From: Agromyces sp. G08B096
GTDB taxonomy: Bacteria > Actinomycetota > Actinomycetes > Actinomycetales > Microbacteriaceae
Direction of reading: 5' to 3'
DNA length: 64,000 nucleotides
Assembly (NCBI RefSeq): GCF_040267705.1
Contig: NZ_CP158374.1
Coordinates: 1,674,001-1,738,000, forward strand
In this document: positions 1-64,000 of the stretch, piece after piece
Numbering within the stretch: the stretch's first letter is position 1
Layout of the letters: each line of letters opens with the position of its first letter
Notes under the pieces: generated by a model
Database searches by the model: none
Seen by the model: the letters and a program-made list of their open reading frames with translations, nothing else
What the model was told of the DNA's origin: nothing
Program-made: the position numbers and the translations under genes

Positions 1-633
1 GTGCGCTACACGACGATCCAGAACTGGTCGAACAACGTCTACAACCTCGTGACCAAGCGCGCCGTCGCCCACGAGGGCGCCACCATGGAGTGGATCGACG
101 GCAACATCGGCTCGAAGGTCACGATGAAGTACCCGTCGATCTTCCTCATGGGCGAGCACGCCAAGGGCGAGACGCTCTCGGTCGCGTTCGCGGGTCCCGG
201 CCAGCACCAGGACGCCGGCGCGAAGATGATCCATATGGCGCCGTACACGCAGTCGTCGATCGTCTCGAAGTCGATCGCGCGCGGCGGCGGGCGCGCCGGC
301 TACCGCGGTGAGGTCCGGGTCGACGCGAACGCGCACCACTCGGCCAACACCGTGCGCTGCGACGCGCTGCTCGTGGACACCATCTCGCGCTCCGACACCT
401 ACCCGGCGATCGACATCCGCGTCGACGACGTCCAGCTCGGTCACGAGGCGACCGTCTCGAAGGTCAGCGAGGAGCAGCTGTTCTACCTGATGTCCCGCGG
501 GCTGCCCGAGGACGAGGCGATGGCGATGATCGTGCGCGGCTTCATCGAGCCGATCGCCCGCGAACTGCCCATGGAGTACGCGATGGAACTCAACAAGCTC
601 ATCGAGATGGGCATGGAAGGATCGGTCGGCTAG
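1..633 (+). CDS. sufB: Fe-S cluster scaffold subunit SufB, C-terminal part (5' truncated by window edge)
   Basis: This is the last 210 residues of SufB, part of the SufBCD scaffold that assembles Fe-S clusters in the cytosol. SufB is usually about 470 residues, so over half lies before the window and the first codon here is internal. The SufB/SufD beta-helix core is visible, with a Cys in the local context [11 protein letters not shown] that matches the conserved SufB cluster or persulfide cysteine. The C-terminal helix signature [18 protein letters not shown] is also present. It ends 2 nt before sufD, so the two are cotranscribed. Identification is firm; the N-terminus cannot be judged. Confidence 0.95.
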
Positions 634-635
634 GA

Positions 636-1814
636 ATGACCGCCGCTACGCAGAGCACAGCCATGCCCACCGCCGAGCAGCACGGCCTCCGCGCCCACTC
701 CGACACCCTCGCTCCGGTGCAGACCCGCTCCGAGCGGTTCCGGTCGGCGGACGTCGCCGACTTCGCGCCCGTCACGGGTCGCGAGCACGAGTGGAAGCTC
801 TCGCCCGTCGGCGCGTTCGCCGACCTCACCGGCGGCGAGCTCGACGGCTCGCGGCTCCAGCTCGAGACGATCGACGCCCAGGGCGTGACCGTCGGCTGGA
901 TCGGCCGTGACGACGCCCGGATCGGCACCGCCGGACTGCCAGAGGACCGGGCGTCGGCCAACGCCTGGTCGAGCTTCGGCGAGGCGCTGCTCGTCTCGAT
1001 CACCGGCGAGGACGACAAGGTGGCGAGCGTCAGCCGCACCGGGCTCGGCTCCGCGCCGCGCGCCGCGCACACCGTCATCGAGGCGGCGCCGAACAGTCGG
1101 GGCCTCATCGTCCTGCGGGGTGCCGGCGACGCGCGCCTCGCCGAGAACGTGGAGATCCTCGTCGGAGAGGGCGCGAACCTCACCGTCGTGTCGCTGCAGG
1201 AATGGACCGACGACTCGGTCCACCTCGCGAGCCACTTCGCCCGCGTGGGCCGCGACGCCAAGCTCAAGCACATCGTCGTCTCGCTCGGCGGCAAGGTCGT
1301 GCGGGTGAACCCGTCGACCCACCTCGCCGAGCAGGGCGGCGACGTCGAGGCGCTCGGGCTCTACTTCTCCGACGCCGGGCAGCACCTCGAGCAGCAGGTC
1401 TACGTCCACCACGACGCCCCGCACACCCGCTCGCGCGTGACCTACAAGGGCGCGCTGCAGGGCGAGGGCGCGCGGACCGTGTGGATCGGCGACGTGCTCA
1501 TCGGCAACGCGGCGACCGGGACCGACAGCTACGAGCAGAACCGCAACCTCGTGCTCACCGACGGCACCCGTGCCGACTCCGTGCCGAACCTCGAGATCGA
1601 GACGGGTGACATCGAGGGCGCCGGCCATGCGTCGGCGACCGGCCGGTTCGATGACGAGCAGCTGTTCTACCTCATGGCCCGCGGCATCCGCGAAGACGAG
1701 GCGCGCCGGCTCGTCGTCCGCGGCTTCCTCACCGAGATCGTGCAGCAGATCGGCTCGCCCGAGCTCGAGGAGCACCTCATCGCCGCACTCGAAGCCGAAC
1801 TGCAGGGGAGCTGA
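636..1814 (+). CDS. sufD: Fe-S cluster assembly protein SufD
   Basis: SufD is the second scaffold subunit of the SufBC2D complex and is needed with SufB for iron entry and cluster assembly. The 392-residue length is normal. The N-terminal third is variable. The right-handed beta-helix core follows, with a His-rich stretch (VYVHHDAPHTRS, about residues 252-263), and the C-terminus repeats the SufB/SufD signature DEQLFYLMARGI. The ATG lies 2 nt after the sufB stop and the gene ends 1 nt before the Rieske gene, so translation is probably coupled. I see no separate promoter. Confidence 0.95.
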   Translation: MTAATQSTAMPTAEQHGLRAHSDTLAPVQTRSERFRSADVADFAPVTGREHEWKLSPVGAFADLTGGELDGSRLQLETIDAQGVTVGWIGRDDARIGTAGLPEDRASANAWSSFGEALLVSITGEDDKVASVSRTGLGSAPRAAHTVIEAAPNSRGLIVLRGAGDARLAENVEILVGEGANLTVVSLQEWTDDSVHLASHFARVGRDAKLKHIVVSLGGKVVRVNPSTHLAEQGGDVEALGLYFSDAGQHLEQQVYVHHDAPHTRSRVTYKGALQGEGARTVWIGDVLIGNAATGTDSYEQNRNLVLTDGTRADSVPNLEIETGDIEGAGHASATGRFDDEQLFYLMARGIREDEARRLVVRGFLTEIVQQIGSPELEEHLIAALEAELQGS

Positions 1815-1815
1815 C

Positions 1816-2142
1816 GTGGCATCCGTTCGCGTCTGCGGGGTCGACGACCTCGCCGTCAACCAGGCGTCGCGCTTCGTGGTCGAGGGCGTGCCGATCGCTG
1901 TCGTCAAGGACGCGGCCGGCGACGTCTTCGCGATCGGCGACACCTGCACCCACGGCGACATCTCCCTCGCCGAGGGCTTCGTCGAGGACGACACGCTCGA
2001 GTGCTGGGCCCACGGCTCGAAGTTCTCGCTGCGCACCGGCAAGCCCCTCACCCTGCCGGCCTACGAGCCGGTGCCCGTCTACCAGGTCACCATCGAGGGC
2101 GGCGACGTGCTGATCGACCCCTCGGCGACCGTGGCCGTCTGA
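1816..2142 (+). CDS. Rieske [2Fe-2S] ferredoxin of the suf operon
   Basis: This 108-residue soluble protein has the two Rieske ligand pairs, CTHGD (Cys-X-His) and CWAHG (Cys-X-X-His), about 20 residues apart. They bind a [2Fe-2S] cluster through two Cys and two His. It resembles the NirD/bifunctional-dioxygenase ferredoxin family and has no membrane anchor. The GTG at 1816 is chosen because it follows the sufD TGA by 1 nt and gives a domain-sized protein; the frame is open further upstream but only inside sufD. Its place between sufD and sufC is typical of actinobacterial suf operons. An electron-transfer role in cluster assembly is inferred; its partner is not known. Confidence 0.9.
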   Translation: MASVRVCGVDDLAVNQASRFVVEGVPIAVVKDAAGDVFAIGDTCTHGDISLAEGFVEDDTLECWAHGSKFSLRTGKPLTLPAYEPVPVYQVTIEGGDVLIDPSATVAV

Positions 2143-2198
2143 CCCCACCTCCTTCCCGGCCGCGCGCCGGCCTCCGACCGAAAGAAGAACCCCACCTC

Positions 2199-2957
<759 letters not shown>

Positions 2958-2966
2958 GCTGCCACC

Positions 2967-3296
2967 ATGGTCACCTCACTCGCTCCCGAGAAGTTCGACC
3001 AGGTCACGGAGGCGTTGAAAGACGTCGTGGACCCCGAGCTCGGCGTCAACGTCGTCGACCTCGGGCTCATCTACGACCTCGGCTGGGACGACGAGCACGA
3101 TGCGCTGGTCATCCACATGACGTTGACGAGCGCGGGTTGCCCGCTCACCGATGTGCTCGAGGAGCAGACGGCCGAGGCGCTCGACGGCATCGTCGAGCAG
3201 TTCCGCATCAACTGGGTGTGGATGCCGCCGTGGGGTCCCGAGCGGATCACCGACGACGGCCGCGACATGATGCGCGCCCTCGGCTTCGCCATCTGA
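2967..3296 (+). CDS. sufT: SufT/MIP18-family (DUF59) Fe-S assembly factor
   Basis: This is a 109-residue single-domain MIP18 (DUF59) protein. The family motif DPELGVNVVDLGLIYDL is at residues 18-34 and the conserved Cys sits in TLTSAGCPLTD near residue 53. Proteins of this family (SufT, human CIAO2) help mature Fe-S proteins. It lies 9 nt after sufC and its stop overlaps the methyltransferase start (TGATG). The cysteine desulfurase SufS and the sulfur carrier SufU, which commonly follow sufC, are not here. Confidence 0.88.
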   Translation: MVTSLAPEKFDQVTEALKDVVDPELGVNVVDLGLIYDLGWDDEHDALVIHMTLTSAGCPLTDVLEEQTAEALDGIVEQFRINWVWMPPWGPERITDDGRDMMRALGFAI

Positions 3297-4135
3297 TGAG
3301 CGTTCCGGCTGACGCCCCGTCGGGTCGGCACGACCGACGCGACGAGTACACGCACGGACATCACGACAGCGTGCTGCGCACGCACTCGTGGCGCACCGTC
3401 GAGAACTCGGCGGCGTACCTCGTGCCGCACCTCCGCGAGGGGCTGCGGGTGCTCGACGTCGGCAGCGGGCCGGGCACCATCACGGTGGACCTCGCCCGTC
3501 GCGTGGCCCCCGGCGAGGTCGTGGGCGTCGACGCTTCCGCCGGCGTCGTCGCGAAGGCCGCGGGTCTCGCGGCGAGCGCCGGCGTCGACAACGTCGAGTT
3601 CCGCGTGGGCGACGCGTACGCGCTCGAGTTCCCGGATGCCTCCTTCGACGTGGTGCATGCGCACCAGGTGCTGCAGCACCTCGCCCGCCCGGTCGACGCG
3701 CTGCGTGAGTGGCGGCGGGTGCTGAAGCCGGGAGGCGTGGTCGCCGCGCGCGACGTCGACTACGGCGGGGTCATCTGGAGCCCCGCGTCGCCGGTGCTCA
3801 CGCGCTGGCTCGAGCTGTACCACGATGTCCACGCCTGGAACGGCGGCGAGGCCGATGCCGGCCGCCGGCTGCACCGCTGGGCACGCTCGGCCGGGTTCGC
3901 CGACATCGCCTCGAGCGGGTCCGTCTGGGTGTTCGCGAGCGCGGCGGAGCGCGAGTGGTGGGGCGGCGCCTGGGCCGAGCGGGCCACGGAGTCGCAGTTC
4001 GCGGCGCACGCCATCGAGTCGGGCCATTCCACCGCCGAGGAGTTGCGCGCGATCGCGCGGGGCTGGCGTGACTGGGCCGCCGACCCCGACGGGTGGTTCC
4101 TGATGCCGCACGGCGAGATCATCGCCCGCGCGTAG
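3296..4135 (+). CDS. Class I SAM-dependent methyltransferase (UbiE/Methyltransf_11 type)
   Basis: The 279-residue protein has SAM-binding motif I VLDVGSGPG at residues 52-60, an acidic residue at the end of beta-2 (VVGVDAS), DVVHAHQVLQHL (motif II) and LKPGGVVAARD (motif III). These are typical of UbiE/COQ5-like small-molecule methyltransferases. The substrate cannot be read from the sequence. The ATG at 3296 overlaps the sufT TGA; the frame is open back into sufC but only as a shadow. Its link to Fe-S assembly is position alone. Confidence 0.85.
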   Translation: MSVPADAPSGRHDRRDEYTHGHHDSVLRTHSWRTVENSAAYLVPHLREGLRVLDVGSGPGTITVDLARRVAPGEVVGVDASAGVVAKAAGLAASAGVDNVEFRVGDAYALEFPDASFDVVHAHQVLQHLARPVDALREWRRVLKPGGVVAARDVDYGGVIWSPASPVLTRWLELYHDVHAWNGGEADAGRRLHRWARSAGFADIASSGSVWVFASAAEREWWGGAWAERATESQFAAHAIESGHSTAEELRAIARGWRDWAADPDGWFLMPHGEIIARA

Positions 4136-4164
4136 CGGCATCCGCCAGGTCGGTCCGACGGAAC

Positions 4165-4197
4165 GGCGCCCGGCGCCCGGCGCCCGGCGAAGCCGGG
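4165..4197. repeat. Three 7-bp tandem repeats running into a short GC hairpin
   Basis: GGCGCCC occurs three times in tandem (4165-4185). It runs into a perfect 6-bp hairpin, CCCGGC (4183-4188), GAA loop, GCCGGG (4192-4197). The site lies between the convergent methyltransferase and the 73-aa gene and may act as a weak bidirectional terminator; there is no U-tract. Confidence 0.45.
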
Positions 4198-4213
4198 GGA
4201 GTCCGGCGAGTGG

Positions 4214-4435
4214 CTACCAGTCCTCGTCGGCGTCGTGCGCGTCGGCGATGACGTCGCGGACGACCGTGCCGTCGTCGAGTTCCGCGATCGGTCGGCCCTC
4301 GAGCCAGGTGAGGGTCCAGTTGCGCCCGGTGCCGTCGGCATGCGCCGCCTCGACCGCGGCGATGCGATCGCGCAGCTCCGCCGGGACGGATGCGGGCGGT
4401 TCGGCGCCGAACGGCCACCTGGTGCCGAGACGCAT
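4214..4435 (-). CDS. Conserved hypothetical protein, 73 aa
   Basis: I do not recognise a family. The 73-residue protein is acidic and soluble, has no signal or membrane segment, and carries several Trp (RNWTLTWLEG, residues 38-47) and a run of Asp/Glu at the C-terminus (DAHDADEDW). Its ATG overlaps the TGA of the GNAT gene upstream (ATGA at 4435-4437), so it is almost certainly translated with it. It ends the valS-GNAT-73aa leftward operon. The overlap and the domain-like composition, not homology, support it as a real gene. Confidence 0.65.
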   Translation of the reverse strand: MRLGTRWPFGAEPPASVPAELRDRIAAVEAAHADGTGRNWTLTWLEGRPIAELDDGTVVRDVIADAHDADEDW

Positions 4436-4881
4436 CAGGCGTCCATCTCGTAGAGCACCCAGTCGGTGCGGCGGGCGAGCGAGTCGTAGAGCGCCTGCGC
4501 CTCGGCGTTGTCGGCCGCGGTGATCCAGCTGACTCCGCCCGTGCCGAGCTCGGCGGCGCGGGCGTGCACGTGCTCGATGAGGGCGCGCCCCACCCCGCCA
4601 CGTCGGTGGTCGTCGGCGACGAAGAGGTCGTCGAGGAAGCATCCGACCGTGCCGCTCAGCGTGTCGGGAACCGGGCGGAAGTGGGCGAGGCCGACCGGGG
4701 CGCCGTCGGCATCGACGGCGAGGGCCGCCTCGAGCGGGTTCGCGGGGTCGCGCAGCCAGTTCCACACGATGAGCGCCTTCGCGTCGTCGAGCTCGCGCTC
4801 GTAGAAGCGGCAGTAGCCCTCGAAGAGCGGGAGCCAGCCGAAGAAGTCGTCCTCGCCGGCGGCCCTGATCTCGTACGTCAT
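4435..4881 (-). CDS. GNAT family N-acetyltransferase
   Basis: The 148-residue protein is a complete single GNAT domain. The acetyl-CoA binding motif A is LFVADDHRRGGVGRALI (about residues 86-102; Q/RxxGxG/A form). The C-terminal strand-helix contains NAEAQALYDSLA, common to small GNATs that acetylate amines. The ATG is preceded by GAGGGGA at good spacing. It starts 10 nt after the valS stop, in the same operon, and overlaps the next gene. The substrate is not predictable. Confidence 0.88.
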   Translation of the reverse strand: MTYEIRAAGEDDFFGWLPLFEGYCRFYERELDDAKALIVWNWLRDPANPLEAALAVDADGAPVGLAHFRPVPDTLSGTVGCFLDDLFVADDHRRGGVGRALIEHVHARAAELGTGGVSWITAADNAEAQALYDSLARRTDWVLYEMDA

Positions 4882-4891
4882 CGTGGTCCCC

Positions 4892-7471
4892 TCACTCGCT
4901 CTGGTCGAGCACGACGTCGACGACGGCGAGCTCCTCGCCCTCGACGAACTCCAGCTCGGCGATGCGTCCGACCGCGCGCAGGTCGGCAGCGGCCGACTCG
5001 AGCAGCCGGATCGCGTCGGCCGGGCCGGCGATCGTGGCGGTCGCGACGGGCGTCTTCTGCGACGCCTTCGCGTCGGTCTTCGCCCGCCTGATGCCGGTCA
5101 GCGCGAGGCTCGCGAGCTCGAGCAGCTCCACACCCGCCTCGCCTCGCGCGGCGAGCTCGTCGAGCGCCGGCCACGCGGCGACGTGCACCGAGCCGTCGTG
5201 CGACCAGCTCCACGCCTCCTCCGCCGCGAACGGGATGACCGGGGCGAAGAGGCGCAGCAGCACGCCGAGCGCGGTCTTCAGCGCCGCGACGGCCGAGGCC
5301 TGCTCCGCGCTGGGCTCGCCGTAGGCGCGCTCCTTGACCAGCTCGAGGTAGTCGTCGCAGAACGTCCAGAAGAACGTCTCGGCGACCTCGAGCGCCCGGG
5401 CGTGATCGTAGGCGTCGAGGGCGCGCGTCGCCTGCTCGACGACGGAGGCGAGCGTGGCGAGCATGCTGCGGTCGACGGGCTCGGTCACGGCCGCGTCGGC
5501 GGCGCCCTCGAAGCCGAGGATGAACTTCGCGGCGTTCAGCACCTTGATCGCGAGACGCCGGCCGATCTTCACCTGCGTCGGGTTCTGCGGGTCGAAGGCC
5601 GCGTCGGTGCCGAGCCGGCTCGACGCCGCCCAGTACCGCACGGCGTCGGAGCCGTGCTGCTCGAGCAGGCCCGCCGGGGTCACGACGTTGCCCTTCGACT
5701 TCGACATCTTCTTGCGGTCGGGGTCGACGATGAAGCCCGAGATCGCGGCGTTCGACCACGGCGCGACGCCGTGCTCGAGCTCGGCGCGGAGCGCCGTGGA
5801 GAACAGCCAGGTCCGGATGATGTCTTGGCCCTGCGGGCGCAGCGAGTAGGGGAACACGAGGTCGTAGAGCTCGGGATCGCGCTCCCAGCCGCCCGCGAGC
5901 TGCGGGGTGAGCGAGCTGGTGGCCCACGTGTCCATCACGTCGTGCTCGCCGATGAAGCCGCCGGGCACACCGCGCTGCGACTCGTCGTAGCCGGGCGCGG
6001 GCGCGGAGGACGGGTCGACGGGCAGGAGGTCGCGCGTCGCGACGATCGGCTCGTCGAACACCGGGTTCCCCTCGCCGTCGAGCGGGTACCAGACGGGGAT
6101 CGGCACGCCGAAGAACCGCTGACGGGAGACCAGCCAGTCGCCCGAGAGGCCGCCGACCCAGTTCTCGTAGCGCACGCGCATGAAGTCGGGATGCCACGAG
6201 ATCTGGCGGCCGCGCTCGAGCAGGCGCTCCTTCAGGCCGGCGTCGCGCGCGCCGTTCACGATGTACCACTGTCGCGTGGAGACGATCTCGAGGGGGCGGT
6301 CGCCCTTCTCGAAGAACTTCACCGGGTGGGTGATGGGCTTCGGGTCGGCGAGCAGGTCGCCTGACTCGCGGAGCAGCTCCACCACGGCCTGCTTCGCCGA
6401 GAACGTCGTCTTGCCGGCGAGCTGCGCGTAGGCCGCGCGGCCGGCCTCCGACTCGATCGCGGCGGGCGCGTCGGCGATGATGCGGCCGTCGAAGCCGATG
6501 ATGGCGCGGTTCGGCAGGTCGAGCTCGCGCCACCACACGACGTCGGTGACGTCGCCGAACGTGCAGATCATGGCGATGCCGGTGCCCTTGTCCTTCTGGG
6601 CGAGGTGGTGGGCGACGACGGGCACCTCGACGCCGAAGACCGGCGTGGTCACGGTCGTACCGAAGAGCGGCTGGTACCGCTCGTCGTCGGGGTGGGCCAC
6701 GAGCGCCACGCACGCCGGCAGGAGCTCGGGACGGCTGGTCTCGATCTCGACGATGCCCCCGTCGGGGCGGTGGAAGGCGACGCGGTGGTAGAAGCCCGGC
6801 TGGTCGCGGTCCTCCAGCTCGGCCTGGGCGACGGCCGTGCGGAACGTGACATCCCACAGCGTCGGCGCGAGGGCCTGGTACGCCTCGCCCCGCTCGACGT
6901 TGCGGATGAACGCGAGCTGCGAGGTGAACAGCGCCTCGTCGGCGATCGTGCGGTAGGACTGCGTCCAGTCGACCGAGAGGCCGAGCGTGCGCCAGAGGGC
7001 CTCGAACTGCTGCTCGTCCTCGACGGTGAGGCGCTCGCACAGCTCGATGAAGTTGCGGCGGGAGATCGGGATCTGGTCGGCGGCCTTGGTGCTCTTGCCG
7101 TCGCCGCCCTCGAATGGCGGGGTGAAGTCGGGGTCGTAGGGCAGCGACGGGTCGCAGCGCACGCCGTAGTAGTTCTGCACGCGGCGCTCGGTCGGCAGGC
7201 CGTTGTCGTCCCAGCCCATCGGGTAGAAGACGCTGCGGCCGCGCATGCGCTGATACCGCGCCATGACATCGGTGTGGGTGTAGGAGAACACGTGGCCGAC
7301 GTGCAGCGACCCCGAGGCGGTCGGCGGCGGCGTGTCGATGGAGAAGATCGAGTCGCGCGTCGCGTGCTCGCGGTCGAACCGGTAGGTGCCGGACTCTTCC
7401 CAGACACCGCCCCACTTGCCTTCGAGGCCCTCGAGTGCCGGCTTGTCGGGGATGCGCGGGGTGTCGGTCAT
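4892..7471 (-). CDS. valS: Valine--tRNA ligase
   Basis: ValRS charges tRNA-Val and edits misactivated threonine. The class I signatures are HVGH at residues 57-60 and KMSKS near residue 589, with the CP1 editing domain between them and an anticodon-binding domain after. The start at 7471 (MTDTPRIP) is preferred over an in-frame ATG at 7498 because GGAG lies just upstream of it. At 859 residues it is shorter than E. coli ValRS (951). The C-terminus does not show the charged coiled-coil tRNA-binding arm usual in bacterial ValRS, which is a real oddity or a lineage-specific form. It leads the valS-GNAT-73aa operon. Confidence 0.95.
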   Translation of the reverse strand: MTDTPRIPDKPALEGLEGKWGGVWEESGTYRFDREHATRDSIFSIDTPPPTASGSLHVGHVFSYTHTDVMARYQRMRGRSVFYPMGWDDNGLPTERRVQNYYGVRCDPSLPYDPDFTPPFEGGDGKSTKAADQIPISRRNFIELCERLTVEDEQQFEALWRTLGLSVDWTQSYRTIADEALFTSQLAFIRNVERGEAYQALAPTLWDVTFRTAVAQAELEDRDQPGFYHRVAFHRPDGGIVEIETSRPELLPACVALVAHPDDERYQPLFGTTVTTPVFGVEVPVVAHHLAQKDKGTGIAMICTFGDVTDVVWWRELDLPNRAIIGFDGRIIADAPAAIESEAGRAAYAQLAGKTTFSAKQAVVELLRESGDLLADPKPITHPVKFFEKGDRPLEIVSTRQWYIVNGARDAGLKERLLERGRQISWHPDFMRVRYENWVGGLSGDWLVSRQRFFGVPIPVWYPLDGEGNPVFDEPIVATRDLLPVDPSSAPAPGYDESQRGVPGGFIGEHDVMDTWATSSLTPQLAGGWERDPELYDLVFPYSLRPQGQDIIRTWLFSTALRAELEHGVAPWSNAAISGFIVDPDRKKMSKSKGNVVTPAGLLEQHGSDAVRYWAASSRLGTDAAFDPQNPTQVKIGRRLAIKVLNAAKFILGFEGAADAAVTEPVDRSMLATLASVVEQATRALDAYDHARALEVAETFFWTFCDDYLELVKERAYGEPSAEQASAVAALKTALGVLLRLFAPVIPFAAEEAWSWSHDGSVHVAAWPALDELAARGEAGVELLELASLALTGIRRAKTDAKASQKTPVATATIAGPADAIRLLESAAADLRAVGRIAELEFVEGEELAVVDVVLDQSE

Positions 7472-7520
7472 GATGCTCCGGTTCGGTATGTGCGGCACCG
7501 AGTCGGTGGGGTGCCTGAAT

Positions 7521-7556
7521 GTGCGACGCTCCAGCCTACCGGATGGAGCGTCGCAC
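7521..7556 (-). terminator. Perfect 13-bp hairpin between the MFS gene and valS
   Basis: GTGCGACGCTCCA (7521-7533) is perfectly complementary to TGGAGCGTCGCAC (7544-7556) across a 10-nt loop. It lies 18 nt after the MFS stop and before valS, both leftward, so it probably ends MFS transcription. The U-tract is weak. Confidence 0.65.
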
Positions 7557-7573
7557 CCCGCGGAGCGGGCCGC

Positions 7574-8941
7574 TCAGGCGGTGGGACCGGCCGCCTGCGG
7601 TTCGGGTGCGGCGGGCGTCTCCTCGGGGTCGCCGACCTCGGGCACCGGCCGCATCCGCGCCGCCGCCCAGGAGGCGGCGAGCGTCAGCAGCGACAGGAGC
7701 GCCAGCACGATGCCCGGATGCCACCACGCGTAGCCGCTCGCCTCGCCGATCGCGACCGTGGCGAGGGGGATGAAGCCGCCGACCGTCGCCGCGATGGCGT
7801 ACGAGACCGAGAGCGCGGAGTAGCGGAAGTGGTCGGGGAACAGGTCGTTCATGAGCCCGCCGAGGGCGGCCCACGACATCGTCGGCAGGATGCCTCCGAT
7901 GATCATCGTGGCGACGAGGATCGGGAACGTCGCGAACTGCAGCAGGAAGTACATCGGGAACGTGATGAGCAGCGTGCCGAGCGCGCCCCACGCGACGACC
8001 TTCGCCGAGCCGACGCGGCTCGCCCAGGCGCCGAACAGCGGGATGGTCACGAGCTGCAGCAGGCCGCCGATCGTGGTCGCGATCAGGAGGTCCTGGAAGC
8101 TGAAGCCCAGCTGCTCCGCGCCGTAATTGATCGTGTACGTGTTCATCAGCGAGTACGAGCCGATGCCCAGCAGCGCCGAGCCGATGGCGATGACGACGGC
8201 GCCGGGGCGCTGCGCGAACATCCTGGCGAACGGCAGGCGGTCGCGGCGCCCTTCGGCGACGACCTCCTTGAACACGGGGGTCTCGTCGATCGACCACCGC
8301 AGGTAGAGCGACACCGCGAGCAGCGGCAGCGCCAGGAGGAACGGGATGCGCCAGCCCCAGGCGGCGATCTCCTCGGCCGGCAGGACCAGGGTCATCACGA
8401 TGAAGAGCGCCGCGGACAGGATGGAGCCGACAGGGGACCCGAGCTGCGGGATCGCCGCGTAGAACGCGCGCTTCACGGGGCTCGCGTGCTCGGTGGCGAT
8501 GAGGATCGAACCGCCCCACTCGCCGCCGAGCGACAGGCCCTGGGCGATGCGCAGCACGACGAGCAGGATCGCGCCGAGCCATCCGGCCTGTGCGTACGTG
8601 GGCAGCACGCCGATGAGGCCGGTCGCGACGCCCATGATGCCGATCGTCCAGAGCAGCGTCGTGCGCCGGCCGAGACGGTCGCCCATGTGCCCGAACAGCG
8701 CCGCGCCGATCGGGCGGACGATGAACGCGATCGCGATGGTGGTGAAGGCGGCGAGGGTGCCGCCGAAGGTGCCGAGCGGGTCGAAGAAGAGCGGCCCGAC
8801 GAAGAAGGCCGAGAAGTAGGCGAAGACGTAGAAGTCGAAGGACTCGAGCGACGTGCCGACCATCGAGGCCCACGCGACGCGGCGCGCGGGTGAGGTGGGG
8901 GCGGGGGAGTCGACGACGGATGCTGGTGCGGTCACGGCCAC
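7574..8941 (-). CDS. MFS transporter, metabolite:H+ symporter (ProP/ShiA-like) family
   Basis: The 455-residue protein has 12 predicted membrane segments and the MHS-family signatures: GTSLESFDFYVFAYFSAFF in TM1, RPIGAALFGHMGDRLGRRTTL between TM2 and TM3, and GLSLGGEWGGS in TM4. Members import osmolytes or organic acids with protons; the substrate is unknown here. The C-terminal tail is Pro/Glu/Ala-rich. The start is GTG: 8941 gives the longest frame, but if the predicted promoter is right the GTG at 8935 fits better. It is divergent from a GntR regulator with an operator between them, so regulation by that protein is likely. Confidence 0.87.
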   Translation of the reverse strand: MAVTAPASVVDSPAPTSPARRVAWASMVGTSLESFDFYVFAYFSAFFVGPLFFDPLGTFGGTLAAFTTIAIAFIVRPIGAALFGHMGDRLGRRTTLLWTIGIMGVATGLIGVLPTYAQAGWLGAILLVVLRIAQGLSLGGEWGGSILIATEHASPVKRAFYAAIPQLGSPVGSILSAALFIVMTLVLPAEEIAAWGWRIPFLLALPLLAVSLYLRWSIDETPVFKEVVAEGRRDRLPFARMFAQRPGAVVIAIGSALLGIGSYSLMNTYTINYGAEQLGFSFQDLLIATTIGGLLQLVTIPLFGAWASRVGSAKVVAWGALGTLLITFPMYFLLQFATFPILVATMIIGGILPTMSWAALGGLMNDLFPDHFRYSALSVSYAIAATVGGFIPLATVAIGEASGYAWWHPGIVLALLSLLTLAASWAAARMRPVPEVGDPEETPAAPEPQAAGPTA

Positions 8942-8943
8942 TC

Positions 8944-8972
8944 ATCTTGACAGCGAGGATGCCTCGCGACAA
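8944..8972 (-). promoter_or_regulatory. Predicted promoter of the MFS transporter gene
   Basis: Read leftward: -35 TTGTCG (8972-8967), a 17-nt spacer, then -10 CAAGAT (8949-8944). The GTG at 8935 would be nearly leaderless. The palindrome at 8978-9000 lies just upstream of the -35. Confidence 0.5.
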
Positions 8973-8977
8973 TCCAT

Positions 8978-9000
8978 TTGCGATAGTCGAGCTATCGCAA
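8978..9000. promoter_or_regulatory. Inverted-repeat operator, probable GntR site
   Basis: TTGCGATAG (8978-8986), a 5-nt spacer (8987-8991) and CTATCGCAA (8992-9000) form perfect 9-bp arms in the 71-nt divergent region between the MFS and GntR genes. It spans the -35 and spacer of the gntR promoter and abuts the MFS -35. The GntR product itself is the obvious ligand. Confidence 0.75.
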
Positions 9001-9006
9001 TACGTT
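8978..9006 (+). promoter_or_regulatory. Predicted leaderless promoter of the GntR gene
   Basis: -35 TTGCGA (8978-8983), a 17-nt spacer, and -10 TACGTT (9001-9006) end 6 nt before the GTG at 9013. The operator covers the -35 and spacer, predicting autorepression. Confidence 0.6.
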
Positions 9007-9012
9007 CAACGG

Positions 9013-9363
9013 GTGCTCATCCATGTCGATCCCACGCTGCCGACACCGCTGTTCGTGCAGCTGGCCGCCGGGCTCCGCGCCTCGATCGTCGACGGGCGCA
9101 TCGGGTACGGGGAGCGACTGCCGGCCGCGCAGCGGCTCGCCGACGACCTCGACCTGAACGTCAACACCGTCCTCCGCGCCTACCGTGTGCTCCGCGACGA
9201 GCGGCTGATCGAGCTGCACCCGGGGCGCGGCGCGGTCGTCGTCGTGCGGCTCGGCCACCACACCGCGCTGGCCGGCGCCATCCACGACCTCGTCGACGAG
9301 GCCAAGCTCAACGGCATCGGGGAGGCCGCCCTCGTCGAGCTCATCCGCGCCGCCTACCGGTGA
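9013..9363 (+). CDS. GntR-family transcriptional regulator, short YtrA-like form
   Basis: The 116-residue protein has an N-terminal winged helix-turn-helix (PLFVQLAAGLRASIVDGRI at about 11-29, then the recognition helix region NVNTVLRAYRVL near 55-66). Its C-terminal tail is only about 40 residues, as in the YtrA subgroup of GntR regulators, so it lacks a large effector domain. The frame is open to 8890, but the GTG at 9013 is chosen because it sits 6 nt after a -10 box and gives the family N-terminus. It probably binds the palindrome 8978-9000 and controls itself and the divergent transporter. Confidence 0.85.
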   Translation: MLIHVDPTLPTPLFVQLAAGLRASIVDGRIGYGERLPAAQRLADDLDLNVNTVLRAYRVLRDERLIELHPGRGAVVVVRLGHHTALAGAIHDLVDEAKLNGIGEAALVELIRAAYR

Positions 9364-9400
9364 CCTGCCCCGCGCGCCTGCGCCCGCTCGCCGCACCCGG

Positions 9401-9406
9401 TAGACT
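9401..9406 (+). promoter_or_regulatory. Predicted -10 box for the T-box/ileS transcript
   Basis: TAGACT lies just upstream of the T-box stem I. No convincing -35 hexamer is seen at 16-18 nt. Confidence 0.5.
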
Positions 9407-9656
9407 CGAGTGAACGACTGCGATCCGGCCATCACCGGGGAGTCTTCGGAAGAACGCGAACGGACGCACCGGGTCCGTGGGCACCGCTCACGAGCACGGG
9501 GCATCCCTCGTCAGTAGAACCGAACGGGGCCGGCCCGTCACAGCCGAAGAACGAGGGGTCACGGGCGAAGCCCGGGGCAAGCGAGGTGGTACCGCGACGC
9601 GGCTCGAACGAGTCGTCGCCGTCCTCGTGCAGGCAACCGTCCCGCAAGGAGCGAGC
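9407..9656 (+). promoter_or_regulatory. Translational T-box riboswitch, Ile specifier, controlling ileS
   Basis: A short stem I is formed by CCGG (9425-9428) and CCGG (9435-9438); its loop exposes ATC (9431-9433), an Ile codon that would pair with tRNA-Ile(GAU). The conserved T-box AGGTGGTACCGCG is at 9584-9596, with the UGGU bulge (9587-9590) that reads the tRNA ACCA end. CGAGG (9582-9586) can pair with CCTCG (9623-9627) as the antisequestrator. The ileS ribosome site AAGGAG (9646-9651) is the likely sequestered element. This matches the ultrashort stem I ileS T-boxes of actinobacteria, where uncharged tRNA frees the ribosome site. Confidence 0.9.
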
Positions 9657-12600
9657 GTGTACCCGCGCACCCCAGACGACCACGGCGTCCAGCCTTCACC
9701 GGACTTCCCGGCGATCGAGGAGGAGGTCCTCGGTTACTGGAAGGCCGACGGCACCTTCCAGGCCTCGATCGACGAACGCGAGGGCGCTCCCGAGTGGGTG
9801 TTCTACGACGGGCCGCCCTTCGCCAACGGCCTGCCCCACTACGGGCACCTGCTGACCGGGTACGCGAAGGACCTCTTCCCGCGCTACCAGACGATGCGCG
9901 GCAAGCAGGTCCACCGCCGGTTCGGCTGGGACACGCACGGGCTGCCCGCCGAGCTCGAGGCCGAACGTCAGCTCGGCATCACCGACAAGAGCGAGATCGA
10001 GCAGATGGGCATCGCGGCCTTCAACCAGGCCGCGCGCGAGGCCGTGCTCCGCTACACCAAGGAGTGGCAGGAGTACGTCACGCGCCAGGCCCGCTGGGTC
10101 GACTTCGAGCACGACTACAAGACGCTCGACGTGACCTTCATGGAGTCCGTCGTCTGGGCGTTCAAGACGCTCTACGACCGCGGCCTCGCCTACGAGGGCC
10201 ACCGCGTGCTGCCGTACTGCTGGCGCGACCAGACGCCGCTGTCGAACCACGAGCTGCGCATGGACGACGACGTCTACAAGATGCGGCAGGACCAGACGGT
10301 CACCGTGACCTTCCCCCTCACCGGTCCGAAGGCCGAGTCGCTCGGACTCACCGCCGTGCGGGCGCTCGCATGGACCACGACGCCGTGGACGCTGCCGACG
10401 AACTTCGCGCTCGCGGTCGGCCCCGACATCGAGTACGCCGTCGTGCCGGCGGGCCCGAACGGCACGCCCGACGCCACCGTGGTGCGCGAGGAGGCGCCCG
10501 GCGCGGCATCCGACACCGAAGTGCTGGGCGGCGAATACCTGCTCGCGCTCGACCTCGTCGGCGGCTACGCCAAGGAGCTCGGCTACGACTCGGCCGACGA
10601 GGCCCGCGCGGCCGTCAGCCGCACCGTCCGCGGTGCGGAGCTCGAGGGCATCACGTACGACCGGCTCTTCGACTACTACGCCGACGTCGACGCGTACGGC
10701 CTGCACAACGCCTGGCGCATCCTCGTCGCCGACTACGTCACCACCGACGACGGCACCGGCATCGTGCACCAGGCCCCCGCCTACGGCGAGGAGGACCAGC
10801 GCATCGGCGAAGCCGCCGGCATCCCGGTCATCCTCTCGCTCGACGATGCCGGTCGCTTCCTGCCCGAGGTCACCGACGTCGCCGGCCTGCTCTGGAGCGA
10901 CGCGAACAAGCCGCTCACCCAGCTGCTGAAGGCCGAGGGGCGCCTGCTCCGCCAGGCGAGCTACGAGCACTCGTACCCGCACTGCTGGCGATGCCGCAAT
11001 CCGCTCATCTACAAGGCGGTCTCGAGCTGGTTCATCAAGGTGCCCGAGTTCCGCGACCGCATGGGCGAGCTGAACCAGGAGATCACCTGGGTCCCCGAGA
11101 ACGTCAAGGACGGGCAGTTCGGCAAGTGGGTCGCCGGCGCGCGCGACTGGTCGGTCAGCCGCAACCGGTACTTCGGGTCGCCGATCCCGGTGTGGAAGAG
11201 CGACGACCCCGCCTACCCGCGCGTCGATGTCTACGGCTCGCTCGAGGAGCTCGAACGCGACTTCGGCCGGCTGCCCGTGAACGGCGCCGGCGAGCCCGAC
11301 CTCCACCGGCCCTACATCGACGAGCTCACCCGGCCGAACCCCGACGACCCGACCGGCCGGAGCACCATGCGGCGCATCCCCGACGTGCTCGACGTGTGGT
11401 TCGACTCGGGCTCGATGCCGTTCGCCCAGGTGCACTACCCGTTCGAGAACCGAGAGTGGTTCGACACGCACCACCCGTCGGACTTCATCGTCGAGTACAT
11501 CGGGCAGACCCGCGGCTGGTTCTACGTGATGCACGTGCTCTCGACGGCGCTCTTCGATCGCCCGGCGTACCGCAACGTCGTCAGCCACGGCATCGTGCTC
11601 GGCAACGACGGGCAGAAGATGTCGAAGTCGCTGCGCAACTACCCCGATGTGAACGAGGTCTTCGACCGCGACGGCTCCGACGCGATGCGCTGGTTCCTGA
11701 TGTCGAGCTCGGTGCTGCGGGGCGGCAACCTCATCGTGACCGAGGAGGGCATCCGCGAGGGCGTCCGCCAGCTCATGCTGCCGCTCTGGAGCACCTGGTA
11801 CTTCTTCTCGCTCTACGCCAACTCGGCACGGGAGGGCGGCTACGAGGCCCGCCGGCGCACCGACTCCACCGACGTCCTCGACCGCTACCTGCTCGCGAAG
11901 CTCCGGGATCTCGTCGAGGCGGTCACGGGCGACCTCGACGCGTTCGACTCGCCGCTGGCCGCGCAGAAGCTGCGCGACTTCGGCGACGTCCTGACGAACT
12001 GGTACGTGCGCCGCTCGCGCGACCGGTTCTGGTCGGGCGTGCAGGCCGACGGCTCCGGCGCCGAGGCGTTCGACACGCTCTTCACCGTGCTCGAGACGCT
12101 GACGCGGCTCGCGGCGCCGCTACTGCCGCTCGTCACCGAGAAGGTGTGGCGCGGGCTCACGGGCGGCCGGAGCGTGCACCTCGCCGACTGGCCGGACGCC
12201 GCCGAGTTCCCGGAGGACCACGCGCTCGTCGCCGCGATGGACGCGGTCCGCGAGATCTCCTCGACGACCCTCGCGCTGCGGAAGCAGGCCGGCCGGCGGG
12301 TGCGTCTGCCGCTCGCCTCCCTCACGGTCGTCGCCTCGGATGCCGCGGCGCTGGCCCCGTTCGAGGCGATCCTGCGAGACGAGCTCAACATCAAGGCGGT
12401 CTCGCTCGTCCAGCTCGACGCCGCGAGCGCGGATCGCTACGGCGTCACGAAGCGGCTGACGGTCAACGCCCGTGCGGCCGGTCCCCGCCTCGGCAAGCAG
12501 GTGCAGCAGGCCATCCAGGCGGCGCGTGCGGGCGACTGGTCGCTCGACGGCGACGGGGTCGTCGCGGGCGGCATCGCGCTCGAGCCGGGCGAATACGACC

Positions 12601-12986
12601 TCGTGCTCGAGGCCGGCGGATCGGGCGACGGGTCGAGCGCCCTCGGCCTGCTCGCCGACGGCGGCTTCGTGATCCTCGACACCGAGACCACCCCCGAGCT
12701 CGAGGCCGAGGGGCTCGCACGCGACGTCGTGCGTGCCGTGCAGGAGGCGCGGAAGGCAGCCGGACTCGAGGTCGGAGACCGGATCCGGCTCGGCCTGACG
12801 CTCGACGCAGCCGGAGCGGCGGCCGCGGGCGCGCACCGCGAGCTCATCGCCGGCGAGACCCTGGCCGTGGAGCTGGAGATCGCCGAGTCGGTCGACGTGT
12901 CGGGGGCGGCGGCCGCGAAGCCCGTGGGCGACGGATCGTCGCTGCTGGTCGACCTCGAGCCCCTGACGGAAGGAGTGACGCGATGA
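9657..12986 (+). CDS. ileS: Isoleucine--tRNA ligase (long, eukaryote-like type)
   Basis: IleRS charges tRNA-Ile and edits valine. At 1109 residues it matches the longer type-2 IleRS found in actinobacteria, often associated with natural mupirocin resistance. HYGH is at residues 61-64 and KMSKS near 653-657, with the CP1 editing domain between them. The start is GTG at 9657, preceded by AAGGAG with 5-nt spacing. The frame is open to 9477, but that part is the T-box leader and not coding. The stop overlaps folC (ATGA). Expression should rise when tRNA-Ile is uncharged. Confidence 0.96.
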
Positions 12987-14368
12987 CCGACGAGGCCTTC
13001 GCCGCCGGCCCGGCCGACGACGACGCGCGCGACGCCGCCGACGCGGTCTACGCCGAACTCCTCGACCGGGTGGGCGAGCAGGCGCCCGAGCCCAGGCTCG
13101 GGGCTACCCGCCGTGCCGTGGAACTGCTCGGCGATCCGCACCGTGCGGCTCCGGTCATCCACCTCACCGGGACGAACGGCAAGACCTCGACCGCCCGGAT
13201 GATCGAGAGCCTCCTCCGCGCTGGCGGACTCCGCACCGGCCTGCTGACGAGCCCGCATCTCGAGCGCTTCACCGAGCGGATCCGGATCGACGGCGAGCCC
13301 GTCGCCGACGCCGACGTTGCGCGCATCTGGGGTGAGATCGAGCCGTACGTCGGCATCGTCGACGCCGAACTGGAGTCGGCCGGCGAGGCGCGGCTGACGT
13401 TCTTCGAGGCGCTCACGGTGCTCGCGTTCGCCGTCTTCGCGGACGCCCCGGTCGACGTCGTGGTGCTCGAGGTCGGCATGGGCGGCGAGTGGGACTCCAC
13501 GAACGTCGCCGACGGCCAGGTCGCGGTGTTCTCGCCGATCGCGCTCGACCACGTCGCGCGCCTCGGGTCGACCGTCGCCGAGATCGCCCGGACCAAGGCC
13601 GGCATCATCAAGCCCGGCGCCGCGGTCGTCACAGCGTTCCAGGCGCCGGAGGCGCTCGAGGTGCTGAGCGAGGTCGCCGCACGCCGGGAAGCCACCCTCG
13701 AGGTCGAGGGCGGCGGCTTCGCCGTGCTCGACAGCCAGGTGGCGGTCGGCGGGCAGCTGATCTCGGTGCGCGGGCTCGCAGGGGAGTACCGCGACCTCGC
13801 CCTCCCGCTGTTCGGTCGTCACCAGGCCGACAACGCCGCACTCGCGATCGCCGCCGTGGAGTCCTTCCTCGGCGGAGGCACCGTCCGCCTCGCCGACGAG
13901 GTCGTGCAGGGCGGTCTCGCCGGCGCGACGTCGCCCGGGCGGCTCCAGCGGATCGCGAGCGAGCCGACGGTCATCGTCGACGCCGCGCACAACCCGCACG
14001 GGGCCGAGTCGCTCGTGGCCTCCCTCGAGGAGTACTTCGACTTCAGCGAGCTCGTGATCGTGCTCAGCGTCCTCGCCGACAAGGACGCCGCGGGCATCGC
14101 GCGGGAGCTGGCGCGCACCGGCGCGCAGTTCCTCGTCACCCAGGGCGAGTCCGAGCGTGCGGTCTCGGCCGACCGACTGGCGGCCGTGGTCGCCTCGGCG
14201 GCCGGCGCCGACCGGGTGCAGGTCGTCGACCGCTTCGAGGAGGCGCTCGAATCGGCCCGGGAGTGGGCGGGCGCCGCGCCCGGTCGCGGCGTCGTCGTGA
14301 CCGGTTCGATCACCCTCGTGGGCGAGGCCATCGCGTACGCCCGCGATCGCGAGTGGGGGCGCGCATGA
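12983..14368 (+). CDS. folC: Bifunctional folylpolyglutamate/dihydrofolate synthase FolC
   Basis: FolC adds glutamate to dihydropteroate and polyglutamylates folates. The protein has 461 residues. The Mur-ligase P-loop is GTNGKTST (63-70), followed by [32 protein letters not shown] and [12 protein letters not shown], all FolC signatures. The ATG is chosen at the ATGA overlap with the ileS stop, with GGAAGGAG just upstream. It overlaps the next gene as well. This actinobacterial order (aminoacyl-tRNA synthetase, folC, DUF4233, ndk) is common and implies one transcript. Confidence 0.95.
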
Positions 14369-14805
14369 GCGACGAGCACGCCACGCCGGCGCCCGTGGGC
14401 GGCGGACCCGAGCAGGCCTCGGCGGCCCCGCGATCGCTGCGCCGCAGCCTCGCGTCGATCGTGCTCGGATTCGAGCTCATCGTCGTCTTCCTCGCGGCGC
14501 TCGTGCTCTGGGGGCTCGCCGTCGACGGCGACACCCCGTTCGGGCTGCCCCGCTGGTCGATCCTCGCCGCCGGCGGCGTGTGCATCGTGCTGCTCGTCGC
14601 CACCATCGGGCTCCTCCGCTTCCCGTGGGCGTACGGGCTCGGCTGGGGCATCCAGGTGCTCATCCTGGTGTCGGGCCTGCTGAACCCGGCGATGTTCTTC
14701 GTCGGCGCGCTCTTCGGAGGCATCTGGGCGTACGCGATGATCGCGGGCGCCCGCATCGATCGAGACAAGGCCGCGCACGACGCGGCCGGGAAGGAAGCAG
14801 CATGA
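14365..14805 (+). CDS. DUF4233 family membrane protein
   Basis: The 146-residue protein has an N-terminal cytoplasmic tail and about four hydrophobic segments (near 29-50, 61-80, 84-103 and 105-125), ending in a charged tail. It matches the DUF4233 family, which is found between folC and ndk in many actinobacteria. The function is unknown. It overlaps folC at the start and ndk at the end by 4 nt (ATGA), so it is translationally coupled to both. Confidence 0.85.
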   Translation: MSDEHATPAPVGGGPEQASAAPRSLRRSLASIVLGFELIVVFLAALVLWGLAVDGDTPFGLPRWSILAAGGVCIVLLVATIGLLRFPWAYGLGWGIQVLILVSGLLNPAMFFVGALFGGIWAYAMIAGARIDRDKAAHDAAGKEAA

Positions 14806-15224
14806 CCACCGCCATCGAGGAGACCCTCGTCCTCGTCAAGCCCGACGGGGTCGCCCGCAACCTCACCGGCGAGATCCTGCGCCGCATCGAGGCGAAGGGC
14901 TACTCGCTCGTCGACATCCGCCTGGTGCAGGCCGACCGCGAGCTGCTCGCCAAGCACTACGCCGAGCACGAGGGCAAGCCGTTCTACGAGCCGCTCGTCG
15001 AGTTCATGCAGTCGGGGCCCGTCGTCGCGATGCGCGTGGCCGGCAACCGGGTGATCGAAGGCTTCCGCGTCCTCGCGGGAACGACCGACCCGACGACGGC
15101 GGCACCCGGGACGATCCGCGGCGACTTCGGCCGCGACTGGGGGCTGAAGGTGCAGCAGAACCTCGTGCACGGCTCCGACTCGGTCGAGTCCGCCGAGCGC
15201 GAGCTCGCCCTCTGGTTCGCCTGA
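14802..15224 (+). CDS. ndk: Nucleoside-diphosphate kinase
   Basis: Ndk transfers the gamma-phosphate between nucleoside di- and triphosphates through a phospho-His. The 140 residues are full length. KPDGV is at 13-17, the substrate loop is around 85-105, and the catalytic His is H123 in NLVHGSDS. RBS AAGGAAG precedes the ATG. It is the last gene of the ileS operon, followed by short tandem repeats and a strong terminator. Confidence 0.97.
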   Translation: MTTAIEETLVLVKPDGVARNLTGEILRRIEAKGYSLVDIRLVQADRELLAKHYAEHEGKPFYEPLVEFMQSGPVVAMRVAGNRVIEGFRVLAGTTDPTTAAPGTIRGDFGRDWGLKVQQNLVHGSDSVESAERELALWFA

Positions 15225-15289
15225 GCGTTCCGGTTCGCCCCGAGCGCTCCGGCTCGCGCCGAGCGCTGCGGTTCGCCCCGAGCGCTCCG
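15223..15289. repeat. 19-bp imperfect tandem repeat after ndk
   Basis: Three full 19-bp units (15223-15241, 15242-15260, 15261-15279) begin GAGCG(C/T)T and end CGCCCC or CGCGCC. A 10-bp partial fourth copy follows (15280-15289). The array starts inside the ndk stop codon and precedes the terminator. Its role is unknown. Confidence 0.75.
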
Positions 15290-15300
15290 CGGAGCCGATG

Positions 15301-15334
15301 AACGGGCCCGACGGTATCCGCCGTCGGGCCCGTT
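15301..15334. terminator. Bidirectional terminator between ndk and VKOR
   Basis: Perfect 14-bp arms (15301-15314 and 15321-15334) flank a 6-nt loop between convergent genes. It ends 6 nt before the VKOR stop. No long U-tract follows on either side. Confidence 0.8.
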
Positions 15335-15340
15335 CGGCGC

Positions 15341-15964
15341 TCAGAACAGGTTCTGCAGGTCGAGCAGCACTCGGGGGATGGCGTTCATCTGCGCCTGCGC
15401 GAGCAGGATGATCACGAGGTAGCAGACGATGGTGATGAGCGGGATCCAGCCGTACCAGGCTGCGGCGAGCCGCCGGACGCGAGGCGCCGCGGGGAGGCGT
15501 CCGGCGCGGAGGTTGTCGAGGGTGACCGCCCAGAACGTCGGGATCGTCACGGCCCACGTGAGCATGCACCAGGGGCACAGCACGTCGAGCACGTAGATGC
15601 TCTGGTAGATGAGCCAGCCGACGAACACGAGCGCACCCGCGACGCCGACGTTGAAGCCGATCCAGAACCAGCGCGGGAATCGGACGCCGCCGATGAGGGC
15701 CACGGCGATGGTGATCACGACGGGCCAGGCCATCATGCCGACGAAGGGATTCGGGAAGCCGAAGATGCTGCCCTGCCACGAGGCGAGGTTCGTGCTGCAC
15801 CCCACGAGCACGCCGACGTTGCAGTTGGGCACGTGCGACGGATCGGCGAGCGTCAGCACCTTCTCGACCGACAGCTCGAACGCCGCGAGCAGTCCGAGTG
15901 CCCCCGCGATGAGGAGGAACACGCCGAGCGCGCGCGAGCCGGCGGGGGCGGGGGAGTCGGCCAT
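15341..15964 (-). CDS. Vitamin K epoxide reductase (VKOR) family membrane oxidoreductase
   Basis: Bacterial VKOR reoxidises periplasmic disulfide-forming proteins using quinones, replacing DsbB in actinobacteria. The 207-residue protein has about five hydrophobic segments. The active-site pair is C130-P-W-C133, and the loop cysteines C48 and C56 (CNVGVLVGC) complete the set. The ATG at 15964 sits 6 nt after a CATAAT -10 box, so the longer open frame is not used. No DsbA-like partner is adjacent in the window. Confidence 0.92.
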   Translation of the reverse strand: MADSPAPAGSRALGVFLLIAGALGLLAAFELSVEKVLTLADPSHVPNCNVGVLVGCSTNLASWQGSIFGFPNPFVGMMAWPVVITIAVALIGGVRFPRWFWIGFNVGVAGALVFVGWLIYQSIYVLDVLCPWCMLTWAVTIPTFWAVTLDNLRAGRLPAAPRVRRLAAAWYGWIPLITIVCYLVIILLAQAQMNAIPRVLLDLQNLF

Positions 15965-15970
15965 GCTCGG

Positions 15971-15976
15971 ATTATG
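15971..15976 (-). promoter_or_regulatory. Predicted -10 box for VKOR (leaderless)
   Basis: CATAAT on the minus strand ends 6 nt before the ATG at 15964, and no ribosome site is present. Confidence 0.6.
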
Positions 15977-16011
15977 GCACGCCGATTCCGGCGGTCGCTG
16001 TGCGGTCGTGC

Positions 16012-16017
16012 GATAAT
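16012..16017 (+). promoter_or_regulatory. Predicted -10 box for rne
   Basis: GATAAT, 221 nt upstream of the rne start, is the best -10 match in the region; no clear -35 is seen. It implies a leader of about 215 nt. Confidence 0.45.
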
Positions 16018-16023
16018 CGGAGG

Positions 16024-16238
16024 AGTCGTCCGGGCCGCGCCCGGAACGGCGCCAACGAAGGCTTTGAGGATGCCCCGCATCCGCACCGGCGGTGAACGCA
16101 CCGCGAAGAGGGAAGCGACCCGGCCGACGGTCGGTCGCTACGAGAAGTTTGGCGGGACCGCGCCACGCGCGGAACCGCTCCGAGGAGTACCGGAACCGAT
16201 GGCGCGGCCATCGCGACCGGCATAGGAGTGCACCAGAG
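16024..16238 (+). other. Long 5' leader of rne with hairpins
   Basis: This non-coding stretch holds AGCGACC (16114-16120) paired with GGTCGCT (16133-16139). It also holds a perfect 7-bp hairpin, CGATGGC-GCG-GCCATCG (16197-16213), 9 nt before the ribosome site TAGGAG (16223-16228). Leaders of RNase E genes can be autoregulatory in other bacteria; that is inference here. Confidence 0.45.
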
Positions 16239-18914
16239 ATGGTGGAAGGCAACGACCAGCAGACGAACGACACAGGCAACGACGGGCAGGCGCCCCGTCG
16301 CCGCGGCGGACTCTTCGGCGCACGGCGTGCGCGCGGACGCCACGTGACCACGGGCGCGACCGACGCCGCCCCGGCTGCGGTCAGCGGCGCCCCGGGCACC
16401 CGGGAGTCGGCTCCGATCGACGACGAGGCGGCCCCCACGGCACAGGCGTCGACGGCGTCGACGCGTGCCGATACGGCGACGACCACGGCGGGCGCCGCGG
16501 CAGCCGTGGATGCCGCGGAGTCGACGCCGAGCCCCGATACCGCCGAGGCCGAGCCCGCGGTGACGGGCTCGGGGTCCGAGGCCGACGCCGGCGAGGCATC
16601 CGTCGACGGTGAGGCGGCCGACTCGGCCACCGCGCCTGCCCCGGCGGACCGCCCCGAGCTCGAGCCGATCCCCGCCGGCCTGACCACCACCTCGCTGATC
16701 TTCCGTGCGCCGCCGGTGCTGCAGGTGCCCGAGCGCGACGAGCCCGAGGCTGAGGAGCCCGCGTCGAGCGTCCGGCGCCGCACCCGCCGCCGCAGCGGCG
16801 AGGAGTCGCGCGGGTCGGGCGACGAGCCGGCGAACACCGTCGTCAAGGTGCGCAAGCCCCGCGAACCCGAGCTCATCACCGAGCCGCAGAAGGTCAAGGG
16901 CTCCACGCGCCTGGAGGCCAAGAAGCAGCGCCGCCGCGACGGCCGCGACGCCGGCCGCCGTCGCGCGATCATCACCGAGGCGGAGTTCCTCGCGCGCCGC
17001 GAGTCCGTCGACCGGCAGATGATCGTGCGCCAGAAGTCCGGTCGCATCCAGATCGGCGTGCTCGAGGACGGCGTGCTCGTCGAGCACTACGTCGCGCGCA
17101 ACCAGGACGCATCGCTCATCGGCAACGTCTACCTCGGTCGCGTGCAGAACGTGCTGCCCAGCATGGAGGCCGCCTTCGTCGACATCGGGCGCGGGCGCAA
17201 CGCCGTGCTCTACTCGGGCGAGGTCGACTGGGACGCCGCCGCCGAGAACGGCGAGAAGAACCAGCCCCGCCGCATCGAGCTCGCCCTGAAGCCGGGCGAT
17301 CGCGTGCTCGTGCAGGTGACCAAGGACCCCGTCGGCCACAAGGGCGCCCGGCTCACCAGCCAGGTCTCGCTGCCCGGCCGCTACCTCGTGTACGTGCCGA
17401 ACGGGTCGATGAACGGCATCAGCCGGAAGCTGCCCGACACCGAGCGTGCGCGCCTGAAGAAGATCCTGAAGGAGGTGCTCCCCGAGAACGTCGGCGTCAT
17501 CGTGCGCACGGCCGCCGAGGGCGCCACCGAGGAACAGCTCACGCTCGACGTCAACCGCCTCACCGCCCAGTGGGCCGACATCTCGGCGCAGCTCGAGAAG
17601 GTGCAGGCGCCCGCGCTGCTGCACTCCGAGCCCGACCTGCTCGTGAAGATCGTCCGCGACGTCTTCAACGAGGACTTCCAGAAGATGGTCATCGAGGGCG
17701 ACGAGGCGCGCCAGACCATCGAGCGGTACCTGCGTGCCGTGGCGCCCGACCTGCTCGAGCGGGTCGAGGCCTACACGGGCGAGCGTGACTCGTTCGACGA
17801 GTTCCGCATCAGCGAGCAGATCGAGAAGGCGCTCGACCGCAAGGTCTGGCTGCCCTCGGGCGGCTCGCTGATCATCGACCGCACCGAGGCCATGACGGTC
17901 GTCGACGTCAACACCGGCAAGTTCGTCGGTTCCGGCGGCAACCTCGAGGAGACGGTCACCAAGAACAACCTCGAGGCGGCCGAGGAGATCGTCCGCCAGC
18001 TGCGCCTGCGCGACATCGGCGGCATCATCGTCGTCGACTTCATCGACATGGTGCTGGAGTCCAACCGCGACCTCGTGCTGCGCCGCCTCGTCGAGTGCCT
18101 CTCGCGCGACCGCACCAAGCACCAGGTGGCCGAGGTCACCTCGCTCGGTCTCGTGCAGATGACCCGCAAGAAGCTCGGCCTCGGGCTCCTCGAGTCGTTC
18201 AGCGAGCCGTGCGAGATCTGCGCCGGCCGGGGCATCATCGTCCACCACGAGCCGATCCTCCGGCACCGTGCCCCGCAGCAGCAGGTCGAGCGGCGCCGCA
18301 ACCGCGGCGGGGGCCAGCAGCCGTCGCGCGAGCCGCAGGCGCCTGCCGAGCCGAAGCACCACAACGGCGCGCACGAGATCACCGAGGACGTCAAGCACGC
18401 CCTCGCTCAGATCGCCGCGTCGACCATCCCGCACCCGCCCGCAGGTGAGGCGAAAGCGGCCGACGAGGCCGCGGAGAGCGCCCCGCGGAGCGAGGAGAGC
18501 GGCGAGGCGACGTCGGCGCGCGCCGGGCGACGCGGTCGTCGGCGCGCCAAGGGCGGGTCCGCGGGTCCCGAGACCACGGCCGCGTCCGCGGCGTCGTCCG
18601 GTGACGCATCGGGCGAGGATGCCTCGGCCGAGCCCTCGACCGCGGCGCCGTCGGCCTCGCAGTCGGCGTCCGTCCTCGATCTGCCCGAGCTTCCGGAGCC
18701 GCGCGAGCCGCGCGAGCGTCCCCGCGCGGTCGCCGACCCCGACGCCCTCCTCGGATCCGTGCTCGACGCGCTGCCCGCGCCGAAGAAGCCGGGCGAGGGG
18801 CGCGGCCGCAGCCGCCGGGTGTCGACCGCGGCGCTCAGCACCGCCGGCGCGGCGCCCGTCATCGTGCGGGCCGACGACGAGACGCCGGACGCCGAGGGCT
18901 CAGGCGAGGCCTGA
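16239..18914 (+). CDS. rne: Ribonuclease E/G family protein
   Basis: This endoribonuclease starts mRNA decay and matures rRNA/tRNA. The 891 residues comprise a disordered Ala/Glu/Asp-rich N-terminus (about 1-260), an S1 domain (GVLVEHYVARNQDASLIGNV), a 5' sensor and RNase H-like region, and a catalytic DNase I-like domain. The metal-binding Asp residues lie in VVDVNTGKF and IIVVDFIDM, and CEIC is the Zn-link. A disordered Arg/Ala tail follows. Long extensions on both sides of a central catalytic core are the actinobacterial architecture. The ATG at 16239 follows TAGGAG; the frame opens at 16092 but lacks a ribosome site there. Its 3' end overlaps the convergent DUF4031 gene by 15 nt. Confidence 0.94.
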   Translation: MVEGNDQQTNDTGNDGQAPRRRGGLFGARRARGRHVTTGATDAAPAAVSGAPGTRESAPIDDEAAPTAQASTASTRADTATTTAGAAAAVDAAESTPSPDTAEAEPAVTGSGSEADAGEASVDGEAADSATAPAPADRPELEPIPAGLTTTSLIFRAPPVLQVPERDEPEAEEPASSVRRRTRRRSGEESRGSGDEPANTVVKVRKPREPELITEPQKVKGSTRLEAKKQRRRDGRDAGRRRAIITEAEFLARRESVDRQMIVRQKSGRIQIGVLEDGVLVEHYVARNQDASLIGNVYLGRVQNVLPSMEAAFVDIGRGRNAVLYSGEVDWDAAAENGEKNQPRRIELALKPGDRVLVQVTKDPVGHKGARLTSQVSLPGRYLVYVPNGSMNGISRKLPDTERARLKKILKEVLPENVGVIVRTAAEGATEEQLTLDVNRLTAQWADISAQLEKVQAPALLHSEPDLLVKIVRDVFNEDFQKMVIEGDEARQTIERYLRAVAPDLLERVEAYTGERDSFDEFRISEQIEKALDRKVWLPSGGSLIIDRTEAMTVVDVNTGKFVGSGGNLEETVTKNNLEAAEEIVRQLRLRDIGGIIVVDFIDMVLESNRDLVLRRLVECLSRDRTKHQVAEVTSLGLVQMTRKKLGLGLLESFSEPCEICAGRGIIVHHEPILRHRAPQQQVERRRNRGGGQQPSREPQAPAEPKHHNGAHEITEDVKHALAQIAASTIPHPPAGEAKAADEAAESAPRSEESGEATSARAGRRGRRRAKGGSAGPETTAASAASSGDASGEDASAEPSTAAPSASQSASVLDLPELPEPREPRERPRAVADPDALLGSVLDALPAPKKPGEGRGRSRRVSTAALSTAGAAPVIVRADDETPDAEGSGEA

Positions 18915-19184
18915 GCGCTCGCGCCGCTGTTTCGGGGTGACGCGGAGCCCGCTGCGGGCGAGGCGCCGGACGAGCTCTCTGGGCTCGACCGGCGTCGCCC
19001 CCGCGGCCACGAGCTCGTCGTACCGCTCGACGGGCACGTCGTAGTGGTCGAGATCGAACGAGCGCGGCGGCAACCCGGCCGCCCGCGCGAAGGCGTGCAG
19101 CTCCTCGAGCGAGCGATCGCTCACGAGGTGGCCCCACACCGTGCCGTGCTTCGGCCAGAGCGGCGGGTCGATGAGCACGGTCAT
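18900..19184 (-). CDS. DUF4031 domain protein
   Basis: The 94-residue protein begins MTVLIDPPLWPKHGTVWGHL and contains SFDLDHYDVPVERY, both hallmarks of the DUF4031 family, of unknown function. It is soluble and ends in a basic tail. The ATG at 19184 lies 6 nt after a TAGACT -10 box and has no ribosome site. Its 3' end overlaps the end of rne on the other strand by 15 nt. Confidence 0.87.
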   Translation of the reverse strand: MTVLIDPPLWPKHGTVWGHLVSDRSLEELHAFARAAGLPPRSFDLDHYDVPVERYDELVAAGATPVEPRELVRRLARSGLRVTPKQRRERSGLA

Positions 19185-19190
19185 GTCGCG

Positions 19191-19196
19191 AGTCTA
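19191..19196 (-). promoter_or_regulatory. Predicted -10 box for DUF4031 (leaderless)
   Basis: TAGACT on the minus strand ends 6 nt before the ATG at 19184. Confidence 0.65.
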
Positions 19197-19245
19197 GGCA
19201 GTCGGACCGAGCAGTCGGACCCGCCGACGCGCCGGCGGCGCGCGT

Positions 19246-19274
19246 TTGACCGGCCCCGAAGCATCCGGTAAACT
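19246..19274 (+). promoter_or_regulatory. Strong housekeeping promoter of rplU-rpmA
   Basis: -35 TTGACC (19246-19251), a 17-nt spacer and -10 TAAACT (19269-19274) form the best consensus promoter in the window. It gives a leader of about 130 nt before rplU, which could hold a ribosomal-protein control element; I see no defined structure. Confidence 0.8.
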
Positions 19275-19412
19275 CGACCGTTGGTGCCGCCGCTTATCCC
19301 GGCGCGCACGCACAGTTTTCTGGCAGACGACCCTCCTTCCCGCTGGGGTCTCGCGCAGTGACATCCCCATCAGACAGACGGAGCCCCGGCTCCCCAGAGA
19401 TAGGTACGAGTA

Positions 19413-19721
19413 GTGGTTTACGCAGTAGTGCGCGCCGGCGGCCGGCAGGAGAAGGTCGAGGTCGGCACCATCGTGACGATGGACCGCATCAAGGCCGACA
19501 AGGACGGCAAGGTCCAGCTGACCCCGGTCCTCCTCGTCGACGGCGACAAGATCACCTCCGACGCCAAGTCGCTCGCGAAGGTCACGGTCACGGCTGAGGT
19601 CCTCGGCGACCTCCGCGGCCCGAAGATCGTGATCCAGAAGTTCAAGAACAAGACCGGCTACAAGAAGCGCCAGGGCCACCGTCAGGAGCTCACGCGCGTC
19701 AAGGTCACCGGCATCAAGTAA
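19413..19721 (+). CDS. rplU: Large ribosomal subunit protein bL21
   Basis: bL21 binds 23S rRNA. The 102-residue length is normal. It begins [18 protein letters not shown], has the central [16 protein letters not shown] region, and ends with the basic rRNA-binding stretch [18 protein letters not shown]. The start is GTG at 19413. It is cotranscribed with rpmA 24 nt downstream from the strong promoter at 19246-19274. Confidence 0.98.
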
Positions 19722-19745
19722 CGCGGCTCGCAAGGAGAGACTGAC

Positions 19746-20003
19746 ATGGCACACAAAAAGGGAGCGAGCTCCACTCGCAACGGTCGTGACTCGAACGCCC
19801 AGCGCCTCGGCGTGAAGCGCTTCGGCGGCCAGGTCGTCAAGGCCGGCGAGATCCTCGTCCGCCAGCGCGGCACCCACTTCCACCCGGGTGCGGGTGTCGG
19901 TCGCGGTGGCGACGACACGCTGTTCGCGCTCGAGGCCGGCGCGGTCGAGTTCGGCGCCAAGGGCGGCCGCAAGGTCGTCAACATCGTGACGGTCGGCGAA
20001 TAG
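19746..20003 (+). CDS. rpmA: Large ribosomal subunit protein bL27
   Basis: bL27 places its N-terminus near the peptidyl transferase centre. The 85 residues begin [16 protein letters not shown], the family N-terminus with no Firmicutes-type cleavable extension, followed by [29 protein letters not shown] precedes the ATG. A strong hairpin terminator lies 16 nt after the stop, so obgE is at least partly insulated. Confidence 0.98.
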
Positions 20004-20019
20004 CCGATCGATCGATCTC

Positions 20020-20047
20020 GTGAGGGCGGGCTTCGGCTCGCCCTCAC
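20020..20047 (+). terminator. Intrinsic terminator after rpmA
   Basis: A 12-bp GC stem (GTGAGGGCGGGC against GCTCGCCCTCAC, one G-T wobble) is capped by a TTCG tetraloop (20032-20035). A T-containing tail, GTGTTTCT, follows. Confidence 0.85.
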
Positions 20048-20083
20048 GTGTTTCTGCAGAGGTACGAGAGGGGAGGGCACGGC

Positions 20084-21604
20084 ATGGTCAGCTTCGTCGA
20101 TGAGGTCCGGTTGTTCGTCAAGGCCGGGCACGGAGGCAACGGCTGCGTGTCGGTGCGCCGCGAGAAGTTCAAGCCGCTCGCCGGCCCCGACGGCGGCAAC
20201 GGGGGCGACGGCGGCGACATCGTGCTCGTCGCCGACCCGCAGGTCACCACGCTCCTCGCGTACCACGGTCGCCCGCACCGCACGTCGCCGAACGGCCAGC
20301 CCGGCATGGGCGATAACCGTTCGGGCTCGACCGGTGAGGACGTCGAGCTGCCGGTGCCGGTCGGCACGGTCGTGAAGGACGAGCAGGGCAACGAGCTCGC
20401 CGACCTCACCGAACCCGGCATGCGGTTCATCGTCGCTCCCGGCGGACAGGGCGGTCTCGGCAACGCCGCGCTCGCCTCCACCAAGCGGAAGGCCCCCGGC
20501 TTCGCGCTGCTCGGCACTCCCGGGTTCGAGGGCGAGGTGACGCTCGAGCTGAAGACCATCGCCGACGTCGCCCTCGTCGGATTCCCGTCCGCCGGCAAGT
20601 CGAGCCTCATCGCGGCCATGTCCGCCGCACGCCCGAAGATCGCGGACTACCCGTTCACGACCCTGCACCCGAACCTCGGCGTCGTCGAAGCGGGGGAGCA
20701 CCGGTTCACCGTCGCCGACGTGCCGGGGCTCATCGAGGGCGCGAGCGAGGGCAAGGGGCTCGGGCTCGAGTTCCTCCGACACGTCGAGCGGTGCTCGGCG
20801 CTGCTGCACGTGCTCGACTGCGCGACGCTCGAGCCCGGGCGCGACCCGATCAGCGACCTCGACGTGATCCTCGCCGAGCTCGCCGCGTACCCCGTGCCCG
20901 ACGGGCAGGTCCCGCTGCTCGACCGCCCGCAGCTGGTCGCGCTGAACAAGATCGACGTGCCAGAGGCGCGCGAGCTCGCCGACTTCGTGAAGCCCGAACT
21001 CGAGGCGCGCGGCTACCGGGTGTTCGAGATCTCGACCGTGAGCCACGAGGGCCTGCGCCCGCTCGGCTTCGCGCTCGGCGAGATCGTCGACGAGGCGCGA
21101 CGCGACGCGGCAGCCGCGCCGGCAGGCCCGCGGATCATCATGCGCCCGCGACCGGTCGACGAGCAGGACTTCGTGGTGCGCGCCGAGGGCGGCAGCTACG
21201 GCACCATCTACCGCGTGCTGGGCGGCAAGCCCGAACGCTGGGTCGCGCAGACCGACTTCACGAACGACGAGGCCGTCGGCTACCTCGCCGACCGTCTCGC
21301 CCGCCTCGGCGTCGAGGACGAGCTCGTGCGCGCCGGCGCCGTCGCCGGTTCCACCGTGGTGATCGGCCCGGGGTCGGGCGTCGTCTTCGACTGGGAGCCG
21401 ACGCTCACCTCGACCGCCGAGCTGATCACGGCACCCCGCGGCGCCGACGTGCGCCTCGACGACAACCGGCGCGCCACGCGCGCCGAGCGCAAGCAGGAGT
21501 ACCACGAGCGGATGGACGCCAAGGCCGAGGCGCGCGCCGAACTGCGGCGCGAGCGCGAGGCCGGCATCTGGTCCTCCGATGACGAGGAGGAGACCGAGCA
21601 GTGA
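20084..21604 (+). CDS. obgE: GTPase Obg/CgtA
   Basis: Obg is an essential GTPase linked to 50S ribosome assembly and stress. The 506 residues show the Gly-rich Obg fold (1-158), the G domain with G1 GFPSAGKSS (166-174), G3 DVPGLIEG and G4 NKID, and a C-terminal OCT domain (about 355-430) followed by a charged tail. The ATG at 20084 (MVSFVDEV) is preferred over an in-frame ATG 36 nt upstream because GAGAGGGGAGG lies just before it. The stop overlaps the proB GTG. Confidence 0.96.
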
Positions 21605-22419
21605 CCCCGCTCCGGCGTGCAGACATCCCCACCGCGACGCGCGTCGTCGTGAAGGTCGGCTCTTCGTCGATCAGCGGTGAGCAGGCCGGCCAGATCGGCC
21701 CGCTCGTGGATGCGCTCGCGGCCGCGCACGAGCGGGGCGCCGAGGTCGTCCTCGTCTCCTCGGGTGCGATCGCCACCGGCATCCCGTATCTGCGCCTCGA
21801 CGGCCGCCCGGCCGACCTCGCCACGCAGCAGGCGGCGGCATCCGTCGGCCAGAACGTGCTCATGTACCGCTATCAGGACTCCCTCGACCGGTACGGCATC
21901 GTGGCCGGCCAGGTGCTGCTCACCGCCGGCGACCTCGAGAACGCCACGCACCGCTCGAACGCGCAGCGCGCGATGGAGCGCCTGCTCGGCCTGCGGATCC
22001 TGCCGATCGTGAACGAGAACGACACGGTCGCCACGCACGAGATCCGGTTCGGCGACAACGACCGGCTCGCGGCCCTCGTGGCCGAGCTCATCGGGGCCGA
22101 GCTGCTCGTGCTGCTCTCCGACGTCGACGCCCTCTACACCAAGCCGCCGCATCTGCCGGGTGCCGAGCGCATCGAGACGGTCGCCTACGGCGACGCGCTC
22201 GAGGGCGTCGAGATCGGGTCCGCGGGACGCGCCGGCGTCGGCACAGGCGGCGCTGAGACGAAGGTGTCGGCCGCACGCATCGCCGCCGCTGCAGGCACCG
22301 GTGTGCTCATCACGGCGACGGCGCTCGTCGCCGACGCTCTGGCGGGGCGTGAGATCGGCACCTGGTTCGAGCCGTCGACCGGGCGTCACACGGGCGAGGG
22401 GCACCGCGCGCTCTCCTAA
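21601..22419 (+). CDS. proB: Glutamate 5-kinase
   Basis: ProB phosphorylates glutamate in the first step of proline synthesis and is the usual point of proline feedback inhibition. The 272-residue protein has the amino-acid kinase fold ([42 protein letters not shown]). It lacks the C-terminal PUA domain of E. coli ProB. The GTG start overlaps the obgE stop (GTGA). Its TAA stop forms the beginning of the -10 box of proA. Confidence 0.94.
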
Positions 22420-22422
22420 GCT
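22417..22422 (+). promoter_or_regulatory. Predicted -10 box for proA, overlapping the proB stop
   Basis: TAAGCT begins with the proB TAA stop and ends 6 nt before the proA ATG at 22429, giving a probable leaderless transcript. Confidence 0.5.
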
Positions 22423-22428
22423 GGAGCC

Positions 22429-23694
22429 ATGGTGCACGCCGACCTCGCCCACGTCCTCGATGCGCGGCTCGCCGCTGCGAAAGAGGCCTCCCGCCGACTC
22501 GCCGTCGCCACGACGGCCGAAAAGGATGCCGCGCTCGGCCACGTCGCCCGGCTGCTGCGCGACCGGGCCGCCGAGGTGGTCGCCGCGAACGCCGACGACC
22601 TCGCCGCCGGACGCGAAGCGGGGCTCTCCTCCGGCCTGCTCGACCGGCTGCGACTCGACGAGGTCCGCATCGACGCCCTCGCCGCCGCCGTGCTCGACGT
22701 GGTCGCGCTCGACGACCCCGTCGGCGAGACCGTCTCAGGCCGATCGCTGCCGAGCGGGGTCCGGATCGATCAGGTGCGCGTCCCCCTCGGCGTCGTGGGC
22801 GCGATCTACGAGGCGCGGCCCAACGTCACCGTCGACATCGCCGCGCTGGCGCTGAAGAGCGGCAACGCCGTGGTCCTCCGCGGCGGCACCGCCGCCGAGC
22901 GGACGAACGCGGTCCTCGTCGACGTGCTCCGTTCCGCGTACGACGCGGCAGGGCTGCCCGCCGACGCGGTCCAGACCGTCGACGACTACGGCCGCGACGG
23001 CGCGCGTCATCTCATGCAGGCACGCGACTACGTCGACGTGCTCATCCCGCGCGGCAGCGCCGGACTCATCCGCGCCGTCGTCGAGGAGGCCAAGGTGCCC
23101 GTCATCGAGACCGGCGCGGGCGTCGTGCACATGTTCCTCGACGAGAGCGCCCGTGAAGACTGGGCGGTCGAGCTGGTGCACAACGCCAAGGTGCAGCGGC
23201 CCAGCGTCTGCAACGCGCTCGAGACGCTCCTCGTGCACCGGGCGGCCGCCGAGCGGCTCCTGCCCGCCGTGCTCGACCGGCTCGAGGCATCCGGGGTCAC
23301 GGTCCACGCCGACGAGCGTGTGCGCGCATTCCGGCCCGAGGCGACGCCGGTCACGGAGGAGGACTGGGCGACCGAGCACATGAGCCTCGATCTGTCGGTC
23401 GGCATCGTCGACTCGCTCGACGACGCGCTCGCGCACATTCGCCGCTACTCGACGAAGCACACCGAGGCGATCGTGACGAACGACCTCGGCAACGCCGAGC
23501 GCTTCCTGAACGAGGTCGACGCCGCCGCGGTGATGGTGAACGCCTCGACGCGATTCACCGACGGCGCCGAATTCGGCTTCGGCGCAGAGGTCGGCATCTC
23601 GACGCAGAAGCTGCACGCGCGGGGGCCGATGGGGCTGCCCGAGCTGACCAGCACGAAGTGGATCGTGCGCGGCGCCGGCCACGTCCGCGCATGA
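22429..23694 (+). CDS. proA: Gamma-glutamyl phosphate reductase
   Basis: ProA reduces gamma-glutamyl phosphate with NADPH to glutamate semialdehyde, the second proline step. The 421 residues form an aldehyde-dehydrogenase fold. The catalytic Cys lies in KVQRPSVCNALETLL near residue 261, with GAIYEARPNVT and the C-terminal TKWIVRG also typical. It follows proB by 9 nt. The ATG has no clear ribosome site and sits 6 nt after a TAAGCT box. Confidence 0.96.
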   Translation: MVHADLAHVLDARLAAAKEASRRLAVATTAEKDAALGHVARLLRDRAAEVVAANADDLAAGREAGLSSGLLDRLRLDEVRIDALAAAVLDVVALDDPVGETVSGRSLPSGVRIDQVRVPLGVVGAIYEARPNVTVDIAALALKSGNAVVLRGGTAAERTNAVLVDVLRSAYDAAGLPADAVQTVDDYGRDGARHLMQARDYVDVLIPRGSAGLIRAVVEEAKVPVIETGAGVVHMFLDESAREDWAVELVHNAKVQRPSVCNALETLLVHRAAAERLLPAVLDRLEASGVTVHADERVRAFRPEATPVTEEDWATEHMSLDLSVGIVDSLDDALAHIRRYSTKHTEAIVTNDLGNAERFLNEVDAAAVMVNASTRFTDGAEFGFGAEVGISTQKLHARGPMGLPELTSTKWIVRGAGHVRA

Positions 23695-23700
23695 CCTCGC

Positions 23701-23706
23701 TAGACT
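23701..23706 (+). promoter_or_regulatory. Predicted -10 box upstream of the 70-aa membrane protein
   Basis: TAGACT lies 55 nt before the ATG at 23762, with a ribosome site AAAGGAA close to the start. No -35 is evident. Confidence 0.45.
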
Positions 23707-23761
23707 GTCCGTTGCGCGCCGAGAGCACGAGTCCGGCGCGAGAACCGAAAGGAACGGCCGA

Positions 23762-23974
23762 ATGAGCCTGGTGACCGCTGTCCTCGCATCGACTGAGACG
23801 GTGAACGCGCGCGAGCTGCCGATGGAGCCGTTCCTCTACGGTCTCGTGGCCGCCGTCATCTTCGCGGTGCTCGGCTTCGTCACCTACTCGTACCGCGACG
23901 TCGCCAACCGGCACCGGTTCAAGGCGGAGGCGTACGCCGCGCGCCACGGCGAGGACGAGCACGCGGGCCACTGA
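23762..23974 (+). CDS. Small single-pass membrane protein, 70 aa
   Basis: I recognise no named family. The 70-residue protein has one hydrophobic segment (about 23-42, [20 protein letters not shown]) and then a short charged, His-rich cytoplasmic tail ([10 protein letters not shown]). AAAGGAA precedes the ATG. It lies between proA and nadD, with nadD starting 13 nt later, so the two are probably one transcript. The His/Glu/Asp-rich end could bind metal, but that is only inference. Confidence 0.75.
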
Positions 23975-23987
23975 GCCGGCGACCGCG

Positions 23988-24587
23988 ATGACGGGCGATG
24001 ATCGCCGGCCACGGATCGGCGTCATGGGCGGGACGTTCGACCCGATCCATCACGGCCACCTCGTGGCCGCCAGCGAAGTGGCCCAGTCCTTCGGGCTCGA
24101 CGAGGTGATCTTCGTCCCCACCGGGCGCCCCTCGTACAAAGAAGTGGTGACGCCCGCCGAGCACCGGTACCTGATGACCGTGATCGCGACCGCGTCGAAC
24201 CCGCGGTTCACGGTGAGCCGGGTCGACATCGACCGGTCGAAGCCGACCTACACGATCGACACGCTGAACGACATCAGACGCGAACGGCCCGACGCGGAGC
24301 TCTTCTTCATCACCGGCGCCGACGCGGTGGCGCAGATCCTGTCCTGGCGTGATGTGCACGAGCTCTGGGACCTCGCCCACTTCGTGGCTGTGAGTCGCCC
24401 GGGACACGTGCTCAACGTTTCGGGTTTGCCAGAGCAGCACGTAAGCTTGTTGGAGGTTCCGGCACTTGCGATCTCCTCGACCGACTGCCGGAGCAGGGTG
24501 CGCCGGGGTTTCCCGGTGTGGTACTTGGTGCCCGATGGGGTCGTCCAGTACATCTCCAAGCACCATCTCTACCGGAGTGTCGAATGA
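23988..24587 (+). CDS. nadD: Nicotinate-nucleotide adenylyltransferase
   Basis: NadD converts nicotinate mononucleotide and ATP to deamido-NAD. The 199 residues have the nucleotidyltransferase signature [11 protein letters not shown] (14-24), the family motif FITGADA and the C-terminal ISSTDCR (ISSTxxR). Length is standard. The stop overlaps the ATG of the Pro/Gln-rich gene (ATGA), and rsfS follows, the usual nadD-rsfS pairing with one insertion. Confidence 0.95.
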
Positions 24588-25912
24588 CGTCGTCGCAGGA
24601 ACCGCCGCTCACGCGTCGTGAGTTGCGCGAGCGCGAGCGCCTGCGCGAACAGCAGGCCGAGCAGTCGACGCCCGCGGATGCCTCCGCCCCGAAGTTCCCC
24701 GTGAGCCCGGCTCCCGGGCCGCAGTCCGCCCCGCCGGCGTACCCGGGTGCTCCGGCCCCGATGCCCCAGCCGCCTGCGCCGCAGCAGGCTCAGCTTCCGC
24801 AGCAGGCTCCCGTCGGGCGTCCGTCGCCCGCGGCGCAGCCGCTGCCGGTTCCGCAGCAGGCTCAGGCTGCTCCCGCTCAGGTTCCGCAGCAGACGCAGGC
24901 GCCGCAGCAGGGAACGCCCGGGTTCTCGCCGCGTTCGGCAGGTGCTGCGACGACTGCGCATGGGTCGCCGTTCGGCGGGTCCCTGACCGCGGCTCCGCCG
25001 CCGGTCGTGCCGCAGCAGGCGCCGCCTGCGCCCGCCGCGCAGCCCGTGCCCCGGCCGATGCCGCCGCAGCCGCAGGAGCAGCCCGCCTTCGTCCCTCGCG
25101 ACGCGCCGCAGCCGTGGTCGCGACAGGAGGCCCAGGCTCCGCGACCGGCTCCGGTCTCGGACGACGAGGAGACACCCGAGCGCACGCTCACGCGGCGTGA
25201 GCTCCGCGCCTTGATCGACGCCCACCAGGGCGACGCCGACGACGATCTCGGAGATGGTGAGGCGGGCGCGCCCCGCCCGGCGCAGCCCGCGCCGGTCGCC
25301 GCTGCGGCGCCCCAGCAGGTGCGCCCGGCGCCGCAGCCGACCGCGGCGCCGCACGCTCCGGTGCGGGCGCCCGCGCCGCACCAGACGACGGAGGCCGTGC
25401 TCGCCGACCAGCCCGCGGCAGCCGCGAAGCCGGTCGGGCACTGGACCAGCCAGCTCGACTTGCCCGAAGACCGGCCTGAACCCTACGACCAGCTGCTCTC
25501 CCGAGGGGGCGCGGTCTCGCATGGCGTGCCGACGACGACGAACGCGCTGATCCTGCCGAACCTGCCCGACCAGGGTCCGCTCGGCCAGCCGCTGCCTGAC
25601 GGCGGCGAGATCATCGTGACCGGCTCGATCGACCTGCCGCGCAGCTTCGGTGCGACGGGTGCGCACCCGAGCCACATCGACTCGAGCGACGTCGACCGGC
25701 TCTTCGACCAGGTCGAGGACACAGCCGGCACCGGCGCGGCACCCGTCGCGGCCACGCGGGCGATCAGCACGCAGGGCCCCGCGCGTACCATGCTGACGCC
25801 CCCGAAGAAGGAGGGCATGAACGCGCCGCTCGTGCTCGCCGTCACCGCGGGAGTGCTCGCGCTGGGCGTCGTCGCGACGCTCGTCATCGGTGCCGTGCTG
25901 GGGTTGTTCTGA
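24584..25912 (+). CDS. Pro/Gln/Ala-rich protein with one C-terminal membrane segment, 442 aa
   Basis: No named family is recognised. The protein starts with a charged helix ([16 protein letters not shown], about 9-24), continues as about 350 residues of low-complexity Pro/Gln/Ala sequence, and repeats the LTRREL motif near residue 202 ([14 protein letters not shown]). It ends in a single hydrophobic segment (about 417-440) with almost nothing after it, as in tail-anchored proteins. The ATG overlaps the nadD stop, so it is coupled to nadD and precedes rsfS. A cytoplasmic tail-anchored scaffold is one reading. Confidence 0.8.
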
Positions 25913-25994
25913 TGCGCACGCCCCTGATGGGTGCGGCGCCGGGCGCGCGGCATCCATTCCCAGCCTCGACGACCGGATGTCCCGGAAGGACCGC

Positions 25995-26384
25995 ATGACC
26001 GCCACCTCGCACGCCCTCGACCTCACCGCCGTCGCCGCACGCGCGGCCGACGCGAAGGGCGGCGAAGACCTGGTCGCGCTCGACGTGTCGGGACCGATGC
26101 CGTTCGCCGACGTCTTCCTGCTCGTCACCGGAATGAGCGAGCGGAACGTGCTCGCGATCGCCGACGAGGTCGAAGACCGCCTGCTCGAGGCCGGTGCGAA
26201 AGCGGCCCGGCGCGAGGGACGCGAGCACGGCCGTTGGGTGCTGCTCGACTTCGGCGATGTCGTCGTGCACGTGTTCCACCGCGAGGACCGGATGTACTAC
26301 GGGCTCGAACGACTCTGGCTCGACTGCCCCGTGATCGCCGTCGAACCGATGCTCGCAGCCTCCGATTCCGAGGCGCCGCAGTGA
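25995..26384 (+). CDS. rsfS: Ribosome silencing factor RsfS
   Basis: RsfS binds uL14 and blocks subunit joining when nutrients are low. The 129 residues hold the whole DUF143 fold: KGGEDLVALDVSG, ADVFLLVTGMSERNVLAIADEVE, GREHGRWVLLDFGDVVVHVFHREDRMYYGLERLW. The ATG at 25995 is chosen over an upstream ATG because GGAAGGA precedes it. It is the last protein gene before tRNA-Ala. Confidence 0.96.
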   Translation: MTATSHALDLTAVAARAADAKGGEDLVALDVSGPMPFADVFLLVTGMSERNVLAIADEVEDRLLEAGAKAARREGREHGRWVLLDFGDVVVHVFHREDRMYYGLERLWLDCPVIAVEPMLAASDSEAPQ

Positions 26385-26420
26385 GGTCACCTCGATTTCA
26401 TTTCCAGGCCATCGCTGGTG

Positions 26421-26426
26421 TAATCT
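26421..26426 (+). promoter_or_regulatory. Predicted -10 box for tRNA-Ala
   Basis: TAATCT lies 33 nt upstream of the mature tRNA 5' end, in an AT-richer gap after rsfS. The -35 (TTCATT, 26397-26402) is weak. Confidence 0.55.
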
Positions 26427-26459
26427 GAATCCGTTGCCCGCGAGAGCGGGAAACACCAC

Positions 26460-26532
26460 GGGTCTGTGGCGCAGCTGGTAGCGCACCTGCATGGCATGCA
26501 GGGGGTCAGGGGTTCGAGTCCCCTCAGATCCA
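26460..26532 (+). tRNA. tRNA-Ala(GGC)
   Basis: The 73-nt cloverleaf is complete. The acceptor GGGTCTG pairs with CAGATCC and has the G3-U70 wobble, the identity element for alanine. The D-arm is GCGC-AGCTGGTA-GCGC, the anticodon stem CCTGC/GCAGG carries loop ATGGCAT (anticodon GGC, reads GCC), and the T-arm is AGGGG-TTCGAGT-CCCCT. The CCA end is not encoded. Confidence 0.97.
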
Positions 26533-26551
26533 CCCAATTCACTTCCATCAT

Positions 26552-26582
26552 CACCCCCGTGAGCCCAAGGCTCCTGGGGGTG
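26552..26582 (+). terminator. Terminator after tRNA-Ala
   Basis: The outer stem CACCCCC/GGGGGTG and inner stem GAGCC/GGCTC with a CAA loop are followed by a TTG-rich tail. It also faces the leftward gene ending at 26628. Confidence 0.85.
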
Positions 26583-26627
26583 TTGTGGTCTTCGGGCGTG
26601 CGGCCAGCAGCGCCGCGCGCTGGCGCC

Positions 26628-27413
26628 TCAGACCAATGCGAGCGGATCGATGCCCATCGCACGCAGCACCTCGTAGCCCGCGGCGATCGTCACGTACAGC
26701 GCGAGCAGCCCCGCGAACGCCTTCTCCCGCCAGGACCCGGTGTCGCCCAGGATCGGCAGCGCGACGTATCCGTTCACCTGCCAGATGCGGCCGAGTACCG
26801 GCAGGTCGGCGAGGATGGCCGGTGGCCGCGGCACCCACGGCCACCAGAGCCCGGGCAGGCCTCCGGTGGTGAGGACGTCGCCCGCGAGGTGCGCGACGTA
26901 TCCGACGGCCACCGCCCCGGGGAACCACGCGAGCTGCTCGGGCACGACCACGACGATGACGAGGGCGAGCGCCCCACCGGCGAGCCAGGCGGCCGGCCAC
27001 GTACGGACGAGGTCGCGTGCCTTCACCGCGAAGCAGGTGAGCGCCGCCGTGCCGGCCGCGGCGCCGACGGCGATGTCGCCGATGCCGCCGACGGGAACGA
27101 TGACGAGGCTGAGCAGCCAGGCGAGCAGCGTCGCGACCGCCACCCCGATCGGGGAGTGCGCACCGTGGCGATGCCCGCCCGAGAGGGTGCCGATGAGCCC
27201 GGTCGCGACGCGGCCCAGCACCGGCACCGCCTGAGCCACCGTCGCACGGTGGTGGTCGGCGTCGGGGAGGAGGGCGGCGCCGGCGCAGACGACGGCGCCG
27301 GCGAGCACCCCGACGGGGTCGAGCGGTGCGGCGCCGCTCGACAGGATCGGGACGGCACCCGTGATCGCGATCCACGCGGCCGCGCCGCTGATCGCGTGGC
27401 TGGTGCCCATCAT
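26628..27413 (-). CDS. Metal-dependent hydrolase-like membrane protein (YdjM/DUF457 family)
   Basis: The 261-residue protein has about six hydrophobic segments and the polar signatures of the LexA-binding, membrane-associated hydrolase (YdjM/DUF457) family: SHAISGAA at the N-terminus, LLPDADHHRATV, GGHRHGAHSP and AHLAGDVLTTGG. The repeated His/Asp in membrane loops suggests a metal site. The ATG at 27413 has GGAG 7 nt upstream; the next codon is also ATG (27410). Cellular substrate and role are unknown. Confidence 0.8.
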   Translation of the reverse strand: MMGTSHAISGAAAWIAITGAVPILSSGAAPLDPVGVLAGAVVCAGAALLPDADHHRATVAQAVPVLGRVATGLIGTLSGGHRHGAHSPIGVAVATLLAWLLSLVIVPVGGIGDIAVGAAAGTAALTCFAVKARDLVRTWPAAWLAGGALALVIVVVVPEQLAWFPGAVAVGYVAHLAGDVLTTGGLPGLWWPWVPRPPAILADLPVLGRIWQVNGYVALPILGDTGSWREKAFAGLLALYVTIAAGYEVLRAMGIDPLALV

Positions 27414-27658
27414 CGGGCGGCTCCCGTCGGTCGAACGGTGCGGAGGGGACGGACGGTCGCGGGGTGAAGCACGGCGTCGAGCGTATCGGCCACGGACGAC
27501 GTCGATGTCCGCCCGCCACGAGAGCGGACGCGCCCTCGGGTGCGACCCGTTCGCGCGCGGCCGGCGCGGGCCCCTCCGCCGCGCCGCCCGGCCTCCTTGA
27601 CCACCCCCCGGACGCGGCACAGAATGGGGTGGTCCGCCTACGGGGGAGCAGGAGGCTC

Positions 27659-28186
27659 ATGTCCGACGCACCGGTCCGACCGACCACCACCACCGACGAG
27701 ACGACCGTCCTCTTCGAGTCGGCTGCCGACGAGCGGCCGACCGCGCCAGAGGTCGCCGCGCCCGAGCGCGAGGCCGGAACCGGCCGGACGCCGGCGCAGA
27801 AGACCGAGTGGAGCCGCGATCTGCGGTTCATGCTCGTGGTGCTCGCCGCGATCGTCGCGCTCTTCCTCGCGTTCGCGCTGCTCATCGCCTTCAGCCCGAC
27901 GGGTGCGGCGATCAGTGCCCTCGCCGTGATCGCGGCGCCTATCGCGACGATGGTCGCCGCGTACTACGGCATCAGCCTCGCGCTCCGGCAGGTGCGCGAC
28001 GCCCGCGACGCCGCCGAGGCGGCCGAGACGCGCGCCCGGAACGCCGAGGCTAGCGCCCGAGAGTCCGACGCGTGGGCGGCGCAGATGGAGTCGGGCCTTC
28101 GGGTCGCGGTGTCGAAGCTCCGCGGCAGCGGTCAGGACACCCGCGACGTCGAGCGGGCGGCGGGCACGCCCGACGAGTTCTTCTAG
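27659..28186 (+). CDS. Hypothetical membrane protein with C-terminal coiled coil, 175 aa
   Basis: No family is recognised. The N-terminal 55 residues are Thr/Glu-rich and polar. Two adjacent hydrophobic segments follow (about 57-80 and 84-104), then an Ala/Arg/Glu heptad-like helix (RDAAEAAETRARNAEASARESDA shortened form, about 112-140) that should form a coiled coil. GGAGG precedes the ATG. It is divergent from the DUF457 gene and convergent with the dehydrogenase operon, so it is a single-gene unit. Confidence 0.75.
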   Translation: MSDAPVRPTTTTDETTVLFESAADERPTAPEVAAPEREAGTGRTPAQKTEWSRDLRFMLVVLAAIVALFLAFALLIAFSPTGAAISALAVIAAPIATMVAAYYGISLALRQVRDARDAAEAAETRARNAEASARESDAWAAQMESGLRVAVSKLRGSGQDTRDVERAAGTPDEFF

Positions 28187-28222
28187 GCGTCCGGCGTCGC
28201 CCTTCCGCCCAGCGGTCGCGGC

Positions 28223-29677
28223 TCAGAGGTCGGCGAGCAGCGAGATCGGCCGTTCGATGCATCCGGCCACGAACGTGAGGAACGCGGCCGCCTCGGCGCC
28301 GTCGCAGACCCGGTGGTCGAAGGAGAGCGTCAGCTCGGTGACCGTCCGCGGCTCGATGCGTCCGTCGACGACCCACGGTCGTTCGACGAGGCGGCCGATG
28401 CCGAGCATCGCGGCTTCGGGGTGGTTGATGATCGCGGCCGAACCGTCGACGCCGAGCGCGCCGTAGTTGTTGAGCGTGAACGTTCCTCCCGTGAGCGCCG
28501 CGGGCGGGAACGTCCCGGTGCCCGCCTGCGCTGAGCGCTCGGCCAACCCGTCGCGGAGGGCACGAAGCGAGAGCCGCTCCGCGCCGTGCACGACGGGCAC
28601 GAGCAGGCCCCGCGGCGTCTGCGTGGCGACGCCGAGGTTCACCGCCCCGTGCAGCACCAGCTCCTCGCGCTCGGCGTCGAAGCTGGCGTTCAGGGCGGGG
28701 TGACGGGCGAGCCCGGCGACGGCGATCCGGGCCACCAGCGCGGTCAGCCCGAAGCGCTCTCCGGTGGCGCCCTCGAGTTCGCGGCGGGCAGCAATGAGCG
28801 CGCTCGCGTCGACGTCGAGCCAGACAGTCGCCTCGGGGATTTCCCGGCGCGACCTGGAGAACTGCGCCGCGGCCGCGCGCGCATGCCGGTCGAGCGGGAC
28901 GCGGCGATCCGCCGTGGCCGAGGGCACGGAAGGGGCAGACGGACGCACCGCTGACGTCGGGGCGGCCGCTTGCTCCGTCGTCACCGTCGCCCCACCGGCA
29001 CGTTCGGCGATCGCGCGCTCGACGTCGCGCCGCAGGACGAGGTGCTCCGGACCGGTGCCGAGCAGCTGAGCCGCATCGAATCCGTGCGATCGAGCGAGAC
29101 GGCGCACGATGGGCGAGACCACCGGCGAGCAGCGACCCGGCTCGAGGAGGGCCGTCGCCGCAGCGGATGCGCCGGCGGGCCGCTGGTCTCCCTGACCCTC
29201 GCGTCCGGCGGTCGGGCCGCCGCGCCGGCCGAAGCGCCCCGCGGTGACGGGTTTCGAGACTCGCGCCGACGCGCGCGTTCCGTAGCCGATCAGCACCGCG
29301 CCCGATTCCTCCGAGGCGACCTCGGTCGGCACCGCGATGCCGGGCTCCGCCGCGACCGGCGCCGCGGAGCCCGGTCCGGCGGAAGCAGGCTCGGCTAGCG
29401 CCTGAGCGGCTGGGGTCGGGCCGGGGACGGAGGCATCCGTGGTCTCGCGCAGCGTCAGCAGCACGTCGCCGGCGTGCAGCACCTGGCCCACGTCACCGCC
29501 CAGCCGCTCGACGACCCCGGCGTGGGGCGAGGGGAGCTGCACGACGGACTTCGCCGACTCGAGCTCGACGACGGGCTGGTCGACGGTGACGGTGTCGCCT
29601 GGCGCGACGAGCCAGCCGACGATCTCGGCCTCGGTGAGCCCCTCGCCGAGATCGGGCATCGTGAACGAGCGCGTCAT
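28223..29677 (-). CDS. bkdC: 2-oxo acid dehydrogenase E2 (dihydrolipoamide acyltransferase), likely branched-chain
   Basis: E2 is the acyltransferase core of the complex. The 484 residues contain one lipoyl domain (1-75, lipoyl Lys K43 in ELESAKSVV), an Ala/Pro linker, a peripheral-subunit-binding domain (PIVRRLARSHGFDAAQLLGTG) and the catalytic domain with H455-R-V-C-D459-G. The ATG at 29677 overlaps the E1-beta stop (ATGA). No E3 gene (lpd) is here, so E3 must come from elsewhere. Branched-chain specificity is inferred from the E1 alpha/beta layout and Lrp regulator; a pyruvate complex is the alternative. Confidence 0.88.
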   Translation of the reverse strand: MTRSFTMPDLGEGLTEAEIVGWLVAPGDTVTVDQPVVELESAKSVVQLPSPHAGVVERLGGDVGQVLHAGDVLLTLRETTDASVPGPTPAAQALAEPASAGPGSAAPVAAEPGIAVPTEVASEESGAVLIGYGTRASARVSKPVTAGRFGRRGGPTAGREGQGDQRPAGASAAATALLEPGRCSPVVSPIVRRLARSHGFDAAQLLGTGPEHLVLRRDVERAIAERAGGATVTTEQAAAPTSAVRPSAPSVPSATADRRVPLDRHARAAAAQFSRSRREIPEATVWLDVDASALIAARRELEGATGERFGLTALVARIAVAGLARHPALNASFDAEREELVLHGAVNLGVATQTPRGLLVPVVHGAERLSLRALRDGLAERSAQAGTGTFPPAALTGGTFTLNNYGALGVDGSAAIINHPEAAMLGIGRLVERPWVVDGRIEPRTVTELTLSFDHRVCDGAEAAAFLTFVAGCIERPISLLADL

Positions 29678-30741
29678 GCGAGATCCCATTCCCAGGTTGC
29701 GAGCGCCGCGAGCACCCGGTCGGCGGTCGGCAGCCAGTGCTCCTCGAGCTTCGGAGCGGGGTAGGGCGTGTCGAAGCCCGTGACCCGGAGCACCGGTGCG
29801 GCCAGGTGGAAGAAGTTCCGCTCGGTGACCCGGGCGGCGACCTCCGCGCCGTAGCCGCCGAACTGGGCCGCCTCGTGGATGACGGCGGCGCGCGAGGTTT
29901 TCCGAACGGAGGCGCCGACGGTCTCGTCGTCGAACGGTGAGAGGCTCCGGAGGTCGACGACCTCGACGGAGAGCCCTTCCTCTACGCCCGCGTCCGCGGC
30001 TTCCAGGGCGGTGCGGACGGTCGGTCCGTACGCGATGAGCGTGACATCCGTGCCCTCGCGCACGACCTGCGCGCGATCCATGGGGGCCGTCCGCACGGGC
30101 AGCTGCAACTCAGCCTTCGCCCAGTAGCGGCTCTTCGGCTCCATGAAGACGACGGGGTCGTCGCTCTCGATCGCCTCCCTGAGCATGGAGTACGCGTCGG
30201 CCGGGTTCGACGGCATGACGACGGTGAGGCCGGGCGTGGCGGTCCAGTACGCCTCCGATGAGTCGGAGTGGTGCTCCACGCCGCCGATCGCGCCGGCGCA
30301 TGGGATGCGGATGACCATCGGGAGGCTCACTCGCCCCTTCGTGCGGTTGCGCATCTTCGCCACGTGCGAGACGACCTGCTGGAACGCGGGGTATGCGAAC
30401 GCGTCGAACTGCATCTCGACCACCGGGCGCATGCCGTACATGGCCATGCCGACCGCCGTGCCGACGATGCCGGACTCGGCGAGGGGCGAGTCCCAGACGC
30501 GTTCGTCCCCGAAGCTCGCCTGCAGCCCGTCGGTGACCCGGAACACTCCGCCGAGGGGGCCGACGTCCTCGCCGTAGACGACGACGCGGTCGTCGGCGGC
30601 CATGGCGTCGCGGAGTGCGGCGTTGAGGGCGCCGGCCATGGTGATGGGCGCGGTCGGCGCGGCATCCGCGACGGATGCCCCCGCCGCGGACGCGGGTTCC
30701 GCGACGCGGTCGGTCGACGAGGATCCCGTCGCGGTGGTCAT
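29674..30741 (-). CDS. bkdB: 2-oxo acid dehydrogenase E1 beta subunit
   Basis: E1 beta, with E1 alpha, decarboxylates the 2-oxo acid using thiamine diphosphate. The 355-residue protein carries VYGEDVGPLGGVFRVTDGL, DSPLAESGIVGTAVGMAMYGMRPVVEMQFDAF region motifs and the C-terminal transketolase domain (GYGAEVAARVTE). The N-terminal 35 residues are an Ala/Ser-rich extension. It overlaps E1 alpha and E2 by 4 nt at each end, so subunits are made together. Confidence 0.9.
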   Translation of the reverse strand: MTTATGSSSTDRVAEPASAAGASVADAAPTAPITMAGALNAALRDAMAADDRVVVYGEDVGPLGGVFRVTDGLQASFGDERVWDSPLAESGIVGTAVGMAMYGMRPVVEMQFDAFAYPAFQQVVSHVAKMRNRTKGRVSLPMVIRIPCAGAIGGVEHHSDSSEAYWTATPGLTVVMPSNPADAYSMLREAIESDDPVVFMEPKSRYWAKAELQLPVRTAPMDRAQVVREGTDVTLIAYGPTVRTALEAADAGVEEGLSVEVVDLRSLSPFDDETVGASVRKTSRAAVIHEAAQFGGYGAEVAARVTERNFFHLAAPVLRVTGFDTPYPAPKLEEHWLPTADRVLAALATWEWDLA

Positions 30742-31847
30742 CGTTCCGCCCCCGAAAGCTCGGCGGCGAGGGCCGCCCGCTGCTCCTGCAGCGCCCGGCG
30801 CGGGGCCGCGTAGACGTGGTCGAAGAGCTCCAGGGGGTCGAGGTCGGCGTCGACCGACATCGCGTCCCGCGTGAGCGCGGCGAGCTCCTCCGCGGCATCC
30901 GCGATCTCGGCCCGCACGGCCTCGGCGAGCGCGCCCTCGGAGACGAGGTACTTCTCGAGGCGCTCGATCGGGTCCCGCCGCTTCCAGTGCTCGACGTCGC
31001 GCGATGCCCGATAGCGGGTCGGGTCGTCGGAGTTCGTGTGCGGCTCGATGCGATACGTGACCGCCTCGATCAGGGTCGGCCCGCCGCCCGACCGGGCGCG
31101 CTCGACCGCGTCGCGGGTGACGGCGTACACGGCGGCCGCGTCGTTGCCGTCGACCCGGTGCCCCGGCATCCCGTAGCCGACGGCCTTGTCGGCGAAGGAG
31201 GCGGCCCTCGTCTGGCGGCTGAGCGGTGTGGAGATGGCGAACTGGTTGTTCTGCACCACGAACACGGTCGGCGTCTGCCAGACCGCCGCGAAGTTGAACG
31301 CCTCGTGCGCGTCGCCCTCGCTCGTGGCGCCGTCGCCGAGGAAGGCGAGCGAGACGATCGGCTCGTCGCGGAGCCGGGCGGCGTGTGCGAGACCGACCGC
31401 GTGCAGCGCTTGCGTGGCGAGCGGCGTGGCCTGCACCGACGTGCGGTGACGGTGCTGGTCGAACCCGTTGTGCCACTCGCCCCGGAACGAGGTCAGGATG
31501 TCGCCCGGCGCGATGCCCCGCGTGAGCAGGGCGATGCTGTCGCGGTAGGTGGGGAACAGCCAGTCGGCGGTCTCCAGGGCCGAGACCGCGCCGATCTCGC
31601 ACGCCTCCTGGCCGTACGCGGAGGGGTAGGTCGCGAGCCGGCCCTGCTTCGTGAGCGCGGTCACCTGCACGTCGAACCGGCGCGCGACGACCATGCGGCG
31701 GTACAGGTCGAGGAGCGTGTCGGCAGCCGGCAGCGCGAACCCGCCCGCTTCCCTGGCCGGGGCGGCGTGACCGGCGTTGTCGAGGAGCCGGAGGGGCTTC
31801 TCGGCTGGAAGGGTGCGGGCGGCATGATGCTCGACATTGAGGCTCAT
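30738..31847 (-). CDS. bkdA: 2-oxo acid dehydrogenase E1 alpha subunit
   Basis: E1 alpha binds thiamine diphosphate. The ThDP motif runs from G171-D-G to N200-N201. RIEPHTNSDDPTRYR is the conserved phosphorylation-loop region of the family. The 369-residue length from the ATG at 31847 fits; the frame is open further upstream, but no better start is seen. No clear ribosome site precedes it. It follows the Lrp-type regulator gene by 108 nt on the same strand. Confidence 0.88.
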   Translation of the reverse strand: MSLNVEHHAARTLPAEKPLRLLDNAGHAAPAREAGGFALPAADTLLDLYRRMVVARRFDVQVTALTKQGRLATYPSAYGQEACEIGAVSALETADWLFPTYRDSIALLTRGIAPGDILTSFRGEWHNGFDQHRHRTSVQATPLATQALHAVGLAHAARLRDEPIVSLAFLGDGATSEGDAHEAFNFAAVWQTPTVFVVQNNQFAISTPLSRQTRAASFADKAVGYGMPGHRVDGNDAAAVYAVTRDAVERARSGGGPTLIEAVTYRIEPHTNSDDPTRYRASRDVEHWKRRDPIERLEKYLVSEGALAEAVRAEIADAAEELAALTRDAMSVDADLDPLELFDHVYAAPRRALQEQRAALAAELSGAER

Positions 31848-31955
31848 GCCTTCATCGTGCGACACCGGCGCGGCCCGGGGGAGTCGTGTCGCGCAAGCGT
31901 GAACGAACGGCTGCGCGGGCGGCATCGGTGAGCCGGACGTCCCGCGGCGAACGGC

Positions 31956-32450
31956 TCAGGTGCGCCAGATGTCCAGGGTCTGCGCCGGGGGACGACCCGG
32001 GATCTCGGCGAGGATCAGGTGCGATCGGGTCGAGACGACGCCCGGCAGATCGTGGATGTCTCGCAGGATCGCCTGGCTCAGCTGCTCGTGGTCGGGGGCG
32101 CTCACGGTGAGGATGATGTCGATGTCGCCCGACACCGCCTGGACCTTCTCCACGAACGGCAGCGTCGCGAGCTTCCGGGCGATGTCCTCCCACGGCACGT
32201 CGCCGATGCGGACGACGACGAGTGCCGAGATGCTGAGCCCGATCGCCTTCCGGTCGATCTGCGCGCCGAAGCCCGTGATGACCCCTCGCTGCTGGAGGTG
32301 CAGGAGCCGGTTGTGCGCGGCCGTGCGGGAGATGTGCACCCGCTCGGCGAGTGTGCGCACCGAAAGACGCCCGTCGCGGCTCAGCTCAGCGACGATCCGT
32401 CGATCGATGGGGTCGAGCGGCTCCCCCCGGTGCGCATGTTCGGTCATCAT
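31956..32450 (-). CDS. Lrp/AsnC family transcriptional regulator
   Basis: The 164-residue protein has an N-terminal winged HTH (LDPIDRRIVAELSRDGRLSVRTLAERVHISRTAAHNRL, residues 12-48, shown in part as motif) and a C-terminal RAM ligand-binding domain. Lrp-like proteins sense amino acids. Placed just upstream of the E1-E2 operon, it is probably its regulator, like BkdR. Two ATGs are adjacent (32450, 32447); an AGGA gives better spacing to the second. Confidence 0.9.
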   Translation of the reverse strand: MMTEHAHRGEPLDPIDRRIVAELSRDGRLSVRTLAERVHISRTAAHNRLLHLQQRGVITGFGAQIDRKAIGLSISALVVVRIGDVPWEDIARKLATLPFVEKVQAVSGDIDIILTVSAPDHEQLSQAILRDIHDLPGVVSTRSHLILAEIPGRPPAQTLDIWRT

Positions 32451-32484
32451 CGAATCCTGCTCTCAGGGTAGCGGCTCCGTCGAG

Positions 32485-33315
32485 TCATGCGCGGATCCAG
32501 CTCGCCGAGCCCTCGGCGGCCGCGTCGCGATTCCGGCGCGCCACGCGCCGGAGCGCCTGCCGCATCGGCGCGTGGCGCACGGAGCGGGGGAGCGCGACGC
32601 GCGCGGCGCGGAGCGCGGTGTACCAGCCCTCCGCGGCGCGTTCGGCGCGCCGGCTCAGACGGAAGCCGTATCCCGCCCGCACCGGCTCGGGCAGCAGCGC
32701 CGCGGTCACGAGCCGCAGCGGCGGCAGGCCGGCCCGCATCCAGATGGGCAGCGGCGGCGTATCGAGGAGGGCGCGCGCGACCTCGCGGGCGTCGCGTCCG
32801 ACCTCGAGCCGGGGCAGCCGCTCCGCCCACCACGCGTCGAACTCCGCCCGCGTGTCTGGCCACCCGGCCGGCGAGCCCTGCAGGTTGGCGGCGATCGGCC
32901 CGTAACCGCGGACGAGCACATCCGCCGTCTCACGCGGGAGTGGACCGGTGAGTCGTTCCTCGAGCGCGAGTCCGACGGCGAGGAGGGTCGACGCGACGTA
33001 GCGCTGCGCATCCCGGTCGAACGCGCTGTACCGGCCGCCGGATGCCTCGAGCCGCCCGCGCACCGGGCGGTGCCGGGCGTTCACCTCCCGGGCGGCGGCG
33101 CGGGCGAGGTCCTCGTCGCCGAAGCCGACGGCATAGACGTAGTCGAGGGTGCCGCGGAGCCTCGCGAGCGGGTCGTCACGGAAGGCGCTGTGCCTCGCGA
33201 CACCGCGTGCGACGCGCGGGTCGGCGAGCTGCAGGAGGATTGCGGCCGCGCCGCCCGCGAGCAGCGTGGCGTCGCCGGCGTGGCGACGGAAGATCTCGAG
33301 CTCGGCGGCATCCAT
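32485..33315 (-). CDS. Oxygenase MpaB family protein (DUF2236)
   Basis: The 276-residue protein fits the MpaB/rubber oxygenase-like (DUF2236) family: GDATLLAGGAAAILLQLADPRVARGVA at the start, the ARHSAFRDDPLARLRGTLDYVYAVGFG block, and AREVNARHRPVRG with the family His. Family members bind heme b and oxidise varied substrates; the substrate here is unknown. ATG 33315 gives the domain start. It ends 34 nt before the Lrp gene, on the same strand. Confidence 0.82.
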   Translation of the reverse strand: MDAAELEIFRRHAGDATLLAGGAAAILLQLADPRVARGVARHSAFRDDPLARLRGTLDYVYAVGFGDEDLARAAAREVNARHRPVRGRLEASGGRYSAFDRDAQRYVASTLLAVGLALEERLTGPLPRETADVLVRGYGPIAANLQGSPAGWPDTRAEFDAWWAERLPRLEVGRDAREVARALLDTPPLPIWMRAGLPPLRLVTAALLPEPVRAGYGFRLSRRAERAAEGWYTALRAARVALPRSVRHAPMRQALRRVARRNRDAAAEGSASWIRA

Positions 33316-33350
33316 GTGCACCGTTGTATCGTCCCGCGCCGGAAGGACGC

Positions 33351-34577
33351 TCAATACCAGTTGACGCGCTCGGAGTGCGCCCACGCGCCGCACGGTGCGC
33401 CGTACCGGCCGGCGATGTACGACAGGCCCCATTCGATCTGCGTCGCCGCGTTCGTCCGCCAGTCGGCGCCGGCCGCGGCCATCTTGCTGCCGGGCAGCGA
33501 CTGCGGGATGCCGTAGGCACCGCTCGACGGGTTGTAGGCGTCGGCCCGCCAGCTTGACTCACGGGTCCACAACCGCACCAGGCACTGGTACTCGCCGTCG
33601 CCCCAGCCGTACCTGGCCACCGCGCCGCGAGCGTACGCCTTCGCGGACGCGGGGTCGACCACGACGCCGGGCGGCGGCGGCGCCGTCCCGAGGCCGCCGC
33701 CCGCGGCAGCCTCGGCCTCCCGTGCGGCGGCTTCGCGCGCGGCCGCCTCCTGCCTGGCCTGCTCGGCGATCTGGTACCGGCGCTCGAGGTCGACCGACCG
33801 GTCGCGGAGGCTCGCGAGCTGCGAATAGAGGGTGTCGAGGGTCTGCCGCTGTGCGGCGAGCGCGGCTTCTGCCTCGGCGTGGGCCTCGGCAGCCGCCGAG
33901 GCACGGTCGGCTGCCTCCTCGGCGAGACGGTCGCGCTCCGCGGCGGCGACGTCGGCCTGTTTCCGCAGCGATTCGGCCTCGGAACGTTCGACCTGCGCGC
34001 GCTGGGCGGTACCGGCGTAGAGATCGGCGAGTCGGGACGCACGGGCGAGGCCCGCGAGCAGGTCTTCAGCCGCCGTCTCCGAGCCGGCGCCCGATCCCAG
34101 CATCAGCTGCAGCGTGGGATCGGCGCCGCCGGTTCGCGCGAGCGTGGCCGCGGTGCGGCCGAAGCGGCGCGCCGACTCGTCGGCCTGGGCGGCGGCGGTC
34201 GTCGAGGCGGCGCGCAATTGCGCGGCCCGATCGTCGGCTGCGGCTCGTGCCGCCTCCGCGGCCTCGGAGGCGGCGGCGGCCTCGACGGCCGCGTCGCCCA
34301 GCCGACCCGTCTCGGCCTCGAGGGTCCGGATCATCCCGTCGATCCGGCTCGCCTCGGCGGTGCGCGCGGTGACGTCCGCCTTGGCCGCCTCGACCTCCTC
34401 CCAGGTCGGCACGTCGTCCGCGAACGCCCACGACGTCGAGACGGATGCCCAGGCGGCGAGCCCCGGTCCGCCGCGCGCGACGGCTCCGGCGGACGGCGCG
34501 GCGGTGAGGCCGGTCGCGAGCAGCAGTCCGGCGGCGAGCGCGCCGGCTCCGGCGGCGGACCGCTGACGAACGAGCAT
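33351..34577 (-). CDS. Secreted coiled-coil protein with C-terminal lytic transglycosylase (SLT-like) domain
   Basis: The 408-residue protein has a Sec signal peptide (about 1-35, GALAAGLLLATGLTAAPSAGA), a long Ala/Glu/Arg coiled coil (about 60-290) and a Gly/Pro linker (GGGLGTAPPPPG). The C-terminal SLT-like domain has catalytic Glu E340 in WTRESSW, then AYGIPQSLPGSKM and QIEWGLSYIAGRYG. The layout resembles RipA/CwlO-type cell-wall enzymes, with the coil controlling activity. GGAGG precedes ATG 34577. Target is peptidoglycan at the cell surface. Confidence 0.88.
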   Translation of the reverse strand: MLVRQRSAAGAGALAAGLLLATGLTAAPSAGAVARGGPGLAAWASVSTSWAFADDVPTWEEVEAAKADVTARTAEASRIDGMIRTLEAETGRLGDAAVEAAAASEAAEAARAAADDRAAQLRAASTTAAAQADESARRFGRTAATLARTGGADPTLQLMLGSGAGSETAAEDLLAGLARASRLADLYAGTAQRAQVERSEAESLRKQADVAAAERDRLAEEAADRASAAAEAHAEAEAALAAQRQTLDTLYSQLASLRDRSVDLERRYQIAEQARQEAAAREAAAREAEAAAGGGLGTAPPPPGVVVDPASAKAYARGAVARYGWGDGEYQCLVRLWTRESSWRADAYNPSSGAYGIPQSLPGSKMAAAGADWRTNAATQIEWGLSYIAGRYGAPCGAWAHSERVNWY

Positions 34578-34645
34578 GCGCACCCCCTCCGCGGGCGCGG
34601 CGAGTCTACCCAGGGACCGCTCGGCGAGCGTGCGGACACGCAGCG

Positions 34646-34651
34646 TACACT
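34646..34651 (+). promoter_or_regulatory. Predicted -10 box for the GH3 lipoprotein (leaderless)
   Basis: TACACT ends 8 nt before the GTG at 34660; there is no ribosome site. Confidence 0.6.
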
Positions 34652-34659
34652 CGACCCCC

Positions 34660-35832
34660 GTGCGTGCGCAGCGGATCCTCGGCGTCGCGATCCTCGCGGG
34701 CCTCCTCGGGATCGCCGGCTGTGCGCCGGACCCGTCCGGCCCGACGGCAGTGCCGAGCCCAGAGGCATCCACTGCGGTGCCGCGGGTCTCGCCCGCCCCG
34801 ACGACGGATCCGGTCGAGGCGCGGACGAACGAGCGACTCGCGGGCATGTCGCTCGAGCAGAAGGCCGCGTCGCTGCTGATGCTGCATGCCCCTGGCACGG
34901 ATGCCGCGGTCCTGCGTTCCCTCGCCGGTCAAGGCATCGCCGGACTCATCCTCATGGGCGACAACGTCCCCGGGACCCCCGCCGAGCTGGCCGCGCTCAC
35001 CGCCGCCGTCCAGGTCGACCCGGAGGCGCGCCTGCTCATCGCCGTCGACGAGGAGGGCGGTGACGTGCAGCGGCTGCCGTGGGACGACGCCGCGGCCGCC
35101 GGGGACCTGCGATCGCAGCCGCCCGCTGCGGCGGAGGCCGCGTTCGCGCGTCGGGGCGACCTGCTCGCGCAGGCAGGCATCGACGTCAACTTCGGGATCG
35201 TCGCCGACGTCACCGCCGACCCTGCGTCGTTCATCAGCGATCGGGTGCTGGGCGGCGATCCCGCTTCGGCGGCGGAGCGCGTCCGCGCCGCGGTCACGGG
35301 GGAGCAGGGCCGCGCGTCCTCGACCCTCAAGCACTTCCCAGGACACGGCGCCGCCCCGGGCGACTCGCATTCGTCGGTGCCGGCCGCGCCGCTCACCCTC
35401 GACGAGTGGCGTGCGGGACCTGCCGTGCCGTTCGCCGCGGGCATCGACGCGGGCGCGGAGTTCGTCATGACCGGCCATCTCGTCTACTCCGCCGTGGACC
35501 CCGCGCCTGCGTCGCTGTCGCCGACGTGGCACCGGATCCTGCGGGAAGAGCTCGGGTTCGACGGCGTGGTGGTGTCCGACGACATGCTGATGCTCCAGCA
35601 CAACGGGCTGCCCGAGTACGCCGATCCGGCGGAGAACGCGATCCGGGCGGTCGCCGCCGGGACGGACCTGCTGCTCTACGTGCTCCCGGCGGATCCGTCG
35701 ACGGTCGGGGTCTCCGTGGCCGGCCTCTCGGCGTCGATCGCGGAGGCCGTCCGCGCCGGCCGCATCCCCGAGGCGCGGCTGGATGAGGCAGCCGGGCGCG
35801 TACTGACCGCGCGCCGCCTCGCCGTGGGCTGA
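34660..35832 (+). CDS. GH3 beta-N-acetylhexosaminidase (NagZ-like) lipoprotein
   Basis: NagZ-type GH3 enzymes remove N-acetylglucosamine from peptidoglycan fragments. The 390-residue protein has a lipobox (GIAGC near residues 17-21) and a disordered Pro/Ser spacer. The GH3 barrel carries KHFPGHG (224-230) followed by D-S-H, which supplies the His/Asp general acid pair of NagZ, and the nucleophile loop VVSDDMLM. A lipid-anchored NagZ on the outer face is usual in Gram-positives. GTG 34660 is chosen for the signal peptide and the -10 box. It is divergent from the lytic transglycosylase, so cell-wall turnover is a shared theme. Confidence 0.9.
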   Translation: MRAQRILGVAILAGLLGIAGCAPDPSGPTAVPSPEASTAVPRVSPAPTTDPVEARTNERLAGMSLEQKAASLLMLHAPGTDAAVLRSLAGQGIAGLILMGDNVPGTPAELAALTAAVQVDPEARLLIAVDEEGGDVQRLPWDDAAAAGDLRSQPPAAAEAAFARRGDLLAQAGIDVNFGIVADVTADPASFISDRVLGGDPASAAERVRAAVTGEQGRASSTLKHFPGHGAAPGDSHSSVPAAPLTLDEWRAGPAVPFAAGIDAGAEFVMTGHLVYSAVDPAPASLSPTWHRILREELGFDGVVVSDDMLMLQHNGLPEYADPAENAIRAVAAGTDLLLYVLPADPSTVGVSVAGLSASIAEAVRAGRIPEARLDEAAGRVLTARRLAVG

Positions 35833-35998
35833 TCCGCGTCGTCCGGGTCCTCCGGGTCATCACCTCGCTGGCTTGGCACGATCGACCGAGATCGGATTTC
35901 GCGAATCGGGAATACCGTGCGCGAGAGCATGCGTTTGCATCCGTTGTGGCCGGAACGGCCGCTCCGATTGACCACGAGAACCACTGGAGAGACGCAGC

Positions 35999-36562
35999 AT
36001 GACCACGACCGCCTCGACCATCGAGATCCCCGGCTACCGTGTCGGCACCTGGACCATCGACACCGCGCACAGCGAGGTCGGCTTCCAGATCCGGCACCTC
36101 ATGATCAGCAAGGTGAAGGGCAAGTTCGAGCGGTTCACCGCCACGTTCACGACCGCCGAGAACCCGCTCGACTCGACCGTGACGGCCTCGGCCGAGGTCG
36201 CGTCGATCAACACGAATGAGCCCAACCGCGACGCGCACCTGCGCACGGGTGACTTCTTCGAGGCCGAGACGTACCCGACGATCGACTTCGTCTCGACCGG
36301 CGTCCGCGTCGAGGGCGGCGACTTCAAGGTGGACGGCGACCTCACGATCCGCGGCATCACCAAGCCCGTCACGTTCGACTTCGAGTTCGGCGGCTTCGGC
36401 GGCGACCCGTACGGCAACTACAAGGGCGGCGCGACTGCCAAGGCCGTCATCAACCGCGAGGACTTCGGCCTCACCTACAACGCCGCGCTCGAGACCGGCG
36501 GCGTGCTCCTCGGCGACCAGGTCACCATCACTCTCGAGCTGCAGGCTGCGCTGCAGCAGTAA
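35999..36562 (+). CDS. YceI family protein
   Basis: YceI-like lipocalin-fold proteins bind isoprenoid or other long lipids. The 187 residues have the family pattern: WTIDTAHSEVGFQIRHLM, SVEVASINTN-like AEVASINTNEPNRDAHLRTGDFF and GDLTIRGITKPVTFDFEF. There is no signal peptide, so it is likely cytosolic. GGAGAGACGC precedes the ATG. The 166-nt upstream gap has no clear promoter. A large palindromic terminator follows. Confidence 0.93.
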   Translation: MTTTASTIEIPGYRVGTWTIDTAHSEVGFQIRHLMISKVKGKFERFTATFTTAENPLDSTVTASAEVASINTNEPNRDAHLRTGDFFEAETYPTIDFVSTGVRVEGGDFKVDGDLTIRGITKPVTFDFEFGGFGGDPYGNYKGGATAKAVINREDFGLTYNAALETGGVLLGDQVTITLELQAALQQ

Positions 36563-36577
36563 GCACGTCTCACCCCG

Positions 36578-36612
36578 CGACGGCGGGCGGCCGAGTCGGC
36601 CGCCCGCCGTCG
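36578..36612. terminator. Bidirectional terminator, 16-bp stem
   Basis: A near-perfect palindrome centred on 36595 (stem 36578-36593 with 36597-36612; loop about AGT) sits between the convergent YceI and HTH_42 genes. Confidence 0.85.
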
Positions 36613-36627
36613 TGCCGTCTGGCGGCC

Positions 36628-37734
36628 TCAGCCCGCTGCCAAGACGACATCGTGCAGGGGCACGCCCCGGAAGCGCGCCCAGCGTTCGAGCGCCCCGCGG
36701 AAGGCCGCGGGATCAGCCGCGTCATCGAACGGCTCGACCGTGACGGTCGCGCCTCGCGCGGCGTCCTTCCGCTGCCAGACCCCGACGACGCGACCGGCGT
36801 CGACGAGGATCGCCCGGAATATGCCGTTGCCGCCGGGGACCACGCGGCCGGCATGCTCGGGCGGGCAGACCACCGAGCGGTCGGCGTAGCCGAGGAAGTA
36901 CTCGTCGAAGCCGCCGAGGGCCAGCCGCCCCGTCGCGCGCGGCGCGGTGCTCGCCGGATCGGCCGGCCACCCCGAGTCCGCCGCCACCGTGCGGATCTCG
37001 TCGTAGGCGGTGAGCGCATCGCCGGCGGCGGCGATGCCCGCGCGGATGTCGCCCAGGGGGAGGCCGGTCCACCACGCGGCATCCTTCTCGGTCGCCGGGC
37101 CGTGCCCGCGGAAGTACCTCGTGACGAGCTCCGCGAGGATCGCGTCTCGATCGGCGACCTCGCGGGGGCCGGGCAGCCACTCGTCGAGGAGCACGAACCG
37201 CTGCTGCCGGCCGTCGACCGGGCCGAGGCAGACGACGCCGTCGAGGGCGAGCCACCACAGCAGGTGGTAGCCCCGCTGGCCGGCCGTCGCGATGCCGGCC
37301 GCCTCCCACGCCGCCTGCAGCTCCTCCCGCGAACGCGGGCCGCCGCTGAGCTTTCGTTCGGCGATGGCGCGCGCCGAGCGCCCCGTCTCGTCATCGAGCC
37401 CGAGCTCCCGACGCCTGGTCGCATCGCGCTGGATCTGCCGGGCGGCCGTCAGGGCGAGCACCGGACGCAGCAGCGCCGCGGGCATGAGGTGCAGCGTGCC
37501 CCGGAACGGCCAGGAGCGCACGATCTCGCGCTGCTCGATCGCCGCATCGACGTCCGCCTCGACCGACCCGGGCACCCGAGCGCCCACGACCCACTTCGCC
37601 GCGCCCAGGTCTTGCGCCTGCACGGCGCCGAGCCGCTCGACGGCGGCGGTGATGCTCGGCAGGCCCGCGCCCGCCAGGCCGTGGGCGGCGAGGCGCGCGG
37701 CGCGCAGACGGGCGGGGGAGCGACGGTCGGCCAT
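36628..37734 (-). CDS. Winged-helix DNA-binding protein of the HTH_42 (AlkZ/YcaQ-like) family
   Basis: The 368-residue protein belongs to the HTH_42 superfamily, which includes the DNA glycosylases AlkZ and YcaQ that unhook interstrand crosslinks. The glycosylase-type QxQ motif is visible in GAVQAQDLGA near residue 40. Further family blocks are RSWPFRGTLHLM and GGFDEYFLGYADRS. Many actinobacterial homologues have no assigned substrate, so glycosylase activity is plausible but unproven. ATG 37734 sits 6 nt after a GATACT box. Confidence 0.83.
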   Translation of the reverse strand: MADRRSPARLRAARLAAHGLAGAGLPSITAAVERLGAVQAQDLGAAKWVVGARVPGSVEADVDAAIEQREIVRSWPFRGTLHLMPAALLRPVLALTAARQIQRDATRRRELGLDDETGRSARAIAERKLSGGPRSREELQAAWEAAGIATAGQRGYHLLWWLALDGVVCLGPVDGRQQRFVLLDEWLPGPREVADRDAILAELVTRYFRGHGPATEKDAAWWTGLPLGDIRAGIAAAGDALTAYDEIRTVAADSGWPADPASTAPRATGRLALGGFDEYFLGYADRSVVCPPEHAGRVVPGGNGIFRAILVDAGRVVGVWQRKDAARGATVTVEPFDDAADPAAFRGALERWARFRGVPLHDVVLAAG

Positions 37735-37740
37735 GGGGCC

Positions 37741-37746
37741 AGTATC
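37741..37746 (-). promoter_or_regulatory. Predicted -10 box for the HTH_42 gene (leaderless)
   Basis: GATACT on the minus strand ends 6 nt before the ATG at 37734. Confidence 0.6.
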
Positions 37747-37835
37747 CCGGAGCGCGCCGACATGACGCCCACGCTGACGGCGGAACCGCGGACGGCGGCG
37801 GAGCCGCGGTCGGCGCGGCCGCTCGTCGGGGCGGA

Positions 37836-37841
37836 TAGACT
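37836..37841 (+). promoter_or_regulatory. Predicted -10 box for the ABC-F gene
   Basis: TAGACT (in GGATAGACTGGG) lies 54 nt before the GTG at 37896, which has its own ribosome site GGAGGA. Confidence 0.55.
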
Positions 37842-37895
37842 GGGAGGCTGTGCCGCTCGGCACCCACCCGCACCCCACCATCCCGGAGGACCACC

Positions 37896-39494
37896 GTGCT
37901 CGCCGTCCACGATCTCGAGATCCGCGTGGGCGCCCGCCTGCTCATGGAGCAGGTGGACTTCCGCGTCTCCGCGGGCGACAAGATCGGACTCGTCGGCCGG
38001 AACGGCGCGGGCAAGACGACGCTGACCAAGACGCTCGCGGGCGAGACGCTGCCGACCGGCGGCCGCATCGACCGCTCGGGCGAGATCGGCTATCTCCCGC
38101 AGGATCCCCGGTCGGGCGACCCCGAGATGCTCGCGCGCACGCGCATCCTCGACGCCCGCGGACTCGGCTCCCTCGTGCTCGGCATGCGCGAGGCATCCGA
38201 GCAGATGGGGTCGACCGACCCGGCGGTCGCCGAGAAGGCGATGAAGCGCTACGGCACGCTCACCGACCGGTTCACCGCGCTCGGCGGGTACGCCGCCGAA
38301 GCCGAGGCCGCCTCGATCGCCTCGAACCTGAACCTGCCCGACCGTATCCTCGACCAGCCGCTGAAGACACTCTCCGGCGGGCAGCGGCGTCGCATCGAGC
38401 TCGCGCGCATCCTCTTCTCCGACGCCGAGACGATGATCCTCGACGAGCCGACCAACCACCTCGACGCCGACTCGGTCGTCTGGCTCCGCGAGTTCCTGAA
38501 GGCGTACCGGGGCGGCGTCATCGTGATCAGCCACGACGTCGAACTCGTGGGCGAGGTGGTCAACCGGGTGTTCTACCTCGACGCCAACCGGTCGGTCATC
38601 GACATCTACAACATGGGCTGGAAGCACTACCTGCGCCAGCGCGCGGCCGACGAGGAGCGGCGGAAGAAGGAGCGGGCGAACGCCGAGAAGAAGGCCGGCG
38701 CCCTGCAGCTGCAGGCGGCGAAGTTCGGCGCGAAGGCCTCCAAGGCGGCCGCGGCGCACCAGATGGTCGCGCGCGCCGAGAAGCTGCTCGCCGGACTCGA
38801 GGAGGTCCGCGCCGTCGACCGCGTCGCGAAGCTGCGCTTCCCGACCCCCGCGCCCTGCGGCCGCACGCCCATCACCGCCACCGACCTCTCGAAGAGCTAC
38901 GGCTCGCTGGAGATCTTCACGGCCGTCGACCTCGCGATCGACCGCGGGTCGAAGGTCGTGATCATCGGCCTGAACGGCGCCGGCAAGACCACGCTGCTGC
39001 GGATCCTCGCGGGAGTCGACCAGCCTGATACCGGGGTCGTCGAGGCCGGGCACGGGCTGCGGGTCGGGTACTACGCGCAGGAGCACGAGACCCTCGACGT
39101 GCAGCGCTCGGTGCTGGAGAACATGGTCAGCGCGTCCCCGAACCTCACGGAGACCGAGGCGCGCAAGGTGCTCGGCTCGTTCCTCTTCACCGGCGATGAC
39201 GTCCGCAAGCCGGCCGGCGTGCTCTCCGGCGGCGAGAAGACGCGGCTCGCGCTCGCGATGATCGTGGTCTCCGGGGCGAACGTGCTGCTGCTCGACGAGC
39301 CCACCAACAACCTCGACCCGGCGAGCCGCGCCGAGATCCTCGACGCGCTCGCCCACTACGAGGGATCAGTGGTGCTCGTCTCGCACGACCCCGGCGCGGT
39401 CGAAGCCCTGAATCCGGAGCGCGTGCTGATCATGCCCGACGGCGTCGAAGACCACTGGAGCGCCGAGTACCAGGAGCTCATCGAACTGGCCTAA
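37896..39494 (+). CDS. ABC-F family ATPase (ribosome-associated)
   Basis: ABC-F proteins have two ATPase domains and no membrane part and act on the ribosome. The 532 residues show Walker A GRNGAGKTT (about 34-42) and GLNGAGKTT (about 354-362), signatures LSGGQ and LSGGE, and DEPTNHLD and DEPTNNLD. Between them is the charged interdomain linker (about 245-300, Lys/Glu/Ala-rich). Antibiotic protection or a translation-factor role cannot be told apart. GTG 37896 with GGAGGA upstream. Confidence 0.92.
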   Translation: MLAVHDLEIRVGARLLMEQVDFRVSAGDKIGLVGRNGAGKTTLTKTLAGETLPTGGRIDRSGEIGYLPQDPRSGDPEMLARTRILDARGLGSLVLGMREASEQMGSTDPAVAEKAMKRYGTLTDRFTALGGYAAEAEAASIASNLNLPDRILDQPLKTLSGGQRRRIELARILFSDAETMILDEPTNHLDADSVVWLREFLKAYRGGVIVISHDVELVGEVVNRVFYLDANRSVIDIYNMGWKHYLRQRAADEERRKKERANAEKKAGALQLQAAKFGAKASKAAAAHQMVARAEKLLAGLEEVRAVDRVAKLRFPTPAPCGRTPITATDLSKSYGSLEIFTAVDLAIDRGSKVVIIGLNGAGKTTLLRILAGVDQPDTGVVEAGHGLRVGYYAQEHETLDVQRSVLENMVSASPNLTETEARKVLGSFLFTGDDVRKPAGVLSGGEKTRLALAMIVVSGANVLLLDEPTNNLDPASRAEILDALAHYEGSVVLVSHDPGAVEALNPERVLIMPDGVEDHWSAEYQELIELA

Positions 39495-39548
39495 GTCGTC
39501 GTCCGATCGATGCCATGGCGACCGCCGACGTCGCCGGGTCCGCCGGGC

Positions 39549-40400
39549 TCAGCGCCGGTCGAGCGCCTGCTCGTCGAGGATCTGGTCCTCGACGTCGGCG
39601 TCGCTGCGTTCCCGAGGGACCCGCTTGGGTCTCGGCGCGCGATCGCGGGGCGCATCGACTCCGGATGCCTCGGCGAGGGCCTTGCGCTCCTGGTTGGCCG
39701 CCCAGCCGAGGCCGATGAACCCGAGCAGTGCGAACACGAACCACTGCAGCGCGTAGGAGAGGTGCGGTCCCTCGTCGCGGATCGGGCGCGCGGCGGCCAT
39801 CGGCGGCTCATCGGCGTCGGCGCCCTGCTGGACGAGGAGGCCGTACGCCCCGGTGTAGCTCGGGCCGCCGACGCGGTCGGCGAGCTCGTCGAGATCGATG
39901 GTCGCGAGCTCGTCGCCCGAGGCGGTGCGCCCCGAGATCGTGCCTTCGCCGGCCTTCAGCCGGGCCTCGATCTCGACCGGGCCCGCGGGCGCGGGGGCGT
40001 ATTCGCTCGGCCGGCCGTCGGAGGCCTGCGGGATCCACCCGCGATCGACGAAGAAGACCGTCCCGTCGTCGAGGCGGAACGGAGTCACCACCTCGAATCC
40101 CGAGGCGCCGCCGAACGGCCGGTTGCGGACCACGACCTCCTCGTCGGGCAGGTACCGTCCTGACAGCGAGACGACCTGCCAGCGCTGGTCGGCGTCGAAC
40201 CCGCCGGGGTCGGGCAGCGCCTCGGCGACCGGCACGGCGTCCGCGTCGTAGTTCGCGTCGATCCGGGCGACCTCGGTGAGCGCTTCGGCCCGGCGGTTCA
40301 GCTGCCAGGTGCCGAGCGCGCAGCACGCGATCGCGAAGACGATGACGAGGGCGAGGTATCCGGCCCACCGCGGCGATCGCAGGAACGACCAGCGGCTCAT
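39549..40400 (-). CDS. SURF1 family cytochrome oxidase assembly protein
   Basis: SURF1 assists heme a insertion into cytochrome c oxidase. The 283-residue protein has a TM near 12-32 and another near 222-242. The family motifs are GTWQLNRRAEAL, VRNRPFGGASGFEVVTPFRL and VDRGWIP. The C-terminal tail is charged. ATG 40400 overlaps the 74-aa gene stop (40397-40400). It is the third gene of the DUF3099-74aa-SURF1 leftward operon. No oxidase genes are in the window. Confidence 0.92.
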   Translation of the reverse strand: MSRWSFLRSPRWAGYLALVIVFAIACCALGTWQLNRRAEALTEVARIDANYDADAVPVAEALPDPGGFDADQRWQVVSLSGRYLPDEEVVVRNRPFGGASGFEVVTPFRLDDGTVFFVDRGWIPQASDGRPSEYAPAPAGPVEIEARLKAGEGTISGRTASGDELATIDLDELADRVGGPSYTGAYGLLVQQGADADEPPMAAARPIRDEGPHLSYALQWFVFALLGFIGLGWAANQERKALAEASGVDAPRDRAPRPKRVPRERSDADVEDQILDEQALDRR

Positions 40401-40621
40401 GCGCCCGCCTCGTCGAACGGGGCGACCGCGACGGGGAACGAGCGAGCCTCGAGGAAGTCGCGGAGGAACCCGACGTGCTCGTCGCAAGCGAGCCAGGTCT
40501 TGGTCCGGGTCTCGTCGTGGATCTTGGGGTTGCGCCAATCGATGCGCCAGCCCGCGCCCTGACCGCAGCCCGCGCGCGAGCACGTGCCGGCCGTCGGCTC
40601 GGCCCCGGGCAGCCCGATCAT
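40397..40621 (-). CDS. Conserved hypothetical protein with Cys/His cluster, 74 aa
   Basis: No family is recognised. The 74 residues contain CSRAGCG (C14 and C19 region) and, further on, CDEH (near 46-49), a Cys/His arrangement that could bind zinc. The middle, WRIDWRNPKIHDETRTKTW, is polar. It is coupled by 4-nt overlaps to DUF3099 upstream and SURF1 downstream, a position that suggests a link to respiratory-complex assembly, by context only. Confidence 0.75.
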   Translation of the reverse strand: MIGLPGAEPTAGTCSRAGCGQGAGWRIDWRNPKIHDETRTKTWLACDEHVGFLRDFLEARSFPVAVAPFDEAGA

Positions 40622-41025
40622 GCGCGGTCCTCGTCGTCGCCGGACGTCGGGCGATCGCCGGAGGTCGGCTCGCCGGCATCCGGCTCACCGGCGGTCGGCG
40701 CCGCTGGGCCCCGGTCACCCCGATCGGCGCCCGAGTGGCCGACCGGCTCCTCCGCCGGCGCGGCCCGGCCGGTCTGCAGGGGCACGAGGCCGCCCGGTCG
40801 CTCGACGGCCCCGCCGCGCCCGCCGCCGACGTTGGCGAGGACGACCGCGACGTACGGGAGGAAGATGGCGCCGGCCGCGAAGACCACGAGCCACCAGCCC
40901 TGCGCGAACAGCATGAGGAAGATGCACAGCACGCGGATCGACATCGCGATCGTGTACTTGATCATGCGCGACCGGCGCTCCGCGTCGGGGGAGGGCGGAA
41001 GCGTGGTGATGGTGTGCTGGTTCAT
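40618..41025 (-). CDS. DUF3099 domain membrane protein
   Basis: The 135-residue protein has an N-terminal ITTLPPSPDAERRSRM motif and two hydrophobic segments (about 24-42 and 46-65) typical of DUF3099, an actinobacterial family of unknown function. A long disordered Gly/Asp/Pro-rich tail (70-135) follows. It heads the operon with the 74-aa and SURF1 genes. A TAGGCT -10 box lies at 41067-41062 (minus strand), giving a leader of about 30 nt. Confidence 0.85.
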   Translation of the reverse strand: MNQHTITTLPPSPDAERRSRMIKYTIAMSIRVLCIFLMLFAQGWWLVVFAAGAIFLPYVAVVLANVGGGRGGAVERPGGLVPLQTGRAAPAEEPVGHSGADRGDRGPAAPTAGEPDAGEPTSGDRPTSGDDEDRA

Positions 41026-41107
41026 CGTCGCCGCCGGTGGGATCGGCGCTCCTCGCCTTCCAGCCTACGTCCGTCTGCGCCCCGCGGAGGCCGCTTCGGG
41101 CAACCTC

Positions 41108-41113
41108 TACACT
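41108..41113 (+). promoter_or_regulatory. Predicted -10 box for fabG
   Basis: TACACT lies 74 nt upstream of the fabG ATG; a ribosome site GTGGAG is near the start. Confidence 0.5.
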
Positions 41114-41187
41114 GGGACGGGCCGCGAGCCGGACGAGGCGCCGCGCCGAGCCAGACCCGCCGTTTCCGAGAGAGTGGAGCCCACGCG

Positions 41188-41898
41188 ATGACGACCAGCC
41201 GCACCGTCCTGGTGACCGGAGGAAACCGGGGCATCGGATATGCGATCGCCGAGGAGTTCATCGCCCAGGGCCACCGCGTCGCGGTCACCGCGCGTTCGGG
41301 CGAGGGTCCCGCCGGGTCGCTGACGGTCCGCGCCGACGTGACCGACACCGAGTCGGTCGACCGGGCGTTCGGCGAGGTCGAGGCCGCCCTCGGGCCGGTC
41401 GAGGTCGTCGTCGCGAACGCCGGCATCACCCGCGACACGCTCCTCATGCGGATGAGCGACGACGACTTCGAGCAGGTCATCGACACCAACCTCACCGGCG
41501 CGTTCCGGGTCGTCAAGCGCGCGTCGAAGGGCATGCTGAAGGCGCGCTTCGGCCGCGTCGTGCTCATCTCGAGCGTCGTCGGGCTCTACGGCTCGGCCGG
41601 GCAGGTCAACTACTCGGCGTCGAAGGCCGGCCTCGTGGGCATGGCCCGATCGCTCACCCGTGAGCTCGGTGCCCGCGGCATCACCGCGAATGTCGTCGCG
41701 CCCGGCTTCATCCGCACCGACATGACCGACGAGCTCTCCGAGGCGCAGCAGGAGGAGTATCGCAAGGCCATCCCCGCCGGCCGCTACGCCGAGCCCGGCG
41801 AGGTCGCGAAGGTCGTCGCCTGGCTCGCCGGCGACGATGCGGCCTACATCTCGGGCGCCGTCATCCCCGTCGACGGCGGCCTCGGCATGGGGCACTAG
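41188..41898 (+). CDS. fabG: 3-oxoacyl-ACP reductase FabG (SDR)
   Basis: This SDR reduces 3-oxoacyl-ACP with NADPH. The 236-residue protein has TGGNRGIG (residues 10-17), NAGIT, SSVVGLYGSAGQVNYSASK (catalytic Ser-Tyr-Lys) and VAPGFIRTDMT, all FabG-like (MabA type). The ATG follows GAGAGTGGAG. The stop shares the palindrome CTAG with the convergent serB stop (41895-41898). Fatty-acid role is by family; mycobacterial MabA is the closest idea. Confidence 0.88.
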   Translation: MTTSRTVLVTGGNRGIGYAIAEEFIAQGHRVAVTARSGEGPAGSLTVRADVTDTESVDRAFGEVEAALGPVEVVVANAGITRDTLLMRMSDDDFEQVIDTNLTGAFRVVKRASKGMLKARFGRVVLISSVVGLYGSAGQVNYSASKAGLVGMARSLTRELGARGITANVVAPGFIRTDMTDELSEAQQEEYRKAIPAGRYAEPGEVAKVVAWLAGDDAAYISGAVIPVDGGLGMGH

Positions 41899-42560
41899 CC
41901 GCGAGGCAGCCCCAGCAGGGGGAGCACCGCCGACAGGTCGGGCCGGTCGATCGAGACATCCGCCTCGGCCCGCACGATCGGCTTCGCGCAGAACGCGACG
42001 CCGAGGGCGGCGCGGCCGAGCATGCGCAGATCGTTCGCGCCGTCGCCCACGGCGACCGTGCGCGAGATCGGGATGCCGCTCGCGTCGGCCCATTCCGTCA
42101 GGGCGGTCGCCTTCGCGTCGGCGTCGATGATCGGTCCGTCGACGGCGCCGGTGAGGCGTCCGTCAGCGACCGCGAGCCGGTTGGCGCGACAGAAGTCGAG
42201 GCCCAGGCGCTCGGCGAGCGGGTCGAGCAGTTCGTGGAAGCCGCCCGACACCACCCCGATGCGTCCGCCGGCCGCGTGCACGCCGGCGACGAGCGCCTCG
42301 ATGCCGGGTGTCGGAGTCATCCGCTCGCGCACTCGCGGCAGCACCTGCACCTCGACGCCCGCGAGCGTCGCGACGCGTTCGCGCAGGCTCGCCGCGAAGT
42401 CGAGCTCGCCGCGCATCGCGCGCTCGGTGACTGCGGCGACGTGCTCGAGGCTGCCCGCCTCATCGGCCAGCAGTTCGATGGCCTCCTCGCGGATGAGCGT
42501 CGAGTCGGCGTCGAGCACGACGAGGGGGCCGCGTGCGCGGCCGACGACGGCGGCGCTCAC
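41895..42560 (-). CDS. serB: Phosphoserine phosphatase SerB
   Basis: SerB makes serine from phosphoserine. The 221-residue HAD protein has DADST (D17 nucleophile, D19), [15 protein letters not shown] (motif II) and [11 protein letters not shown] (motif III). It is a single domain with no ACT regulatory domain. GTG 42560 overlaps the glgC stop (GTGA), so it is coupled to glgC. The stop overlaps fabG by 4 nt. Confidence 0.93.
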
Positions 42561-43804
42561 GCGGCGGCCCGGACGCGCGAGCCCTTGCCCACGACGGTGA
42601 TGCCGCTGCCCGTGACGATGAAGCCGCGCGCGAGGTCCTCCTCGCGGTCGACGCCGATGCGGGCCCCCTCCTCGACGACGACCTCCTTGTCGAGGATGGC
42701 GCGGCGCACCGTCGCCCCGGCCTCGATGCGGGCGCGGTCGAACAGGATCGAGTCGGCGACGTGGGCGCCCGACCCCACGATCGCCCACGGGCCGAGCACG
42801 CTGCGCTCGACGTGCGCGCCGGAGATCACCGAACCCAGCGAGACGATCGAGTCGATCACGGTGCCGAGCGAGCCGCGTGCGTCGCGGGTGAACTTCGCCG
42901 GCGGCGAGTTGAGCTGCTGGCTGAAGATCGGCCATTCCCGGTTGTAGAGGTTGAAGACGGGCAGCACGGAGATGAGGTCCTGGTGGGCCTCGAAGAAGGA
43001 GTCGATGGTCCCGACGTCGCGCCAGTAGTAGCGGTCGCGGTCGGTCGAACCGGGCACGTCGTTGCGCTGAAGGTCGTAGACGCCGGCGCGTCCCTGCGCC
43101 ACGAACGACGGGATGATATCGCCGCCCATGTCGTGGCTCGACGAGGACTGCTCGCCGTCGCGGAGGACCGCGTCGATCAGGGCGTCGGCGTCGAACACGT
43201 AGTTGCCCATGGAGGCGAGCACCTCGCCGGGCGCGTCGGGCAGCCCGACCGGGTCGGCGGGCTTCTCGAGGAAGCGGTGGATGCGCGCGGGATCGGCCGG
43301 GTCGACCTCGATGACGCCGAACTGGTCGGCGAGCGCGATGGGCTGCCGGATCGCCGCCACGGTGACATCCGCCCCGGACTCCACGTGCGCGTCGACCATC
43401 TGGCTGAAGTCCATGCGGTACACGTGGTCGGCGCCGACGACGACGATGAGGTCGGGCTGCTCGTCGTAGATCAGGTTGAGGCTCTGCAGGATCGCGTCGG
43501 CCGAGCCCGAGAACCAGCGCTTGCCGAGCCGCTGCTGCGCCGGCACGGATGCCACGTACGCGTTGAGCATGCCCGACAGCCGCCACGTCTGCGAGACGTG
43601 GCGGTCGAGCGAGTGCGACTTGTACTGGGTGAGCACGACGATCTGACGCAGGCCCGAGTTCACCAGGTTCGACAGTGCGAAGTCGATCAGGCGGTACTGC
43701 CCGCCGAACGGGACGGCGGGCTTCGCCCGGTCCTCGGTGAGCGGCATGAGGCGCTTGCCCTCTCCGCCGGCGAGGACGATGCCGAAGACCTTGCGCGCTG
43801 CCAT
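42557..43804 (-). CDS. glgC: Glucose-1-phosphate adenylyltransferase GlgC
   Basis: GlgC makes ADP-glucose for glycogen synthesis. The 415 residues show [23 protein letters not shown], the catalytic Asp region [17 protein letters not shown] and the C-terminal left-handed beta-helix (repeats such as [15 protein letters not shown]). ATG 43804 sits 6 nt after a TACGCT box. It is divergent from glgA across 106 nt and followed by serB. Confidence 0.96.
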
Positions 43805-43810
43805 GCCCCA

Positions 43811-43816
43811 AGCGTA
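43811..43816 (-). promoter_or_regulatory. Predicted -10 box for glgC (leaderless)
   Basis: TACGCT on the minus strand ends 6 nt before the ATG at 43804. Confidence 0.55.
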
Positions 43817-43898
43817 GTCAGCGCGGGGCATCCGATGGGCGGCGGAGTCGCCCCGTTGCGCCGGTGGTCACGACCTCTTCACCCGGATGCCGCTGCGC

Positions 43899-43904
43899 TA
43901 GGTT
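43899..43904 (+). promoter_or_regulatory. Predicted -10 box for glgA (leaderless)
   Basis: TAGGTT ends 6 nt before the ATG at 43911. Confidence 0.55.
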
Positions 43905-43910
43905 GAGGGC

Positions 43911-45098
43911 ATGCGCGTCGACCTGCTCACCCGCGAGTACCCGCCCGAGGTCTACGGCGGCGCGGGGGTGCATGTCGCGGAGCTCGTCCGCGCGCTCCGC
44001 CGCGAGATCGAGGTCGCCGTGCGCTGCTTCGGCGCGCCCCGCGACGAGCCCGGGACCACTGCGTATCCGACGCCCGACGGGCTCGCCGCCGCGAACCCGG
44101 CGATCGCCACGCTCGGCACCGACCTCGCGATGGCCGCGGATGCCGCGGGCGCCGACCTCGTGCACTCGCACACCTGGTACGCGAACTTCGCCGGCTCGAC
44201 CGCGAAACGGCTGCACGGCATCCCGCACGTCGTGACCGCGCACAGCCTCGAGCCGCTGCGGCCTTGGAAGGCCGAACAGCTCGGCGGGGGGTACCGCCTG
44301 TCCTCGTGGGCCGAGCGGACCGCGTTCGAGGAGGCGGACCGCGTCGTGGCCGTCTCCGAGGGGATGCGCCGCGACATCCTCCGCGTGTATCCGGCGATCG
44401 ATCCGGCGCGTGTCGAGGTCGTCTACAACGGCATCGACCTCGACGACTGGCGGCCCGTCGACGATCCCGACGCGGTGCGCGCACTCGGAGTCGATCCCGA
44501 TCGGCCCTCGATCGTCTTCGTCGGCCGCATCACCCGGCAGAAGGGGCTGCCGTACCTGCTTCGCGCCGCACGGCAGCTGCCGCCCGAGGTGCAGCTCGTC
44601 CTCTGCGCGGGCGCGCCCGACACGCCGGAGATCATGGCCGAGGTCACCGCGCTCGTCGACGAGCTCCGCTCCGACCGCGGCGGCGTGGTCTGGATCGACC
44701 GCCATCTTCCGCGCCACGAGCTCACCGCACTGCTGACGGCCGCGACGACCTTCGTCTGCCCATCGGTGTACGAGCCGCTCGGCATCGTGAACCTCGAGGC
44801 CATGGCCTGCGGCGCCCCGGTGGTCGGCACCGCGACGGGCGGCATCCCCGAGGTCGTCGTCGATGGCGAGACCGGGGTGCTCGTGCCGATCGAGCAGGCG
44901 CAGGACGGCACCGGCACGCCGCTCGACCCCGACCGGTTCGTCACCGACCTCGCCGACGCGCTCCGTCGCACCGTGGCGGATCCGGGCCGCGCGAAGGAGC
45001 TGGGCGCGGCGGGCCGCCGACGAGTCGAGGAGCAGTTCGCGTGGGCGCGGATCGCCGCGCGAACCCTCGAGGTCTACCGCAGCGTGCTGGCGCGCTGA
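43911..45098 (+). CDS. glgA: Glycogen synthase (actinobacterial GT4-type GlgA)
   Basis: The 395-residue protein is a GT-B retaining glycosyltransferase of the corynebacterial GlgA group: REYPPEVYGGAGVHV at the N-terminus, HSHTWYANFAG, VAVSEGMRRD and VYNGID. The C-terminal donor site has FVGRITRQKG and the E-X7-E box PSVYEPLGIVNLEAMACG. In mycobacteria the close homologue GlgM makes maltose-1-phosphate, so that product is possible. It faces glgC, which provides ADP-glucose. Confidence 0.9.
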   Translation: MRVDLLTREYPPEVYGGAGVHVAELVRALRREIEVAVRCFGAPRDEPGTTAYPTPDGLAAANPAIATLGTDLAMAADAAGADLVHSHTWYANFAGSTAKRLHGIPHVVTAHSLEPLRPWKAEQLGGGYRLSSWAERTAFEEADRVVAVSEGMRRDILRVYPAIDPARVEVVYNGIDLDDWRPVDDPDAVRALGVDPDRPSIVFVGRITRQKGLPYLLRAARQLPPEVQLVLCAGAPDTPEIMAEVTALVDELRSDRGGVVWIDRHLPRHELTALLTAATTFVCPSVYEPLGIVNLEAMACGAPVVGTATGGIPEVVVDGETGVLVPIEQAQDGTGTPLDPDRFVTDLADALRRTVADPGRAKELGAAGRRRVEEQFAWARIAARTLEVYRSVLAR

Positions 45099-45179
45099 GC
45101 CGTCGGGCGGCCGGCTCGTCCGCCTGCGGCGGGCGCCTCGAGCCGAACGGGGTGCGCCGGAGTGCCTCCGCCGTCCCGA

Positions 45180-45185
45180 TAGCAT
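45180..45185 (+). promoter_or_regulatory. Predicted -10 box for the ABC ATPase (leaderless)
   Basis: TAGCAT ends 7 nt before the ATG at 45193. It overlaps an in-frame ATG at 45184, which makes that ATG an unlikely start. Confidence 0.5.
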
Positions 45186-45192
45186 GGGACGC

Positions 45193-45981
45193 ATGGCGAG
45201 TACGGTGCTCCAGTTCCGCGATGTGTCGGTGGTCCGCGACGGCAACACGATCCTCGACGCGATCGACTGGAGCGTGGCCTCCGACGAGCGGTGGGTCATC
45301 CTCGGGCCGAACGGCGCGGGCAAGACGACGCTGCTGCAGATCGCCGCGGCCGCCATGCACCCCAGCAAGGGGACCGCGGAGGTGCTGCTCGAGTCGCTCG
45401 GCAAGGTCGACGTGTTCGAGCTGCGACCGATGATCGGCTTCGCCTCGACCGCCATGGCGCGCAAGATCCCCCGGAACGAAACCGTGCTCGACGTCGTGCT
45501 CACCGCCGCGTACTCCGTGACCGGCCGGTGGAACGAGGAGTACGAGGAGATCGACCTCCGCCGCGCGCAGCGGGTCCTCTCCGAGTGGGGCCTCGAGGGC
45601 TTCGCCGACCGACGCTTCGGCAGCCTCTCCGACGGAGAGCAGAAGCGCGTGCAGATCGCCCGCGCGGTCATGACCGACCCCGAGCTGCTCCTGCTCGACG
45701 AGCCGGCTGCGAGCCTCGACCTCGGCGCGCGGGAGGAGCTCGTGGGCCTCCTCGGCGGGTACGCGTCATCCTCGTCGTCGCCCGCGATCGTCATGGTCAC
45801 CCACCACGTCGAGGAGATTCCGCAGGGCTTCACGCACGCGCTGCTGCTCCGGAAGGGCCAGGTCGTCGCCGCCGGGCCGCTGAGCGAGGCGCTCACGTCG
45901 GCCACGCTGAGCGAGACGTTCGGCCTTGCGATCGAGCTCAGTGAGACCAACGGCCGGTTCGTCGCGCGGGCCGCGGCCTGA
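45193..45981 (+). CDS. ABC transporter-type ATP-binding protein
   Basis: The 262-residue ABC ATPase has Walker [10 protein letters not shown] (about 38-46), signature SLSDGEQKR (D instead of the first G of LSGGQ), Walker [15 protein letters not shown] and H-loop MVTHHVEE. No permease is adjacent, so it may serve a membrane partner elsewhere or act in the cytoplasm like ModF-type proteins. ATG 45193 is chosen over the in-frame ATG at 45184 because of the -10 box. Confidence 0.88.
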
Positions 45982-46002
45982 GCGACCACCGGGCGTCATC
46001 TG

Positions 46003-46015
46003 CTAGACTCTCTAG
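46003..46015. promoter_or_regulatory. -10 box inside a small palindrome upstream of rpmE2
   Basis: CTAGA (46003-46007), CTC and TCTAG (46011-46015) form a perfect 5-bp inverted repeat. It contains a TAGACT -10 hexamer (46004-46009). Whether it is an operator is unknown. Confidence 0.45.
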
Positions 46016-46100
46016 CTGGCCCGACGGCCTCCAGCTTTCCCATGCGGTGCACATGCCCCACCGGGACCGACCACTCCATCCGATCAGCAAGGAAGTCTCC

Positions 46101-46355
46101 ATGAAGACCGACATCCACCCCGAGTACAACGCCGTCGTCTTCCGCGACCTCGCTTCGGGCGCCACGTTCCTCACCCGCTCGACCGTCACGAGCGAGAAGA
46201 CCATCGAGCTCGACGGCGAGACCTACCCGGTGATCGACGTCGAGATCTCGTCGGAGTCGCACCCGTTCTACACGGGCAAGCAGCGCATCATGGACTCGGC
46301 CGGCCGCGTCGAGAAGTTCAACCAGCGCTTCAAGGGCTTCGGCGGCTCCAAGTAA
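46101..46355 (+). CDS. rpmE2: Large ribosomal subunit protein bL31, type B
   Basis: bL31 type B (RpmE2) is the zinc-free paralogue of bL31. The 84 residues start [20 protein letters not shown] and have no Cys at all, so the CxxC zinc site of the type A form is absent. Type B paralogues are often Zur-repressed and made in low zinc; I see no Zur-like box here. AAGGAAG precedes ATG 46101. Confidence 0.96.
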
Positions 46356-46363
46356 GACCGCAC

Positions 46364-46399
46364 CGAAGGGGCGGGCGACTCCGGTCGCCCGCCCCTTCG
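46364..46399. terminator. Bidirectional terminator, 16-bp stem
   Basis: CGAAGGGGCGGGCGAC (46364-46379) pairs perfectly with 46384-46399 across a TCCG loop, between the convergent rpmE2 and exonuclease genes. Confidence 0.87.
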
Positions 46400-46449
46400 T
46401 CGTGTCCGGCGCCCGTCGTCGCTGCCGGCGAGGGCCGTGCGCCGGCGCC

Positions 46450-47151
46450 TCAGCGCACCGGCCAGACGCCCGAGGCGGTGAACTCGGGTTCGCCGTTCAT
46501 CCGCCGCCACTCCTGGTAGCGCTCCGCCTGGTCGCGGCACCACTCGATCTGGTGCCGGTGCAGGTCGGCCGCCGCGATCGCCGCGAGCTCGGGGTAGGCG
46601 CGGACGATCGCCTGGGCGACCCGGCCGGCGGCGACGGCGTCGGCGCCGGCGTCGTGCGCATCGAGCAGCTCGACACCGTAGTGTGCGCACGCGGCCGTGA
46701 GGGTGCGCTTGCCGCGTCGGTAGCGGTCGACGGCCTTGTCGATGACGAGCGGGTCGATGACCTGCTCGGGCCCCGGCAGCGGCGCGTGGCCGTAGCGCTC
46801 GGCCTCTCGGGCGAGCACCGAGAGGTCGTAGCTGGCGTTGTACGCGACGATGGGCAGCCCGCGGCGAGCCGCGTTCGTGAGCTCCGCGATGATCTCGGCG
46901 ACCGCCTGCGCGGCCGCGAGCCCCTCGGCGCGAGCGCGCTCCGTGCTCACCCCGTGGATGAGCGTCGCCGCCGTGGGGATCTCCACGCCGGGATCGACCA
47001 GCCACTGCCGCTGTTCGAGCACCTCCCCGGCGGGCCCGATCACCCCGACGTGGGCGGTCACGATGCGGCAGGTGTCGATGTCGATGCCCGTGGTCTCGAG
47101 GTCGAAGACGGCGAGGGTGCTGGCCCAGTGCGGGGTGGGGGAGTCGTGCAT
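46450..47151 (-). CDS. DEDDh-type 3'-5' exonuclease (DnaQ-like)
   Basis: The 233-residue protein has ExoI VFDLETTG (D and E), ExoII YNASYDLSVL and ExoIII HDAGADAVAAG (the DEDDh His and Asp), the proofreading-type exonuclease pattern. It lacks a BRCT or helicase domain. A role as a stand-alone DnaQ-like repair or RNA-processing nuclease is likely. ATG 47151 sits 6 nt after a TAGGGT box. Confidence 0.92.
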   Translation of the reverse strand: MHDSPTPHWASTLAVFDLETTGIDIDTCRIVTAHVGVIGPAGEVLEQRQWLVDPGVEIPTAATLIHGVSTERARAEGLAAAQAVAEIIAELTNAARRGLPIVAYNASYDLSVLAREAERYGHAPLPGPEQVIDPLVIDKAVDRYRRGKRTLTAACAHYGVELLDAHDAGADAVAAGRVAQAIVRAYPELAAIAAADLHRHQIEWCRDQAERYQEWRRMNGEPEFTASGVWPVR

Positions 47152-47157
47152 GCCGTC

Positions 47158-47163
47158 ACCCTA
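47158..47163 (-). promoter_or_regulatory. Predicted -10 box for the exonuclease (leaderless)
   Basis: TAGGGT on the minus strand ends 6 nt before the ATG at 47151. Confidence 0.5.
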
Positions 47164-47238
47164 TGAGCGGCCACCGTCAGGGGTGCGCGGGCGCGCCGGG
47201 CTCGCGTGCGTCCACCGGGTGCGCAGCTTCCCGCCGCC

Positions 47239-47244
47239 TACACT
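47239..47244 (+). promoter_or_regulatory. Predicted -10 box for the alpha/beta hydrolase (leaderless)
   Basis: TACACT ends 7 nt before the ATG at 47252. Confidence 0.6.
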
Positions 47245-47251
47245 GGAACGG

Positions 47252-48163
47252 ATGACCCCCTCGCCGTACGCCGCCGCGCTCGCGCGCATCCCCGTGCGCG
47301 AGCACCGGACCGAGGTGCTCGGCGCCGAGACGGCCTGGTGGGAGTACGGAGAGCCGGGCGACCCGGTGCTCGTGCTCGTGCACGGATTCCGCGGCGACCA
47401 TCACGGCTTGGAGCCGGTGATCGCGCACCTGCCGGGGCTGCGCATCATCTCGCCGGATCTGCCCGGATTCGGGGCATCCGCACCGCTCGCGGGCCGCGCG
47501 CACGACATCGACGGCTACGCCGCCTGGCTCCGGGCGTTCCTCGTCGAGACCGTGCCGGCCGGTGCCTACACGCTCCTCGGGCACTCGTTCGGATCGATCG
47601 TCGCTTCGGCGGCCGTGGCCGGCGGCCTCCGTCCCGACCGGCTCGTCCTCGTGAATCCGATCGGCGCGCCCGCCCTCGAGGGCCCGCGCGGCGTCATGAC
47701 CCGGCTCGCCGTGCTGTACTACCGGCTGGGCGCCCTGCTGCCGCCGCGTCTCGGCTTCTGGCTCCTGCGGAACCGGCTGATCGTGCGGGTCATGAGCGTG
47801 ACGATGGCGAAGACGAAGGACCCCGAGCTCCGCCGGTTCATCCACGACCAGCACGACCGCTACTTCTCGGCCTTCGCCGACCGCGACATGCTGCTCGAGG
47901 CGTTCCGCGCATCCGTGAGCCACGACGTGCGCGAGTTCGCCGGGAACATCCCGGTGCCGACGCTCCTCGTCGCCGCCGATCGCGACGACATCACCCCGAT
48001 CGAGGCGGAGCGCGAGCTCGTGACGCGCTTCCCCGACGGGCGCCTCGCCGAGATCGAGGGAGTCGGCCACCTCATCCACTACGAGACGCCCGAGCAGGCC
48101 GCCGGGCACATCCGCGCATTCCTCGGCGCGGTCGCCTCCGACGCCCCGGAGGCGACGGCGTGA
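47252..48163 (+). CDS. Alpha/beta hydrolase
   Basis: The 303-residue protein has the alpha/beta hydrolase fold: oxyanion-hole HGFRGDHHGLE, nucleophile GHSFGS, Asp in VAADRDDITP and His in GVGHLIHYE. A lid of Arg/Leu-rich helices lies between strands 6 and 7. No signal peptide. The substrate is unknown. The stop overlaps the glycosyltransferase GTG (GTGA), so the two form an operon. Confidence 0.88.
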   Translation: MTPSPYAAALARIPVREHRTEVLGAETAWWEYGEPGDPVLVLVHGFRGDHHGLEPVIAHLPGLRIISPDLPGFGASAPLAGRAHDIDGYAAWLRAFLVETVPAGAYTLLGHSFGSIVASAAVAGGLRPDRLVLVNPIGAPALEGPRGVMTRLAVLYYRLGALLPPRLGFWLLRNRLIVRVMSVTMAKTKDPELRRFIHDQHDRYFSAFADRDMLLEAFRASVSHDVREFAGNIPVPTLLVAADRDDITPIEAERELVTRFPDGRLAEIEGVGHLIHYETPEQAAGHIRAFLGAVASDAPEATA

Positions 48164-49257
48164 GGCTCGTCGTCGACTGCCGGTACACCCGCATCGGCCA
48201 GCACGACGGCATCAGCCGATTCACCGCGGGGATCGTCGGCGAACTCGCGAAGCGGCAGCCGCTCACCATGCTCATCAGCGATCGACGCCAGCTCGAGCTG
48301 CTGCCCGACCTGCCCTGGCAGCTCGTCACCGGGCCGACGAGCCCGCGCGAGCCCTTCGTCGCGCGACAAGTGCGGAAACTCCGGCCCGACGTGGTGTTCT
48401 CGCCGATGCAGACGATGGGCTCCTGGGGACGCGACTACGCGCTCCTGCTGACCCTGCACGACCTCATCTACTACGAGAATCGGACCCCGCCGCGCGACCT
48501 GCCGGCGCCCGTACGGCTGCTCTGGCGGCTCTACCACCTCGCTTGGTGGCCGCAGCGCGTGCTGCTGAACCGCGCCGACGCGGTGGTGACGGTGTCGGAG
48601 ACGACCGCCGGGCTCATCCGAGAGCACCGGCTGACGTCGCGTCCGGTCGAGGTCGTCCCGAACGCGGCCGACGACCTGCCCGTGCCGCCGCTGCCGCGGG
48701 CGCGGCCGTCCCGGAACTCGCTGGTCTATATGGGCTCGTACATGCCCTACAAGAACGTCGACACGCTCGTGCGCGCGGCCGCGCTGCTGCCCGACCACGA
48801 GCTGCACCTGCTGAGCCGGATCAGCCGCGACGAGCGGGCGCGGCTCACGCGACTCGCCCCCGACGCGCGCCTGACGTTCCACGACGGCGTGACCGACGCG
48901 GAGTACGCCGACCTCCTCGCCGGCGCGACGGCGCTTGTGCACGCGAGCCGCGCCGAGGGGTTCGGCATCCCGCTCGTGGAGGCGATGCGGGTGGGCACCC
49001 CGGTCGTGGTGAGCGACATCCCGATCTTCCGTGAGATCGGCGGCGACGCCGCGCTCTACTTCGATGCCGACGACCCGCGCGCCCTCGTCGCGGCGCTCGG
49101 CCGGCTCGAGCAGGACGGCGAGTGGGAGCGCCGGTCGGATGCCTCGCTGACGCAGGCGTCGCGGTTCACGTGGGCGTCCTCCGCCGAGCGTCTGCTCGAG
49201 CTGTTGCGTCGCACCGGCGCAGAGCGGGACACGCGTCGGGGACGACGGCGGCGCTGA
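48160..49257 (+). CDS. GT4 family glycosyltransferase
   Basis: The 365-residue GT-B protein has VDCRYTRIGQHDGISRFTAGI at the acceptor side, VVTVSETTAGLI and VVPNAADD. The donor site carries MGSYMPYKNVDTLVRAA and the E-X7-E box SRAEGFGIPLVEAM. It resembles mannosyl/rhamnosyl transferases of cell-envelope glycans; sugar and acceptor are unknown. GTG 48160 overlaps the hydrolase stop. The C-terminus is Arg-rich. Confidence 0.88.
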   Translation: MRLVVDCRYTRIGQHDGISRFTAGIVGELAKRQPLTMLISDRRQLELLPDLPWQLVTGPTSPREPFVARQVRKLRPDVVFSPMQTMGSWGRDYALLLTLHDLIYYENRTPPRDLPAPVRLLWRLYHLAWWPQRVLLNRADAVVTVSETTAGLIREHRLTSRPVEVVPNAADDLPVPPLPRARPSRNSLVYMGSYMPYKNVDTLVRAAALLPDHELHLLSRISRDERARLTRLAPDARLTFHDGVTDAEYADLLAGATALVHASRAEGFGIPLVEAMRVGTPVVVSDIPIFREIGGDAALYFDADDPRALVAALGRLEQDGEWERRSDASLTQASRFTWASSAERLLELLRRTGAERDTRRGRRRR

Positions 49258-49290
49258 GGCGCCGACGGCGCGGCACCGGGACCGTGCCGA

Positions 49291-49909
49291 TCAGTCCGTG
49301 GTGCCGGTGAGCGCCTCGGGCTCCGCGAGCTCGAGCGCGCCGGCGTTCGCGCGCAGGAGCAGGATCGACCCGTTCACGATCGCGAATCCCGGGCCGGGCA
49401 ACGTCCAGCCGCTCAGGTGCAGGACGAGCGCATGGATGACGCCGCCGTGCGTGACGGCGACGATGTTCCCGCCGGGGTGGCGCTCGGCGAGTTCGAGCAG
49501 CGCCTCCGACGCGCGCTCGGTCACCGACGAGCGCGGCTCCAGCCCCTCGATCGTCGCGGCCTGGGCCTCGACGGCGGCCCGGCCGGCGTGATCGAGCCCC
49601 TCGAGCACGCCGTGGGCGCGCTCGGCGAGGGCTGGCACCAGCTCCGGCTCGGGGAGGCCGAGCGCTCGGGCGATGATCTCCGCCGTCTCCGCGGCGCGCG
49701 ACAGCGGACTCGCGTACACCGCCTGCCACGGCTCGCCGGACTCCGCGAGGCGCTCGGCGACGCCGACCGATTGCGCCCGGCCGGTGTCGTTCAGCGGGAT
49801 GTCTGTCGGTGCGTCCCTGGATGCGGCGCTGCCGGTTCCACTCGGTCTCGCCGTGGCGCACGAGGGCGATCGTCGTCGGGCGGATCGGGAACGCCGTGGT
49901 GTCGGTCAT
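49291..49909 (-). pseudogene. Histidine phosphatase family protein, disrupted by a +4 frameshift
   Basis: The N-terminal frame (from ATG 49909) carries LVRHGETEWNRQ, the phosphohistidine RHG motif, then QGRTD, and goes out of frame. The C-terminal frame carries ASPLSRAAETAEII, a Glu acid and AVTHGGVIHAL (second His), and ends at 49291. Between them GACA is duplicated in tandem (GACAGACA on the minus strand, 49807-49800). Removing one copy would restore the family sequence RTD-IPLNDTGRAQ and a 204-residue protein. It is broken as it stands; phase variation or a sequencing error are alternatives. Confidence 0.88.
49800..49807. repeat. 4-bp tandem duplication causing the frameshift
   Basis: TGTCTGTC on the plus strand (GACAGACA on the coding strand) is a two-copy tetranucleotide repeat at the exact point where the phosphatase reading frame changes. 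Confidence 0.85.
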
Positions 49910-49955
49910 CCGATCACCCTGGCAGAGCGGGTCGCCGTGGCGGAAATCGGCCGGC

Positions 49956-50798
49956 TCAGGCGCCCAGCGCCTCGGCCATCGCCGTGAGGGTCTGCGTCGT
50001 GCCGGCGTCGATCTTCACGGCGGCGCGGGTGTCGCCCCTCGTGAGGCCGCGGTTCACGACGATGATCGGCGCGCGCCGGCGCCGGGCGATCTCGAGCAGC
50101 CGCATGCCCGAGTTCACCACGAGCGAGGAGCCCGCGACGAGCAGCACGTCCGCGCCGCCCACGATCGAGGCGGCGGACTGGAACGTCGCACCGGGAACGA
50201 ACTCGCCGAAGAACACCACGTCGGGCTTCAGGATGCCTCCGCACACCGTGCACTCGGGGATCACCATCGCATCGACGTCGTCGACCTCGACGTCGCCGTC
50301 GGGCGCCGGGCGGATCGCCTGGTCGAGGTCGATGTCGGGGTTCAGGGTGGCCAGGCGGTCGGCGATCGACTGACGCGCGAAGAACTGCCCGCAGGTCAGG
50401 CAGACGACCCGGTCCATGGTGCCGTGCAGCTCGACCACGTGCGCGCTGCCTGCGCGCCGGTGCAGCCCGTCGACGTTCTGCGTGACGACGCCGGCGACGG
50501 CGCCGGCGGACTCCAGCCGGGCGAGCGCTCGGTGACCGTCGTTCGGCCGGGCGCTGCCGAAGCTCCGCCAGCCGAGGTGGCTCCCGGCCCAGTACCGCTT
50601 GCGGGCGCGCTCGGAGCCCAGGAAGGTCTGGAACGTCATCGGGGTGCGCTGCGGGGCACCCTCGCCGCGGTAGTCGGGGATTCCGGAATCCGTGCTGACG
50701 CCCGCTCCGGTGAGGACCGCGACCCGGGCGCCGCGCATGAGGTCGACGGCCGCCCGCACGTGCTCGCTCGACACGGCCTCCGCCAAGCTGTTCGTCAC
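49956..50798 (-). CDS. Sir2 family NAD-dependent protein deacylase
   Basis: Sirtuins remove acyl groups from lysines using NAD. The 280 residues have GAGVSTDSGIPDYRG (31-45), TQNVDGLH (106-113), catalytic His H125 in ELHGTMD, and the zinc pairs C133-C136 and C183-C186. This is a full class with zinc. GTG 50798 is chosen since GGAGG lies 5 nt upstream. The divergent 89-nt region has a perfect palindrome at 50828-50845. Confidence 0.93.
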   Translation of the reverse strand: MTNSLAEAVSSEHVRAAVDLMRGARVAVLTGAGVSTDSGIPDYRGEGAPQRTPMTFQTFLGSERARKRYWAGSHLGWRSFGSARPNDGHRALARLESAGAVAGVVTQNVDGLHRRAGSAHVVELHGTMDRVVCLTCGQFFARQSIADRLATLNPDIDLDQAIRPAPDGDVEVDDVDAMVIPECTVCGGILKPDVVFFGEFVPGATFQSAASIVGGADVLLVAGSSLVVNSGMRLLEIARRRRAPIIVVNRGLTRGDTRAAVKIDAGTTQTLTAMAEALGA

Positions 50799-50827
50799 GC
50801 CCGCCTCCGATCGACGATTCCCTGAGT

Positions 50828-50845
50828 GTAAACGTCGCGGTTTAC
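50828..50845. promoter_or_regulatory. Palindrome GTAAAC-N6-GTTTAC between sir2 and the RNA methylase
   Basis: The perfect 6-bp arms (50828-50833, 50840-50845) overlap a TACACT -10 box for the Sir2 gene (50830-50825, minus strand). The shape resembles TetR-family operators, but no regulator gene is adjacent. Confidence 0.6.
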
Positions 50846-50887
50846 CGGAATGTTTCGTCGGACTGGCAGGGTGGAGGAGGAGGACAC

Positions 50888-51694
50888 ATGCGGATCGAAC
50901 GGGTCGCGGACGCGGCATCCGATGCGGTGGCCGATTACGCGGCGCTCACCGACGTGGCGCTGCGCACGGCGACCGAGGCCGAACGCGGCCTCTACATCGC
51001 CGAGTCGGCGAAGGTGATCACGCGCGCGATCGCGGCCGGCCACCGACCGAGGTCGGTGCTGCTCGAGGAGAAGTGGCTGCCCGGGCTGGTCCCGGTGCTC
51101 GAACCGTTCGACATCCCCGTGCACCTCGCCGACGCCCGGCAGCTGGAAGCCACCACCGGGTACCGCGTGCACCGAGGGGCCCTCGCAGCGTTCGAGCGGC
51201 CGCAGCTGCCCGACGTCGGCGCGCTCCTCGCCGAGGCACGCCGGGTCGTCGTGCTCGAGGACATCGTCGACCACACCAACGTCGGCGCGATCTTCCGGAG
51301 CGTCGCCGCGCTCGGCGCCGACGCGGTGCTTGTGACGCCGCGGTGCGCCGACCCGCTGTACCGCCGGAGCGTCCGGGTCAGCATGGGCACCGTCTTCCAG
51401 GTGCCGTGGACCCGCGTCGGCGAGTGGGCAGACACGGCGACCCGCTTGACCGAGCGCGGCTTCACGACGGCGGCCCTCGCCCTCGCCGACGACGCGGTAC
51501 CGCTGCGGACGCTCGCCGCGGATCCGCCCGAGCGCCTCGCGCTCGTGTTCGGCGCCGAGGGCGACGGGCTCAGCCGGCAGGCGCTCCGCGCTGCGGATCT
51601 CGTCGTCACCATCCCGATGGCCCACGGCGTCGACTCCCTGAATGTGGCCGCGGCGGCCGCCGTGGTGCTCTACGCGCTCGGCGAGCCCGTCTAG
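50888..51694 (+). CDS. TrmH/SpoU-family RNA 2'-O-methyltransferase
   Basis: The 268-residue SPOUT protein has an N-terminal L30e-like substrate-binding domain (1-105). The knotted catalytic domain follows, with motif 1 LEDIVDHTNVGAIFRSVAALG, motif 2 ALVFGAEGDGLS and motif 3 IPMAHGVDSLNVAAAAAV. Members methylate ribose in tRNA or 23S rRNA; the target is not readable. Upstream GGAGGAGGA is an RBS. The TAG stop starts the -10 box of the next gene. Confidence 0.91.
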   Translation: MRIERVADAASDAVADYAALTDVALRTATEAERGLYIAESAKVITRAIAAGHRPRSVLLEEKWLPGLVPVLEPFDIPVHLADARQLEATTGYRVHRGALAAFERPQLPDVGALLAEARRVVVLEDIVDHTNVGAIFRSVAALGADAVLVTPRCADPLYRRSVRVSMGTVFQVPWTRVGEWADTATRLTERGFTTAALALADDAVPLRTLAADPPERLALVFGAEGDGLSRQALRAADLVVTIPMAHGVDSLNVAAAAAVVLYALGEPV

Positions 51695-51697
51695 GCT
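51692..51697 (+). promoter_or_regulatory. Predicted -10 box for the carboxypeptidase gene, overlapping the methylase stop
   Basis: TAGGCT begins with the upstream TAG stop and ends 7 nt before the ATG at 51705. Confidence 0.5.
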
Positions 51698-51704
51698 CGA
51701 AGCG

Positions 51705-53054
51705 ATGTCGCACCCGATCGCCCCCGCCCCGGCGCGCCGCCCGGCCAGCACGGGCTCCGTCTCCGAAACATCCGCTGCCGGCGGCGCGACCGAGGACGCG
51801 CAGCTCGCGCGGCGCCGGATGTACCGCCGCCGACGGATTGCAGCGGCGACCGTCGTCGCCGTGCTGCTCGCCCTCATCCTGGGCGGCGTCGTGTACGTCT
51901 CGAGCGCGCTCGGCGCCGAGGTGCCCGCCGCGAGCCCCGAGGTGATCGACCCGGCACCCGTCTCGCAGCCCGCGCAGCCGCTGGTGCTCCCGGGCACCGG
52001 CGAGTTCGCGGTCGCCGCCGTGGGGCGCGAGGGCCTGCTCGCCGCGAGCGAGTCGCAGGCGCCGATGGCGATCGCCAGCATCGCCAAGGTCGTCACCGCC
52101 CTCACCGTGCTCCAGGCGCACCCGGTCGCCGCGGGCGAGCAGGGACCCGGCATCGAGTACACCGACGCCGACGTCGACATCTACTGGGACATGGTGGCGC
52201 AGAACGGCTCGGTCGCCCCCGTGTCGCCCGGCACGACGCTCTCGCTGAAGCAGAGCCTCGAGGCGATGCTGCTGCCTTCGGGCAACAACTACGCCATCTC
52301 CATCGCCAACTGGGCGTTCGGATCGGAGGCGGCCTACGTCGACGCCGCACGCGCCTGGCTCGCCGAGCACGGCCTCGCCGAGACCGTCATCGCCGACGCC
52401 AGCGGGCTCTCCCTCGAGAACGTCTCCACCCCCGCCGACCTCGTCAAGCTCGGCGAGCTCGCCCTGCAGGAACCGGCGCTCGCGGCGATCGTCGGCGAGC
52501 AGGCCGTCGACCTTCCGGGCGTCGGCCGCGTCGAGAACTCGAACAAGCTGCTCGGCACCCACGGCGTCGACGGCATCAAGACGGGCACCACCGACGACGC
52601 GGCGAACCTGCTGTTCTCCGCGGACTACCTCGTGGGGGAGTCGACCGTGACCGTCGTGGGCGTCGTGCTCGGCCAGGCGACCCATGCCGAGCTCCGCGCT
52701 CAGGTGGCCGCGCTGCTCGACAGCGTCGCGCCCGGGTTCCGCGAGGTGGAGGCGCTCGCAGCCGGCGCCAAGCTGGCCACGTACCGGACGCCCTGGGGCG
52801 AGACCGCGACGGCGACCGCCGCCGACGGGGCATCCGTCGTCGTGTGGAGCGACACCCCCGTCGACGTCGCCGTCACCGCGGAACCCGTCGCCCTCGCCGA
52901 CGCGGGCGAGGAGGTCGGCGTCGCGACCGTCACCGCGGGCTCGCAGGTGATCGAGATCCCGATCCGACTCGAACGGTCGATCGAAGACCCGGGTGCCTGG
53001 TGGCGCTTGACGAATCCGGGCGCACTCGGCGCGGCGGCTCAGCCGGCCGGCTGA
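51705..53054 (+). CDS. D-alanyl-D-alanine carboxypeptidase (peptidase S11, low-mass PBP)
   Basis: This PBP5-like enzyme trims the peptidoglycan stem peptide. The 449-residue protein has a cytoplasmic Arg-rich N-terminus, one TM anchor (about 45-66) and the penicilloyl serine motif S125-I-A-K128. S192-G-N and K292-T-G complete the active site. The C-terminal beta domain is present. As an N-terminally anchored form it would face outward. The 3' end overlaps the convergent SGNH gene by 16 nt. Confidence 0.92.
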   Translation: MSHPIAPAPARRPASTGSVSETSAAGGATEDAQLARRRMYRRRRIAAATVVAVLLALILGGVVYVSSALGAEVPAASPEVIDPAPVSQPAQPLVLPGTGEFAVAAVGREGLLAASESQAPMAIASIAKVVTALTVLQAHPVAAGEQGPGIEYTDADVDIYWDMVAQNGSVAPVSPGTTLSLKQSLEAMLLPSGNNYAISIANWAFGSEAAYVDAARAWLAEHGLAETVIADASGLSLENVSTPADLVKLGELALQEPALAAIVGEQAVDLPGVGRVENSNKLLGTHGVDGIKTGTTDDAANLLFSADYLVGESTVTVVGVVLGQATHAELRAQVAALLDSVAPGFREVEALAAGAKLATYRTPWGETATATAADGASVVVWSDTPVDVAVTAEPVALADAGEEVGVATVTAGSQVIEIPIRLERSIEDPGAWWRLTNPGALGAAAQPAG

Positions 53055-53842
53055 ATCGGGTCGCCCGGCGTGTACGGGCCGGCGTGCGGCCGCTTCGGCG
53101 TGACGAAGTCGCCCGAGGACTGGTGCCGGATGCGGCGCACCACCCACGGCACGAGGTACTCGCGCGCCCACGCGAGATCCTCCACGCGCGCCTGGCGCCA
53201 GGTGCTCGACGGCAGCGGCTCGGGCTTCAGCGGCTCGAGGTCGTTCTCGACGTTCAGCGCAGCGAGCACCATGCGGGCGACCGTGTGGTGCCCGAGCGAG
53301 TTCAGGTGCAGCCGGTCGGGCGCCCAGAACCGCTGATCCTGGATCGCGGTGAGCGCCCACTGGTCGGCGACGAGCAGGTCGTGCTTGGCCGCGATCGCGC
53401 GCAGGTTTTCGTTGTAGATGGCGACCTTGCCGCGGATGCCGCGGAACACGGGGGAGAAGCCGACATCGACGCCGGTGAAGATGACGATGGTCGCGTGATC
53501 CCGGCTCAGCCGCTCGATGGCGTACTCGAACCGCGCGGAGATCTCGTCGGGGTCGGTGCCGGGGCGGATCACGTCGTTGCCGCCCGCGGAGATGGTGATG
53601 AGGTCGGGCCGCAGCGCGAGGGCGGGCTCGATCTGCTCGTCGATGATCTGCTGGATGAGCTTGCCGCGGACGGCGAGGTTCGCATACGCGAAGTCCTCGG
53701 TGCCCTGCGAGAGCACCTCGGCGACCCGGTCGGCCCAGCCGCGGTGGCCGCCGGGCACCGACGGCTCCGGATCGCCGATGCCCTCGGTGAAGGAGTCCCC
53801 GAGGGCGACGTAGCGTGACCAGGGATGCTGCTGGGTGACCAT
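53039..53842 (-). CDS. SGNH/GDSL hydrolase
   Basis: The 267-residue protein has block I ALGDSFTEG (nucleophile S17), block III SAGGNDV (the Gly-x-Asn oxyanion residues) and block V DRLHLNSLGH (catalytic Asp and His). No signal peptide is seen, so it is probably cytosolic. Actinobacterial members are esterases of unknown substrate. ATG 53842 sits 6 nt after a CAGAAT box. Its 3' end overlaps the carboxypeptidase by 16 nt. Confidence 0.91.
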   Translation of the reverse strand: MVTQQHPWSRYVALGDSFTEGIGDPEPSVPGGHRGWADRVAEVLSQGTEDFAYANLAVRGKLIQQIIDEQIEPALALRPDLITISAGGNDVIRPGTDPDEISARFEYAIERLSRDHATIVIFTGVDVGFSPVFRGIRGKVAIYNENLRAIAAKHDLLVADQWALTAIQDQRFWAPDRLHLNSLGHHTVARMVLAALNVENDLEPLKPEPLPSSTWRQARVEDLAWAREYLVPWVVRRIRHQSSGDFVTPKRPHAGPYTPGDPIQPAG

Positions 53843-53848
53843 GCCTCC

Positions 53849-53854
53849 ATTCTG
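53849..53854 (-). promoter_or_regulatory. Predicted -10 box for the SGNH hydrolase (leaderless)
   Basis: CAGAAT on the minus strand ends 6 nt before the ATG at 53842. Confidence 0.5.
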
Positions 53855-53922
53855 CACGCCGCCCCTTCCCGGCCGGACCGGACCGGCCGGACGGCGATCC
53901 CGGGGTTGTCGGTGCGGTCGAC

Positions 53923-53928
53923 TACAGT
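53923..53928 (+). promoter_or_regulatory. Predicted -10 box for the helicase (leaderless)
   Basis: TACAGT ends 8 nt before the GTG at 53937. Confidence 0.55.
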
Positions 53929-53936
53929 GCTGGAAA

Positions 53937-55739
53937 GTGAGCACCGCGACCCCCTCCGGCCATCAGCCGGGCACCTCGGCCGCCGAGCACCTCTCACCCT
54001 CATTCCCCGCCAGGGCCCCGTGGGGCACGGCCAACAAGCTGCGCGCCTGGCAGGCCGAGGCGCTCGAGCAGTACCTCGAGACCCTCCCGCGCGACTTCCT
54101 CGCCGCGGCCACGCCCGGCGCCGGCAAGACGACCTTCGCCCTCCGCATCGCCGCCGAGCTCCGAGCACGGCGCATCGTCGATCGCATCACGGTCGTCGCG
54201 CCGACCGACCACCTGAAACGGCAGTGGGCGGATGCCGCGGCACGCGCCGGCATCCGGCTCGACCCCGGGTTCCGCAACGCGCACGGCCGGAGCGCGCGGC
54301 ACTACCACGGGGTCGCGGTCACCTACGCGCAGGTCGCCATGCGCCCCGCGCTGCACCGAGAGCTCACGCTGTCGGGCCGCACGCTGGTCATCCTCGACGA
54401 GGTCCACCACGGCGGCGACACGCTCTCGTGGGGCGACGCGATCCGTGAAGCGTTCGAGCCGGCCGAGAAGCGGCTCTCCCTCACCGGCACGCCCTTTCGG
54501 AGCGATACGGCGCCCATTCCGTTCGTCCACTACGAGCCCGACGCACAGGGCGTGCGGGTGTCGAAGACCGACTACAACTACGGCTACGGCCGCGCCCTCG
54601 CCGACGGCGTCGTCCGGCCGGTGCTCTTCATGGTGTACGCGGGCCACATGCGCTGGCGCACCAAGGCCGGCGACGAGATGGAGGCCCGACTCGGCGAGGA
54701 CAACACGAAGGACATCACGAGCTCGGCCTGGCGCACCGCGCTGGAGCCGAGCGGCGAGTGGATCCCCGCGGTGCTGCAGGCGGCCGACCGCCGGCTCACC
54801 GAGGTCAGGCACGGCATCCCCGATGCCGGGGGCCTCGTGCTCGCCACCGACCAGACCGTCGCGCGGGCGTACGCGGAGATCCTCGAGCGGCTGTGCGGCG
54901 AGAAGGTCACCGTCGTCCTCTCCGACGACAAGGAGGCGAGCGAGCGGATCGAGGAGTTCTCCGCCGGCACGTGCCGGTGGATGGTCGCCGTGCGCATGGT
55001 CTCCGAAGGGGTCGACGTCCCGCGGCTCGCCGTAGGTGTCTACGCCACGAGCTCGGCGACGCCGCTGTTCTTCGCCCAGGCGATCGGCCGGTTCGTGCGC
55101 GCGCGGCGTCGCGGCGAGACGGCATCGGTCTTCCTGCCGAACGTACCGGTGCTCATGGCCCTGGCGGGCGAGCTCGAGCGCGAACGCGACCACGCGCTCG
55201 ATCGGCGCTCGGGCGACGGCGACGAGGACCCGGGCCTCGAGGACGGGCTCCTCGAGGCGGCCAACCGGGAGGAGAAGGCCTCGGACGAGGCCGGGGAGTT
55301 CACGTGGCAGGCCGTCGCCTCGGATGCCACGTTCGACCGGGTCGTCTACGACGGCACCGACTTCGGCACGTTCGCCGAGCCGGGCAGCGATGAGGAGCTC
55401 GACTTCATCGGCCTGCCGGGCATCCTCGAGCCCGAGCAGGTCGCCGAGCTGCTGCGGCATCGCCAGGCGCGCCAGGCGCGGCGCGCGAGCGAGCGCCGCC
55501 GGGAGACGACCGAGCACGAGTCGGCGGCCGAGCCGGTGGCGCTCTACCGCACGCTGAAGGAGCAGCGCTCGCTGCTCAACAGCCTCGTCGGGCTCTGGGC
55601 CCGGCACACGGGCGAGCCGCACTCCCAGGTGCACGCGGAGCTCCGCCGCGTCTGCGGCGGGCCGCCCGTCGCGCAGGCGACGGTCACCCAGCTGCAGTCC
55701 CGGATCGAGCTGCTCCGCAAGCGTCTCGCAAGCCGCTGA
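53937..55739 (+). CDS. DEAD/DEAH-box (SF2) helicase
   Basis: The 600-residue SF2 protein has Q/motif-I TPGAGKTT (about 59-66), motif Ia VVAPTDHLKRQW, motif II DEVH (about 154-157), motif III SLTGTPFRSD, and motifs V-VI VRMVSEGVDVPRL and QAIGRFVRARR. It matches an actinobacterial XPB/Ssl2-like helicase of unknown role. The C-terminus has an Arg/Glu-rich helical region and an acidic loop. No nuclease or methylase partner is adjacent, so a restriction or defence role has no support here. GTG 53937 by the -10 box. Confidence 0.88.
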   Translation: MSTATPSGHQPGTSAAEHLSPSFPARAPWGTANKLRAWQAEALEQYLETLPRDFLAAATPGAGKTTFALRIAAELRARRIVDRITVVAPTDHLKRQWADAAARAGIRLDPGFRNAHGRSARHYHGVAVTYAQVAMRPALHRELTLSGRTLVILDEVHHGGDTLSWGDAIREAFEPAEKRLSLTGTPFRSDTAPIPFVHYEPDAQGVRVSKTDYNYGYGRALADGVVRPVLFMVYAGHMRWRTKAGDEMEARLGEDNTKDITSSAWRTALEPSGEWIPAVLQAADRRLTEVRHGIPDAGGLVLATDQTVARAYAEILERLCGEKVTVVLSDDKEASERIEEFSAGTCRWMVAVRMVSEGVDVPRLAVGVYATSSATPLFFAQAIGRFVRARRRGETASVFLPNVPVLMALAGELERERDHALDRRSGDGDEDPGLEDGLLEAANREEKASDEAGEFTWQAVASDATFDRVVYDGTDFGTFAEPGSDEELDFIGLPGILEPEQVAELLRHRQARQARRASERRRETTEHESAAEPVALYRTLKEQRSLLNSLVGLWARHTGEPHSQVHAELRRVCGGPPVAQATVTQLQSRIELLRKRLASR

Positions 55740-55746
55740 CGCTCGC

Positions 55747-57003
55747 TCAGGCGGCGGCGCTCGCGTCTTGCTCGGCCTGGGCTCGGTCGTCCGTTTCTGC
55801 CCGCGGGCCGTCGATCGCCGCGTCGAGCGCGCGGAGCAGGTCGGCGGCGAGGTCGTCGACGTGCTCGAGACCGATCGACAACCGCACGATGCCGGCGCCG
55901 GGCTTCGCCTCACCCGCCACGGGGCGGTGCGTGAGCGAGGCGGGATGCTGCACGAGCGAGTCGACGCCGCCGAGCGACACGGCATGGGTCACCAGGTCGC
56001 ACGCCTCGGTGAACCTTGCGGCGACCTCGAACCCGCCGAGGTCGAGCGCGATGATCGAGCCGGCCCCGTCGAGCTGGCGGCCGAGGAGACCCGCCGGATC
56101 CTGCCCGGGCAACCCCGGGTAGTGTGCGCGGACGACGGCGGGATGCTCGGCGAGCCGCGACGCGAGGGCGAGGGCCGTGTCCTGCTGGGCGCGCACCCGG
56201 ATCGGCAGGGTGCGAAGACCGCGGTGCAGCAGATACGCGGCCATGGGATGCAGCAGACCGCCCGTGAGCGCTCGGACCCGGCGGAGCCGTTCGGGCCAGT
56301 CGCCGTTCGCGGCCACGACGCCGCCCATGACGTCGCCGTGCCCGCCGAGGTACTTCGTGGCGCTGTGTAGCACGAGCGTGGCGCCGTGCTCGGCGGGGCG
56401 CTGGAGCACCGGTGTCGCGAACGTGTTGTCGACGAGCAGCGGCACGTCGCCGCAGGCGTGCGCGACGACGCCGAGGTCGAGCAGGTCGAGCGTGGGGTTC
56501 GCGGGGGATTCGACGATGACGAGCCCGGTGTCGGGACGAAGGGCGCCGGCGATGCTGTCGGGATCGGCCCAGGTGACCTCCGTGCCGACGAGTCCGCTCG
56601 CGAGGACGTGGTCCGTCCCGCCGTACAGCGGGCGCACGGCGACGACATGCGGCCTGCCCGCGGACGTGGCGGCGATGAGGGTCGCGGCGAGCGCCGCCAT
56701 GCCGCTCGCGAACGCGACGGCGCCTTCGGTGCCCTCGAGGTCTGCGAGCGACTCCTCGAACCGGGCGACGCCCGGCTGCCAGAGCCGTTGATACACCGAG
56801 GAGCTCGCGTCGGCGCGGACGCCGCCGGTGGCGAGGGTCTCGTACGCGAGGCCGCCGTCTTCGACGGAGGGCAGCGGGTTGGTCGTCGAGAGGTCGATCG
56901 CGGGCACGTGGGAACCGGACTCGCGGACGCCCGCCATCCCGCCGTGCACGGCTCTGGTCTCCATCCGGGGGCGCGGCGCGGCCGCTGACGACGGTGTCTG
57001 CAT
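55747..57003 (-). CDS. PLP-dependent trans-sulfuration enzyme (Cys/Met metabolism family)
   Basis: The 418-residue fold-I PLP enzyme has ETRAVHGG at the N-terminus, the phosphate-binding FASGMAAL region, the Asp in LLVDNTFATP, the PLP Lys in HSATKYLGGHGD near residue 218, and SLGGVDSLVQHPAS at the C-terminus. The family includes cystathionine gamma-synthase, gamma-lyase and methionine gamma-lyase; which reaction is unsure. A divergent Lrp-type regulator suggests amino-acid induction of a lyase. ATG 57003 precedes two further possible starts; a GATATT -10 box lies about 35 nt upstream. Confidence 0.86.
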   Translation of the reverse strand: MQTPSSAAAPRPRMETRAVHGGMAGVRESGSHVPAIDLSTTNPLPSVEDGGLAYETLATGGVRADASSSVYQRLWQPGVARFEESLADLEGTEGAVAFASGMAALAATLIAATSAGRPHVVAVRPLYGGTDHVLASGLVGTEVTWADPDSIAGALRPDTGLVIVESPANPTLDLLDLGVVAHACGDVPLLVDNTFATPVLQRPAEHGATLVLHSATKYLGGHGDVMGGVVAANGDWPERLRRVRALTGGLLHPMAAYLLHRGLRTLPIRVRAQQDTALALASRLAEHPAVVRAHYPGLPGQDPAGLLGRQLDGAGSIIALDLGGFEVAARFTEACDLVTHAVSLGGVDSLVQHPASLTHRPVAGEAKPGAGIVRLSIGLEHVDDLAADLLRALDAAIDGPRAETDDRAQAEQDASAAA

Positions 57004-57023
57004 GGCATGGAGGCAAGCAGAAA

Positions 57024-57051
57024 CTGCAACGAATCGCAATATCGCTTGCAG
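57024..57051. promoter_or_regulatory. Inverted repeat in the divergent PLP enzyme/Lrp region
   Basis: CTGCAA (57024-57029) and TTGCAG (57046-57051) are perfect arms 16 nt apart. They flank the predicted -10 GATATT (57043-57038, minus strand) of the PLP enzyme. It is a candidate Lrp-family binding site. Confidence 0.5.
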
Positions 57052-57114
57052 ATGCTTCGGAAAACTCGCAAACTGACTTGACGATCTTCGATCCGAGCCG
57101 AGAGGGCCTCCACC

Positions 57115-57591
57115 ATGGCGCAGCATCCAGATCTCGACCGCGTCGACCGAGCCCTGCTCACCGCCCTGTCGACGAACGCCCGTGCATCAGGCGCGGCCCT
57201 CGCCGCCGAGATCGGCGTGGCCGAGTCTACGGTCTCGCTCCGGCTCCGGCGACTGCAGAGCCTCGGCACCATCCGCGGGTACCACGTCGACGTCGACCTC
57301 GCGTCCGTCGGCGTCTCGCTGCAGGCGCTCATCGCCGTCCGGCTCGTGAAGCACGACCGGTCGGAGATCGACGCGTTCCGCTCTGCCGTGCCGCACCTGC
57401 CGGGCGTGCTGGGCGTGTTCCACATGGCCGGCGCCGATGACTACCTGCTGCACGTGGCCGCGCGCGACGCCGAGGAACTGCGCGAGTTCGTGCTCGCGCA
57501 CCTCACCGGCCATCCCGCGGTCGCGCACACCGAGACGAACCTGATCTTCGAGCACGCCGAGGGCGACGGCTGGCAGCACCTCATCGGCTGA
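57115..57591 (+). CDS. Lrp/AsnC family transcriptional regulator
   Basis: The 158-residue protein has a winged HTH (LDRVDRALLTALSTNARAS onward, recognition helix AESTVSLRLRRL) and a RAM ligand domain (LQALIAVRLVKHDR, AGADDYLLHVAA). It is divergent from the PLP trans-sulfuration enzyme, the standard arrangement for local control by an amino acid such as Met or Cys. AGAGGG lies 9 nt before ATG 57115. A TTGACG -35-like hexamer lies at 57078. Confidence 0.92.
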   Translation: MAQHPDLDRVDRALLTALSTNARASGAALAAEIGVAESTVSLRLRRLQSLGTIRGYHVDVDLASVGVSLQALIAVRLVKHDRSEIDAFRSAVPHLPGVLGVFHMAGADDYLLHVAARDAEELREFVLAHLTGHPAVAHTETNLIFEHAEGDGWQHLIG

Positions 57592-57698
57592 GCGCCGACT
57601 TCGCTCGGGAGCCGGCCGCCTCGGGTCGGGCACCCGTTCGGCGCTCCGAAATGCTGCCAATCCGGGCCGATCCGGCCCGCACCACCGGTGGGCGTCGC

Positions 57699-57704
57699 TA
57701 TCGT
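57699..57704 (+). promoter_or_regulatory. Weak -10 box upstream of the erythrin-VIT gene
   Basis: TATCGT lies about 88 nt before the ATG at 57792. The rest of the 200-nt gap after the Lrp gene holds only a long-loop inverted repeat (GAGCGCCGA at 57590-57598 with TCGGCGCTC at 57638-57646). Confidence 0.35.
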
Positions 57705-57791
57705 GGCTGAGGCCGCGTGCGGCCGACGACGTGATGGAGCGGGCCTGCCGGCGGCATCCGGCGGTGGTGCCCGCCGACCCGGAGGAGCAGG

Positions 57792-58895
57792 ATGAGCGAG
57801 CGTGCGGCCGGCCCCGCCGGCGCGACGGACGCCGATCGGGCGAGGTGGCGGCGCTACCTCGCCGACGAACGAGCCGAGGCCGCCGTGTACCGCGAGCTCG
57901 CCGCTCGCAAGGAGGGCGAGGAGCGCGAGATCCTGCTCGCCCTGGCCGCGGCCGAGGGCCGGCACGAGGCGCACTGGCTCGCGTTGCTCGGCGGCGACGA
58001 GTCCGGCGTCCCCCGAGCGGACCTCCGCACGCGCCTGCTCGCGGCGCTCGCGCGCCGGTTCGGCTCGATCTTCGTGCTCGCGCTCGCGCAGCGCGCCGAG
58101 GGCCGTTCGCCGTACGCGACCGACCCGCACGCGACGCCCGCGATGGCGGCCGACGAGCGCATCCACGGCGAGGTCGTGCGCGGGCTCGCCGCGCGCGGGC
58201 GGCGGCGGCTCGCCGGCACCTTCCGCGCGGCGGTGTTCGGTGCGAACGACGGACTGGTCTCCAACCTCGCGCTCGTGCTCGGCATCGGCGCCACCGGTGT
58301 GCCGGCCCCCGTCGTACTGTTCACGGGCATCGCGGGGCTCCTCGCCGGCGCCCTGTCGATGGGTGCAGGGGAGTATGTTTCCGTCCGGTCGCAGCGCGAG
58401 CTGCTCGAGGCATCCGCCCCCGACCCCTCGGCACGCGAGGCGCTCACCGATCTCGACATCGACGCGAACGAGCTCGCCCTGGTCTACCGGGCGCGCGGGA
58501 TGGCGCCCGATGAGGCCGCCGAGCAGGCGGCGCTCGTCATCGCGCGCGTCCAGGCTGCCGGTTCGGTGCCCGCACCGACCGACGCCCTCGCCATCGCGGC
58601 GCACGACGACGAAGCCATCGGCACCGGGTTCGCCGCGGCCCTGTCGAGCTTCTGCTTCTTCGCCTCGGGGGCGCTGATCCCCGTCCTGCCGTGGATCCTC
58701 GGGCTCTCGGGCCTCGGTGCGATCATCACCGCGACGGTGCTCGTGAGCCTCGCCCTGCTCGGCACCGGCGCGACGGTCGGCGTGCTCTCTGGGGCGTCGC
58801 CGTTGAAGCGGGCGCTGCGGCAGCTCGCCATCGGCCTCGGCGCGGCCGCCGTCACCTACGTGCTCGGTCTCGCGTTCGGGACGACCCTCGCGTGA
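57792..58895 (+). CDS. Rubrerythrin-like domain fused to a VIT1/CCC1 metal transporter
   Basis: The 367-residue protein has an N-terminal ferritin-like domain (about 15-140) with E/H residues in YLADERAEAAVYRELA and AAAEGRHEAHW. The C-terminal VIT1/CCC1 domain (about 145-367) has about five TMs: FGANDGLVSNLALVLGIG, MGAGEYVSVRSQREL and the C-terminal hairpin. Such erythrin-VIT (MbfA-type) proteins export or sequester iron or manganese. GGAGGAGCAGG precedes ATG 57792. The stop overlaps the SDR GTG. Confidence 0.91.
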   Translation: MSERAAGPAGATDADRARWRRYLADERAEAAVYRELAARKEGEEREILLALAAAEGRHEAHWLALLGGDESGVPRADLRTRLLAALARRFGSIFVLALAQRAEGRSPYATDPHATPAMAADERIHGEVVRGLAARGRRRLAGTFRAAVFGANDGLVSNLALVLGIGATGVPAPVVLFTGIAGLLAGALSMGAGEYVSVRSQRELLEASAPDPSAREALTDLDIDANELALVYRARGMAPDEAAEQAALVIARVQAAGSVPAPTDALAIAAHDDEAIGTGFAAALSSFCFFASGALIPVLPWILGLSGLGAIITATVLVSLALLGTGATVGVLSGASPLKRALRQLAIGLGAAAVTYVLGLAFGTTLA

Positions 58896-59659
58896 CGGGC
58901 GAACGGATGCCCCGCCCCGTCGCCCTCGTGACCGGCGCCGGCCGGCGGAACACCATCGCCTTCGCGATCGCGACGGCGCTCGCGGACGACGGGTGGGACC
59001 TCGCGGTCAGCCGCTTCGGCGACTACGACCGCCGGATGCCGCTCGGCGGCGATCCCGACCGCGACCCCGCTGCGCTGGAGGCCGAGCTCCGGGCACGCGG
59101 TGCGCGCGTGGTCTCGCTCGACGCGGACCTCGCCGACCCCGAGGTGGCGGCCCGGCTCGTCGCGGACGCGGCGAGCACCCTGGGCCCGGTCCGCGCGCTC
59201 GTCCTCTCGCACGCGCAGAGCGTGGACTCCGGCATCCTCGACACCTCGCTCGAGAGCTTCGACCGGCACTTCGCCGTGAACACGCGCGCCTCCTGGCTCC
59301 TGATCCGTGCGTTCGCCGAGCAGGCGCCCGCGGACGGCGGCCGGATCGTCGCGCTCACGAGCGACCACGTCGTCGGCAACGTGCCGTACGGTGCGAGCAA
59401 GGGCGCCCTCGACCGCATCGTCCTGGCCGCCGCCCGCGAGCTCGCCCCGCGTTCGATCACCGCGAACCTCGTCAATCCCGGCCCCGTCGACACGGGGTGG
59501 TTGGACGAGGCGACACGGCACGCGATCGCCGCGCAGCAGCCGACGGGGCGGCTCGGAACGCCCGAGGACGCGGCCCGCCTGGTGCGCTTCCTCGTCTCCG
59601 ACGAGGCGCGCTGGATCACCGGACAGCTCATCCACTCCGACGGCGGATTCTCCAGCTGA
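58892..59659 (+). CDS. SDR family oxidoreductase
   Basis: The 255-residue SDR has GAGRRNTIAFAIA (a TGxxxGIG variant with RRNT), an Asp at the end of beta-3, LSHAQS in place of NAG, LTSDHVVGNVPYGASK with Tyr-X3-Lys, and NPGPVDTGW. The NAG-site change is unusual. The start is either GTG 58892, overlapping the previous stop (GTGA), or ATG 58907. The substrate is unknown. Confidence 0.87.
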   Translation: MTGERMPRPVALVTGAGRRNTIAFAIATALADDGWDLAVSRFGDYDRRMPLGGDPDRDPAALEAELRARGARVVSLDADLADPEVAARLVADAASTLGPVRALVLSHAQSVDSGILDTSLESFDRHFAVNTRASWLLIRAFAEQAPADGGRIVALTSDHVVGNVPYGASKGALDRIVLAAARELAPRSITANLVNPGPVDTGWLDEATRHAIAAQQPTGRLGTPEDAARLVRFLVSDEARWITGQLIHSDGGFSS

Positions 59660-59668
59660 GCCGGGACG

Positions 59669-60550
59669 TCAGCCCTCCGGGTCGGTCACGAAGTCGATGA
59701 GCTCCTCGACGCGGCCGAGGAGCGCCGGTTCGAGATCGCCGTAGCCGCGCACCTGCCCGAGGATGCGCTGCCACGCCCTCGCGATGTCGGCCTGCTCGGC
59801 GTGCGGCCATCCGAACGCGGCGCAGACGCCGTGCTTCCACTCGGTGCCGCGTGGGATCACCGGCCACGCCTCGCGCCCGACCCGCGCCGGCTTCACCGCC
59901 TGCCAGATGTCGATGAAGGGATGGCCCACCACCAGGACGTGCGCGCCGTGGCGGCCCCGGGCGACGCGTTCGGCGATGCGCTGCTCCTTCGAGCCCGGGA
60001 CGAGGTGGTCGACGAGCACGCCGACGCGGCGTCCGCGGCCCGGAGCGAACTCGTCGAGCAGCTCCTCGAGACGGTCGACGCCCTCGAGGTACTCCACCAC
60101 GACGCCCTCCACGCGCAGGTCGGCGCCCCAGATCTTCTCGACGAGCTCCGCGTCGTGCCGGCCCTCGACGAAGATTCGGCTCGGCAGCGCGACCTTCGCG
60201 CGCGAGGACTCGACCGCGAACGAACCCGACGCGGTGCGGAGGCGGCCGGCGGGAGCCGCAGCTGGAGCACCGGCGCGCGCCGGCGCGACGAGCCGCACGG
60301 GCTTCCCGTCGACGAGGAACCCGTGCCCCAGGGGGTACATCCGGCGCTTGCCGAACCGGTCCTCGAGCACCACGGTGCCCTTCTCGACCCCGACGACGGC
60401 TCCGCAGAAGCCGTCTGCGGCGAGCTCGACCACCACGTCGCGCTCGGCGGCGAGCTCGGGGATCTGCGTCCGCCCGCGTGCGCGCCAGTCACCGGCGAGC
60501 ACGTCGGTGCCGTAGCGGTCGGGGCCGAAATCGTCGAATGTCGCGGGCAC
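59669..60550 (-). CDS. DUF3097 family protein
   Basis: The 293-residue protein matches DUF3097, an actinobacterial family of unknown function: RIFVEGRHDAELVEKIWGADLRVEG, GVLVDHLVPGSKEQRIAE and HPFIDIWQAVKP. The EGRHDAELVEKIWG and VDHLVPGSKE parts look like a Toprim fold (Glu, then Asp motif), so it may bind nucleic acid; that is inference. GTG 60550 sits 6 nt after TAGCCT, which begins with the dnaE2 stop. It is 9 nt downstream of dnaE2 and may be cotranscribed. Confidence 0.85.
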   Translation of the reverse strand: MPATFDDFGPDRYGTDVLAGDWRARGRTQIPELAAERDVVVELAADGFCGAVVGVEKGTVVLEDRFGKRRMYPLGHGFLVDGKPVRLVAPARAGAPAAAPAGRLRTASGSFAVESSRAKVALPSRIFVEGRHDAELVEKIWGADLRVEGVVVEYLEGVDRLEELLDEFAPGRGRRVGVLVDHLVPGSKEQRIAERVARGRHGAHVLVVGHPFIDIWQAVKPARVGREAWPVIPRGTEWKHGVCAAFGWPHAEQADIARAWQRILGQVRGYGDLEPALLGRVEELIDFVTDPEG

Positions 60551-60556
60551 CGGACG

Positions 60557-60562
60557 AGGCTA
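60557..60562 (-). promoter_or_regulatory. Predicted -10 box for DUF3097, overlapping the dnaE2 stop
   Basis: TAGCCT on the minus strand begins with the dnaE2 TAG stop and ends 6 nt before the GTG at 60550. Confidence 0.5.
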
Positions 60563-63500
60563 ACGGAAGTCCCGCGACCGGTGCGGCGCCGACACGGTGA
60601 GCGACTCGAACCGATCGGCGACGACGTTCACGACGCCGTCGCGACTGCGTTCGAGGATGCCCCGCACGATCATCGCGGGCGCCTCCCGGGCGATGCGGCG
60701 GTAGCGGTTCCACACCCCGACCCCGGCGATCACATTCACCGTGCCCGACTCGTCCTCGATGTTCAGGAACGTGATGCCCGAAGCCGTGGCCGGCCGCTGC
60801 CGGTGGGTCACCACCCCGCCCACCTCGATGCGGCGACCCGACTCGGCGTGGCGCAGCAGGTCGACCCGGATCACGCCGCGCTCGTCGAGCCGGTCGCGGA
60901 TGTGCCGGATCGGATGATCGTCGGGGGAGATGCCGGTCGCCCACAGGTCGTAGACGACCTGCTCGGTCGGCGTCAGCATCGGCAGCAACGGCGGCTGCAC
61001 GGCCACGACCGAGCCGGGCAGGTACTCCGCACGATCCTGCGCGGCCTCGCCGGCGAGCCACAGCGCCCGCCTCCGGTCGAGGCCGAACGACGCGAACGCC
61101 CCCGCGGCCGCGAGCGCCTCGAGCTCGGCCGCGTCGAGGCCGACCCGGCGCGAGACATCCGGCATGTCCCGGAACGGGCCGCCGCGCTCGCGCTCGGCGA
61201 CGAGGCGCTCGGCGAGCGCGGTGCCGATCGAGGAGACGTCGGCGAGGCCGAGCCGCACGGCGAAGGCGGCGTCGCGGCGATGCTCGGCCGACCGGTCGGG
61301 CGCGTCGCGGTCGAAGTCGCCGACGGGTGGCTGCACCGGATCGGCGCAGCCGGGCAGGCCGCTCGGACCCTCGGGAGGCATCGATCCGCGTCCGCGGGAG
61401 GCATCCATCTCTGCCTCGGCGACCGGCTCGAGGCCCGCGTGCACGCCGGAGCGCTGGATGTCGGGGCGACGGACCTCCACACCGTGCCGCCTGGCGTCGG
61501 CGGTGAGCGTCTGCGGCGAGTAGAACCCCATCGGCTGAGCGCGGAGCAGCGCCGCGAGGAACGCGGCCGGATAGTGCAGCTTCAGCCACGAGCTGGCGTA
61601 GACGAGCAGCGCGAAGCTCAGCGCATGGCTCTCGGCGAAGCCGAAGTTCGCGAACGCCTGGATCTTGGCGTAGATCTCGTCCGCCGTCTGCGGGTCGATG
61701 CCGTTGCCCGCCATCCCGGCATACAGTCGCTCCTTCAGCGTCTCGATGCGCTCGACCCCCCGCTTGGAGCCCATCGCGCGGCGCAGCAGATCCGCGTCGG
61801 CCGGTGTGCAGTCGCCCACGGCGACCGCCATCTGCATGAGCTGCTCCTGGAACAGGGGGACGCCGAGCGTGCGCTCGAGCACCGGCACGAGCTTCGGATG
61901 CAGGTAGGACACGGGCTCCTCGCCGGTGCGCCGGCGGATGTAGGGATGCACCGCGCCGCCCTGCACCGGCCCAGGACGGATCAACGCGATCTCGACCACG
62001 AGGTCGTAGAACCGGCGCGGCTTCAACCGCGGCAGCGTGCCCATCTGCGCCCGCGACTCGACCTGGAACACGCCGATCGAATCGGCCCGGCAGAGCATGT
62101 CGTAGACCGCGGCTTCCTCCTTCGGCAGGTTCGCGAGCTCCCAGTCCTCGCCGGTCGTCTCGCGGATGAGGTCGAAGGTGTACTGCAGGGCGGCGAGCAT
62201 GCCGAGCCCGAGCAGGTCGAACTTCACCAGCCCCATCCAGGCGCAGTCGTCCTTGTCCCATTGCAGGACGGTCCGGTGCTCCATGCGCGCATGTTCGATG
62301 GGCACCACCTCGCCCACCGGGCGGTCGGTCAGCACCATGCCGCCCGAGTGGATGCCGAGGTGGCGCGGGAAGGTGAGCACCTGCTCGGCGAGCTCGACGA
62401 CGGGCGCGGGGATGTCGTGGTCGTCGGTCTCGACCACCGCCCCCCAGCGTTCGACCTGACGCGACCAGGCATCCTGCTGACCCGCGGAGTAGCCGAGCGC
62501 CTTCGCCATGTCGCGCACCGCGGCCTTCGGCCGGTAGCTGATGACGTTCGCGACCTGCGCGGCATTCTGGCGGCCGTACTTGGCGTAGACGTACTGGATG
62601 ATCTCCTCGCGGCGGTCGGAATCGAAGTCGACGTCGATGTCGGGCTCCTCGTCGCGGAGGGCCGACAGGAACCGTTCGAACGGCAGCCGGTAGAAGATCG
62701 AGTCGACCGCGGTGATGCGCAGCACGTAGCAGACCGCCGAGTTCGCGGCCGAGCCCCGACCCTGGCAGAGGATGCCTCGCCGCCTGGCCTCGTGCACGAG
62801 GTCGTGGACGATGAGGAAATAGCCGGGGAAGTCCTTCTGCTCGATGACGTCGAGCTCCTGCTGGAGGCGCTCCCTGACGTGATCGGGCACGCCGGGGTAG
62901 AGCTCGTCGGCGCCCCGCCAGACGAGCTCGCGCAGCCAGCTCATGGGCGTGTGCCCCTCGGGCACCTGCTGCCTGGGCAGCTTCGGCCTCGCGCTGCGCA
63001 GCCGGAACCCGAGGTCGGCCGCGAGGTCGACCGTGCGCGACACGGCGCCGGGGTAGCGGGCGAAGCGGGCCGCCATCTCGGCGCCCGAGCGCAGGTGGAG
63101 CCCGTCGGAGGCGGGCAGCCAGCCGTCGAGCTCGTCGAGGCTGCGGCGGGCGCGCACCGCGGCGAGCGCCTGCGCGAGCCGGTGCTCGGGCGGCGTCGCG
63201 TAGTGCACGGCGTTCGTCGCGATGACGGGCAGCCCCGCGCGGGCGGCGAGGTCGGCGAGGAGGTCGTTGGCCGGCTGATCGCCGGGGTGGCCGTGGTCGA
63301 ACAGCTCGACGGCCACCTGCTCGGGGCCGAACACGGCGGTCAGGCGGTCGAGCTCACGCCTGGCGCCGTCGGCGCCCTCCGCGGCGAGCGCCCGGCGCAC
63401 CGCGCCCTTCCGGCAGCCGGTCGGCACGAGCCAGTGCCCGCCAGCCCGTTCGGCGAGCTCCTCGAGGTCGTACACCGGGCGCCCTTTCTCGCCGCCCGCG

Positions 63501-64000
63501 AGCTGGCCGGCGGTGATCGCCGCCGCGAGGCGGTGGTATCCCTCCTCCTGCCTGGCGAGGACGAGCAGGTGGTCGCCTTCGGGGTCGGCCTCGCCCATCT
63601 GGGGCCGGCTGAGCCCGAGCGAGAGCTCGGCGCCGAAGACCGTGGCGAGCTCGGGGAAGCTCTCGGCGGCCTCGGCGAAGCGCACGATGCCGTAGAAACC
63701 GTCGTGGTCGGTGATCGCGAGCCCGGTGAGGCCGAGGCGGTGCGCCTCCTCGACGAGCTGCTCGGGCATCGAGGCTCCGTCGAGGAAGCTGAACGCCGAG
63801 TGCGCGTGCAGTTCGGCGTAGGGGACGACCGGGCCTTCGACCGGCGGCAGGTCGGCCGACGGCTTGTACGGGTGGCGCTTCCGGCTCCAGGCCGGGCTGT
63901 CCCCGCCGTCGGCGATGAGCCGGCCGCCCGGTCCCACGTCGGGCCGGCGGCGGTCGGAGAGCTGGCGTTCGAGCTCCGACCACGGGATCTCGGGGTTGTT
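60560..64000 (-). CDS. dnaE2: Error-prone DNA polymerase DnaE2 (5' truncated by window edge)
   Basis: DnaE2 is the damage-tolerance C-family polymerase, working with ImuA/ImuB. 1146 residues are visible and the frame stays open to the window end, where NNPEIPWSELE matches the DnaE2 N-terminus, so only a few residues are missing. The N-terminal PHP domain has ELHAHSAFSFLDGAS. The polymerase active site carries PDIDVDFDSDRRE, with CYVLRITAVDSIFY, and the C-terminal OB domain has a DnaE2-type tail. The stop is TAG at 60560. No imuA/imuB are in the window; they may lie upstream of the edge. Confidence 0.95.
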   Translation of the reverse strand, partial: NNPEIPWSELERQLSDRRRPDVGPGGRLIADGGDSPAWSRKRHPYKPSADLPPVEGPVVPYAELHAHSAFSFLDGASMPEQLVEEAHRLGLTGLAITDHDGFYGIVRFAEAAESFPELATVFGAELSLGLSRPQMGEADPEGDHLLVLARQEEGYHRLAAAITAGQLAGGEKGRPVYDLEELAERAGGHWLVPTGCRKGAVRRALAAEGADGARRELDRLTAVFGPEQVAVELFDHGHPGDQPANDLLADLAARAGLPVIATNAVHYATPPEHRLAQALAAVRARRSLDELDGWLPASDGLHLRSGAEMAARFARYPGAVSRTVDLAADLGFRLRSARPKLPRQQVPEGHTPMSWLRELVWRGADELYPGVPDHVRERLQQELDVIEQKDFPGYFLIVHDLVHEARRRGILCQGRGSAANSAVCYVLRITAVDSIFYRLPFERFLSALRDEEPDIDVDFDSDRREEIIQYVYAKYGRQNAAQVANVISYRPKAAVRDMAKALGYSAGQQDAWSRQVERWGAVVETDDHDIPAPVVELAEQVLTFPRHLGIHSGGMVLTDRPVGEVVPIEHARMEHRTVLQWDKDDCAWMGLVKFDLLGLGMLAALQYTFDLIRETTGEDWELANLPKEEAAVYDMLCRADSIGVFQVESRAQMGTLPRLKPRRFYDLVVEIALIRPGPVQGGAVHPYIRRRTGEEPVSYLHPKLVPVLERTLGVPLFQEQLMQMAVAVGDCTPADADLLRRAMGSKRGVERIETLKERLYAGMAGNGIDPQTADEIYAKIQAFANFGFAESHALSFALLVYASSWLKLHYPAAFLAALLRAQPMGFYSPQTLTADARRHGVEVRRPDIQRSGVHAGLEPVAEAEMDASRGRGSMPPEGPSGLPGCADPVQPPVGDFDRDAPDRSAEHRRDAAFAVRLGLADVSSIGTALAERLVAERERGGPFRDMPDVSRRVGLDAAELEALAAAGAFASFGLDRRRALWLAGEAAQDRAEYLPGSVVAVQPPLLPMLTPTEQVVYDLWATGISPDDHPIRHIRDRLDERGVIRVDLLRHAESGRRIEVGGVVTHRQRPATASGITFLNIEDESGTVNVIAGVGVWNRYRRIAREAPAMIVRGILERSRDGVVNVVADRFESLTVSAPHRSRDFR

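Follow-up and report, generated by a model that had tools for sequence, protein, structure and literature searches.

Very probably, a dispensable branch-1 histidine phosphatase gene of Agromyces sp. G08B096 was recently inactivated by a four-base tandem duplication, most likely through replication slippage, and the species nearest to this strain lack the gene altogether. The gene lies on the minus strand at 49909-49291 of the window (the whole analysed stretch of DNA, 64,000 nucleotides), and the two halves of the phosphatase are encoded in different frames (Table 1). Translation from ATG 49909, whose context CAGGGTGATCGGATG resembles by eye the usual ribosome site, gives the 35 residues MTDTTAFPIRPTTIALVRHGETEWNRQRRIQGRTD, after which the likeness to the family ends. 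The second frame is shifted by one base relative to the first and encodes, from 49803 onwards, a stretch of 170 residues (DIPLNDTG...LTGTTD) with no further stop before its end at 49291. According to the ORF list, the frame starting at the ATG now runs on to 49166 and overlaps the convergent glycosyltransferase gene.

Both pieces were recognized separately by the Pfam profile PF00300, of 194 positions, and each on its own exceeds the curated cut-off of 21.7 bits. The N-terminal piece covers profile positions 1-22 (E 2.6e-7, 30.9 bits) and the C-terminal piece positions 22-187 (E 2.4e-33, 115.9 bits). Since these matches abut end to end, the arrangement looks like one gene split without loss of sequence, which confirms the description in the first-pass annotation of a phosphoglycerate-mutase-like protein with its halves in two frames. 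The RHG motif, which carries the phosphate-accepting histidine, is located in the N-terminal piece and the THGG motif in the C-terminal piece, and thus the two are not found in the single frame that is demanded of a branch-1 member.

Table 1. Features of the split histidine phosphatase gene and its conserved neighbours (window coordinates).
Feature	Position	Strand	Remarks
5′ part of histidine phosphatase gene	49805..49909	(-)	ATG 49909, RHG motif, original frame, 35 codons; PF00300 positions 1-22
GACAGACA, two-copy tetranucleotide	49800..49807	(-)	Net +4 bases vs relatives; frame-change site
3′ part of histidine phosphatase gene, other frame	49291..49803	(-)	170 codons + stop TGA at 49291-49293; PF00300 positions 22-187
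247-aa frame now expected from ATG	49166..49909	(-)	Unrelated to family past residue 35; ORF list
Sirtuin (NAD-dependent deacetylase), conserved upstream neighbour	49956..50918	(-)	PF02146 / NF003738
Glycosyltransferase-like gene, conserved convergent neighbour	48160..49257	(+)	Named by eye from sequence

The switch between the frames falls exactly on a tandem GACA, as the first-pass annotation had claimed for 49807-49800. The forward strand reads TGTCTGTC here, corresponding to GACAGACA on the coding strand, and there is no second occurrence of this sequence on either strand of the 64-kb window. In an alignment with 11 of the 26 orthologues described below, the window copy has a net gain of four bases at the site; the gap introduced by MAFFT sits a few bases upstream of the repeat, its exact placement being arbitrary. 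Two-copy tetranucleotides are common, with 282 in the window and 5 within the phosphatase gene, so the GACA repeat alone says little. However, a random four-base insertion yields an exact tandem copy in just 3.3% of cases (100,000 simulations), which makes the coincidence of the repeat and the frame change meaningful. Judged from the frames, one unit gained or lost would switch between them, as reversible phase variation through the GACA repeat would entail. Such variation is extremely improbable with just two copies of a kind of repeat this common, and because none of the 11 aligned relatives carries the repeat at the site, no stable phase switch is indicated, in agreement with the earlier opinion that two copies are too few for one. 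For the same two reasons the gene was rejected as a candidate phase-variable gene.

For comparison we used 59 other genomes of the genus (G001-G059), thereby extending across Agromyces the comparison with relatives that had been suggested earlier. An orthologue adjoining the same sirtuin gene on the same strand, with TrmH beyond it, is present in 26 of them. In none of these does a frame change occur: a single intact frame passes through the site, with RHG[E/Q]T in frame and a remainder of 166-179 residues up to the stop, which indicates that the state found in the window is derived. The same observation bears on the idea that ribosomes shift by +1 close to the site, for instance at the CCC codon just downstream, and so still produce some full-length protein. 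The two frames are indeed one base apart and overlap at the junction, but each of the orthologues is encoded in a single frame without any need for a shift, so that there is no conserved shift site and this explanation is very improbable. A programmed frameshift gene, which requires a frame change common to relatives, was likewise rejected, with no such change in any of the 26 orthologues.

An assembly or sequencing error, with the living strain carrying an intact gene, would agree with a single difference in an otherwise little decayed gene, but we consider it unlikely. The source genome is a single contig of 3,593,141 bases and 100% complete, and a tandem copy of four bases is not the kind of change that homopolymer errors produce. 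Frames were compared with about 80 kb each from G001, G047 and G036, which covered the syntenic parts of the window, and this gave 33 candidate frame changes, five of which are coding-like in both pieces. The four coding-like candidates other than the phosphatase, near 16.1, 27.4, 25.9 and 35.9 kb, fall on separate intact frames according to the ORF lists (by eye), and most of the remaining candidates have the composition of antisense or spacer frames. Only the phosphatase is thus left unexplained by intact frames among the five, which argues against a poor assembly. In addition, with the gene missing from the three nearest species, its inactivation here is unsurprising.

Apart from the frame change, the gene shows little decay, which favours a recent event. 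The GC3 value of the C-terminal part (0.953) is the third highest among 27 congeneric values, and this part is unchanged at all 28 columns that are invariant in the other 26 congeners. Set against the 20 closer orthologues, the window copy differs at 4 of the 55 columns that are otherwise invariant, the joint second highest value of 21 rows. The same test gave 5 of 56 for G019 and 4 of 55 for G044, which puts the window value high but inside the range. The end branch of the window copy measures 0.32 on the phosphatase tree vs 0.13-0.14 on the neighbour-gene trees. Similar ratios were found for G036 (0.46 vs 0.21-0.22) and G009 (0.21 vs 0.10), and lower ones for G053 (0.20 vs 0.12-0.16) and G046 (0.04 vs 0.05-0.07). 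On these measures the break is probably young, and some relaxation may have taken place before or after it. The gene has the properties of a recent pseudogene, namely a frame disrupted where all orthologues are intact and little further decay. The first-pass proposal of recent slippage is thereby supported, as the four extra bases repeat the adjacent ones, little decay is seen elsewhere in the gene and the orthologues are uniformly in one frame.

The surroundings of the gene are conserved among the congeners that carry it. On the side away from the sirtuin, 25 of the 26 carriers have the convergent glycosyltransferase gene; the stretch examined for the remaining one, G057, did not contain it. 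The spacer between the sirtuin and glycosyltransferase genes measures 698 bases in the window and 634-753 bases in the 25 congeners for which it could be measured. In 30 of the 59 genomes the phosphatase is cleanly absent, the ends of the two flanking genes lying 4-128 bases apart. G017 has a spacer of 1,708 bases and the C-terminal part finds no match anywhere in its genome; at this locus (L128) the sirtuin is much more diverged, with 56% identity. The contig of G011 ends beside the sirtuin gene, so this genome was not judged at the site, and G021, with distant sirtuin matches only, was not placed as present or absent. At a threshold of 1e-3 no protein-level remnant of the phosphatase was detected in any of the 32 loci that lack the gene. 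At the DNA level these loci gave 68 weak matches; among the 12 of the 68 that were listed, most are scattered, and a 36-base match overlapping the G025 spacer may be a remnant or due to chance. Outside the genus, the phosphatase also lies beside the sirtuin gene in two Amnibacterium records (L039 and L040) and one further actinomycete (L041). This shared arrangement suggests that presence is ancestral, and the gene-bearing state is probably the older one.

Some irregularities were noted in the neighbouring genes themselves. The sirtuin at G026:C1:2108285-2109242 (L127) matches with residues 1-255 in one frame and residues 253-318 in another, perhaps due to a frameshift there. The alpha/beta hydrolase of G030 (L125, 6100-6953) is found as two overlapping pieces in different frames and that of G056 as one piece, which points to a possible frameshift in G030. 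In the window, ARAGORN reported a tRNA-Val(gac) at 61075-61171 which, with 97 bases, is long for a tRNA-Val; the call may be false, or the extra length may reflect an unusual variable arm or an insert resembling an intron.

On a tree of sirtuin, TrmH and alpha/beta hydrolase sequences the species of the window is sister to G001 plus G047, followed by G042 and then G036. SH-aLRT values for the three nested groups were 94, 96 and 97 in one run and 87, 86 and 97 in the other, both from short searches without bootstrap. The three nearest species on this neighbour-gene tree, G001, G047 and G042, lack the phosphatase and the next one out, G036, has it intact. If the gene was never regained, 18 losses are needed on one tree besides the frameshift in the window. 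This count treats G017 and also G011, which belongs to a clade lacking the gene, as losses and leaves out G021, and the figure hangs on weakly supported branches as well as on the assumption of no regain. A tree of the phosphatase, built from the 170-residue part only and with several long branches, recovered several of the same species groups and did not place the window copy. AU tests did not reject a grouping of the window copy with G036 (p 0.21) or with G046 and five of its kin (p 0.25), and marginally rejected one with G036, G033, G034 and G043 (p 0.040). We assume that the window copy was inherited vertically rather than re-acquired sideways.

We propose that replication slippage, to which the duplicate alone points, would have duplicated GACA to give GACAGACA and thereby shifted the frame 35 codons into the phosphatase gene. 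The N-terminal piece would retain the RHG motif without the rest of the fold, and translation restarting at GTG 49719, further downstream, would give a product without the RHG motif, so that an active enzyme is not expected in either case and we infer that activity has been lost. Judged from its distribution, the phosphatase seems to be dispensable in the genus and to have been lost many times. The same genome also encodes other family members with open frames (for example G000:C1:2762775-2763164, 41% identity, 208-aa frame), and with such relatives present the broken copy may be dispensable. The frameshift in the window would then represent the first step of loss and the clean absence in the sister species its completed stage.

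Taken alone, the gene is one more young pseudogene, a case of ordinary biology in a neat evolutionary setting. What the setting offers is one gene that is intact, newly broken or cleanly missing at one conserved site within one genus, which makes the order and speed with which a non-essential enzyme is lost easy to study. The patchy distribution could also help to find out what the phosphatase does. A bolder reading, which we regard as unlikely, is that the site next to the sirtuin gene is a hot spot of repeated and perhaps selected loss, with about 18 independent clean losses and the window caught in the middle of such an event. If so, this would suggest that the enzyme is not simply neutral but at times does harm, or is of use in certain habitats only.

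The window gene resembles members of branch 1 of the histidine phosphatase superfamily (PF00300) in that both pieces match the profile and both motifs are present, and differs from them by being split over two frames. Neither piece scores above the cut-off of any NCBIfam model; the best model for the C-terminal part is TIGR03162 (CobC, alpha-ribazole phosphatase) with 69.5 vs a cut-off of 162.9 bits, a score that is lowered by its status as a fragment. A search of solved structures with the C-terminal part returned nothing at 1e-6. Literature searches for frameshifted pseudogenes in Agromyces and for histidine phosphatases in Microbacteriaceae found nothing. Young bacterial pseudogenes made by short tandem duplications are a known kind, and the phosphatase gene agrees with these in having a single small indel and a little decayed remainder. 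No difference in kind was seen; what is added here is that the sister species have completed the loss at this very site.
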